A stretch of DNA of 64,000 nucleotides. It comes from Solicoccozyma terricola (Eukaryota > Basidiomycota > Tremellomycetes > Filobasidiales > Piskurozymaceae). This document shows positions 1 through 64,000 of this stretch, piece after piece. Each line of letters opens with the position of its first letter. Position 1 is the stretch's first letter. The notes beneath the pieces were generated by a model that worked only from the letters and a program-made list of their open reading frames with translations, had not been told where the DNA came from and ran no database searches. Location: NCBI GenBank assembly GCA_001600875.1, contig BCLD01000010.1, forward strand, positions 209,950 through 273,949, read 5' to 3'. The position numbers and the translations under genes are program-made.

Positions 1-2855
1 TCATTGAACCCCGAGTCAACCATGGTGTTGGAACTCATGATTGAGCCCTTGCTTGGCACCCGTGCGATCGGTGCTAGGGGGCTGTTGGCAGGCAGGGCCA
101 GCGTCTCCGCTCGAGTCGGCGAGATTGGCTTCTTGCAAAGCTCCGGGTGTGTGTTGACATACAGTTTGTAACTCATGTCCGTCTTCATGTCGGGAATTTT
201 CCACGGGAATCTGCGAAGAATCATGCACATGAAGATGATGGCAACTGACCACACGTCGGTCAAGCGAGGATCGTAATGATCTTTGCTGAGGACTTCTGGA
301 GCCAAGTAGGGGTCGGAACCGACGATGCCGGATGCCGGGAGGTTGTGCTTCCCAGGTAAATAAAAGACGGTTGCAGTGCCGAAATCGATCAATTTGACGA
401 TGTTCCCGACAGTCATGACACAATTATCCAGCTTCAGGTCGCGGTGTGCGAGGCCCATACCATGGAGGTAGTCAACGCCGTCAACGATCTGACGGAAGAC
501 ACAGTAGATTTCGGGTCGCGACATCTTGCCGGACATGACGACGGAGAAGAGATCGTAAGGAGCATACTCCATAATCTGCAGTGAGATAGAGAATCAGAAC
601 AGAGGTTGACGAAACATGAAACTTTCACGCACCTCGTAGAAGTGACCATGGTCGTTGATAATGTCTATTGTCTCAATTACGTTGACGTGCTTGAGTGTGA
701 CACCGACACAGAATTCGGCGGTAACCTTTTTCTGATACTCTTTAGCGTCTTCGCCTTGGCGACGTGGCCGGAACTCCTTGGCTGCATAGGTTGTACCACC
801 TTGCTTGGAGGGGGCCTTGATTAACCTGACGGTACCACCTGCTCCTGAGCCAAGCACTCGTCCCCATTTACCATACATCTTGGACACATGTGCTTGGGTG
901 GCTTCAAGAGAGCCAGGTTCGGGGAAATGACCTGGCTCGGGGACTCCAACTCCGAGGGGGGTAGTAGTACCCGAAGCGTGTACCGAAGTAGCAGGAGTGT
1001 GAACCGTTGCATGGGGAACAGCCTGGAGAATGGAATGTGTCGGAGTAGGCAATGGCGAGTTGTTTTTACTAGCCGCCGCCGCCTTCTCCCGCTCTTTGGC
1101 CTCCCGCTTTTCTTCCTTTTCCTTATCTTTCAACTCTCGCTCATGCTGCTTTTGCTGCTCCTTTGCAGCCTTGCGTTCCTCTTTTTCATGACTAGAGTGC
1201 GAGTGGAAGAATGACGCCAATGAGGAGCTTGACTTGTCATGATCCTTGTTGTGATGCTTGAGGAAGCCAACGAGGTGATTGCCATGATGCATATGTTCCT
1301 TGTGTGGCTTGACGGAGTAAGCGTGTCCATGGGGAGTGCCCCCCGGCGAACTAGGTTGGCTGTCAGTCGGAGTTACAACAGCAGACGAGAGGCCAACAGA
1401 AGACGAATGTGGGGTTTGTGTTCCTATTCCAGGAAAGGCATTAAAGCTGTCCCCCCTTCGTTGAAGACTCGGAGTCTGAGCTCCACTCGGAGTTCCAGGA
1501 GTTCCAGGAGTTCCTGGCGTCATCAAACCATCACCGTGAACAGCTGCCAAGACGGCAGGATGAACGGGATGTCCAGCGTGAGATAGGATATTACCTTCTG
1601 TTGTACCTGGTTTACCCCCATGTCGGTGCTTATCGGCATCCTTGTTGATGTGATGATTGAGAAACCGCTTTAAATCGTGCAATGGACCTGTATGATGTTT
1701 GGGATGACGAGTTGCATTCGCTGAAAGAGGTGGCGAGTGACCGGGGGAGGACGGAGCTGTAGCCGACTGGTTGTCATGCAAGTGTGAACGACCGTTTGCG
1801 TGTGGGACATTCGACATCTGGAGTCCGGACGGAAGGTGACGAGAGGATACCGATCGTTGAGGACGACCGTGGGGAGAAAACTCGTGTGGTCGGGAGACGG
1901 AAGCTGACAGCGTTTGAGATCGACTTTGACGAGGAGATGTTGGAGCTGGTCCGGGAATGACCTGAAGAAAAATTGGGGAGATTAGCCAAACGTTTTCGAA
2001 AATGAGTTCTCTTTGTATATTCTTTCGGGTGACAGGCCAGAAGTTCCAAAAAAAAACGACGGTCTAGGAAATTGGGAGCGATCTGCGGACACACTCGAAG
2101 AAATATCGCTACGAAGCCCCATCCGAGATCTTTATGCGACGAGTATCCAACCGTACGCCCCATTTTGACAGAGTGACAAAAACCCCTCTCTACGTTGACC
2201 AATTCGTCATGTAGAGATGGAGAATACAGTGGTCGTTATGAAAGAGAATCATAATCCAGTCATCGAACCCCTCCCCCCCATCGGGTAAACGTTCATCCCG
2301 TAAATGACATTGACGTGTCGATATGTAAACAAGTTACCATCTATTCGACACGACTCGATACGACCCGTCGGGGGTTTTCAGACGAGACGAGATTTCATAC
2401 GTGGGAAGAGAAACGAAACGACACCCTCCAAAACCCAAAAAACCAAAACACCCAAGAAACACCTTCCCCCCCCCCCCCCCCCCCCCCCCCGCCCCACGGC
2501 ACAAACTCACTCTTTCTTTAGCAACACCCCCAAACGCATCTCCACACCTCGCATAACTCCCTCCATCCATCGTCGACTCTCTACTAATCCCATTCCTACC
2601 CTTCTCCTCATCTGAACCTCTTCTCTCAGGTGATGACCCCCCACTTCCAATAGGTGTATTACCTCCTTCAGGTGTCAAGATTCTAGGTGAAGGTAAACCG
2701 TGATCTTCAATATGAAGTTGACGTCCTGTTGCTGTGTGAAGTGTGAGTCGGGATTTGGAAGGTAATGGGATTGAGGAGGTGGTGGTGGTGGTGGAATGGG
2801 TGGAATGGGAGATTGTGATTTGGGAAAGAGGAACGGCTGGGTGTGCGGATAACAT
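1..2855 (-). CDS. HAL/HRK-type serine/threonine protein kinase, 3' truncated
   Basis: Proposed exons (reverse strand) are 2511-2855, 633-1961 and 1-575; the protein runs off the left edge. All junctions close in phase: donor gtgagt after 2511, acceptor ttcag before 1961, donor gtgcgt after 633, acceptor ctgcag before 575. The N-terminal half is long, Ser/His/Pro-rich and has a Lys/Glu-rich stretch. The kinase domain starts at [14 protein letters not shown] and continues with AAKEF (ATP lysine), [13 protein letters not shown] and the APE motif. This order and the long disordered N-terminus fit the fungal HAL4/SAT4, NPR1 and Hrk1 group, which regulates ion and nutrient transporters at the plasma membrane. 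The kinase call is firm. Exon 1 is an inference: the frame is open and in phase, but the intron is about 550 nt and holds a 25-nt homopolymer, so translation could instead begin at the Met codon at 1817. Confidence 0.8.
2466..2490. repeat. 25-nt C homopolymer (G on the minus strand)
   Basis: An uninterrupted run of 25 C on the plus strand. In the proposed kinase gene it lies about 20 nt downstream of the donor of the first intron, so the transcript would carry a G run early in the intron. Confidence 0.9.
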
Positions 2856-3453
2856 GATGGGGGTTGGGGGGTAGGCCGGCGGGTGGGGGAGGGGGGGGGG
2901 GGGTAATGCAAGGGATTTGGAAAAAAGAAAACCACGAGTCGGGGTTTATGAAGGTTTGTAGATTCGGGTTTTTTTTTAAAAACGATTGGAGTGAGAGAAT
3001 CCCCCTCGAAGAAAGACTACCGTTTTTTTTTCGGATTATAATCTAAAATCTACCCCCCACCCCCCTTCTTGATGAAAGGAACGACCGGAAGGGGTTTTCC
3101 GCGATTATGTTTTTTTTTCCCCTCCTTCAATTCGATTAATCCAGCCAGAATGAAAAAAAAAGGAGGAACCCCCCTTTTAGAGAGATCCGTTTTCGTCGAT
3201 GTAGAGTTAGATAAAGAAAAGACGAAATGGCGTACTGGTAGAATAACGCCCAGATGATTAAATGTTGAGAAAAAAAGAAAAGAAAGGGTGAGGTTTTGAA
3301 AAGGTCAAGTAAACCTCCAAAAACGCCGAGAGTGAGGGGGGTGGGGTGGTAGGGTGGTAAACTAAAGGTTGATGCCTGGTAAATTGAAAAAGTGAAAAGA
3401 GATGTGGAAAGACCGAGGTTTCACAGGGGATATATTGTCTCCATATCCACTCT

Positions 3454-3515
3454 CGCGTTCGAGAGTTCGAGAGTTCCAGATCGAGTTCGAGAGTTCAAGA
3501 TCGAGAGAACGAGAG
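3454..3515 (+). repeat. GAGAGTTC-like imperfect direct repeat
   Basis: CGAGAGTTC and CGAGTTC/AAGATCGAGAG variants recur about every 8-16 bp. It has the look of a simple-sequence expansion in the kinase upstream region; no function is visible. Confidence 0.6.
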
Positions 3516-4164
3516 AAACGAAAGGTGGGAGAAAGAGAGAAAGAGTTATTCGAAACCCCCCCCCCTTCTTAAAATCCACACAAGTTTTGCAACTAGTCGT
3601 CGTCGTTCGTCGTACACCCCTCGCGCGGTGAGGTATTAGGTACTTTTGAATAATATAAACTTTGGTAAGACGACGACGACGACGACGTAGATTGAAACTT
3701 CCCCCCGGTTTGCTGTTTAGGTCAATCTTGCGACGGCCGAGATGGGGGGTGTGGAGGGGGGTGGAGTGATGTGGTGCAACGGGTGCTGGGGTTTTGAACG
3801 GAGGTTCGGGGGTCGGGGTGGGGGGTGGTCGTCGTAAGTGGGTCAAAAGTACGATGTGGTTGGTTGGTCTCCATCTCCCTCTCCATCTCCATCCCTCCAT
3901 CCCCCTCCTTCCCTCCCTTCCATCGGATGAAATCTTGCTCAGCCCGAAAGGTGGCCGGTGCTGCGCGTGGGGACGGTCATCCCCGATTAGACATGTCCGG
4001 CATCCTCACCCCGCCCGCGCCACACCCCCGCCCGCCCCGCCCGCCCGCGCCACGCGTATTAAATTCCATTGGGGATGGTTACGGCACGGGGGCGCGGGGT
4101 GGCAACAGAGGAAGTGAATGTAGAACAGAGTAGACTCGGCAGGGAGTGGGGGGGTGCATGACGA

Positions 4165-4285
4165 GTGGGAGGCGTGGGAGGAGAGGGAGGAGAGGGAGGA
4201 GAGGGAGGGGAGGGAGGGGAGGGAGGCGAGGGAGGGCAACGGGGCAACGGGGCAACGGGGCAACGGGGCAATGGGGCAATGGGCA
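4165..4285 (+). repeat. GAGGGAG purine tract followed by GGGGCAAC octamer repeat
   Basis: From about 4165 the plus strand repeats GAGGGAGGA/GAGGGAGGGGA. It passes directly into about six copies of the octamer GGGGCAAC, the last ones changed to GGGGCAAT. Both parts are tandem and have no spacers. The G-rich strand has regularly spaced G runs that could form a G-quadruplex. Confidence 0.8.
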
Positions 4286-4425
4286 ATTATATTATCCATT
4301 TGATATTCATCAGGCGCGGGGGAACCACCTTCCTGCCAAGACACACCACCTGACCCCCCATCCACCGCCACCCCACCTCCCCCATTCCCCATCCACCGCC
4401 TCCGCCACCCCCCATCCCCAACCTC

Positions 4426-7400
4426 CTACCACTCCTCAACCTGTCTATCACCCGTAACAACAGCCCACGCTGTTCCTGCTATCATCATCGACCCACAGAT
4501 AGTAAACAAAATACCATGTATGATATCCCTCGTTCGACCACGTTCTTCTCGTGGTGTTAATGCAGTATAAAACATGATCTTGGGTAGTTTTGGATCCAAG
4601 AGAACGAACGAAGTGAATTAAAAAAAAAGGGAAAGGGATCAGTTTCTGTTTTATCCTTTTCGAAAGTGAAAGCATTCAACCCCCCCTTCCCCTCCCCCCC
4701 TCCCCCCCTCCCCCACCCCCCACAACTCACAGGTAATATCGCACAAATGAAAAAAGTCGTAAAACTACCTAAAAAAGCCATTAATCTTCCAAATCCAGGT
4801 AAACAAATCGCCACACCAACACAAGCAGCTGTTACACCTGCTCTAGCTAATACTCTCCAAATCGTTTTATTACGTTCCGAATTAATATAAGAAATCGGAG
4901 CGGTTGAAGGGATAGGAACGATTGAGAATGCACCGGTTGTACGGATTGTGAATTGAGAGGAAAGATCTGGAGTTGGTTGTTGTTGTTGCGGGTCATCGGC
5001 GGTGGGTTTACCGTCGGTTGTGTTGGTTCGTGCGGGTGGTACAGGTGGTGGAGAAGGGTTCAAGGAGAATACAGTTTCAACTGTGAGATTTAGCTGATGG
5101 GTTGGAAAGTAAAGAGTTTCCCAAATTTAATTTGCTTTTAGAATGGCCTTTGGTGGTTGGAAACCCCCCCTCTCCAGGATTATCCACCGACTTACTGGTC
5201 TTGTACATAAAGCGAATTTGGTAACCGGGTTAATGACCTATACGGAAAGAAAGCGAGCGATTATCAGCCCACCGCTCCACCCCCCCCCCCCCCCCCCCCC
5301 CCCCTTCCTCCTCTCAAACAAACGTACAATCATCCACGTTGCAATTTGGTTCAACGTCTTTGAAAATCCATATCTAGGTAACATGAGATCTTTTGTGATT
5401 TCATCAGATACCCTATTTCCAAACATCAAGTAACCAGCTGCCCCAGCGATGAAGAAAACGACGGATGCGATGAGCTGGTGGTGCGACCGCGGGGCATGGG
5501 GGGGGGGGACGTCAGTCATACGATGTATTACCTTAAACCTTTGATTCGCCTCACATATGCGATATTGATCATCTGGTTTAAAAAAAAAAAAGGGACACCG
5601 AAAAGAAAGAGGCGGCGGCGGCGGCGACGTCGACGTCGACATATCAGCTATTCCCACTCCAAAACCTCCATAACCACATGGTCTTCCCCAACTCACCTTG
5701 TTGAACTTCTGTGGCTCCTTCATATCAATAGCCAGACTCGGTATAATAGCGTGTCCACCAAATCCAGCAATCAATAATCCCAATCCACCTAATACATTCC
5801 CATTCGACCAATCGGGACCAAGACTGGTTGAGACGGGATCCACGATTGACCCCGGTGCAGTCCTTTTTGAAAATCCATCGACGAGGAGGATGATCAAGAC
5901 GACGGTCGACGAAACGAGTGACATGATCGATGGGATTGAAAGTAGATGTAGAGGTAGTAGAGTTGTAGGTACGATGATGAAGAACCCAATGAGCTTGTAT
6001 GTATTCGCTGATAATCCACCGAGGACTGATTCTAATGAATCTCCAAATAAAACGATCCAGGCGATACTCAATGCGAATAATTCGAGACAAAAAATGACGT
6101 CGACAAAGATACGAGCTTTCCATCCGAATGATTTGACGCCGAGGTCAGAGTAGCCACGGCAGTTCGGGTCGGCGAGGATGATCTTGGCAAGGAGTTTGGC
6201 GCTAAAAGAAAGAGCAAGGGGGGCCGGGGGGGGAACGGAGACACGATTGAGTGTTCGATTCGAGTTTCACAAACCAATTTCTTTTTTTTCCCACTACTCA
6301 CGTATAATTCGTAAAGAAACCGAAAAAGATCAACAACAACGTTCCTCCAATCCAACCGCAATAAGCGAACGCCAACGGCTCCGAGAGGATTCCAATCCCT
6401 ACCAACACCGCGATGGCGTTGAACAGCTGTGTTCACAACCAGCGTCAGAAAAAATATATAAAAAAAACAGGCCCCGCATTACCCTTCCTAACGACTTGCT
6501 CAGGAAACCCACCGTCTGACCATTCGTACTCCTTCCTAATTCCATACCCATCATCACACTCCTACTACTAACCACACTACTCCTCCTTCTCTTCCTCATC
6601 CCATCCGGATTACTCATCGACGCACGACTCCACCCACTCGTTCCCTGCTGTCCACTTCTTCTCAACCCACTCATAGTCGGCGTCACAGATAACGATACCA
6701 TCGAACGTTTTCTCAATGGCTCGATGTAGGAAGTAGGTGTAGCAGGTACAGATGAGATTATTTCATCCGTTCGTTGTGCGGTTTGTGTATTCTTTGCTGG
6801 GAAAGGAATCGGATTATCAAATGGTGTTGAAGAAGTTACCGGTCGTTTACCCATCGAACCGTATTCATTGATTGTTGTTGATTTGTATAACGAAGATGGT
6901 GGTGGTTTAGCGAATGGCGATTTGGATAGTGTTCTCAGTCGATGTGGGGATTGTGATGAAGAATCACCACCACCATCAACACCAACACCACCATTTCCTG
7001 CTGATCTCGATCGTGATGGTGAAGGAGAAGGAGACAAGTTTCCGATAATCGAAGACTGCAATTCCCTACGTCGAGAATTCGCGGAATTGCGTCTTGAATG
7101 TGGTCGAGATATTCTTTCTTCTTGATCAACATCACCGTCTTCAACCACTTGTGCATAATATTCATCCTCATCTTCTTCATCGTATTCATCATCTGAAATC
7201 CTTGATTCATCATCATCTTCAGTTCCAGTCTCAGTTTCACCATCACCTTCACCATCACCTTCACCATCCCCACCTACTCCTACCCCTTCTTCAACATCTC
7301 CACGTCGTCTTCGTCGTACACGTGGTCTAATTCGTGGACGACTATTATAAGGATCGATGGAAGATCGACGAGATGAGCCGTGATAAGGATCGAATTGAGA

Positions 7401-7690
7401 ATCGACGAATGAAGGTGCGGAAGGTAGATGTGATTGTAGATAAAGTTGTTGAGATCGGGAATCTGAGATAGAAGAGGTGTTGTGCAAGGGTTATGTTTAT
7501 ATGGTAAGATAATGATTGGGACGATGGACTGAGATGCGAGGGAAATCTACTAGTACTCACATGAGAATACGATATCAAGACTACTTTGTAACATGCTCTG
7601 TCGTTCTGGAGCAGCGCGTCTACGATTGATTGTATGTCCCGCCGGAGTGGATGGAGGAACGTTGTGTAAAAGGGGTTGTTGCTCTGCCAT
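4426..7690 (-). CDS. AVT1: Vacuolar amino acid transporter, AVT1-like
   Basis: Nine exons on the reverse strand: 7561-7690, 6513-7462, 6302-6426, 5697-6201, 5555-5572, 5328-5474, 5196-5237, 4731-5093, 4426-4578. All junctions close in phase and give 810 residues. The N-terminal third is Ser/Arg-rich with an acidic Asp/Glu stretch, the usual cytosolic tail of fungal AVT1. The rest is a multi-pass Aa_trans core, starting LFNAIAVLVGIGILSEPLAF and including YSDLG, MKEPQKFNK, GAAGYLMFG, INPVTKFALCTRP and a final hydrophobic segment before TAG. AVT1-type carriers use the vacuolar proton gradient to load neutral amino acids into the vacuole. Exon 5 is only 18 nt (residues MINIAY); without it the expected stretch before LIASVVFF is missing. 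The gene is divergent from the BOLA3-like gene, with 327 bp between starts. Confidence 0.88.
5280..5304. repeat. 25-nt C homopolymer inside an AVT1 intron
   Basis: A run of 25 C on the plus strand (G in the transcript). It lies in the 90-nt intron between the AVT1 exons 5328-5474 and 5196-5237, starting about 23 nt after the gtacgt donor. Confidence 0.9.
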
Positions 7691-8017
7691 AGTCGAGGAG
7701 TGGTGGTGGTTGTTGACGGTGGTGGCAAGTAGAGATGGGATGAGCGAGGAATGGGTGGTGGAGCAGGATGTCGAATGATCGACCAATCCGAGCATAACTA
7801 CTCCATGCGCCGATCATTACACGTCATCATCGCACTCCCACGAATAGATAACGATAACCAAGAGTAAACAAGGGAGGGCAGGGGGGGCCAGGTGACACGT
7901 CATATCCACTTCAACCAACTCGATCGAATCCCACTCATCCTCATTGGTCGTCGTAGCATCACATCCAACAGCCATCACCACCACTAACACCACCCATCCT
8001 CATCACCACCCACCACC
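7691..8017. promoter_or_regulatory. Shared divergent promoter, AVT1 / BOLA3-like
   Basis: 327 bp between the two start codons, with CCACCA- and CATCACCACC-type pyrimidine/A-rich leader sequence next to the plus-strand start. No TATA box stands out. Confidence 0.5.
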
Positions 8018-8592
8018 ATGTCTTCCCTCCGTCTTCTCCCGCGCACAATCATATCCCTCCGTCCATCATACACCCCCCTATCCACTCCGCCCACTCGTCG
8101 CTTCTCATCACCATCTCAAGCAGTAAACGGAGAACAAGCTATATATGACAAGTTGAAGGCTAGGTTTCATAGTTCACGGTTGGAAGTCGAGGATGTATCT
8201 GGTTAGTCTTGGATTTGATATTCAGGTGGGAATTTGATCAAGTTAATTCTTCTATTTAACGTTCTATTTCGTTTCGTTTTCCTCCCCCGTTGCGCCAATT
8301 CACTCTACTCCTACTACTGACAACTTACCATACACCACTCAACCCATATAAAATCCAGGCGGTTGCGGCTCATTCTACTCCATAACAATCTCATCACCCC
8401 TATTCACCAACCTCTCAACGATCAAACAACATCGATTGGTTAATGATTGTTTAAAGGAGGAAGTTAAAGGGATACATGGACTGCAGGTGAGTTGGACGAG
8501 GTGTTAGGTTTGGGGGGTTAGGAGGGTCAGGCAAACTGATGCTATGTGGAGTGTTTTTGGAATAGATTAAAACGATGCCAGAGGAATCATGA
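8018..8592 (+). CDS. BolA-family protein, mitochondrial BOLA3 type
   Basis: Three exons, 8018-8201, 8359-8486 and 8566-8592, give 112 residues. The first 35 residues are rich in Arg, Ser and Thr, lack acidic residues and contain RRFSS, a typical mitochondrial presequence. The BolA domain follows: YDKLKARFHSSRLEVEDVSG, then GGCGSFYSI with the conserved Cys, the helix around LVNDCLKEEVKGIHGLQ, and a short end IKTMPEES. The GGCG(S/A)(F/M)Y motif and the VN-KEE-HGL helix match BOLA3/Bol3, which works with the Nfu-type carrier in passing 4Fe-4S clusters to mitochondrial enzymes such as lipoyl synthase. The last exon is 27 nt. Function is by family; the splice phases close exactly. Confidence 0.85.
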
Positions 8593-9770
8593 TATTATAG
8601 GACGGACAACATGACTTTCAAATTCGAATCGGAATAACCCGCATTGCGCGGTCTCCAATTTTCTTTCATACACATCGACGATTCTTCTTGAATCCAATTC
8701 GAATTCACACATTTATATACGTTCATTTATCCATCTCGTGGGAATAACAAAACGTCATGTATATTCATGAAACTGTTTATTTTTTCCTATTCATGTATCC
8801 ACGACAATACCTCCACGGTAGAACTGAATATTGCATCTTCCGCCTCCCAAGGCTTCAAAGACTCCGAGCTCTCTCCGTGTGTTTTCCTCCCTTGATCCCT
8901 TTCAAATGATCATCGACAACAACAACATCCGCGTCTTCCGATTGTAGCGACGATATTAGCTTGTCCCTTCGAGGTCTTTCGCAAGTTTGAAGATGATCTT
9001 TCACGCTCCACGTCGTTGAATCAAGTCGTGAATGGCCATGGCTGTTGAAGAAATTCCGTATTTGGAAACCAAATTTACCCATCGTTCTCTTACAGTCCGA
9101 TAATCAAAGGAAAAATATGACTGACGCTGTAAACTTTCAGTTGCTCCCCTGATGAGAACCTCGCGAATGAAAAACTCCAAGCGGGAGGATGTTGAAACAA
9201 TGTGAGATAATTTTAGGTGGACGGTTGAAACCCCCGCATGCAGATCATTCGACGTGACCAACTTTATAACGTGGTGCCCATCGTGCATTGAAGGGGCAGC
9301 TTTCCCGTGATTGAGAGGACGCGGATTGGAAATCCAAAACAAGGGCGATCATATGAGAGCTTTTGGATGGCGGTCTGTAGGAGGTGGCAGTGGCATCTAC
9401 AAACGTGAGGAAAAGCGTGGTGGGGTGGTGATATACTTGAGTTGGTACGTTTTTGGTGGCGATGGCGACACGAGGAGCATGTTGAACCGGAGGAAACATC
9501 GCTTCCCCTGTTCTGACTATTGGACGATTTCGCACGTGTGTTCGTTGAGCATGCGATGTGGCTAAACACCAATAACTGTTCTCCTGCCCCGAAACTAGGA
9601 TTGGATACGCACAGGGCACGACCTTTTGTAGGCATAGTGGCGATCGATAAACACGGTGACTAACCAAATAGACATGCTGGATGCCATAACAATTCAATTC
9701 ACTCGCTTACAAGCCACTGCTACGCGCACAACTGGGGTAATATGTCTTGATCGTAATCATCTACAAACTT
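8593..9770. other. Intergenic, no gene recognised
   Basis: About 1.2 kb between the BOLA3-like gene and the 3' end of the sulfurtransferase gene. Several open frames up to 150 codons occur on the minus strand around 9000-9700, but none shows a recognisable family, a biased composition or phase-matched exons. It could hold long 3' UTRs, a non-coding RNA or a decayed gene. Confidence 0.4.
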
Positions 9771-11333
9771 TCATTTATCCCCTTTGATAATTTTGCTCTC
9801 CGGTCTCATTGCGTAACCTGTCCAACTCTGCGAGAAGAAAAAGCCAGCTAGCCACGTCAACACCACCACCCTCATACCCCCGAGCCTTCAATCCTACCCT
9901 CCAACAACCCACCTCATCATAAAGCGAGACCTTATCCAACATGTCACCCTCCGCATCAGCCACAATCCGCATCGCCAACACTCCAACACAAGCTGTCATC
10001 CCACTTCCACAACTCCACACTACTCCTTTCCTACCAGATTTGATATCCTCCCATTTCTTCTCCGCGATAGATTGTTCTTCTTTGGACAACTTAGATGAGG
10101 GTGGTTTACCAGCTAGACCTACTAGGATCGCTTGTTTGAGGTCTGGTAGTGGGAGGTAGGTGGACCACGTTTTGGAAGGAGGTGAAGGAGGTGAGATTAG
10201 GGATGTGAATGGGAGTGAAAGGGAATGTGGGATGTGGCCTGATGATAGGGACGGTCGAGGTTCAGGTGAATCACCAGTCCATCTGTGGGGTTGTTGAGAG
10301 TTTGGCGTGTGAGTGATTGGATGGGGGTGTGATACGAAGGTGGATAGAGGTGACTTGGAGACTTTGAAGCATTTACCTTTCATAGCTGCGAGCGTCGAAT
10401 ACGATCTCCGAGTCATCGGCTTCAATCGGGTTCTCAGAGTTTTGGACGATTTGTTTGTAAGCTGCAGTTGTCAGAATCCATCTAATCAGGTTCTGATCAT
10501 TCTCGAGACTGTGCTTTTGTTGGCTGAGAAATCTCTCACATCGGACCGCGTTGTTATCAGACTTTGGAATTGGATATTCCGATTTCTACCAATGCAAAAA
10601 AGATCAACCACATCAGCACCGATGACGGGGTGCGATATCATATACCGGTTTTCCACATACCTCAACGGTCATCTCAGGTTCACCTCTCTCCGCACCATCA
10701 CCAAGCAACTCCGTCATGTATCGTTGTAATCCTCCATCCAAGACTGATACCTTTTCATGTCCCATTGCCTGTAAATGACGGCCGTATCAGCTCATGTACT
10801 ATTTTCCCTGGGGGAAAAGAGGGAGATGAGATGGACTTTGAAGGTGTACCATCCTCGTGGTGAGGAGAAGATACCGATGGAGTCATAGAAGACCACGTGG
10901 TCTGATGGTTTAATACCTCTTGCAGCTGGTGCGATGTCATATCCGTCAACAACGTGTAGCAGACAGAGGTTCGATCATAAGTATCGCATCCACTCACAAC
11001 AAGCTTCAGCAAACTTTTCTCTCGAAGGCATCATATGTCCTAATCCTTTCGGTCCGCCCAAATTCTCACTATCTTCCGCAATAACATCTACGTCCCATCG
11101 TTGAGCATGTGGGATTCTCGGACCTTGCATGAATTCTTCATTTGGGTTCCGAGGAGAGTTTGGCATGTGCCATGATACATCGAGGATACGGGTGGTTGAC
11201 TTGAGGTAGGGGAGGAGAGAAGATTGATTAGATATGGATATTAGACGGTAGTGGGTGCACGTACAGATGGTAGCTCGTGTAGCTGTTGTGGAGTTAGAAG
11301 TAGAGGGACGTTGTTGGAGGACTTGGTGGACAT
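9771..11333 (-). CDS. TUM1: Thiosulfate / 3-mercaptopyruvate sulfurtransferase (tandem rhodanese)
   Basis: Eight reverse-strand exons: 11265-11333, 10998-11199, 10837-10925, 10661-10768, 10540-10585, 10377-10461, 9913-10282, 9771-9827; all phases close, giving 341 residues. The first rhodanese domain has RILDVSWHMPNS and HVVFYDSIGIFSSPRGWYTFKAMGHEKV; the second has IVFDARSYERWTGDSPEPRPSLSSGHIP. The active-site loop is CGSGMTA, with the catalytic Cys that carries persulfide sulfur, followed by SLYDESWTGYA. This is the eukaryotic MST/Tum1 layout: the enzyme moves sulfur from mercaptopyruvate or thiosulfate to acceptors, including the tRNA thiolation pathway in yeast. No clear N-terminal presequence is seen. 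The donor after 10837 is gtccat, weaker than its neighbours, but required to keep the WYTFKAMGHE motif. The gene is divergent from POL3. Confidence 0.9.
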
Positions 11334-11744
11334 GGATCGGGATATTCGGACAGCTGTGGATGAGATGGTGTTGAGAGACCTTGGTAGTGACATTGTTGAA
11401 CGTGAACGGGTAGGTGAAGAGGTGACCAGTGAGGTATGGCATGGTTGAAGGGTCGGTCGGGACGGTCAAGCCCGTGCTATCAATCGCCAATCGTACCCAG
11501 CAGTAATCTACCGTGGCAAAATGACGTGTCAGTTTCCATCAATCAATGACGTGTTTATTTAGATTGCTAATGGTCGCGTTACCTCACGCGTTCAAACATC
11601 GTCCACTTCCATCTCATCCATATAGCATCACCATCTGAAGATCATACAACAACTACATCGTCCGTCTCGAGCTCTCTTTTGCGTATAATCACCATCCCGG
11701 CATAGACAGAGTACATTGCGAAATCATAATCTCCCCAGGTCGTC
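11334..11744. promoter_or_regulatory. Shared divergent promoter, sulfurtransferase / POL3
   Basis: 411 bp between start codons. It contains a TTACCTCACGCG sequence near 11580; ACGCG is the core of the MluI cell-cycle box that MBF/SBF-type factors bind upstream of yeast replication genes, including polymerase genes. That link is an inference from the motif alone. Confidence 0.4.
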
Positions 11745-14700
11745 ATGACTACCAAGACGCTCAAAGAAAATGTTCCACCAGGGTCGTGAGTACCAACAAC
11801 CTATACCTTCTAACCCCCGCTTCTCAACATTGCGAATCCTCCCTGACGTTACCTCTCATCCACACAGTCCCCGTCCCACCAAGAAGCCTCGTCTCTCCAA
11901 TATGCCCAAAGAATCATCGTTCACCGAGATCCTCGCACAGCTAGAACACGACGCCGAGTTTGGTTCTCCTTCGTCGGGCGGGATTGGTGCAATGAAAGGT
12001 CATATTGAGAGTAGCGATGCGTGGAATAGACCGGATTTAGGGGATTGGAGAAATGATAATGATGATATTTGTGAGTCTGAGGGATGTCAGGCGAAGAGTA
12101 CAGAGGAGCTGATAAGAGGTAATGGGAAATAGTGTTTCAGCAAATCGATGTGGAAGAAAGTTCTGATCCGAAAACTGGAAGTACACTTCGTTTATTCGGA
12201 GTGACAAAGGTTAGTTTTGATCCGCTCATATCCCACTCTGACCATTCTATCGAACTCATCTGTTGTCCTCCGCACCACCTAATCCCATCTCCGTAATACA
12301 CTTGCATCGGACGGCTCTCAGAATGGAAACTCAGTACTATGTCACGTACACGGGTTTAGACCCTATTTCTACGTAGCTGCGCCTGTCGGATTTCTCTCTA
12401 GTGATTGCGAATCGTTCAAGGATAGAATGAATGTAAGTGTTAATGCTGTTTCGGGGACGGCGCGTACTAATCCGAAACTCCACGCCATCTCTTTGTTATA
12501 TGCAGTCTTCGATATCATCTGGAAGTACTCCACCAGTTATGGCAGTTACAATTCAAAAGAAAATGTCATTATGGGGATACAGAGGAGATCAATTATCCCC
12601 GTTTATCAAGATTACATGCGTAGATCAAAAGGCTGTTCCTCGTGTCAGAGATGAGTTCCCTTTCTTGTTTTGTGGAGTATTTTCCCGGGAAAGTCCCAAG
12701 GCTGATCGGTGTTTTCATGTGTTTTGTTCGATCACTCGCTTTTGAAAGAGGTCAAATTGATTTTCAAGGATTCAGTGAGACAGCTGAGATTATGACTTAT
12801 GAGAGTAATATCGCGTATACTATGAGGTTTATGGTTGATACCAAGGTGAGTTTCTGTGGTTGATTTGAGTTATTGGGTGTTGTTGGGGGACCTTTTTTTT
12901 TCCGGAGCTGATGGCGTCTGTGAGGGGATCAGATTGTGGGGATGAATTGGATCGAGTTGAAGGCTGGGACTTACGAGGTCCGCAAAGGGGGTAGCAAGGT
13001 CTCGAATTGTCAATTGGAGGTAGATATACCGTGAGTGGACCAAAAGAAGAATCATTTCGATTTAATCCCCCCGCTACACTTCTGATACGTGGTGAATAAT
13101 TCCTCCACTTAGGTATCAGAAACTCATATCTCATGCTCCGGAAGGCGATGGTGCTAATATCGCTCCGTTGCGGATCTTGAGTTTCGATATCGAATGTGCG
13201 GGGAGGAAGGGAATCTTCCCCGAGGCGAATATAGATCCGGTCATTCAGATTGCAAGTATGGTTACTCGTCAAGGTGATTTGAGGACTTCTTTTTCAGATG
13301 TTGTTCATGGTGTGATTTCTGCGGAGGCTGATCATCGGTCTCCTGTTGTGATACGAAAATAGGGGAATCTAAACCATTCATTCGAAACGTCTTCACTCTA
13401 AACACCTGTGCGCATATCGTTGGTTCGCAAGTTTTGGAATTCAAAGAGGAGAGGAAGATGTTAGCGGCTTGGAGGGATTTCGTAGAAAGAGTCGATCCCG
13501 ATATGATGATCGGATACAACATTGCGAATTTCGATCTACCGTATCTGTTGGATCGAGCGAGGGCGTTGAAAGTCATGGAGTTTCCGTATCTAGGAAGATT
13601 GAGGGGTGTCAAGACCGAAGCAAAAGACACTCATTTCTCTTCCAAGGCGTATGGAAATCGTGATTCGAAAACGGTGGCGATGGAAGGACGACTTCAACTT
13701 GATGTTCTTCAAGTCATGCAACGAGACTACAAACTGAGGAGTTATACCCTTAATGCGGTCTGTGCTCAATTTTTGGGCGAGCAGAAGGAGGATGTGCATC
13801 ATTCAATCATCACCGAGTTGCAGAATGGTACCGCAGAGTCGAGGAGGAGGTTAGCGGTGTACTGTCTGAAGGTAAGTTGAAATATAAAGGTCGTCACGAG
13901 TAGCTCAAGCTGACTGCAGTCCACACTAGGATGCATATCTACCCCAACGTCTCATGGACAAATTGATGTGCTTTATCAATTATACCGAAATGGCTCGTGT
14001 GACCGGTGTCCCGTTCAACTACCTCCTCTCCCGTGGCCAACAAATCAAGGTCGTTTCTCAACTCTACAGAAAGGCTTCAACCACCGACTACGTGATCCCT
14101 GCATTAAAATCTGATGGTGAGCTTCGGCTATCCTGCCGGCTAACTGAATAGGACTGAAAGTCATATCTCTCGCAGTCTCAGATGAGCAGTACGAAGGTGC
14201 TACAGTCATCGAGCCATCCAAAGGCTACTACGACGTTCCTATCGCAACCCTCGATTTCGCTTCGCTGTATCCTTCAATCATGCAAGCTCACAACCTCTGC
14301 TATACCACTCTGCTCACCAAGGAAACGATCGCGCGCCTGAAATTAGTCCAGGATGTAGACTACGTCCACACACCCAACAACGGTTAGCTTGCGATCCGTT
14401 TTTCATATGCTATGCTCTTCCCTGACTTCCAGTTCCCCCACAGACTTCTTCGCAACGACAAAGCTGCGAAAGGGACTGCTTCCTGAGGTTCTTGAGGATC
14501 TACTAGCTGCTCGAAAGCGAGCGAAACAGGATCTCAAATCTGAGACTGATCCTTTCAAGCGTGCTGTATTGGACGGTCGACAGCTAGCGTTGAAGGTAAA
14601 GATCCACGCCCATCGCGAGTTCGGAACAGCCCTGATCGATTCCCCTCACAGATCTCGGCAAATTCTGTGTATGGTTTCACGGGAGCCACAGTCGGCAAGT

Positions 14701-16379
14701 TGCCGTGTCTGGCCATCTCCTCCAGTACCACCGCGTACGGCCGTCAAATGATCGAGTTCACCAAGCGAGTTGTTGAGACTGAGTACACGATGGCAAACGG
14801 TCATCAGCACAACGCGGAAGTCATATACGGTGATACCGATTCTGTCATGGTTAAATTCGGATGTCCCGATCTGCAGACTGCAATGACTCTTGGTAAGAGC
14901 ACAAGATCAACCTTTTTAACTGGATTCGATGCTGAATATAAAGTCTTTTCCCTCAACAGGCGCTCAGGCAGCTGATTTGGTTTCAACGAAATTCGTCAAG
15001 CCTATCAAACTCGAATTCGAAAAGGTCTACTTCCCGTATCTCTTGATCAGCAAGAAACGTTACGCCGGACTGTACTGGACCAAGCCGGATATGTATGACA
15101 AGATGGACACCAAGGGAATTGAAACCGTTCGACGAGACAATTGCCGCTTGGTTTCTTCCGTGATTGAGACATGCCTGCACAAAATGCTCATCGACCGCGA
15201 CGTGAAAGGTGCTGAAGAGTAAGTGCAGCGGGATGCTTCGCCTGCCGGAGACATAGCTGAACTTCGCATTTCACAGGTACACCAAGCAAGTCATCGCGGA
15301 CCTTTTACAAAACAAGATCGATATGTCTCAATTAGTGATCACGAAAGCCCTGTCTAAATCTGGTGAGTGACAGCTGCTGGGTCTAGGTCGGAGAAACCGC
15401 ATTTTTACTGAATCATAAATCCCACGACAGATTACGCTAACAAGCAGGCGCACGTGGAGCTCGCCGAGAGGATGAAAAAGCGTGATGCAGGTTCGGCACC
15501 TGCCCTTGGAGACCGCGTAGCGTACGTCATCGTGAAAGGCATGAAGGGTATGTTTCGGTAGCACTATGCGAGCTGCACGGCCTCTCACTTGCCTCGATCG
15601 AACTCACATACAGGCGCCGCTGCTTATGACAAGTCAGAGGATCCCCTCTATGTTCTCGAGCACAACATCCCGATCGATACCAAATACTACCTCGACAACC
15701 AACTATCGAAACCTCTTTTGCGTATCTTCGAGCCAATCTTGGGAGAAAGGGCAAACAGCTTGCGTGAGCGTCACGTCAACTCACCTAATGTTTCCATTGA
15801 CTGAAAGAGTCCTTGTCTGCCAGTCGCGGGTGATCATACGCGAACGATCCAGATCGCTACTCCAACCATCGGAGGCTTGATGAAATTTGCAGTGAAGACG
15901 GTTACCTGTTTGGGCTGTAAGACACCTCTGCGGACCAATACAAGTAAGTGGATCTTGTCACACCTAAGCAGAAACAAGTTCTGATGACGCATCCTTCTCA
16001 GATGGTGCTGTTTGCATCAATTGCCGACCGAAACTTGGAGAGCTGTACCAGAAGCAAGTGAGTATGTGTGCATTCTACTTGACCTGGTCAGCTAATATAT
16101 GTAATCAATCCCACTCCAGGTCACCGCTACGTCTCAACTGCAAATAGACTTTGCAAGACTTTGGACGCAGTGTCAGCGCTGTCAAGGCTCCCTTCATCAG
16201 GTGAGTTTGAATTGTTTTGTTCCCGAACTGAATGGAACTGATGAGGTGTGGGCCCTTGACAGGATGTCCTTTGCACCAGCGCCGACTGCCCCATCTTTTA
16301 TCGCCGAACTGCTCGTCAGAAGGAGGTTGCGGCTGCCGTTCAATTGATGGAACGCTTCCACCACGAGCAAGGGTGGTAG
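11745..16379 (+). CDS. POL3: DNA polymerase delta catalytic subunit
   Basis: 21 exons: 11745-11785, 11868-12070, 12133-12209, 12322-12432, 12506-12650, 12736-12845, 12933-13030, 13113-13273, 13363-13871, 13930-14116, 14176-14382, 14444-14595, 14652-14892, 14960-15218, 15277-15362, 15431-15547, 15614-15763, 15824-15943, 16002-16057, 16120-16200, 16263-16379. They give 1075 residues, the normal family length. Exonuclease motifs are present: [10 protein letters not shown] (Exo I), [12 protein letters not shown] (Exo II) and YCLKDAYLP (Exo III). The polymerase motifs are [10 protein letters not shown] (A), [13 protein letters not shown] (B) and YGDTDSV (C). The C-terminus has the CysA zinc site (CLGC, CINC) and CysB (CQRC, CTSADC), the latter binding a 4Fe-4S cluster needed to hold the accessory subunits. 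Pol delta makes most of the lagging strand in the nucleus. Intron 12651-12735 appears to begin AT and end AC; every other junction is GT-AG. Confidence 0.97.
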
Positions 16380-16922
16380 TACCGAACGGCTTCGCAGTAT
16401 AGATCAACGATCATAACGACACGTTAATGAGCAGCATGTAAATCTTGTGACGACTACCTCTTGGACCGTGTATAGATATAAATCATTTTGCCTTTTCCGC
16501 TCGCCCGCGTGTCACTGGCGATCAAATCAACCATTTCGCAGCCGAGTCCTATTTGGTCAAACACCACCGTCACCCAATCTCTCTCACGACAGGTGAAAGC
16601 GAGGATGCGAGGAAAAGAAGATTGATGAGGCATATAACATATTACGCCACAACAAGCATCGATACGGGAGTGCACTCCAAGTCAAGCATCCATTACGGGC
16701 CATTAAAACCTTGGCCCACATCATCACTTCACTCCCTAGCGTGCACATTCCCGTCTGAGCATCATCCTTACAATGTATGCGGTCTCAGTCATCTTCCACC
16801 TTCCAAGCTCCTTGCTTGCCATTATAGCATCATTGAGTAGTCGATGACCGGACAAATCACCCCGCACAGCTACCCTCAGACAACTATCCAAAGACAGAAG
16901 CACGGCGCAAAGCGTGCTCACC
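16380..16922. other. Convergent intergenic region
   Basis: 543 bp between the stop codons of POL3 and the minus-strand low-complexity gene. No gene is recognised; it must hold both 3' UTRs and polyadenylation signals. Confidence 0.6.
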
Positions 16923-19900
16923 TCAACGCGGACCCTTCTTGTTCGTTTTCGCTTGCCAATCCGAATAGAGATTGTCGACGCTTGCGAAAATGAGGTGATT
17001 CGGCAAGGACTTGATGATGTCAGATATCTTATCATCGAGAATCTGCGTTTTTTCGCCGTATTTCTCGGCGTACTGCTTCGTGAGATTGACGACTGCTAGG
17101 ACAGCGAGAGTTGCGTGGGTCTGCTGGTCCGCATATGGTGCGGAAGGCTTGATGGCGGTAGCCAGAGGGCCGTGCAAGTGCGACAGTTGTTGCCTTGATA
17201 ACGTGCTCTTCGTCTCACCGCGAATGATCCGGAGGAGGATTTGAACAACATTGTCCATGCTGCTGAAGTGTGTATTGATAAAGCGACGCCTGGTCTTGAT
17301 TTGACCGAGTTTGGACCGGGATGCCCAGTTCTCGAGCACGCTGTTGATGGTGGGCGGCTGTGGGTATACAAGACACTGATTCAGGAGGCGGCAACTAATA
17401 TGACGTTCTCGCTATCACTCACCGCATCGGGATCGACGATCTCAAGCTTGCTGTCCCACACGCTGAACTCGGGGTTGGTCTTTCGTGCGTGTGCCGAGCT
17501 CGACGAGCCGCTTATGCTTTGGATCCATTCATCCAAGTGACCCGTCTTGACCCACTTGGGCTCACTGAGAGGTTTTGACCGGTCCAGGTAGGCTGTGAGC
17601 TTGACGATCTCGTTCTCCTCCTCGCCAATATCAAGACGATGTAGAGGAGGCGGAGCATTCACTGCTACAGCATCCGCGTCCTTCCAAAGCTCGACAAGTG
17701 CCTCGCGGGTGACTTGGGAAAAAAGGCCCCGCGTCTCGTCAAGTATCTCGAGCTGCATATGTGTGGGGTAGCAGCTTAGCATCTGCTCATCACGATCAAG
17801 CGATCTTCACTTACCAGAAGACCCCGCGTTAGACTCCAAGTCGGCGGTGTTACCTCAGTATTCCCAACCGCCGGGTCAGAAGTCGCATTAGCTTTGCCCT
17901 TTCCTTTTCCCTTCTTGGAGCTTTCGCCAACGTCCATGGCCTCAGTCTGACGAGAGATCTGCTCAATGTTGCCCTCCGTGACCTTGGGCGTTGAAAGCCG
18001 CATCAAGACTTGAATGACACCTTTCTTGCGGTATATCCGGATGCGTTCAACGACTGATGCATCAAGACACATTCGTCTTGTCCCGTTCTCGTACAAAATT
18101 GATAATCGGCCCGGAGCAGGAATCGGGGTTTCGGGGTCGGTGGGAGGAGCGGATGGACTTCGTCGAAAGAGTGCGGCCTTGGCTTCAACGGCTTTACGCC
18201 CAGCCGCCGTCGGTGGTTTGGCAGCGCGGGACGATGCGTAGGCGGCGGTCGCATTCTTGGCCGACTCTGCAAGAGCTTCGGCGATTCGTGCTGCTTCCAC
18301 TGCCTCGGCAGCAGCCGTGGTCACTGTGTTCGGCTCTTTCACTTCGTTTGACTCCTTTTGGCCCTCCTCGTCGTCCTTCAGCTCGGTCAGAGCGGCGGTC
18401 GATGATTTATCAGCTTCCGCGGGGAGATCAGCCTTCAGCTCTTCGGTGTGATCTTTGATATTAGAAGCTTCTTCGTGTTCCTGTTCGGTGGCTTCCGTCA
18501 TAGAGGTATCGGCCTCAGCTGCAATAGACTCTGGCTCCGCCTCTGTTTCCACCTGCGGTGACCGCTGCTGTTCCGTCTGCTGTTCCGTCTGCTGTTCCTT
18601 CTGCTGTTCCGTCTGCTCTTCCGGCTGATCCCCGTGCACCACACCAGACTGATCCACCTGATCTTCAGAAGCGACACCCTCGTACTCCCCGTTAATTTGC
18701 GTGGGTTCTGCCTCCTCGAGAGCACCTTCGGTTAATTCCTCCCCATGTGCAACTCCGTCATACTCCTCGTCTCCTTCTGCAGCAGCGGCGAAATCGACAA
18801 GATCTTCGTCACCAAATTCCTCTCCATATTCTGCATTTGATGGCTCCTCGTTGACTGAGATCTCTTCGGCAAGGTTGAATTCCGAGCTATGCTCCTCCTC
18901 CTGCTGTGCGACCTGCAAGTACTGATCCTCAGCTTGCTCATGATCCTCAGCTTGCTCAAGAGCAGGTGCCTCGACCGTGGTAGGCTCCTCTGTAGAATCG
19001 GTATGCGCTAGAGGGCCCGGTGCCTCGCGAGGAGTATCATCGGAGACATCCGCCTTTCGCTTCATTGCGCGGGGTGGGATCGGCTCCGGAGGAGCGACCG
19101 GCGAGTCGAAATAGATTCGGAATCGGTTTTTGTCGCCATCACTCGTTTTCGGCGCTAGGACGTCTTTACCCTCGGTAAGGTGGAGTCGTTTTTTGGAGGT
19201 GAGTCGTGCATCATCGTCTACAAGGACGGGGCAGCAGGGTCAACTTGCGCAGCATATGATCTGATCGAAACGTAACCCACCTGCATCAGGACTGCTCATC
19301 TTAGCCTTGCGCTTTTCGCCTCGCTTGGTAGCCTCCGTTGATGATGGCGCTTCACCTTCTTCGGCGGGCTTGGAAGTTTCCTCGCTCTCAACCTCCTCCG
19401 CATCGATGGATGGCTTGACTGCTTCGACTTCCTCGACGACGTCTTTGAGGTCTGAGGGAAGATCCGCATCGGTTTCGGTCGAAACGTCTTCGATTTTGAC
19501 AGTGGTTGGAGCCTCCGGTGATGGTTTGTCGTCGACAGACAAGGCCTTGATTGTCTTCCCATTGGTCTTTGACTGCTTGGATGATTTCAAACCGTTGGTG
19601 ATAGCAGCTGAAGGCTCCTGCGACCGCTTGTGCCCGGACTCCTCCACATCACTGTCATCGCCATCCTCATCGTCTTCGTTGTCTTCCTGCTCGTCGGCAT
19701 CGCTATCTTCCTTGATCTCTTCGACATCCTCTCCGATTTGACCCCATTTCCAACCGAGAGACTTGATCTCGAGACCAACGATACGGAAATCGGTAAAAGT
19801 CCGTCGACGTGCTTCTTCCTTTGCGACTCTTGTTCTCTCTTCCTCGCGAATCCGTTCCTTTTCCGTATCGCGATCTGATGTTTGAGATTTAGAAACCGAA

Positions 19901-21344
19901 GCTCGAGAGCCAGTAGCTGGACTACCGCCACGTCCTGCCTGCCGAGGGTCGCGAGGACCTTTTGGAGCGCCTGAAAGCCGACCTGTAGCAGGAGGGAAAG
20001 TCTTGCTACCGGAAAATGGTGTCCCTCCTCGTCCACGCAGCCCACCTCTATCCATCCCACCACGAGACGACATTCCACCACGTGTTGAAGCGCGAGCATC
20101 GACATGTCCCATCGCGGCGCCACCTCTTCCTCCTCTTGGGGCCATTCCACCACCACGACCAACCGTTCCGCGACCACGACCCATTGGTGCACCTCGTCCT
20201 ACGGATCCACCTCTGACTGAACCTTCCTGCGATCCACCGTAATCGCTTCCACCATAATGACTACCAGCGCGTCCACCTTGCTGATGATGTTGCATCATTG
20301 GCGGACGAACACCACCACGTTGGCTTGACATGGACATTGATCTTGGTGGTGGAGGTAAAAAGTTTCCTTGTTGAGGTGGACCATCCACGCGTGGTCGTTT
20401 TGTAGGAGGGAAACCCTGACCGTTCATATTGGGTTGAACTCCGTTGGGTGGTCGCATAGGAGGTCGCATTGCACCTCCTGGCGGTCCTTGAGGTGAGTAA
20501 GGAGCTGGAGCGTTATATAGCGGCTGCGCATTCGGCGGCGACATCAAGTTGTTGTTACGAGGTGGACGACTTTGAAATCCTCCACCACCTTGATTTAAAA
20601 CAGGCCGAGCTTGCATTGGAGCGCCTTGCTGCGTGTTGTAAGGCTGATTACCCTGCTGCCAACCAGGGCCACCTTGATTCATCATCGGTTGCTGGTGCAT
20701 GTTCATCGGTTGGTTCTGCATCATCCCTTGTTGGCCATACTGGTGTTGTGGTGGTTGGTTGTAAGAGGGTCGTTGCATCATCATGTTGGGTTGTTGTTGA
20801 GGTGCTTGCTGATGCTGGTAAGGTTGTTGCATATATTGCTGTTGCTGCTGTTGAGGAGCCGCCATCGGCATGTGTGGTGGTTGTTGTGGTTGTTGTTGTT
20901 GACCGTAAGATGGATACGCCTGTGGTCCAACACCAGCAACAGGAGCAATCTGCTGTTGTGGGTAACCGGATACGACTGGATTGACTGCAGCTGCGACTCC
21001 AGGGAACGAGTTCTGAATCGCAGGAGCCGCGCCAGCACCATATCCGTAGTTGGAATATTGAGCTGTGTTTGCGGCGGGTTGAGTGGCCGGCGAGCCAGCA
21101 GCTTGAGCGGCATTGATCTGAGCCTGAAGAGGACGAAAGCGAATGAATCAGTATTGAGGATACCCACCCGTGCGTCAGTCGGCCCCTGCACCAGAACAAC
21201 ACCCACGTAGTAAGTCGCCCAAGCGGCGGAGATGGATGCTTGCTGAGCGGTCTCTGCTGCAGTCGGCGGTCTCCCTGCTGGCAGCGGAGGTGCTGCACCC
21301 CCACCGAGCGATGTACCCGCCGAGAGATTAGGACGCTTGTTCAT
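16923..21344 (-). CDS. Large low-complexity protein with Q/P-rich, RGG and acidic regions, function unknown
   Basis: Five reverse-strand exons, 21207-21344, 19281-21123, 17815-19217, 17423-17752 and 16923-17357, close in phase to 1382 residues. Order: a short N-terminus (MNKRPNLSAGTSLGG); a Gln/Pro-rich region with poly-Q; an RGG/GGRGG region at about residues 240-330, typical of RNA-binding proteins; FTDFRIVGLEIKSLGWKWG; a long Asp/Glu-rich stretch; KNRFRIYFDSPVAPPEP; a second acidic, EQQTEQQ-repeat region; then a conserved-looking core RLSILYENGTRRMC with VERIRIYRKKGVIQVLMRL; and a helical C-terminus around VVQILLRIIRGETK. I do not recognise the family. The separated ordered islands suggest a scaffold or RNP component. 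Splice phases are the main evidence that these exons belong together. The 62-nt intron at 17753-17814 was preferred over a 32-nt alternative. Confidence 0.75.
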
Positions 21345-21520
21345 GGTATGGTATGCAATCCACGTAGCGTCAAGGCAGCCTTTGACTACTGACGTCGGAG
21401 TCCTCTAGGAGACTTTAGCTGGCAAAAGCGTGATTGTCTATTCAATTTAATGACGTGTCACAGCGCATCGCCAGTTTCCTGGTAACAGACACCAATCATC
21501 TCCACCAGTCACAGTCACAG

Positions 21521-24247
21521 TCACCGTCCTCCACCAGGCCACCATCCTCTAAAGTAACTGCTCATAGGACTGCCTGCGCCTTCCAATGCACACGAGAAAT
21601 TATGTCGTCCATCGAAAATCTGTAATGTAGCCGCGTAATGCAGATAGATCCCAAACAGGATCGAGATATGCCAAATCTGGGAACACGGCAGAGTCCTCAT
21701 CAGCGCGAGAGAAGCAGAAGAAAGTTCCAACAACACTACCACTCACTTGATGACTAGCTCCGATATAATCGAATTTCCCCGGCCAGATCGATTCTGGAGC
21801 GTGAAAAGCATAAAACATCAATCCCGTCACGTAAGCGATCACAGACGGGTACACGGGTGCTGTAATTGCAACAAAGTCAATATCATCGTATCCTATTTTT
21901 CCCCCATGTTCGGACTAGGACGAAATAGTAGCTCACCCGAGAACCTCATCATGGGCCAGAATCCATGTACATAGCCAAGATGAGATAAAGGCGCCAAAGC
22001 CGTGAAGCAGATACACAAGAAGAACAAAATCCTCCATCGCTGTTATGCAATGCGTGTCACCGAGAAGTTCCTATGCAGGTGCCCAAGACAGACCAAAATT
22101 CCCGTACCTTGTATCGCCTTTCATTGAACCATCTTCGGAAAGGCATGATACTACCAGCAGTTGCACTGGCGAGCGTGGTGATGGTATATATCAGGAGCGT
22201 ACCGCCTTGGCAGTAGAAGCTGGACGTTGGACCGCAGTATGAGCCCTTTTTCTTCTCCTTGCAATTCAAGGGATGATAAATCGCATCAACGTACCCGTTA
22301 TAATAGACGGTGTGGATCGAGCATGAGATGAGCCCTATCATCGCAGTTTCAGATTAGCATCTTCCAACTCCCCCAGATCCAACCAGCTCAACTCACATGA
22401 TATCCCTACGTCTATTATACGGAAAATCAATCAAGGAGAAGTCACATCAACGCTCCAAACGTCTCTTGACTCCCAAGCGACGACTCACAATCCACACAGG
22501 CTCCCCATTCGAATAGAGACCTTTTCGCACATCCGCTCAAGATATGCCATCCGGCAGATGAGATGAGACAAGAAGCTGCAGCTAGGAGGAAGGCGAGAAG
22601 GGTGAGGATATCTAATGGTGCGGGATCGTGGAGAGGGGAGTAAAGGAGTGTGTACTATGGGAAAGGAGATATTTAGGTGTATATCGATGGTTGTGGGATG
22701 TAAAACTCTGCACTCACTGGGATGACAAAAGCAAGGAGGAGAAAAGTTGGAATTAGATGGGAATGAATGTTGACTTGTGGCAAGGCGGAAACGAAAAATT
22801 CAGCCTGACTTAGAGTGATATCACAGGGATATGGAAAACTTTTACTCACTGGTCTCGTTATGCCACTGCGAGATGGAAGCGAGGAGTGGTATTGGTCCGG
22901 TTTTCGGATGTAAAGGTATGAACCTGTTTCCGGGGTGGGCGTTAGCACCCCACTACGAGATCTGAAAAGGGGAAAAACGCTTTCCAGGACCTACCGATAT
23001 CCGGTCACCAAAAACTCGTTGTTTTGCATCCACGGCGGTAGATCATCATACGTTATCAACACCTTGCCATATTGACTTTTCTGCAATGTTTCCTGGGTAG
23101 TTGGTCCAACTTGAACACCCAGTTGAATTTTCTTCGTGATCAATAAAAATTCCTCTTCCTCTTTCTCTTCTTCATCATCGCCTGCTGCTATTTCAACCTC
23201 TCCGCCCAGATCTGCACCCCCTGCGAGTCTCAACTCAGTCATCGACCTGCTCATCCTCAATGCAGCAGCACTAAGACTAGCTGATCTTGATTTGGTACGC
23301 GCAGCATAACTCTCCAATCTCTTCATCGCAGCTTTAGGAGTTTTATTAGGGAATAGATACTCTGGTTCTTCATCTTCAGAAGCTGGTATTATACTATCCC
23401 CATCATCGTCACCTGCGTCCCAACCGAGACGTTCCCACCCTGCCCAATCCTCGGATGGAAGAAGAGATCGAACGAGACGTGCTACACGTTCTTTATCGGG
23501 TTGACCGGTGGCCGGGAGGTGTTCTTGGAGATAGTAAAGACGATTAGGAAGTGTTTGAAGGAAAGATGCCATTGACGGAATAGGAAGAGAAGGTGTTTGA
23601 ATTGAAGTGATGTACGACATTTCTGGGAGTGAAGCCGCTACGTCTTCTCTAATAGCCGCGAGATGAGCTAGTAGGCTTTCAGGTGTTGGGAAAGCAGGAG
23701 CTTGAATTCCACCCGAAAGTCTTCGTTGTAACGCTGCTCCACGACGACGGAGTCCTAGTCCCGTTATACCAGGCTCAGCTCCTGTTTGAGAGATGACTGT
23801 TTCATCCGTAGTCGACGACCTTTCAGATACCGGCATACTATCGCTATCCTCAGCGATGTCACCGACAAGCCGCTCCCTCACGACCGACTCGGCTTCGGAG
23901 AGGTATCCAAGGAGCGCATTGCGGAGGTTACCGAGTGTTATAGACATGGATGGAGGTAGATGATCGTGTATTGCCTCAAAATACGAAGTGAGGGTTTCGT
24001 TCGCAGCAAAGGATGCAGGACGAGTAGGCATTGAGAATCGTCTAAATCTGGATCTTGCTGGTATGGCCATGGTGAGTTGATTATCCTCTTCCGCCAAACC
24101 ATCAGCGAGTGTCTGCGTGGGTTTCAACTCTGCTGACAATTCCGTGTGCAATCCAGGTTGTGACACCGACTGTCGATGAACAAGCGAGTCGTCGTTTGCG
24201 GTGCTCGACGACTCTGCGTTATCTTCCTGGAAGTGATGGGTGGACAT
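21521..24247 (-). CDS. PAQR / haemolysin III-family membrane protein, IZH3-like
   Basis: Nine reverse-strand exons: 22995-24247, 22850-22961, 22718-22804, 22489-22654, 22397-22411, 22108-22334, 21937-22039, 21747-21859, 21521-21676; they close in phase to 743 residues. The first ~400 residues are a soluble Ser/Glu-rich region ending in ITYDDLPPWMQNNEFLVTGYR, the family signature before the membrane domain. The seven-helix core shows PQVNIHSHLIPT, SSAGWHILSGC, FEWGACVDYVGISWLIS and, near the end, PGKFDYIGASHQIWH; the Ser/Asp and two His positions are those that bind zinc in adiponectin receptors. The long N-terminal extension is the IZH3 layout in yeast, linked to zinc and lipid homeostasis. 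A 15-nt exon encodes the middle of DYVGIS. The gene is divergent from BNA1, with 236 bp between starts. Confidence 0.87.
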
Positions 24248-24483
24248 GGCAGAGTATCTAGCGGGAGTTGGCTACCCCGGTGGACGGTGTGTGTGTACGT
24301 CGAGCTGATTGTGTTGTTATATGGAGAGACGTGGTTGAGACAGATTTGGGATATGAGAGACACGGGCTAGACTGGCCGAGCGGGGTTGATGCATTCGGCA
24401 CATCGACTCATATCCCTCATCACATCCCCCCCATATCCACCACATCGCATCCCCTCATCCACCACATCGACACTTACCCAGCC

Positions 24484-25328
24484 ATGCCTCTACCTGCTCC
24501 AATCAACTTCCCCAAATGGCTACGGGATAACTCCCATCTCCTCAAACCACCTGTCGGTGTGTATTCTCCTCTCCATCTTGCCCTCCACCTCTAGCAATTC
24601 TCACCAAACATGACTTTTGATCGGGGTAAAACAAACTCCAACAGGAAACTACTGTTTATATTCTGGAGATAATTTCACTGTTATGATTGTTGGTGGACCG
24701 AATTCAAGGAATGATTATCATGTCAACCAAACAGAGGTGATCATCAAAAGTAATCTTCTGAAGATCCCACCACCACCCCGAAATTAACAATCAGACACAA
24801 TTCCCCGAATCTAGGAATGGTTCTACTAACATAAAGGTGCAATGGTGTTGAAAGTCATCGATGAGGGTAAACGACGAGATATCGAGATTGGAGAAGGAGA
24901 GATGTTCTTGTTACCCGGTGAGTACAGCAACAGGAAACAACAGATAGAAATAACTCATAACTCATACTCAATCGTTCGCTTATCCTTGATAAAGCTAATA
25001 CACCACACAATCCATGTCGATTCGCCGATACAATCGGCATTGTATTGGAACAAGTACGACCTGAAGGTACAATTGGTGAGAGACATCGTTGTTGAAATGA
25101 GCCTTATTCCAACGACAAAAACACCTTGGTAATCCTGCACATCTCTCCCTAGATAAACTCCAGTGGTTCTGCTCCAACCCATCCCATACCTCCCTCACTC
25201 TAATCAGAGAAGAAGTCTTCCACTGTACTGATCTTGGAACTCAGTTGAAACCACTCATAAACAGATGGATGGAGGATGAGGAAAGTAGGAGGTGTAAAGA
25301 GTGTGGCGAGATTGCACCGGCCAAGTAG
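24484..25328 (+). CDS. BNA1: 3-hydroxyanthranilate 3,4-dioxygenase with an in-frame TAA
   Basis: Five exons, 24484-24556, 24645-24736, 24815-24917, 24995-25075 and 25153-25328, would encode 174 codons. The enzyme opens the ring of 3-hydroxyanthranilate in the kynurenine route to NAD. Visible family features: [21 protein letters not shown] with the iron ligands His and Glu, [31 protein letters not shown] with the next His ligand, VRPEGTIDKLQWFC, and a C-terminal CKECGE metal motif. Codon 24827-24829 is TAA where the family has a nearly invariant Gln (FYQ). All phases close on both sides, and everything after the stop is still well conserved. Skipping to the nearest downstream AG would remove the Glu ligand and shift the frame. 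Either this copy is recently inactivated, the base is a sequencing or consensus error, or the stop is read through. Confidence 0.85.
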
Positions 25329-25648
25329 ATGTTGCTGATTACATTGTATGGAAGTGTATTTCGACCAATGTGGGATGGATCACCATCAAAATGACCAACA
25401 CAGGTTGATATGATCGCCCCGACAGACAGGATAAATCACTTCCCAACACAGCAGTCTATTATTACAAGTCGATTCAAAAACAAATCTCGATTCGTAAGCC
25501 AATCCCTACGGTTATAAAAATATAAGATGGGAGGAAAAAGGTCCACGAAAAGAGGAAACACGGGGACAGATAGCGAGAAAGGGAAGAAATAAGAAATAAT
25601 AAAAAAAATGTCCATCCCCGCTCACTCGCTTTCAGGGAATTTTTCTAT
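25329..25648. other. Convergent intergenic region
   Basis: 320 bp between the stops of BNA1 and the single-pass membrane protein gene. It is A/G-rich near 25520-25620. No gene is seen. Confidence 0.6.
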
Positions 25649-27518
25649 TCAGATCCTCCCATACGACTTGGCGCTACTCGGTTGATTTGCATACGGATCT
25701 TCATTCCCGCCTTGTTCCGATCGATAAGCTGAAGCGGTATATGGATCCTCAACGCCTTGACCACCAGGAGGGTAATTCTGCCCCAAAGCTGAATCGTAAG
25801 CGTACGCAGCATAGCCTGGAGACATCTGAGTCTCATCCCCGTGACCTTGACGAGGCGGTGATCGGTGAGACCCGTCGTATTGATAAGCAGTTCGAGCAGG
25901 TTGAGGTTTAGTAGGTTCAGATTGATAAGCGTTGTTGTTGCCGGTAGTTTGCGCGTACGCTACACCCCATTCTCCAGATTGTTCACGAGCACCACCACGA
26001 GTACCACCAGCCCTACGCCCAGTCGGGTCAGAACCGAACTCGTTCCTGGTAGGAGAAACCATAGCTTGTCCTGTCTGATTATAATCTAGCGTTTCGACAG
26101 GACTACTAGCTCGCGGAAAGTTATCTTCGTCTTGTTTGATTTTCGACTCTTGTGCAGCTCGACCAGCAGCAGCTAAAGGAGATGGTTTAGATGGTTGGTA
26201 TCCGTTCGCAGCGGACTTGTTCGGTTCTCGAAGATGACGCATACGTGATTTCGATGGCTTTTCTGAAGATCTTGATGATGACGAAGTGGACGAAGGTGAC
26301 GTCGAAGAGGCAGGATTAAGAGGAGTAGTTGATTCAGCTGAAGCGGAAGTCGGAGAAGTTGGCGATGTAGCTCGATCTCTAGATGGAGAAGATGAATGTC
26401 CAGTCGAAACGGTCGTGTCAATCACAGGCGCCAAAGCAACAACATCTTGTTGTTGATACTGCTGCTGATAAGGTTGTTGTTGGTACTGCTGTTGATATTG
26501 CTGCGGGTACTGCTGATAACCTTCCTGCCCCTGTTGCTGCTGTTGACCATAAGCTTGTTGCGTCTGCTGACGTTGTTGTTGCTGAGGATACCCTCTATCA
26601 TCCCAACCACCCCTGCCGGCATTTCTCATATCTCCACCACCACCGCCTTGTTGATTGAGAACATACGCACTAGCTGGAATCGCAGGAACAGGAGGGACTT
26701 TCTCTTCCAACTGAGTAGCTCCTGGTTTGCCGAGAGTGTTGATCGACGCTCCGGAGGGTCGGGTGGAGATTGCTTTCCGGGAATTGGCTGTTCCTGCTCG
26801 TGGTCTATTATGACGTTTCTGTAAGAGCAAAAAGAAAAGCGGGGGTTTTCAAAACACATTCGTAAGATGAATTTCATGGTCAACTGAAGAGAACGATGAT
26901 CCAAAAAAAAGACAGGACAGGACTTACTCTTCGAGCTTCACGTTCTTTTTCCTTTTTCGCGTGACAGTACCACCACATCCCACCGACAATCAAGACGACC
27001 GCCACACCCGCAACAATACCACCAACGATTGCCCCTGAGGGCGCGCAAGGAAAAGGAGAGGCTGTGTGAGGTTCCAAGATTCGACAGAAGGGAATGGGCA
27101 AAATTTTCCAACTCACCGATGGGAATCACCGTCTTGTTGACTCTATAAAAGCGATTTATCAAAGGGAAAAGAAAAAAGAAAAAAAAGTTGGCAATGTCAG
27201 TTATACCCTTTCCTGATTCGACCTAATGAGACCTTTTGTCCCTGGCTTCTTTGGCATCATCTCGACTTCTATCCGGAGCCGCACACATTCATCAATCCAC
27301 TCTCTCCCTCTCTCATATCCTTCTCGTATACCACCTCTTCCGTCCGTCTGCTTGCCGACCAGTATGACACATCACTGAAAATAAACTCACGTCGTCACCG
27401 AACCAGTCCCCCCACCACCGGCCACACTGGTAATCGTCACCACATCCCTCTCTTCCAACGACCATCTCGCTTCAAGCGGATTCGGAGCTGGTGTAGGAGC
27501 GGGATCTCGAGGATGCAT
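25649..27518 (-). CDS. Single-pass membrane protein with Gln-rich cytosolic tail
   Basis: Four reverse-strand exons, 27391-27518, 27117-27142, 26928-27034 and 25649-26818, close in phase to 476 residues. There is a short N-terminal segment with VVTITSVAGGGG and no obvious signal peptide. One strong transmembrane helix follows (AIVGGIVAGVAVVLIVGGMW), with WWYCHAKKEKEREARR just after it, so the long C-terminal part should be cytosolic by the positive-inside rule. The tail is Pro/Ser-rich with a Gln/Tyr repeat block (26440-26590) and ends in Tyr/Gly/Asp-rich sequence. The layout resembles fungal single-pass cell-surface or polarity proteins of the Skg6/Mid2/WSC sort, but no family domain is clear. 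Exon 2 is only 26 nt. Confidence 0.7.
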
Positions 27519-28279
27519 TGTTTGTTTTGTTGTTGTCTATTTGTGTGTGTGTGTAGGGAAAGGCCCGAGAAGGAGCGGAGATTGTATGGGGGGGATAGAA
27601 GAAAGGAAGGGGAATGTGTCGCGTGATGTTTACGCGGTATGGAGGATGGGTTGAGTGGTGTTGTTGGGTGACGACAGTCGAAGGGTTCAGATGAAGAGGA
27701 TGTCTAAGGGTGTGGAGAGGGTTGCCGGGGATAAAGAGCGTGGTCCTGGCCCGTGTGTGCAAATGAATAGGGGGAGACTTGGGGGCGCGTGTCTGGATGT
27801 TTTGATGTTTGGTGGGAGGGTGATGCTGATAGGAGGACGCCGATTCGCTCTGGAGGTGAGATGAGGGCGATGGCGGATAGGTAAGGGTGGATGTGGATGG
27901 GATGGGGATGGGGATGGGGGATGGAGGTTGACGATGGGTGATGCATGGAGGGATAGGGTGGTGGTACATACGTGGTTGCCGGGTGCGCTCCGCTCTCCTC
28001 CCTATTATTTTCGTCCCGCCCGCGCAGTGAGACAATAATAAACCACCCCCGACTGTCACCCGAATCTCGTACAATGACTATGAATACATGCTACCATCCG
28101 AACACCACACCCCGTCGGTCTCACGGGATAGCACCGGCGCGCGGAGTCTGGGCGACGGCGAGGGCGAGGGCGGGGTCGATGGGGCTGGCGAGGAGAGACC
28201 CACCCCACAGTGAAGGTGTGACAGCCTCTTGTTTTCTTTTGTTTCCCCCCCCTCCCCCCCCTCTGGTACCCCTCCAACA
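27519..28279. other. Intergenic region
   Basis: 761 bp upstream of the membrane protein gene. It has CCATCCCCATCC-type repeats near 27890-27925 and a GT run near 27541. No gene is recognised; it probably holds the promoter and leader of the minus-strand gene at 25649-27518. Confidence 0.5.
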
Positions 28280-28473
28280 TCAACCTTCTGACAATGTCGC
28301 AAGTGGTAACGATCTCAATGGAATCCCTTCCACCGCTTCCGCATCCTCGTCGTCCATCTCAAAAGTCTCTTGATGATCGAATATGACGTGAGACGATCCA
28401 TCCGTGGTCGTTTCGTGAGGTCCAGTCGAACGCCTCGAGTCGAGTTGTAACCCACCCATCATTAAGCCCAGCC
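28280..28473 (-). other. Candidate C-terminal extension exon of the hexose transporter gene
   Basis: Downstream of the transporter stop (TAG at 28570-28572) the frame stays open to a gtgagt donor after 28560. An acceptor (gaacag) before 28473 then restores the same frame for 64 codons to a TGA at 28280. The encoded sequence looks protein-like: MMGGLQLDSRRSTGPHE, then an acidic EMDDEDAEAVEG and SLPLATLSEG. It could be a readthrough extension, a 3' UTR with chance coding look, or the true C-terminus if the TAG is an error. Confidence 0.35.
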
Positions 28474-28569
28474 CTGTTCTCGTGACATATTCAGCATGCG
28501 AAAACAACAACAAAAATAACATATCACGAACACACGGCCCCCATCCACCACTAACTCACCCGCACGCTC

Positions 28570-31465
28570 CTATTGAACAGCTCTATACTTTCCCGTATTC
28601 GCGTTCCTCTTCCCCCCACCTACCAATCTACTCCACCAACGTCGGTCATCTTTCCCTCTCGAATCAACCCCATTCTCATAAACACTTCCATCAGGCGTAG
28701 GAGAAGCCCCGGAGAATAAAGACGTCTCTTCATCTTCGCCAGAGTCACCGCCGTTGTCCGAATTCTCATCATCATCTTCATCTGAATCCGATTCTTTCCC
28801 GCTTTCACCATCGCCGAAGAGTTCTAAAAGAGGCAAAAAAAAAAAGAGGCGAGGGATGATTGAGCTCCGATTATTCATCCAATTGTGACGAGCGTGTAGC
28901 TTACCATCCATGTCTTCGAGAGCTGCGTGGAGACGGAAGAAGCGTCAGTTCTTGACTATTCAAATGGAAGGCAAGCGGACAAAATATTACTCACGGACTC
29001 CCGCAGTCTCAGGGTAGAAGAAATACACCTATTCGCTTTCATGTGGTCAACTCTCCGCCGATATACACTCGTCCGCTTCATCCCCTTCAGCTTTCGTCGT
29101 CACTCACGCAAACAAAGCTTATCGAAATGAAGAACGCATACATCGGGTACACACGCCAACCGATAACTTCTTGTAGCGTTGGCGTAGTGACGCCGACCCA
29201 ATACTACACAGTGGGGTGGCAAACTGATCAGCAAGAGCTCGTTCAGTCGGAGAAAAAAACAGAAGGGGGCCGAGTCTTACGTTGAAGAACCAATTCTGTG
29301 ATGATTTAGACAGATGAATGAGCACCTCGGAGCGTTGATATCCGTCTTGTCCTCACTCACAGTTGCCGTAGAAATGGAGACGCCTTTCGCTCGGAAGGAA
29401 AGAGGCATGATTTCGGGAGGGTACAGCCTGTTCCAAACAACGAGTCAGTGTGGTCTTCACCAAGACATTGCGACGCTCGAACTCACCATGGAAGTGGACC
29501 CCACGACATTGCGAAAGACGCGTTGTAGAGAATGACAAGGACGACAGTGGCATTTGCGGTGTAACTAGCGTCGACTTTCAATGCCCATCCGAGGGCGATA
29601 AGAGAAGCACCGGTCTATATTTCGAAAGAAAGTGGTTTCAGGAAAGACCAAGGCCGTCGAAAAGACCCCCAGATCAGAGTTGAGGGGATGGCACCTACGG
29701 CTACTGCGCCATAAAGCAAGATTGGCCGTCGTCCTAAACGGTCTACCATGAACCAAGGTACGATCGATCCTGCCATGTAGCAAATGGCATTGATACCAGT
29801 CATGAGAATGGCGTCTCGTCCGATCCAACCAGCGGCTAGTGGTAATTGAGGATAAGTGTCACCCTAAAATTGTTTATGAAATGTTAAAGCTCACATTCGA
29901 AAACTGTAAGAAACTCGACGTCAATCAATTCAGTCATTCGTGTTTGAAGACGAAGTGGGCAAAACACTCACGCAGCGGAGCGTAATAAGATATTCTAAAT
30001 CAGAGCAGAGGAGCGACCAATCAAATGAGCACATGTTCACCTTCTGCTTCTTTTCCTTCTCTCAAGACGTACAAGTTGATACCGTTCTATCAATGAAGTC
30101 AATTGTGGAATCAACTCCCAAGTTCCAGAAAACATCAAAAACGTCGCCTTCAAGCCAACTCACCATCTGCGCGAAAGCTTGACTACTCGCTGCGATCAAT
30201 ACACGACCTCGATACCTCTTCCACAGTGCTTTGTAAGACCTATCACCGACAGCTCTCTATTTTGGCGGAGCATCATCAGTAAATGTGTCTCCGTTAAGGC
30301 AAATAACGGGGGAAAAAAAGGAAAAAAGGAAAAAAGGAAAAAAAGAAAACACTAACATCCGCTAATACCGCCTGTTTAATGGCTTGAAACTCGGCTTTTG
30401 TTACTGGATCCTCTAAATTCCCATCATGAAAGTCTGCAATGACTTTTAAACCTTCAACGTCTTGATCTGTATCAATTAGATAACTGCCGATGCCAGAAAA
30501 CCCCGTCCACCTCCACAAATCAGAATGCCGGGTTCGTCGAAAGGAGGATTAACATGGGTAAGTAAACGCAAACGTACCGAGGTGATTCTGGAATCAATAA
30601 AGCACCTCCTGCTAATATTAAACCACCAACACATTGTATTGATAGAGGTATACGCCATGATTGGTTGGATTTTATGAATGAGCAAAAGTAGTCGATCCAC
30701 TGCGAGGGGGGGAGGTTAGGTTTTATGGGTTGGTGCTTGAATCAAGGTCCGACGTCGGGATAGTAATTCACTCACGATTGAAGAAGCATATCCAATGATC
30801 TGAAGGGGGAAATATTTCATTTTGTTTAGGTTCATGAAAGCCAGCATGAGATTCCAAAAATCATAGAATATTGAAAAAACACCCACATTCCCAGTAAATT
30901 CCACACAAGCGAGTTTCCCACGCTAAATTTGGGTGATCATAATGTCTTCGAAAATCAGTCCCCCTTCAAACCTTCCCAAAGGAGAGGGAAAAGAAAACGG
31001 GGGAAAAAAACAATCTAATGTTTTCGACATATCCTCACATGATCAGCTGGTGATATCTCCGATTGATAAATCGGAACCACCATCCTATTTCAACCAAAAA
31101 AAAAAAAAAACCCCCATCATCATCTTAATCAACATTATAATTCTTTCACGCTTTTTAACTTCTCTCCCCCCCTCCCCCCCGCGCTCCCCTGGGGTACTCA
31201 CGATAACATCCCAACCCCAAACCCACTGATTATCCTCCCAACCAACATGAGTTCATACCCATTAGTAAAAGTTTGAATCGTTCCTCCAACACAGAATATA
31301 CAAGCTCCTAAAAAGAGTGTAAATCGACGACCTTTTTGATCTGCTAATGGTGCAGCTAATAGGGATGTTACTGTTGTAAGAAGGGGGGGAGGTTGGTTAG
31401 GGTAACGACGAATTTAAAAGAAATTCCAAATCAGTCGCCAAAACATGAAAAGAGGAAGTGGTTGT

Positions 31466-31508
<43 letters not shown>

Positions 31509-32124
31509 CGAACTAAATGCTCCTATCTCTAGAATCGCTACCATATTTCCAAGTTCACTCGACGTCGGTTGATTGACTTTAATAAGTGAGGGATGGTAGT
31601 AAGAGGGGGGGGGGGAAGAGGCGGCGGACCGTCGTAAGAACGATAAACACATCGGGGGGGCGACCGTTTTTCCAAATGGTGGGGAGTCGGGTAATTTAAA
31701 ACTCACAATATGCTTTGAAATATGGACCGGTGATTATTCCAGACATGACTCTATAGGGAGTATAGTTGAACCGAACCAAATTCCAAAAAAATCAGCAAAA
31801 CACGTACAATCGGGGGACTTGACATGTCTGGGGAATTGAAAAATTGGATTGCGTACCCTTGATCATATCTAAAACGAAAGAAAAGAAAGGAAGAGGAAAA
31901 TCAAACCCCATCGAAACGATCAGTTCCATCAACCATCAACCCTCCCACCACTCCCCCCCCCCCAAAACTCACCCAAATAACCAAACACCAATCGACAAAA
32001 ACACCGAAACGCTATATAACAACGGTTTACCTACCAACCTACTCCTCGTAACTCCATGAACCCGCGGAGTTACCGTGGTTGGTAAAGCCATCCTAACCAG
32101 ACGTCTGGATGTATCGTCGATCAT
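28570..32124 (-). CDS. MFS hexose transporter assembled from 22 exons including microexons
   Basis: Reverse-strand exons: 31973-32124, 31857-31868, 31707-31750, 31514-31576, 31202-31370, 31039-31084, 30887-30922, 30776-30799, 30578-30699, 30357-30483, 30164-30256, 30073-30086, 29972-29994, 29895-29903, 29699-29835, 29487-29614, 29361-29427, 29281-29295, 29108-29203, 28995-29028, 28905-28922, 28570-28823. All close in phase, giving 560 residues from the Met at 32124. Sugar-porter hallmarks appear only after joining: LFGYDQGVMSGI, DQKGRRFTL, VPIYQSEISPADHRGK, IPESPR, NGINLISYYAPLLFESAGW, DRLGRRPILL, MSWGPLPWLYPPEI and PETAGVPLEDMDELFG. The protein imports hexoses across the plasma membrane in a proton- or gradient-driven way, by family. 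The C-terminal tail is acidic, then basic. The frame is open upstream to an acceptor before 32191, so a further 5' exon may exist near the assembly gap. Confidence 0.88.
31466..31505. repeat. 40-nt G homopolymer inside a transporter intron
   Basis: A run of 40 G on the plus strand (C in the transcript). It lies in the intron between the transporter exons 31514-31576 and 31202-31370, beginning 8 nt after the gttcgt donor. Confidence 0.9.
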
Positions 32125-33478
32125 TGCAAATGGAAAGGTATTGGTAGGATAAGCATTCGTTTGACCAAAAGTTGCTTGTGTCCACCCCGACCTGGCACGA
32201 GATGAGATGGGAAAAAAGGTTGGGGTTTTTTGGATAACTTACGACTCTATGATACAGGACGAGGTTGAACCCTTGTACGAGAAGACAAAGGGTAGGATGG
32301 AGGGTTGTACTGTGTATATATCTATTGAGCATACCCTTTCAATATATCGGGGCGGGGGNNNNNNNNNNNNNNNNNNNNNNNNNNNNNNNGGGGGGCAAGA
32401 TCTATGTTGTTAAGCATACAAAGGCAAGTGATGCATTTGAAGGCAAAGGTCCAAGTACATGGGATATCTGATATCATTCATTCGTTGGATACATAAATTA
32501 TCATAAAAAGAAAGAAAATGCATTTTTGTCAATACTTGGGAAAACCCTTATAGGGGGGGTGGGTGGATTCGGCAAAAATGTGGCCTTCACAGAATACAAT
32601 GATTTCCGATCTAATGAAGAATTCCCTAACCCCCTTTTTGTTGATAGATAAGGATTTTATCCAATAGAATGAGGGGAAAGGGGGGTGGGGGGCATGCCTA
32701 ACGGAGCCTTCGTGTGATCAGGCCAGAAGGTGAAATGGTTCAAATACGTCGATGTGATGAGGAGCCGGGGTGGGGGAAGGGAAGGGAGGCCAAAGACGCG
32801 ACATGAATTGTCAACAAAAGCCTACTTGCCCGGCCCCCCCCCCCCTGGTCCTCGTTGAAATGTGACATGATATGATGGATTGGACGTACAATTACTAATG
32901 AAAAGCCCTACTGTGCATCCCCTCGGACGAAACGACAAGGTTGAGTGTGTATTGGGTTGTGAAGTGGGGGGGAAGTGGATGCTGCGCTTGATGAGGGAAT
33001 GTGACCATCACACAGAGGAGGGAGGGGGGGGCGCGTCGGGTGAGGGGGGGAGGGGGCGTGGATCATAACAAATCGGGATATGTGGAATCGGAGGGGAGGG
33101 CATATACAGACACAGACCAAAGCTTGGGTAGATGTCATTCGTATATCACCATATCATACATATCTCTACATCTCGAACGTCCACACACGGGTTCCCTTTT
33201 CCTCGTCAACACACTCAACATACACCTACCAGCGGGGCCAACATATAACCCTCATTCTCGTTTCTCACCTCCATCTCTACAAGTCAGGGTGCGTTCAAGT
33301 TGTCCGCATGTTGCAGTTCCATACCATACCATAGCTAACATCACATACATCACCCCCATCCCTCTTCCAGACCCCCAATCACACATCCCCTTCCAAATCC
33401 TATCACCTACCCTTTCGGCAACCCGTCCTCCCTACCTCCCTCCCTCCCTACCTACGTCCCTCCCACGTCCAACCCACC
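32125..33478. other. Divergent upstream region with assembly gap
   Basis: About 1.35 kb between the transporter start and the homeodomain gene start. It contains the N gap, many short G and C runs (for example near 32557-32690 and 33020-33060) and a C/T-rich leader before 33479. The first ~70 bp upstream of the transporter Met remain open in its frame. Confidence 0.5.
32359..32389. other. Assembly gap (31 N) with G tracts on both sides
   Basis: 31 N bases preceded by GGGGCGGGGG and followed by GGGGGG. The flanks suggest that a long G homopolymer stopped sequencing here, so the true length is unknown. Confidence 0.95.
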
Positions 33479-35714
33479 ATGGCTTCCACCACCACCTCTG
33501 AATCCGAATTACGAACTCCTTCATCGACGCGATGGGACTCATCTAATCGGACTTGTCTTTCCAGACAACCTCTTTCAGCTTCATCATCGTTTCATGGAAA
33601 CCTTCCATCATCCGCTCATCACCACCAACACCAACACCAAAACCAACACCAACAACACCAACAACACCACCAACAACAACAACAACAACAACTCGGAACC
33701 ACCTCTTGTACACCAATCAATAAATCATCCGGTACCTCCGCCCAAGATTCAAATTCAGAATCATCTTCATCTGTTAAAAAAAGAAGAAGAACTACTCCTG
33801 AAGAATTAAAGATACTTGAAGATGCTTATTTGGTTAATAGTTTACCTAGTAGTGAGGAGAGGTGTGCGTTGGCTGAGAGGACTGGAATGGGTGTTAGAGG
33901 CGTGCAGATTTGGGTGAGTAGAGAGTTTTTATTCTTTGATTCGCCGGGATATCGAAATGTTATACTGAACACCAATCCCTGCCCCCCATCTCCTCCCCCA
34001 GTTCCAAAACAAACGTCAAACTGAGAAAAGAAAGATGTTACAAGTCAATCATTATCCCAACGTCATGATCATTCCACTCCCTCATCCTGGACATCCAGCT
34101 GCGAATCTTCATCCCTCTGATCCTAGATTCGTAGCAGCAGCACAAGCAGGATACGCTGCGTATGTACCTAGCGTTCTTCAACCTCAACCTCAACCTCCTC
34201 CATCGCACTTGTTCGCAAACGCCGCCGTCGCGGTCGGTGGTGGTGGTGGTGGTGGTGGTGGTGGACGTGAGAGGTTGGCGTTGTCCCCTGTGGACCCGAA
34301 TACGCGGTCAACTTCATCTGATCAACAAGGACGGATTGGGAAACACGAATTTGGTTATTCTTCAACTAATACGATGATGACGACGACGCCTACGCCAACG
34401 ACGACATACCCATTCCCACCACCTCGATTCGCTTATTCCAACCCTCACGGTGGATATCATCAACAAGGTCAATACCCAATTTCTCCGATGTACGCTCAAT
34501 CGTTACCTGGAATGGGACATGTATACGCTGCACAAGTAGCGTATCAAGAAAAGATGACGAAGAATGGGATTGTTTATGCGAGTTCAAGTGAGAGAACGAG
34601 GAGGCAAGTGGAAGAGAGAGGGGGTGGTTCGTCACCGAGAGAAGAAGGATATTCATCGGATACCGGAGGGGTAGATGCTTCGAGTCCGATTAAAAAGGAA
34701 TCGGGTGGCGGTGTTGGTGGTGGCGGTGGTGGTGGTGGTCGTCGTCATAATATTCTTGAATTCACCGATCGTCGTGCGTCGGAAGGGTTACATCGAGCTC
34801 GAAACTCTATCGATGGTCAACTACGAGCTACTCGAGCGGATTCAACTACATCTCTACCTACACCACTACCTTCCGTCCGAGCACTTTCCGAATTGAAAAC
34901 ATCTAGACCGATACTCTCCCGTACTCGATCCGCAACGATGACGATTCGTGAACTCGCTGGACTTCCATCTCGACCTAGGAGTTCACTTGGATTCGTAAAT
35001 ACTCCCAATGTAGGAGTAAGTCGTGGGATACTCGATGAGATGTGTACTCGTAGGGAATTACCATTCCCTCATCCTCCTTCATCGCCAATAGGAGAACGAG
35101 ACGAAATGATGATCACACCTGCGCGTGGTGGTGGTGGCGGTGGCGGTGGAGGGGGTGGTTTTACAACTCGATCTCGTGTTTCTGATCCACCATCGATGAC
35201 TAGGAGTGCTGATATAGCAGACGATTCATCATCAATCATGGTAACCGATGAATCAGACGTCGAGGACAACCACGCCAATTCCCAAGGTCCCAACGTCAGA
35301 GGAGGAGGCGGCGGCCGATTAAACTCATTCTCCGGACGATCAAACGTTACGGACGATGATGAAGATCGACCTACGCTTCGACGACTCGCTAGTCTTGATT
35401 ATTACGCAGGTACACCAGCGAGGAGAAGTGTTGGTGTTGGTCTTGGAGCCGTGAGGATGGGAGCGAAAAGTAGAGCGACGTTTGGGAAGACGACGCAGGG
35501 GAAAAGGGGTGCGTCAGTGGTGGATGAAGATGATGATGAGGATGAGCAGATCGTCGTCCTTGGCCCTCTGAGGGATATCAAGAGACCTCGACGTGACGAC
35601 ACGATCAATTCTATTACACCACCGGGAAAAATCGACGAGAAGATCGTACCTGCAGCTCGAGACGAGGAAGCAGCGAGGTTGTTACTCGGACTCGCGGTGT
35701 TCTCATCGGTCTGA
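33479..35714 (+). CDS. Homeodomain transcription factor
   Basis: Two exons, 33479-33913 and 34002-35714, give 715 residues. The homeodomain lies near residues 98-156: KKRRRTTPEELKILEDAYLVNSLPSSEER, then ALAERTGMGVRGVQIW, with the intron falling exactly between Trp and Phe of the recognition helix WFQNKRQTEKRK. These are the invariant WF-N-R positions, so it is a sequence-specific DNA-binding nuclear protein. The N-terminus has a His/Gln repeat. The C-terminal 550 residues are low complexity with three poly-Gly tracts, Ser-rich stretches and a short basic KRPRRDD motif. Spacing in the homeodomain looks like the typical 60-residue class, not the extended TALE class. Target genes cannot be inferred. 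The start is the ATG in ACCATGG. Confidence 0.9.
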
Positions 35715-38029
35715 GGAAATCGCATCTTATTATCAAAGCTCAATGTCGGTCTTTGCACCTTGAGCATGACGTATTGCCACCACCCCCCACCAACTGCCAT
35801 TTCGACATCTCCGACGTGGATTACGGTGATGTTGGGGACCGTGGAGGAGATGAGGATGGGGTGGAAAGGGAAATGCTCAAGTCACCGATGAAAGACGCTT
35901 CCCCCCGTTAGAGGTTTTCAATGCGATGAGTGCGATGAGTGGCGGTCCATCAGAACGGGGGGTTCCTCCTCGGATTACCGGAACCGGAAACCGTTGGACA
36001 GGGAAATGATTATCACGAAACCAGACGAAGAATGTATGAAATTTTCTATACGTACTCCTTAGATGGGGTGGAGTAAAAGATGGGGATTCTTTTTGTTCAA
36101 TCGCTCTTAAATGAAGTTTATACATTTGTTAATTGAACTGGGACATGTTCATTTTCCTATCCGCATGTGAGGGAAAGCCCTACATGGGATAAACCCGAAT
36201 AATGTCGCCGTTTGCAACAATACCTGGTCCAGCTCACGCGCAGTGAGAAAGCCCCGTCATCGGTTCCGGACCTCCCCCACTGTACGCTCCCATCATCACT
36301 CCATTCAACCCTCCTCGCACCATGACTCGTACATGACCCACCAAGTCATCTTTGTAAAGACAATTTCCAGGGTATCGGTGTTCCGATCAGGGTATATATA
36401 AGGGACGGGGAAAGGGACGGGATTCAATTCAAGTCCATAATCCTAGCTCAAATGTCATTTTTGTCATTTTGGCCCGATCTACCAATCATGTATATTCTAG
36501 TGTAGATAAGTAGGTAGGTCAGAACCCCTGGACCCAACCCCGGCCGCTCTCGTTGCCTTTCCTCACCTCCCGCCACCCACCCACCACTCCCCAAAGCGCA
36601 CCGCCACACCGCGTCGGCTCGGTAGCGCGCCACTTTCCCTCGGATCCGGGGAACACATGGATTTCTCTCGAGTCAAACGTAGTCTGGGCCGGGAATGTGG
36701 ACACCATGTGGTGGACGAGGTTGTGGGTTGGGACTAGTGTTTGGCCGGATGCGGGATGCGAAAGGGGTGGTGTGTGTGGGGTGAGGGGAGGGCAAGCGAG
36801 CGAGCGATAGTCACGCGTTTTGAACAATTGAGACCTTGTAATGCAAAAGGAGGGAGTGTGTTCTTGCTATGGGTGTGTTGGGAGTCTTGAATATTCAATA
36901 CAATTATTGTGCAATATCCCCTCCGTTTCCAATCCCCTTATTCGGAGCTTTATCCATCTCTTCTGAAGGAGGAGAGGTATTGCTTTCGGATCTCTTGGAA
37001 TAACCTTCTACCCTCTTACAAGGAACAAAGAAGGGTTTCAATTTTCAATTCCCCGGTCATCTATCCAAGCTCGCCGCACCAAGTGAACAAAATCAACAAC
37101 CGCTAGCGAACACGCCCATTCGCGCCAACTCCACACCGCTACTTCCTACAAGGACAAAGACTAGGTCGACTTAAAACGAAGGAGTGCCCTTTGCTGAACA
37201 CCACTCCTACGTTTACGTCACCCCCCAACCCCCCACCCCGACCACCAAACAAAGAGGAATACCCTCTTCGCAATTCCACATCAAGGACATCCACTATCAA
37301 TTGATCTTGGTTGGCCACCACCGCCTACATTAGTAGACAAGTCCCCTATTCTGAATAACAACAACACATCTAAGAACAACAACAAGGAAATTACTAGCGA
37401 GAATGTCGTCTGTGGTATTCGTCAAAGTACGATTTGGGATGGTCTGTGTGGAGAGGCAGAGAGAGAGGGAGAGGGAGGGGGAGCGGGAGCGGGAGGGGGA
37501 GGAGGAGACGGGGGAGATGGAGCGCGGGATTGGAGTGGTGTTGTGAGGTGAGTTTCGGCAAGAGGAGCTTGAATCTACCTCCGGGGGTGGCTGTGCCGCG
37601 GGGGCGTGGGAGCGCGGGAGCGCGGGAGGGCAGGAGGGCCGCGGGCGGGAGCCGGTCGGTGCGCTCGCTTGGGTAGCCGATGTGGCTTTTGTGGCTTTTG
37701 TGTGCCGTTCGGCTGCGCTTTTCTTTGGAAAACGGTTAAGCGCATCTCGTTGGTGGCGAGTTTTGAATCCCCCCCTCCCCCCCCGGTCCCCCCTCCCCTC
37801 TTCTCTGTTTTTCCCCTTTTCCTTCTTTATACCATCATCGCATACCACATCACACCACACATCACATCCATTCATCCATCGTATCCATCATGCGCTGTTG
37901 AATTCCTACCCCCTACTTCCACCCACCATGCGATAACGCAACCCCCCAACAAAGAGATCAGTAGCTTCATTTTACTGATTCTCTTTCCAACCCCCAACCC
38001 CCCTTTCCCTTAAAATGTCGTCCATATAG
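35715..38029. other. Long intergenic region and bZIP leader
   Basis: About 2.3 kb with no supported protein-coding gene. It has pyrimidine runs, a GGGAGCGC repeat near 37600-37630, and three very short ATG-starting frames just before the bZIP coding frame. A long leader or non-coding transcript would be unsurprising. Confidence 0.5.
37890..38029 (+). promoter_or_regulatory. Three short upstream ORFs before the bZIP frame
   Basis: ATG CGC TGT TGA at 37890-37901, ATG CGA TAA at 37928-37936 (context CCACCATGC) and ATG TCG TCC ATA TAG at 38015-38029. The last one ends directly before the open bZIP frame. Several minimal upstream ORFs in the leader is the arrangement of GCN4/ATF4-type translational control. 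Confidence 0.45.
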
Positions 38030-40029
38030 AACGTCCTCTCACTCAAACACCAACTCCGACCTTGACCTCGACTTCAACTTTCACTCCAACTCCATCTCTA
38101 TCAATCCTTCTTCATTCCATCATGAACTAATCACTCAACCCCCCACTACACAATTTCAATCCCTTCCTTCTTCTTCTTCTTCTTCTTCTTCTTACAACAC
38201 TTCATATCCGATTCTTCGAAATCAACAAAACAACCAACATGGTTTCCCTACTACCCAAACAAATCAACCGTCTCGACAACAACAACCAAAACAACCAAAA
38301 CAACAATCAACTATACAAAACGTATCAGGAATTCCATCAAGATTACCACCACCACCGTGTTTACGAAGAAGTAGATACATCGAAACGGTATCAGGAACAG
38401 AACAACAAGAACAAGAACAAGTGTCGAAACTCGATTCGATTCCAAGATCAAACCAAACCAAACGAGACAAACAAGACAATCAACCGCAAGTCAATCCGAA
38501 TAACCTCCAACTACCGATCCCACAACATCATCTCATCAAAGCAATGTCGGAATTCACTCGATTGCTTTCAGAGATGTCGTCTAGGCGGAGTTCGTCGGAT
38601 GAGGTTATGGGAGGAGAGGAAGTCAAGTTGACTATGAAAGGAGATGGCGATGGTGAGTGTTTTCTTCCAAAGTCGGAAATTCCCTTTGGGGGCGGGTTTT
38701 CCCTTTTCTTTTTTTTCCCACGAGCTGATGGAATCAATCACGTCCGACGGGAATAAATCAGATTATTCCAAGTACTTGGATTTCAATTTCTCAGATCCTT
38801 CTTCATTCGGTCTTCCACTTTCCAATACCACCTCCACATTCCCTGATTTCCCAACAACCGATAACCTCCCATTCTCTCATCCCGATTCAGCACTTACTTC
38901 CCTTCTATCATCGTTTGATGTTCCAACTACCGATCGAACCAATTTGGTATCCGATTTTTCAAGTCCAGATGTTGGAGAATATCAACTTGGTGATGATGAG
39001 ATGTTGTTTCCTTTGATGGATTTTTCAACAACAACAACTACCACCGCCACCACCTCTACTACTACTCAAAAGTGGGGTACTCACACTCAACAACCTCGAA
39101 TCAACACACCAATGTTTGGTAACGAATCAGCATTCGATGATGTCAATTTCTCAATGTTGGATGAACATGGTGTTTTCGGACTTCCTCTGTTCGGTGGGAT
39201 TCCGAATGCGTCCACCACCACGTCGTCGTCGGCGGTTACCGGTGGCGGTGGTCAACAACAACAACAACATTCTCCACGACTTCAAAACTCGGATTCATCT
39301 GGCGGTTCAAGTGAAGATGGGATTCTTACTACGACTCAGATGGAACAACTCATCGCTGCTGCTGATGGGTTGACTCAATCTGATGTCGGTAGGGATATCA
39401 ACATTCAACGTGTCAATACCCCCGTGTTGAATCATCAGCATGCTTTGACTGCGTCTCCAGCCGAGGTATTCGCAAAGATGTCGTCAACGCCTGTGATGGA
39501 TGTTCATGATTCATTCGAATCGCGAGCTCCGATGACGATTGATAGTACTTGCTCGCCTTCCCTCGGAACTGTTCCAATGCCAACTTCAACTGGTCCCGTT
39601 CGATCAACCTCTGGAGGATCGGTTTCGAGAAAGCGAAAATCATCATCGAAACCTTACGAACCTACAGGTACACGATCATCTCGTCCCCTTCTTGATCCTA
39701 CTGCACCTACTCAAACGAAAACTTACCTCGCACCTGGTTCAACAACTCGAAAGCTTATCCCCGTCGGGTTTCAAAAGAGGTTGAAGTTGGATTCATCTAC
39801 TCCGATTGACGCTTCTGTCGTTGGATCAGAGGTTTTGGATGAGATTGATGAGAAGAGGAGGAAGAATTGTTTGGCTGCGAGGGAGAGTAGGAAGAGGAAG
39901 ATGGATTATTTGAATGGGTTGAAGGGGAGGATTGGGGAATGGGAAGAGTGGGCGAGGAATGTGGAGAGTTTGCTTGGGGACAAGTTTCAATTGCCTCCTA
40001 TGCCGGACTTCCACGAGATCGAGGAGTGA
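38030..40029 (+). CDS. bZIP transcription factor, 5' end uncertain
   Basis: Exons 38030-38652 and 38762-40029 join in phase (GAT G | AT TAT). The basic region near the C-terminus reads EKRRKNCLAARESRKRKM, with the N-x7-R spacing of bZIP proteins, followed by a short zipper (YLNGLKGRIGEWEEWARNVESLL) and an end at FHEIEE. Upstream are a Gln/Asn-rich stretch, Ser/Thr-rich activation-like segments and SRKRKSSSKP, a possible nuclear signal. The frame is open back to 38030 without an ATG before 38544, so the true start is either that Met or in an upstream exon joined at the TAG acceptor before 38030. The last intron, 38653-38761, separates the two exons. With its short upstream ORFs it may be the window's Gcn4-like regulator, but the basic region does not prove that. 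Confidence 0.8.
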
Positions 40030-40801
40030 AATTTGCCGATCACGTCCTTTTGGGTTTTGGTTCTTCGACGACGGATCAAACACCCGGTCTTTCCTTTTTT
40101 AAAATCAGCGTGGTCAACTAGCGCTATGTCTTGTCTCTCTCTCTCTCATGGTTCTTTGGTTTGGACAATGGATTCGGTATCGCAGGAAAAAAAAACAATT
40201 AAAACAACTCAAAAAAAAAACGACACTCTCTGGTTCTCTGAACATCGCTCCGGTTCTCATCTTCTCCCGACTCGTGGTCTCTTTTCCAACTTCCTAATTG
40301 TACACCGAGCTCCCCCTTTTCTACACTTCCACCTACCACGCCTCGCTCGGGAGGCTCCACCGACGTTTTGGAAAACAAAACGTCCGGCTTTTCTTCCTTT
40401 CATTCTCTCTTTTCCTTTTCTTTCTTTTTCTCCCTCTAGTATGCTATTTTCGAAACTGGGTTTTTCTCGTCTCCCGCTGTGAAACGTCTAGAGATGGGTC
40501 TCGCGATGATATCCTGCTTTAATTTGTAGGATCTTTTGTACGGACTTGTTCTTTTGGTTGTTTTTAATGATTGATGGGGTTTCCCTCGCCACCTTTGCCA
40601 CTTTGCCACTGTGATGACGTGATCGCGGGGTGGTTGCGAATGATGATTGAAAGCAACAGGCAGAACAGACAGCAAGGGACAAATGCATCGTGAACAGGTA
40701 TAGACTGCACTTCATCGACTGGCAGAGTATTCCAGTGGGAACTGGACAACCCCGCACACCCCGCTCGGAACACCATAGACAACCGCCCCCGGATCCACAC
40801 C
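40030..40801. other. Intergenic region
   Basis: 772 bp between the bZIP stop and the cystinosin start, both on the plus strand. It is T/C-rich near 40380-40440 and must hold the bZIP 3' UTR and the cystinosin promoter. No gene is seen. Confidence 0.6.
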
Positions 40802-41891
40802 ATGAACGGTTGGCAAATCATCGTAGACGCTCTCGGTGTCATATACTTCACTGCATGGTCCATATCCTTCTATCCTCAAGTCTTGTTAAATTATCGACGC
40901 AAGAGGTACGGGTTCACTTTTCCTCCCATTTCACTTCCTACTTCTCAGACAACTAACCAATCTTTACGCTCATCATCAGCACCACCGGACTTTCACCGTC
41001 TTTCTCCCTCCTTAACCCACTCGGATTCCTCTCATACACAACATACACCCTCGCTCTCTCTTTCAACCCTCTCATTCGCTCACAATATGCAAATCGTCAC
41101 AATGGTCATACACCAGAAGTAGAACCGTCAGATATCGCATTCGCTATTCATGCACTCGTTTTGAGCCTTGTGAATTTAGGTCAAGTTGGGTGGTATAATC
41201 GACGGAATAGGAGAGAGGAAGGGGAAAGACAGAGGTTGTTGGAAGATGGTGGGTTGACGAAGAGAAAGGTGGAGAGGAAGGATAGAATAGCGAGTTGGAC
41301 GTGGGTTTCAATCGGTGTGATGGTGTTGGGAACGTTATTGGGAGGGTTTTTGGTGAAGGAGAAGAAATTGGAAGAGTTGGATTTGATGTATTGGATCAGT
41401 TATATCAAGTTGTATATTACGTGAGTGAGCGGCTGTGTTGGGAAAGTCGAGGAAGCAGGTGGGGGTTTGTTTTTTGGGGGGCAGGACACTGATCTTGAAT
41501 CCAAACTCCTGTCATATTAGTATTGCGAAATACATTCCTCAATTGTGGATGAACTTTCATCGCAAGACTACTTTAGGATTCAGCATTCACGTTATTCTCC
41601 TAGTACGTCCTCTTCCTTTTTCCCCCGTTTTCATCATTGGCTAATTCCCATTCCATTCAAAATCACAACTAGGACTTGACCGGTTCAACAACCTCTCTAC
41701 TCCAACTAATAATCGCATCGATATTCATATCACATGATCCGAGCGGTATCATTGCGAATCCTGTAAAGTTGGGATTGAGTTTGGTCACAATCCTGATGGA
41801 CGGAGTGTTTGTATGGCAGAGATATGGACTTTATGGAGTACCAGTGGAGGCGGTTGAGTCGATAGATGAAGGGGAAGATGCGCAGAGGTAG
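40802..41891 (+). CDS. ERS1: Cystinosin homologue (lysosomal/vacuolar cystine transporter)
   Basis: Four exons, 40802-40905, 40980-41420, 41521-41602 and 41673-41891, give 281 residues. Two PQ-loop motifs are visible: SFYPQVLLNYRRKRTTGLS and YIPQLWMNFHRKTTLGFS, each in a predicted multi-helix context, with further helices around FLSYTTYTLAL, WVSIGVMVLGTLLGGFL and GSTTSLLQLIIAS. This is the cystinosin layout (seven helices, two PQ loops, a long middle loop). The protein exports cystine from the vacuole or endosome with protons. The first intron splits the first PQ motif right after RRK, and phases close at all three junctions. It ends 89 bp from the convergent ORC6-like gene. Confidence 0.92.
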
Positions 41892-41980
41892 ATGATTTTG
41901 TTGTAAGGATTTGGGGATAGCGACGTACTCTGTTCTGTGCCTAGATGAACATCTCTTTTCAATTGGATAATATTTTATAT

Positions 41981-43764
41981 CTACACCTTCATCCCATCTA
42001 CCCAAACCTTGACAGCAATCCCTCTCATCTCCGCCCTACCCAACCATCGCCTCTCTTCCATCGCCTTTGCATCGATTTCAGCTTTTTCCACGGCTTCTTG
42101 CGCAGCTCTTGTTGCTTGTAGAGCTGAGAGTTGTTTTTTCATCGATGGTAGAAGTCGACGACGGCGGGAAGGTGGAGTTGAGGAGATGGTGTTGGCAAGG
42201 TCGGCGTTGGCGTCGGCGTCGGTGATGGTGTTGCCGGTGGCGGTAGCGGTAGTAGGCCCGGTAGTACTCGGAAGGTCCAGTATCGAAGGGAAAATATCAA
42301 GATACTGGCGGTCCCGGAATGAAAATCACGGAAATCAGGACCGAAAAGAAACCCCCCACCTTAACGATGTCATCTCCAAATCCAACACTCACACGATCCA
42401 CTCTCTCCTCCCAGCCGACAAACTTATCAGTCATCCGACCTACATCGATCTCCTCATTTAATCCCTCCCACATCTCTCTCTCACCCTCTACTCTTCTCCC
42501 TCCCATCCCAAAACCAACTGAAAACATCGTATCCCACGCAATCTCCCCTCCTTGATCGTTATTCATTCTTCCAACCTCGTCAATTTCATTTACCCGCGTT
42601 CTTGAACGTCGAACTCCATTCATTCTTTCATAACGACGTTGATTCGCTCGATATTCATGTTTAACATCTTCATCTTCATCACAATCGTCTCGCTCCATGA
42701 TGTCTTCTTCAAGAGGTAGTGGTGGTGGAGGTGGTGGACACATTTTTCGAAATACCACTCCGTCTTCTACACGTTGAGGAGGTTCATAGATCCCTCCTCC
42801 AATAACGTCGATCAATGCGATTCGGGGATGTGGGATAGGTATGTATGGTGAGATTGAAAGATCGGATGTTTTGGGTATACGACGACGTGTCCGAGATCTC
42901 TTGATTGAGGGATGCGATTGCGAATCGATAGTTTCAGATGATGAAGCGAATGGGAAAGATTGTAATGTTGGAGAATGCGGTATTTGGTTGTTAATCGATT
43001 GATGACCTCGAATTGATGGTAATTCCGGAATAAAATCGACCGTTCGATTCTTCGTTGGAGTTTTATTCAATTCATCTCTTTCTTCTAATTCAGCACGAGA
43101 GGTTGATGTTGTTGCAGTGGTAACGTGAGGAACAGAAAATGATGATGGACCTGCCACTTGTTCGTCTGTCGATGACGTTGATATTGATACTGGAAGAAGA
43201 TGTGATGATCGCTTAAGACCTGATAAATCCAAACCTCTCTTCCCAGACGGTGGTGTTTTCCCAACCCCTACTTTGCTTGATTCACCACCTCCATATATTC
43301 CTAATCCACTTGGGGGAGTATTTGGAACCCCATCGGTTGGGTATTTCCGTTTGGTCGGTGTCTTCCTCTCTGATGAAGCTAGAAACGCGCGACATTTCGC
43401 GAGACCAGAGGTGAATAATTTAGGTGTTGTTGAGCTGAGTCTCTGTATAGTTTGTAGAGATATCGAGTCTGTCTGATTCAGTCTGGCAGTTCGTCGTATA
43501 GTTAGTATTATATTCCGGTGTTTCTGGGAGGACGAACGAGGAGATATCGTGGATATCAGCGGGGGGCTGCGACGAAGAGACTCACCGTTCACATGCGAGG
43601 ATCACACTGATACCAGGTAGAGCTACGATTTCAGCATTCGAGAGACCGAGGGTGGATGAACTGGAGGATGAGCGGAGAGCTGTGAGGATGTGAATTGCTG
43701 TGGGGATTGCGGGATGTGTGGGGGATGGGAAGAGGGATGTGAGATGTGCTGATGATGCTGCCAT
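41981..43764 (-). CDS. Possible ORC6-like protein (tentative)
   Basis: Three reverse-strand exons, 43586-43764, 42360-43482 and 41981-42304, close in phase to 541 residues. The N-terminus has a helical region HPAIPTAIHILTAL, then ISVILACERLNQTDSIS and IQRLSSTTPKLFTSGLAKCR. That pattern resembles the cyclin-like fold of ORC6, but I am not certain. Next come several CDK-type sites (TPTKRK, TPPSGKR, TPTKNR), a basic RSRTRRRIPK stretch, a Pro run, an acidic region, and a C-terminal coiled coil around LSALQATRAAQEAVEKAE. CDK sites near basic patches are common in replication-origin proteins. It could equally be an unrelated nuclear protein. It is divergent from ABD1. Confidence 0.65.
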
Positions 43765-44203
43765 GGTGGTGGTGGTTGTGGACGCTGTATGGATGTATGG
43801 GGGGTGCATGGTGCATGGTGGTGTTAACGCTGTGTATGATTCGTGGTGTCCACCGTGTGAAAATATGATTTCTGTTATTTTTTGTTTATTCACTCGGTGG
43901 CCAACAACACAACAGCATTCCAGCATGCCAGGTAGTCCAGCTAAGTCCAGGCATTCCAACATTCACCAGTCACCAGTCACTCGTCTCTCCTCGTTCAAAG
44001 AATGCATCGCATCGATCCACCGCACAAATACAGAGTCCTCTTGCAACCACAATCCAATCGATGAATAATGCGTCCAACACGTTGATCTTCTGATCATTCA
44101 TCCCGTCCATACCATCCTTTCTCTCCGTGTGTCGCAGCAACACAACAACACAACACAACACAACACAACACAACACAACACAACACAACACAACACAACA
44201 ATC
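43765..44203. promoter_or_regulatory. Shared divergent promoter, ORC6-like / ABD1
   Basis: 439 bp between start codons. The ABD1 side ends in a tandem CAACA repeat (about 44151-44200) that touches the start codon region. No TATA box was identified. Confidence 0.5.
44151..44200 (+). repeat. CAACA pentanucleotide microsatellite in the ABD1 leader
   Basis: Ten consecutive CAACA units directly upstream of the ATG at 44204, preceded by a few imperfect units from about 44138. The repeat has no G or T, so as RNA it would be unstructured. Confidence 0.9.
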
Positions 44204-47200
44204 ATGGCCTACGATCCAATTCGCGATCGTATGACACCAACCTCATCGCCTTACAATTCAACCGCGTCCCTCCCAACTCACAACGATGTCAATCCGAATC
44301 ATCATCAAACTCCACAACATCATCGCCCTTCTTCTTCTGGATATAACGGGATGGGGTTTTCAACTCCAATAGGGAATGGACAATCATCAACTGTTCCACA
44401 TACTCATCATGGTGGTGTTGGTGTTGGTATAGGACAATCTTATATTTCTCCGAATATCAACACTACAACTCCACACAACGATTCTCGTCCAATCGATCGA
44501 TCATACTTTTCCCTTCCAATAAGAGATCATCATTCATCCCTCTCCGCACCAACATCAAATCGTAATGGATCCCTCTCTCCGATTCCACCTAATGGATATG
44601 GCAACGGACGCGAAATTCCATCTTTAGCTTATCCACCTGCATTCTCACATCATACGAATTTCGGCTCAGTGGAAATGTCAAGGAATATATCATCAGGTTC
44701 GGGAGGTGGGAAACGATCAATGTCAAGTGGTTCAAATGGGTCTGGATTCACTATTGGTGGTGGGGAGCGAGGGAATGGGAATGGACATGGTCCAGGTGGT
44801 CCAGGTTTTCGATCGATTCTTAACGATCAACAACCACAACCACCTTTACGACATCCAGACTCCCGTCGATCTTCATTCGGTATAATGGCTATATCACCTC
44901 TCTCCGGTCCATCTGCTTTACCTGGACAAGGAGGGAAATACACACACGAAGAAAGAAGATCAATTACGCCTTTGGGATTTAGAGATTCGGAAACAACACC
45001 TCCTATTGGATTGAATCAACTAGCTACTCCTTCTAGGAATAATTCAATCTCGTTGTCGATGTTGTTGAATGATGATGTTGGTTCTATCAATGAAGGGAAG
45101 CGGTCTTCTTTTGGTGGAAGACCAACCAGTTCATCTTCATCTTCACTTGGAGGGGTGGGATCTGATCTGGTAGTTCAACAAGTAGGAGGATTGGATAGTC
45201 TGGCTGATGCTGCTTTGGCATTAGAAACTCCTAAATCGAATGGAAATCAAATTGATCACTCGGTAATCAATCGAATTCAAAAACGAGCGAGATCAAGAAG
45301 TAATTCACCGAGATTCGGTAATGATGTTTCGAATCCAAATGAAAGAGAAGTTGCTATGATGTCACCGACGACGACTATCGATACTCCAACTGCATCAACG
45401 GATGATATGGAACCACAACGACCTTTATCATCATCTGCTACGACGACGACGACGACGACGACACTTCGACGTGGTTCATTTCAATTACCCACGTCAATAC
45501 CAGGAGCAGGAGCAGTCGTCGTTGATCCAGCTGCTTTAGAAAAATGGGAAAAGGCAAAAGCAAAGAAGAGGGGTGTTGGGAAACAGAGAAGAGAGTCTGT
45601 AGTCTCACCACAACCACAAGGAGAAGGAGTTTCAAAACCCGTCGTCGTTGAGAGGACCCCCAAAGTGAGGAAGAAATCCACCACGACGGTGGTAACGCAA
45701 CAGATGGACGAGAAGCAGCCAAAGGATATCGATTTGACGTTTTCACCGGAGACATCCACGATGGATCTTGGTAATGTCATGTCACCTTCCGAAGAACCTC
45801 CGCCGCGAAAGAAAGCTAGGAAGGAGTCGTTCGCCTCGAGTACACCGTCGAGAAGGGAATCATTGACCAAGGAGAGTACGACTTTTCCCTCGGAGGAAAT
45901 GCAGAATGCCAGCAAAGAAGAGGAAGGAAGATGGTCGCCATCCGCACCGTCTACTTCTTTGATCGCTACGGACAACGCTGTGAAGCAAGTGCGAGCAAAA
46001 CCTTCTCGAAAAGTGTCCGGAACAACAATTGCAGTTCAACACCGATCGAATGAGGCAGTGTCACCCACCGCTGTCGCGACTCATGTTCAGGTTTCATCAG
46101 ACGCATTCGTAGTTCCGCATGTTCCAGGCGAAAGAAAGGCCAGCAACCCTTCAACATCAATACCACCACTTCCTACCTCCCGAATACCGTACAACCCAAC
46201 ACATAGAGTATCCAGACCGTTCCACATGCTCAAACCGATCTCACCGGACGAAATTGCGTGGCTACGACAGCATAGGCGAAATCCATTGGCTCGCGTAACA
46301 TCATCCACCATGGCGAATCGGAATGGTGGAAAAGAGTCCACGAGTTCAGCGTCGCACGATCGAGTTCCCAGCGGAGATGCAGGGATTAGCAAGAGGAGAC
46401 GAGATTCGGATGTCTCTCCAACTGGAGGAAGCGGTGGATTTGCGGACCCTGGAAGTGCTGTCAAACGTGCGCGGGACGAAGAAGGAGACGGTCGAGTGAT
46501 TGGCAACCAATATGAAAACCATCACGTCGCCGCACACTGTGAGTCGCTGAATTCCTGTATATATGTCCTCGTTCTAACGTCTCGTTCCATCTCTCAGACA
46601 ACTCGCGCAAGGATCTTGGCAAAAACGCTCGCGAGCACTCTGCCATCTTCGGTCTTCGTAAATTCAACAACTGGGTCAAGTCGGTACTCATACATCGGTT
46701 TGCATGCTGTCGACCGGACTCGGAAGGTCGAGACCAGAGAGGACGGCCCCGGCCTGGTCGTGTCTTGGACATGGGGTGCGGGAAAGGCGGCGATCTGAAG
46801 AAATGGGACAAGGCCTACATTGCGGAGTACATCGGTGTCGGTAAGTGATGATGTTTTGGACGGCGGGGAATGACATGACTGACGCGATATTCGGACAATA
46901 CTAGATATCGCCGCTGGCTCCATCGCGGACGCTAAAGCTCGAGCAGCTAGTGAACGTCTACGTTACAGTGCAAAGTTTTACGTTCTGGACTGCTTCAACG
47001 TGAGGGTTTGGCGCGGTCTTGGTCAAAACGTTTTTGTAATTGACATGGGTTCCTTTCCGCGATTCCAGGAACCCGTCAAGAACGTCCTTTCCGACGACGA
47101 AGTCGCGCCCCTCTTTGACAACGTCTCGATGCAGTTCTGCATACATTACGCGTTTTCGGACGTCGGTCGTGTACGCCTTATGCTCGAGAACGCATCACGG

Positions 47201-47843
47201 TACCTGCGAAAGGGGGGTGTGTTCTTTGGAACGACGTTGTCGGATCACAAGATTATGTGAGCCGGCTTATATTCAGCGCAAGTCACCGAAACCATACGCT
47301 GACATTTTGAACTGTCAATGCAGGCACAAGCTCGCAGAGATTCCGCCCGGCGAGGATCTTGTCATCCAGAACGACTACTACCGCATTGTATTCAATGAAC
47401 GAGAGCACAAGGGACCGTTCGGACATGCATATACCTTCACTCTACTTGATGCTATTGACGAATGCAAGGAATATGTGGTCACATGGAGCGAATTCGAAAG
47501 GTGAGTCGGCCGACAAAACGTTGCAACGATGGGATCGCTCAAGCGCCCGATTATCCAACAGTTTGGCGAGAGAGTATGGTTTTACATGTGTCTACAGAAA
47601 GGACTTTGATGAACTTTTCGAAGAGGAGCATGATATTCCCGAGAGCTACGCATTGGCCGAGAAGATGGGCGTGACAAAGGGCGGAAACATGTTTATGAAT
47701 CCTGGGGAGTGGGATGCAGCTAGTATGTTTCGGCTCCGATACGTCCGTGCTAGCTCAGAAGCTAATCCATCTCTCCTCCCATCGCAGCCATGTACATGGC
47801 GTTCGCATTTGAGCAGACTCGAGAGCCCAAGCGAAGACCTTGA
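44204..47843 (+). CDS. ABD1: mRNA cap guanine-N7 methyltransferase with a very long N-terminal extension
   Basis: Seven exons, 44204-46538, 46598-46840, 46905-46999, 47069-47256, 47324-47500, 47562-47722 and 47788-47843, give 1084 residues. The catalytic part starts near residue 775: YNSRKDLGKNAREHS, FNNWVKSVLI, then VLDMGCGKGGDLKKW (S-adenosylmethionine binding), VDIAAGSI, FYVLDCFNEPV, DNVSMQFCIHYAF and FFGTTLSDHKIMHKL, ending VYRKDFDELFEEE and MFMNPGEWDAATMYMAFAFEQ. It methylates the guanosine cap of nuclear pre-mRNA and is essential in yeast. The first ~775 residues are Ser/Thr/Asn-rich low complexity with basic patches; yeast Abd1 is only about 436 residues. A basic insert (CRPDSEGRDQRGRPRPGR) sits just before VLDMGCGKGG. 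The stop lies 59 bp from the convergent NAA40 stop. Confidence 0.93.
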
Positions 47844-47902
47844 GGGCTATTTTACTTGTAATAAAGTGAAGCCGCAGTTGTATCTTGGGCTTGTGGACCT
47901 AT

Positions 47903-49019
47903 TCATGATAGCTTCCCTTCCACGTTCAGACTGAGGATGCGATAGTCTGTCAGAAGGTCGTCTGGGTGCTGAGGTTCGATGTCTTGAACCCAATCGGTGT
48001 CTGCGGTGGAGAGGTCTACGCCTGATTTTTCTGCTCTCTCGAGGCGACGAAGACGAGTGGGGTCGATCTCGTCCGGCTGGAAGCTGGGGGAGGAGTCAAG
48101 ATCAAGACAAGTCAGATGATGAACAGCACCAACAACCGACCCGTCGCTGTAACATACCCTTGTGCTGCATAGAACCTCAAAGCATTTACATTGACTATCA
48201 GACTCACGATTAGCCAGATCTACATTGCTTGCTGCATTTAATCAGGACTCACCTCTCAAACAAGTCAACATCATCTTCTCCATCTCCGTTTTCTCAGCTA
48301 TGCTCTGACATTGACGTAATAACTCCTTCCCGAGTCCAGAACCATGAGCCGTAGGTGCGATTTGCATCTCGTATCTGCCCGACTACCAACCGCATCAGCA
48401 ATGCTATTGGAAAGAACGGGAAAACGCCTTTTGATGCTCACATGTACAAAACATCCGCCATCGGCTCATCTGCATATTCCAAACTATCCACCGTGTCTTC
48501 GACGTCGAAACGAAAACTCGCGAATCCTAACAACTCATCGCTCGCTTCATTGCCAGAGGTGATGAGTATGAACCTCGTTTGAGGATGGAAGAGCTCTTTT
48601 AGCTTTTCTCGTTTCTGGAATGCAAGGGAAGTGCCCTTGGAGCTGGACGCAGGACGAGGGTCAGCGCTCGACGGCAGACGGGAAGCGGGACATTTGGGAA
48701 CACACACATTTCCCTCATGTTTTCGTCAAACAGCTTCCAAACTGCATCACGAAGGGGGCTAGAGATGTTCGCAGGCGTAGTGATTGATATCACATAACTA
48801 AAGGTTCACAAACATCAGCGTTGATAGGTCACATTCGAGCTGTATGTATATACTCACTGAGTTCCATCGTTCAGCTTGCCTTCCTCGGGAAGGTCAGGAG
48901 CAAGCGCTTTGACGTCAAGCTGGATCCTCAAGTCGTCAGGTAATGGTCGACTCGTGATGTTATCCCCGTCGAACGCTCACTCTCTGTGCTCGTCTTACTA
49001 CTTTGCTTGTCGGTGTCAT
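47903..49019 (-). CDS. N-alpha-acetyltransferase NatD (NAA40)-like
   Basis: Seven reverse-strand exons, 48981-49019, 48858-48919, 48708-48797, 48442-48642, 48253-48374, 48158-48194 and 47903-48083, close in phase to 243 residues. After joining, the protein reads MTPTSKVVRRAQR, then AVWKLFDENMRE, QTRFILI, LLGFASFRFDVEDT, YEMQIAPTAHGSGLGKELL (acetyl-CoA loop Q/HxxGxG/A form), MEKMMLTCLR, NALRFYAAQGFQPDEIDPTR. The ENM helix, YE(M/I)Q strand and the NA-FY-GF-DE-SP/DP block match NAA40, which acetylates the N-terminal Ser of histones H4 and H2A. Exon 48158-48194 is 37 nt. The donor after 48708 is gtgtgt within a GT run, so that boundary is the least certain. Confidence 0.83.
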
Positions 49020-49235
49020 CTCATGATTCGGAGGATGTGGATGTGCGAGGGTGAACGCGTGAAGACACGTTCGACGCGGCCAACTCGGGTTGAATGCAAA
49101 AGATGAATGAAATCCTCCCGATCTATATGCACAATGTATGATCACTCCTCGCCGTTTCAGCGTTCCCCAACACTCGACCATACAACCCATCCGATGTGAT
49201 GATTTCCCATACTTCCATACGTCAAGAATTTCCCA

Positions 49236-50564
49236 TCACTTGGGTACTCTTCCAATCTGATCCTTCCCATCACCCATCGTGTCCAACCCACTAGGTTTCC
49301 TACCCAATGCAGCTCCAACACCTGAATTCGAGAGATACTTTGCCCATGTAGGTTCGACGAATAAACCGCTGTGTGAGAGGAAATGAAGAAAACGAAAAGA
49401 AAAACGTCCAAAAGAACAACGATCATATCATCAGTTCTTGTTCCTATTCAGAGGAATGAGCCGATGAAACCTCGTTCGACGTACGTAGCAGTACAAAGGA
49501 CTTCCCCATCTAAAGTCTCCATAGTCGCACTAACATCCGCTTTCCTTCCGCTTAATTTATCCAATTTGGTACGTATGATGATCCATTGATCTGCTCTTGT
49601 GGGTTTCTTGTATGATAGAGAGAGGGTGGCTGTTACGCCGATTTTAGATGGAAGATTTAGGAGAGCCTGGTGGCAGTGGGTGGGTGAATGGGTGGTGAGT
49701 GGGTGGGCGGAGTGGGGGTTAATGGGATGAGTATGTGAGACGTGTTGCAAATGTGAAAGGTTTGGGAAAAGAGGGGAGGGGAGGGGAGACTTACATTCCT
49801 CGCTAATGATTCATCGAAAATGGTAGCTATCAAACCACCATGAATAATCCCATCATGTCCACATAAACTCCTTCCAAGATGAAGAACAACAACCGCTTCA
49901 CCCTCATCATGTCTCGCAAACACCACTGGTCTAACTCCTAATCGTCCTGGTCCATGAAGAACAGAAGCGGTCAAGTTATGTGGGGATGGGAAAGTCTCTG
50001 AATGAGGTCTTGTGAAATACCATCCCTTTTTTTCTTTCATCTCTTTAACGATATTTAATTCCCAAACCTCTGATTCGAGACGTTTCATGATTGATTTCCC
50101 TTCTGGAGATGTAGAGGGTTCGGGTGGAGGTGAAGGAGAAGGGAAGAGGAGGTCGAGTGGTGCTGGGAGGACGGCTGGGAGGACATTTTGAGCAGGGTAG
50201 AATGATGAGATGAGGTACGTGGTAGGTAGAGATAGAGATAAGATTGAAACGACGGCTGTGGTGGGGTGGGGGGGGGGGGGAGTTAAATATGTTTAGTGTA
50301 AAGGTTGGGAGAGAGAAGGGACGAGGACTTACCCATCGCTGAAAATCCTCTTCTTCCACCTGGACCACCCGATCCTTTCCCAGACGGAATAACACTATGT
50401 GTGGCATTCGATCCACCGACATGACTTCTCCCTGGTGTTATTCTGGACGTGAGCCATCGACGAGTGGACCTTGATGTCGGAGTGGTAAGACTGGAGCGAG
50501 TTGGAAGTCCCCGAGATATGGAGAGAAGGGAATGACGGAGGACGGTGGGTGGTGGTGGTGACAT
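49236..50564 (-). CDS. HGG-motif (hotdog) thioesterase with N-terminal membrane segment
   Basis: Four reverse-strand exons, 50333-50564, 49795-50255, 49485-49666 and 49236-49368, close in phase to 335 residues. The first ~75 residues are Arg/Ser/Thr-rich without acidic residues (STRRWLTS), like a mitochondrial presequence. A hydrophobic stretch follows, AVVSILSLSLPTTYLISSFY. The hotdog domain has LGRSLCGHDGIIHGGLIATIFDESLARN, the classic HGG substrate/CoA loop with the downstream acidic residue, then LNLPSKIGVTATLSLSYKKPTRAD and ATGLFVEPTWAKYL. This is the PaaI/THEM4-type acyl-CoA thioesterase fold. A membrane-anchored mitochondrial location is an inference. The family is widespread in fungi and its substrate cannot be read from sequence. 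Confidence 0.87.
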
Positions 50565-50946
50565 GTTGATGATGTGGATGAGTGGTGTAGACGAGTGTTG
50601 GATAGATGTGTGTGGATGTTGGATGGATGTGGATGATGATGATGCTGACCCTGTGATGACTCCAACGGGCGAAGTGGGAAGTTTGAATTATCAACAACCG
50701 AGGTTAGCCGGGGAGGGTGCGGTCGCACCGCGGATTTCAATCCATCAAGTGTCATCCACACTCAACACCCATATTACTTATTACTGGATTACTTCCACGT
50801 AGCACCCGTCACCGTCACCGTCAAAGTACCCACCTCCACCACACTACTTCTCTGTCTGCACACCGTCCTCATCCTACCTTCCATCAATCATCGACGCCAA
50901 ACACTCCCTCCCCCGCGACCTCTCCCCGGCTCACGGTATTCATCAG
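50565..50946. promoter_or_regulatory. Shared divergent promoter, thioesterase / GYP7-like
   Basis: 382 bp between start codons, with GATGTGGATG-type repeats near 50600-50640 and CACCGTCA repeats near 50806-50822. No further element is identified. Confidence 0.5.
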
Positions 50947-53900
50947 ATGATGGGTGGCGGATCTCACCCCAAGGATGTGGAGGAGGTGGAAGGAATGGGA
51001 TGGAGTAGCAGATCGGTGAGTAAATCATGTTTGACCAAAGTACCACTCGTGCTCGATGTTGGAGAGTCGTTTTAGAGGCGGAGAGATGATTGGAAGGGGG
51101 GGAGGAGGTGGAATTGAGTGGGTGATGAATGGTGATTTGAGAGAATGGTGGCGAGTTTAGCAAATGTCTTTCATCAGTTGAATGGATGGATCGTCGTAGC
51201 TGTGTGTTTCGAGTGTGAATGCAATAAAGCTGATTATATCCCTGGTCTTTTTCCTTCCTCTCCAATCATCACCTCCCTCTCCACCTTTTCAACGATACTA
51301 CTACCCTTCCTTCATCCTACCCTACCGACCGAACCCCCCCCCCCCACCTCTCTCTACCTTTCTCACAGTCCGACGAGTTGATCCACATAACCAAATCTTT
51401 AAACCTCTCAAAGTCAAATCCCAACGTTTCAGAAATCATTGACGAAGAAATCGCTAATCCATGGGGAAACGGAAATGATGAACAAAACGTCCTCGGCGTG
51501 AAATTGGATGTTGACAACTCAATCAAAGAAGATGATATCTCGGAGGATTCAAGTGATTCATTCGATAAACCAATTCATTCACATTTAAATCTTCCACAAA
51601 CAACCACATCTGATTCGATTCAACCTACTAAAAAGTTAAATCACGATAAACGTGCTCATTTACTTTTCTGTAAATCTCACGTATACATTCATCCAACACC
51701 ACATAATAAAGATAACATCGATGGGATATTAGGTATTGCAGAAGTCACTACCGCCGCGTCATCGCACTCAATGGTATCTGGAGATGAAAAGGGGAAAGGA
51801 AAAGGGAAAGGGAAGAAATCAAGTGGGAAGAAGGTTGTTTTATTTTGGATTCCGATTTCTTTGGCTTGGGAATTAGGAGAGGAAGAAAGGTATAAGATGT
51901 GGGAGGGTAGAATGGTAGAGAAAGATGGATTGGAAGGGATGAGTGATGGGGTTGGGAGAATGGGAGGGAAGGAGGTTGGGGAAGGGAAGGACGACGATGA
52001 TGATGGTATGTTTTCGTTACAAACTTTGTGATCTTGGGAAAACCATGTGATATCAGCTAAACGAGGACCTACATTTTAGCAGATTACGTCTTTGTGACAC
52101 TTCCAACTCCTACTTCCTCCCTTCAAGCCACCGAATCTAAACTATCTCCGGGACAATACGCATTCTCCGTCCCTCTTTCTCAAGTGTATAGTCTGTTGGT
52201 ATATCCCCCGACCCTGTCAAACTGGTATGGAAGCGTTACTATCAAGTGAGTGTTGTTTTCTTTTTCTTCTTCTTGTAATCACACGGCGAGGGATATAGAT
52301 ATCTTTAGCTAATGCCACTCTGAGGATCCAGCATGCTCGGAGGTTTCGCGTTGTCTACTTTGCATTTCCACGATGATGAATCTCCATCAACGATTCATTT
52401 AATGTCCGCTTCTCCACCAGTGAACTCCTGGACGTCGACACCGGGAAGCGCTGAATCCCGTGCGGGTCGTCTTATCTGGGGTGCAACACCGTTTTTCGCT
52501 CTCCTGCGTGATGGTACTCTATGCGACCTGCTACGATCTAGATTGGAACCTAATTTATACCTCGTTAATCCGAGTAGAAGCGATCGGGAAGTTCATGAAA
52601 TTGAACTCAGTGAGGATGAGGACGGAGTGGTACCAAAGTCAATGAGAGTAGGTGGGGAGAGAAACGGGAAAGAAGCATATCCTCCTGCTGCGGGATTTCC
52701 TTCAACGATCGCTTTCCCGACCTATGCAAGTGATGGGACGCGAGAAGGACAGGATCTCGATCTTCCAACTCCTACTTTCCCTTATCATCCCGCTAGGACA
52801 AACTTCTTGTCTTCATTCTCAATGCTCACTCAACAAGCTAAACAACTCACCACCTCCGTATTGTCTCATCCGCTCGCCAAACCTTTTGTTCCGCATTTAC
52901 CGGAACCCGTTCGGAGTCTGGTCACCGTGCCAGGTGAATGGGAGTCTATGGGCGAGCGACAGAAACGCATCAGGGAAGCAAAAGCGGGTGGTAAAAAGGG
53001 AAGAAGCGCAGTCGCAGGCGAATACGAATCAGCTAGGGTTTACCTCGCTAGATGGGCACGGATCGTAGCAGAGGAAGGTGAAAGAGCAAGGAAGGCGGAG
53101 GTGGCGTCGAATGCGACGTTTGCTGAAGACAAGGATGGAACCGAGTCTTCTGTCGGAGTTGCGGGCGTGTTCGAGGTCATCCGATCATCCAGGTCGGGAG
53201 CGCCTTTACCTACCACAACGAGACAACCTGGCGAACCGATCACGGAGGAGGACTTTTTGGCATGGCACGAAAAGGGTCTCGATGAATCCCATCTCCGTAG
53301 AGAGGGATTCAGGAGAGGGTGCTCTGCCGAGGGAAGGGCTCGCCAATGGGTCTGGGAGGTGTACCTCGGCGTCATTGGATGGGATGTAGGGCTTGGAAAG
53401 GATCGCAAGACATCAATTGAGCTCCGGGAACAGGCCCGGAAAGACCTCAGGATCCAGTACGAACAACATCGAGATCGATGGCAGGCGGCATCCCCATCAG
53501 CCTCCCCGGCGTCCGCGGAAAGCATGTCAAAAGCCAAGGAAGAATGGCATAGAATCGACGTGAGTACCGCTGCTGTTTGATGCGTTTTGTAGACTCGAAA
53601 GTCTCCAGATGTCGGTCGCTGACATGGCACCAGTCTTGTCTAATTCCGCTTCCTTTGGATGATCGCCGTTTGTTTGAAACTCTCCCGTTCTCATCCATCA
53701 AGGTCGATTGTCGACGGACCGATCGAAATCAGGAACTGTTTGCAGTCCCTGACGAATACGCCGGCGACGAGGAGAAAGAGGCGGGCGGGGCCGGCTCCAA
53801 CGGCGGACTGGGAGAGTCCGAGCCTGGTAGCCAGACTGCTCTCAATCGTGAGTTTTGGTGTCAGCCCAAACACCATGTCAATGATTAATCGCGCATGCAT

Positions 53901-54965
53901 TCACAGCCCACGTCGCCGCTCTTCGTACCATACTCATGACCTATCACATGTATTCGCCTACTCTGGGCTATGTTCAAGGCATGAGCGACCTGCTCAGTCC
54001 CATCTATGTTGTCTTTCAAGCGGACGAAGCGGGAAGCTTCTGGGCTTTCTCAGGTCTTATGCGGATGATGGTGAGTGGCTGGGTACTTGCTCCATTCAGA
54101 TGCATCTTTGAACCGTATTCCTATTTTACCAGGAAAACAACTTCCTTCGTGACCAGAGCGGAATGAGGGCAAAGCTTTCTACACTGCAGCATTTGATCCG
54201 AGTGATGGATCCGGAGCTCTATGTTCATTTAGGTATGAAGGAAGCCTTTGAATACCTATAGGACCTCTCTGACCTCTTCATCGCCTGGCAGAAAATACGG
54301 ACTCCCTCAATCTCTTTTTCTGTTTCCGCTGGATCCTTATCATCTTCAAGCGGGAGTTTCCGTTCGGTGACATTGCTAGACTATGGGACGTAAGTATAAG
54401 AGTTGTTTGATGTCCAATATCGACTTCTTTCTGACAAGTCTTGCATGCATCCAGGTTCTCTTCTCGCACCACTACACCTCGTCATTCGACCTTTTCATTG
54501 CGCTAGCAATCCTTACCGAGCACCGTGACATCATCTGTCGTTACCTGGTCGAATTTGACGAGGTAAGTACTGACCTCATGAACCGGCTTCGTGTTTCACG
54601 AAAGCGCTGACCACTTTGGGACAGGTCCTCAAATATGCAAACGACCTGAGTGGTACCGTGAGTTGTCTTAATAGAGTTGCAGTCACGCCTCTCGCGCGTC
54701 CCTGACAGGCTTTGCGCCGCAGATTGAGCTGGATTCCATTGTCGCCCAAGCAGAGGTTCTCTTCCTGAGCTTCCGGACCTTGGTCGAGGAAGTCGATCGC
54801 AACGAAAGTATACGAGCTGGCTCATCGGCCAATGAAGGGGGCCTACGTCAGCGTAAGACGGGCTCTGCGACACCCAAGCCGACTGAGGGTGATACACCAT
54901 CCCCACAAGTGTCGTCAGACCTTCGGGCATTACTCGACCCATGGAAGAATCGCACTGGTCATTGA
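50947..54965 (+). CDS. GYP7: GYP7-type Rab GTPase-activating protein (TBC domain)
   Basis: Eleven exons, 50947-51015, 51369-52005, 52083-52245, 52332-53559, 53703-53847, 53907-54070, 54133-54232, 54292-54389, 54455-54562, 54625-54657 and 54723-54965, give 995 residues. The N-terminal half holds the GYP7/TBC1D15 lipid-binding-like region (LLFCKSHVYIHPTP, then GRLIWGATPFFALLRDGT). The TBC domain shows WVWEVYLGVIGWDV, VDCRRTDRNQELF (the IxxDxxR arginine finger), LMTYHMYSPTLGYVQGMSDL (YxQ glutamine finger), FWAFSGLMRMM and FRWILIIFKREF. It accelerates GTP hydrolysis by Ypt7/Rab7-class GTPases in vacuole traffic. The first intron is 354 nt and the fourth 143 nt, both long for this window, so a small exon could be hidden there. 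It ends 89 bp from the RPN2 stop. Confidence 0.9.
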
Positions 54966-55054
54966 TTGTTCTACATTTCATACGTTGTACTTCGTAAAGG
55001 ACTCGTTTGGTTGTAAAGTCCCACCATCCTCATACATGTTTTCCCTTTTAATTT

Positions 55055-58000
55055 CTAGTCCGAGCCGAATGGATACTGCAATTGCCTCTGTGTCAGCTTG
55101 ATCCCTGATCTATTCCGTCTCGAATTGACTCACCTCGAATGGAGCAGGCATCTCCAGTTCAGGTCCTTCGTCAACGTCCATCGAGGAAGCTGCTGGCAGC
55201 GTTTCAGCAGCAGCAGCAGCAGTAGCAGCAGCCTCCGGAGCAGCGGGTGGTGGTGCATCGAGGTTAGCGGACAGCTCCTCGTACACTCCCGCCTCTCCCG
55301 GCTGAGTGTCTCGCAGCATGATGATGCCGCCTCCAGCTAATCCAGCATACGCTTGACCCTTGCTTGGATCTTGTGATAAGGTCGTTCTCTTGCCCTTCTT
55401 CACACCCGTCGTTGAACCAGCAGCGCTTGCGGTCGATGTGGCGATGGGCCTGACCGGCTGATACCGTCCAACCGACGGGAAGGTGACGTATGCCATCTGT
55501 GCCGGCGTAATACGGGTCATGTTATGCAGTGCTTCCGAGGTGGGTTCCGACATCGTCCAGAAGTCATCGTCAGCTTTGCTTTCAGTCAATTCCACAGATT
55601 CTACAGTTTCTGTAGCTTTGTCGTCCTGTGGGAAGACATGATGTTAGCGAGTCAGCATGTCAGGTTTTCGATGGGTATGACTACAATTTCGTTCACTCAC
55701 CGTATCCATGGCGTCCACGCCGTCCGCACCAGCTTTTTCCTGCTCCTTGGTCTTGGCACGGGCTTGTGCCTTGGCCGTGGTAGAGAGAACAGCGGTCGCA
55801 ACCTTCTCGACCTTCTCCTTCGCGGGAGGCTTGTAAGGAGAGGGGTAGGCGAACATCGATGGCTTTGCATTCGAGACAATATCGATTTTGGGTATCTGAG
55901 GGAAGAAAGAAGTATTAGCGTACGTCGATGAGCTCTGAACGTCGTCAACACGACTCACTCTCAGCTCAGAGTCCAGACCAATGACGGCTGTCGGTGTGAA
56001 ACTCAAGCTGAGACAGTGGGCAAGAGGGAACCAATACCAGAATTGGCAGAAGAGAGCCATGCCGACAATAGACGCCATGTTGGGAGTTCCAGCTTTGGAT
56101 TGCAAGGAAATGGTGACGTTTCTACCGCCAGCGTCGATAATCCCTTGTGACATTGCAGCGCCGAACTTGGCAAGCGAGTCCTCGTGCTTATCTGAGACAA
56201 CCTTCTCGAATAACTTGCGAGTCTCAGCGACGTGGGGCGACTGAGCCTCGGTGTGCTGAATGAGAATCATGCCGAGCGAGATGGAGGCACCTTGACGAAC
56301 GAAATCAACGGGGTCCTTGGTCATTGGCTGGAGCAGCTCGATGGCGTCCTGGAAGTTAGGTACAGTATGTCAGTCGATGATGTTACGACCTAACCTTAAT
56401 CCAATCGCAACCCACGTTAGACCCAGTACCAGCACACGATATTCCCAAAGCAAGAGTAGCACCATGTCGAACATGTGGGTTGTAACTCTCACTGAGCAGC
56501 TGGACGACTCGCGGAACCTGCTGGTAGTTGCGGAACATGACAAACCCAAGCGCGGTAACAGCAGCTCGTCGAACGTCATCGCTAACATCCGAGACAGCGA
56601 CGTGGAGCAGTTTGCGGATCGCCTTATTGTTAGCGGTTCCCGCGTAAGCCATCGCGATAGTGAACATGCCACCGTATCGTAAAATGGAGTCCTGTTATAA
56701 AACATATATAAGCTCCCGTGTTCGTCCGTATCGAAGCTAACATCACATGCTTACCTTCTCAGCCAACAACTGATCGATGACAGAATCCGCCAACTCCGCC
56801 CTGCCGTACATCAAGAATGCGATACCCATAGCAAGACCGCGAATGATCTTTTCGTGCTGAGTTTCGCGAGCATACTGAAGCATCTCATCGAGAGCCTTTT
56901 CGGATCCGGAGCCAAGCATAATGAGCCCCATGGCATACCCTGCAGCTTCACCCGCGACAGAAGAGTCCTGGAAGAGGATTGTCCGAATTTCATCGTAGGT
57001 CTCTGTATCGATGGGTGTGCGAAGTCAGTTGTCTCACTACTGCGCTGCGCAAGAAACGGACTCGCAACTGACCTTCGTTGTTGCTGGCCATACCAGCCAT
57101 ACCCAGACCTAGAGCCGCTCCGTGCAGCACCACCTCATCTTGATGCGTCTTCAGCCTTTCCATCAAATAGTCCATGACTTCCTTTCCATGTTTGGCGTGA
57201 ATCAAACCAAGAGCAAACAAACTCCCACCTTCCGAATACGGACTAGCGTGAGGGGCCGTCGTACCATCCGCAGAAGGGAGGTAAGGACCGAGAACGGTCA
57301 TGCCCTTCGCTATCGACCCCTTGTGAATGACACCCAAGGCGGATGTAGCGGAGAACATAGCCCAATTAGAAGCTCGTCCAAGCCACTCGAGGTTGTCACG
57401 CAAAAATTGATCCGAAGTCGTTCCGGCGTGAGCGAAGGCGTTCATGAAAGTTACAGCGGAATGGAAAATCGAGTGGCGAGCCTCGAGGGCGTCCTATAAA
57501 CGGCGAGGCAAATCAATTGAGTCGACTAGCACAGTATTCAGAACCCTGTGTTGAAATCACCTTTGTGTTCTTGAGGATTAACAAATCGGAGTGGTTGTTT
57601 TTGGACAAAAACTCAAGGTATAGACGTATGCTCTTCTCTCCTCTCAGGATTGACTGCATCCTGCCTGATGGGGATTCCTTATCCTGTCGTTTGACAACGG
57701 CCAAGGATCAGCGTTCCAGGGCGTTATTCTCCACCACCTTCTCCCATACCTTGATCTGCTCATCACCCACTACCCCAGTCTCCACCTTGTCCAAAAAGCC
57801 TTGAGCTGCTGAATCCGCCAAATCAAAAGCAACTTGATACGCTTCGAGTAATTTATCACCTTGCAATAATTCGGACAGGGTTTTGGCTGCGAGTTGCGGA
57901 TCATTGATCTGAAGCCATATTTGCGCGATAGATGTGTAGTCAGGAGATGGGGAAAGGGCGAAAAGACGGAGAAGGAGATGCAGGAGCTGAGTTGGGAAAG

Positions 58001-58969
58001 GATAAGGTGTCAGCTGGGCTACTGATAATCATCCAACTCGCATTGAAACTCACCTCATCGCGCCAATCCTTACTCCATCCTTCATTCCCACTAGCTCCAC
58101 CTGTCACCTCGGTCAACACATATCTCAACAGATCCTCGTCATATTTACAGCTTGGAGCTGTTGAAGATCCATCTTGTTTCGGATTGACGGAATTGAGGTA
58201 AACGGTCTCAAGGAGGTCGAGACGGCGGAGAGACAATGTCAATCCGATGGTCTGTAAGAAGGGCGTGTCGGTTTTCTTTGAGTGACCAGAAGCGTCTTCC
58301 GACGACAAATGCAAAGCTTACAAGTTTCCCCCCCTCTTCCTTTCCGGCTTCCAGGACCCTCTCCACGATCTCAGTCAATCGAGGATCGACGGAAACCCCA
58401 GCCGAACGTTGAGCGATAAAAGTATCGAGACATTGAGCTGTGATGCTCGTAGCGACATCAGCTTCTATCTCTGCCGAGCTCACGACGCCAACCCACAGAT
58501 CATCGTCTCCTTGAACTCCCCACTCGATCTCGCAAACGCATCTCCAGCGTTTAATGCTAAATTGACCGCTTCAGTCATATCTCCGAGATAGAAGTAAATC
58601 TTGGAACAGAGTAACGAAGCTACTTGACGAGATTCAGGTGAGAGAGCTGATGTAGGTTCCGACAAAGCCTCGCTGTGATTCCGGAAGGGTCGACGATGAG
58701 TTGGCATTCGGTGACAAAGCAGAAGTAAACGAGCGCCACGTACATCTCCGCCACTACTTCACTAATCTCAGCCCAGAAGAGAGGGACGACCTCGTTTAAT
58801 TCTGTAATGGCATAGCTTTGAATCTCAGGATCGGTATCTGAGAGTAGGGATATCAGACCAGCTGAGAGAAGGATGGCACGGTTGCTTGTATTAGCTAGCT
58901 ACTCGCTTAAAAGCGTGAAATTGGCGAATGGCCATGCCACCCACCGGCACTGCTCTGAGCGTTGACCAT
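55055..58969 (-). CDS. RPN2: 26S proteasome regulatory subunit RPN2 (PSMD1)
   Basis: Fourteen reverse-strand exons: 58945-58969, 58744-58861, 58497-58672, 58322-58437, 58054-58251, 57750-57986, 57561-57683, 57073-57493, 56755-57002, 56416-56691, 55959-56348, 55701-55895, 55134-55625, 55055-55075. All close in phase to 1011 residues, the usual length. Clear family blocks: [15 protein letters not shown] at the start, [37 protein letters not shown], the PC repeats ([66 protein letters not shown]), [15 protein letters not shown], and [27 protein letters not shown]2 is a scaffold of the lid-base interface in the nucleus and cytosol. The last exon is 21 nt (YPFGSD plus stop). The 66-nt intron 57684-57749 lacks an obvious break in look and contains an in-frame TGA. 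Confidence 0.95.
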
Positions 58970-59175
58970 CTTTGCAGGAAGGGGACGGTGTATTATGACG
59001 GCGCTGAAGCTGATGGTGTTGTTGTTCAAGCAGAGTGCATGGTGGTCATCATTCAACTCGAAGCACCAACGCGTAATCCTCGATGCGAAACACGTGAAAC
59101 CGAGTCGACGAGTTCGCGGCAAGTGGTGCTTTCATTCATAAGACTGTACAATTATTGTTGGCGGGACACATTATT

Positions 59176-64000
<4,825 letters not shown>

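Follow-up and report, generated by a model that had tools for sequence, protein, structure and literature searches.

A sugar-porter gene of the Tremellomycete Solicoccozyma terricola is very probably intact, interrupted by 21 short spliceosomal introns and joined in its main transcript from 22 exons, seven of which would be real coding exons of 9-24 nt. The gene occupies positions 28570-32124 on the minus strand of the window, i.e. the whole stretch of 64,000 nucleotides that was analysed, on contig C10 of a genome of 23.9 Mb in 33 contigs. The joined exons run from an ATG at 32124 to a stop codon at 28570 and form a single open frame of 1683 coding nt (560 aa) with no internal stop. All 21 introns have GT..AG ends and their phases are consistent. 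The seven smallest exons (9, 12, 14, 15, 18, 23 and 24 nt) are internal, have their own acceptor and donor and fall below the reported length limits for microexons, which are <30 bp (PMC9142197) or usually <=36 bp (PMC11121469).

The product matches the Pfam family Sugar_tr (PF00083) with 346.9 bits (cut-off 22.3) over domain positions 3-452 of 452. It carries GYDQG at residues 51-55, NGIN at 297-300 and PETAG at 465-469, as compared in the homologue alignment; GYDxG, GIN and PETxG are typical motifs of sugar porters and are also seen in the homologues. Among the matches listed, the best homologues come from Naematelia (73% identity), Papiliotrema (73%) and Saitozyma (64%), with a query cover of 82-98%, and none is a near-identical protein. 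The locus thus reads as an intact sugar-porter (hexose transporter) gene, hexose transport itself being predicted from sequence.

The preliminary description of this DNA had proposed a 22-exon sugar transporter at this place, and the joined frame, the Sugar_tr score and a spliced alignment bear it out. The microexons it had listed, now exons 2, 12, 14, 18 and 21, and the additional exons of 23 and 24 nt are all found where it had put them (Table 1), each with the AG acceptor, GT donor and exact phase that it had claimed. It had also called the microexons in-frame; of the seven small exons, this holds for those of 9, 12, 15, 18 and 24 nt but not for those of 14 and 23 nt, which are not multiples of three. 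Indeed, skipping exon 12 or 13 would shift the frame, and skipping exon 2, 8, 14, 18 or 21 would keep it.

Table 1. Exons of the hexose transporter gene in window positions; bits are the loss of alignment score when that exon is barred.
Exon	Length (nt)	Position	Strand	Encoded residues or feature	Support
1	152	31973..32124	-		joined frame; start codon 32124 by ORF only, homology from 32058
2	12	31857..31868	-	G(split)-YDQ-G(split), carries D53	frame, spliced aligner, 24.0 bits; clean skip in P0014, P0107
3	44	31707..31750	-		frame, spliced aligner
4	63	31514..31576	-		frame, spliced aligner
5	169	31202..31370	-		frame, spliced aligner
6	46	31039..31084	-		frame, spliced aligner
7	36	30887..30922	-		frame, spliced aligner
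8	24	30776..30799	-	IIGYASSI	frame, spliced aligner, 37.3 bits
9	122	30578..30699	-		frame, spliced aligner
10	127	30357..30483	-		frame, spliced aligner
11	93	30164..30256	-	ending ...FAQM	frame, spliced aligner
12	14	30073..30086	-	NGIN, carries N300	frame, spliced aligner, 48.8 bits; apparent donor read-through at this border in homologues
13	23	29972..29994	-	ISYYAPL	frame, spliced aligner, 45.0 bits
14	9	29895..29903	-	L(split)-FE-S(split)	frame, spliced aligner, 14.2 bits (lowest of seven)
15	137	29699..29835	-	acceptor CACTAG	frame, spliced aligner
16	128	29487..29614	-		frame, spliced aligner
17	67	29361..29427	-		frame, spliced aligner
18	15	29281..29295	-	NWFFN, carries N423 and N427	frame, spliced aligner, 28.8 bits; STP10 alignment
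19	96	29108..29203	-		frame, spliced aligner
20	34	28995..29028	-	VYFFYPETAGV	frame, spliced aligner
21	18	28905..28922	-	P(split)-LEDMD-E(split)	frame, spliced aligner, 29.9 bits
22	254	28570..28823	-	acidic tail and stop	joined frame; true tail end not fixed by homology

Tests of the exon structure

The exon borders were examined with a spliced profile-to-DNA aligner, using a profile of 120 listed homologues from which the query protein was excluded. From the exon 1 donor to the exon 22 acceptor, the borders obtained were identical to those of the model at all six parameter settings. At the four settings with lower intron penalties, extra pieces appeared in the poorly conserved C-terminal tail and brought the total to 25-26 exons; the other two settings gave 22. 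Barring any one exon of <=24 nt cost between 14.2 and 48.8 bits, which supports the earlier claim that the sugar-porter signature emerges only if the microexons are kept. As a chance control, each of five regions bounded by long exons was shuffled 300 times with dinucleotides preserved. The observed score was attained by none of the 300 shuffles in any region; one or two spurious small exons were gained in some of them, most commonly in the long region of exons 12-14 (103/300). For exon 15, an acceptor TTTTAG just upstream of GGTGACAC was read by hand and rejected, since it gives a 31-nt intron and a stop. The next AG (CACTAG) brings back the frame and the residues SAGWIGRD.

The ends of the gene are less firmly placed: the profile match starts at 32058, and homology fixes neither the start codon at 32124 nor the C-terminal end. 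Downstream of the stop, an open stretch of about 64 aa (28280-28473) lies behind a CAG acceptor, and a GTGAGT donor is found at 28559. This stretch might serve as an alternative C-terminal exon or follow a 3'-UTR intron; many of the enumerated joins into it keep an open frame and none is singled out. Just upstream of the gene is a gap of 31 N (32359-32389) with C-rich flanks, and a 5' leader exon could therefore be hidden there. The window also holds pure C runs, of 40 nt on the minus strand within intron 4 (31466-31505) and of 25 nt each on the plus strand (2466-2490 and 5280-5304); no C run of 20 arose in 100 shuffles of the window.

Two other readings of the exon structure have to be weighed against these data. 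The model could be mostly right, which is compatible with the main explanation, but differ from the real transcript at exon 14, at the start of the first exon or at the C-terminal end. Exon 14 has the weakest support of the seven, its skipping leaves the frame intact and homologues differ at its border; likewise, the late onset of homology and the open stretch behind the CAG acceptor leave room for other ends. Nevertheless, dropping exon 14 loses a conserved [VL]FE, and the alternative C-terminal joins use many different donors with none standing out, so we regard a revision of this kind as rather unlikely. According to the other reading, chance AG..GT fragments have been stitched together over a decayed copy or over a gene with a quite different exon layout. 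Nothing speaks for it beyond the general risk attached to fragments of 9-15 nt. With no shuffle out of 300 reaching the score in any of the five regions, a separate aligner in agreement and a frame free of internal stops, it is scarcely credible.

The introns of the gene are short (59-143 nt, median 81) and dense, about 12.5 per kb of coding sequence (21 in 1683 nt). Donors fit GTRNGT in 14 of 21 cases and acceptors are YAG in 20 of 21. A CTNAY motif is present at branchpoint range in 15 of the 21 introns and absent from the searched range in the other six; the shuffle mean is 6.9, and 15 is reached in 0/500 shuffles. Relaxing the motif to YTNAY weakens the contrast (19/21 introns vs 14.9 in shuffles, reached by 8/500). 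CTNAY is found in nine of the 12 introns adjoining a microexon, and the splice signals flanking the microexons resemble those of the remaining introns. Since the introns are short and their signals mostly good, intron definition is a reasonable inference: the spliceosome would pair sites across the short flanking introns and not across the exon, and the main transcript would join all 22 exons.

As controls from the same genome, 24 sugar-porter loci, to which the same aligner was applied, and five HSP70 loci were used. The sugar-porter loci have 1 to 15 exons each, and pieces of <=24 nt occur in 12 of the 24 models, at most two per model and often at the model end, where the aligner is least reliable. 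The profile behind these models comes from a distant subfamily and is only partly covered by many of them. Each HSP70 locus is divided into 4 to 12 exons; the single piece of <25 nt among them is a doubtful 7-nt first exon. The 22-exon transporter is the most divided gene among those examined, the controls being few and the paralogue models rough; for the same reasons, other genes of this genome may well have small exons too. Intron positions were compared at 12 of the 24 paralogous loci: L054 and L043 each match one exact position, and several others fall within one column in another phase. Matches this sparse mean that the paralogues do not date the introns. L054 (G000:C5:1196000-1199800) is a second sugar porter of 15 modelled exons, several of them of 18-33 nt, and has a single intron position in common with the 22-exon gene. 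In sharp contrast with the 22-exon gene, the sugar porters L001 (G000:C9) and L002 (G000:C13) encode most of the domain within a single open frame, of 627 and 501 aa, respectively.

Homologue annotations and the age of the microexons

Across the 120 listed homologues, the conserved core (residues 35-481) was searched for internal gaps of 2 aa or more, deletions at the core ends being set aside. Ten of the 20 gaps touch the 41 residues touched by the seven microexons, vs 2.8 by random placement, and the remaining ten fall outside microexons. None of 10000 random placements reached ten, which is not a clean probability as the rows are related; for that reason, neither the deletions nor the read-throughs can be counted as independent events. 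For instance, the sequence SIGVWLF-GVMS in P0014 (Kwoniella dendrophila) and P0107 (Vanrija pseudolonga) lacks exactly GYDQ, the product expected from exon 1 joined to exon 3 by a clean 12-nt skip. At the place of exon 14, PLVFE is missing in 6 of the 120 homologues, one of them the agaric Gymnopus androsaceus; this gap spans five residues (15 nt) vs three here, and the border differs between species. A search with the Gymnopus protein gave 48 further proteins; PLVFE is absent from four of them and an overlapping stretch of five residues from two, and NGINL is missing in one.

Of the 23 rows assigned to Tremellomycetes from the genus name, FGYDQG is present in 19 and an intact NGIN..SYYAPL.FE in 13, leaving ten without the intact pattern of exons 12-14. 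F[AS]Q[LMF] stands without a subsequent xGIN in 15 of 168 homologues, and in 11 of the 15 the next residue is V (VS 5, VT 2, VG 2, VR 1, VC 1), as expected if a GTN donor precisely at the exon 11/12 border had been read through. Several annotations show unrelated sequence in place of a clean skip. These damaged annotations indirectly confirm the earlier claim that gene callers are prone to miss microexons; the protein gaps could also be real isoforms. For exons 8, 18 and 21, none of the 120 homologues misses half of the residues, and a small size elsewhere is thus not attested; the only oddity seen for these exons in that set is a 4-aa insert after the exon 8 residues in P0009. Eight proteins that are agaricomycetes by name (P0086, P0110, P0115, P0252, P0259, P0263, P0275 and P0285) lack residues 461-463 at the start of the exon 20 region, where the annotations perhaps missed another tiny exon or took a shifted acceptor.

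Since similar annotation damage occurs in Agaricomycetes, the intron before NGIN and the small exons after it are probably common to Tremellomycetes and Agaricomycetes. The pattern suggests that the cluster of exons 12-14 is old, and these exons would probably have been inherited from an ancestor common to both groups. An intron-rich fungal ancestor and later intron gain in Cryptococcus neoformans are both supported (PMC2246297), and age must therefore be decided position by position.

Predicted functional residues and known microexon genes

The best solved relatives of the product are plant sugar transport proteins, with STP10 (PDB 6h7d) aligned at residues 42-479 (E 2e-54). Its chain numbering is the published residue number plus 1, as Phe39, Asp42 and Leu43 show. 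The two proteins belong to the same family and have the GYD, GIN and N-x-F-F start in common. A buried Asp in TM1, together with the glucose-contact residues, marks proton-coupled monosaccharide symporters like STP10. In STP10, Asp42 serves proton coupling and Asn301, Asn433, Thr437 and Gln295 are sugar contacts (PMC6345825). In the alignment, D53, encoded by exon 2, corresponds to Asp42, N300 in exon 12 to Asn301, and N423 and N427, both in exon 18, to Asn433 and Thr437, the latter being Asn here. STP10 is a plant protein, and its glucose contact Gln295 is replaced by A294 in the fungal product. By this comparison, residues predicted to bind sugar and protons lie on microexons. This co-location may be partly an effect of detection, because microexons are easiest to spot in conserved motifs. 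It has also been suggested that micro-exons are favoured where introns hit conserved motifs (PMC12940212).

The placement of these residues bears on a reading that would add to the main explanation, in which the frame-neutral microexons (9, 12, 15, 18 and 24 nt) are sometimes skipped and yield full-length but transport-dead proteins, acting as an off-switch or sugar sensor. Loss of exon 2 would remove the match to Asp42, and loss of exon 18 those to Asn433 and Thr437. A glucose-dependent microexon is reported in Trichoderma Xlr2 (PMC11121469), and in C. neoformans, MFS and sugar transporters are over-represented among the genes that have alternative transcripts (PMC3990503). On the other hand, the homologue gaps are equally well explained as annotation errors, several annotations carrying unrelated sequence where a skip should leave a clean join, and the microexon splice signals are like those of the other introns, making regulated skipping improbable. 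A broader version, in which the basidiomycete hexose transporters of this clade have retained an ancient microexon array on proton-coupling and sugar-contact residues, several of the exons being frame-neutral, and skipping turns uptake off or makes a non-transporting sensor, is very improbable. The main explanation holds that all seven pieces would be required for a conserved membrane protein.

C. neoformans, also a Tremellomycete, offers one comparison. Its genes have exons down to 1 bp, which are hard for automatic annotation, on average 5.7 introns (3.35 per kb coding), with a record of 42 in one gene, and a median intron of 56 nt (PMC3990503). Tiny exons and short introns are thus found in both cases, whereas the intron density of the transporter gene is several-fold that of C. 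neoformans. Fusarium CYP621A has a 1-nt exon, called there the first in a fungal gene (PMC12940212), in spite of the earlier 1-bp report from C. neoformans (PMC3990503). Among basidiomycetes, the P450 genes of Phanerochaete chrysosporium contain microexons of 2-10 aa with a shortest exon of 6 bp (PMC1184071), a gene family similar to the transporter in this respect but of another protein family. The closest known case is bglA of Rhodotorula minuta, with 22 exons, 10 of them microexons (<30 bp) and the shortest of 6 bp (PMC9142197); as in the transporter, introns are many and short. The trait is uneven among the bglA genes of basidiomycetous yeasts: 19 exons with three microexons (shortest 18 bp) in H. 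singularis, 17 with two (shortest 5 bp) in S. magnum and seven with none in S. elviae (PMC9142197). bglA encodes a beta-glycosidase, and its exons were fixed against cDNA in that work, those of H. singularis coming from an earlier paper (PMC9142197), whereas the transporter exons are predicted here from genomic DNA.

In view of these cases, one claim of the preliminary description falls: exons of 9 nt are not near the lower limit known, as 1-bp, 1-nt, 5-6-bp and 6-bp fungal exons are in print. Microexons concentrated to a comparable degree in one gene have likewise been published, for R. minuta bglA. No description of microexons in this sugar-transporter family was found among the titles and abstract starts listed from the open-licence literature. 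Small fungal exons (1 to 10 nt) and microexon-rich genes are already known; what the transporter adds is the placement of the microexons, their probable age and their effect on annotation. Frame-neutral skips of exons 2, 8, 14, 18 or 21, if made, would give altered full-length proteins. The gene offers a clean test case for the splicing of very small fungal exons, and its exons of 12-15 nt hold residues on which transport is expected to depend. Furthermore, since ten of the 23 Tremellomycete homologues miss the intact exon 12-14 pattern, public protein sets of Tremellomycete sugar transporters probably contain wrong sequence in the substrate site.
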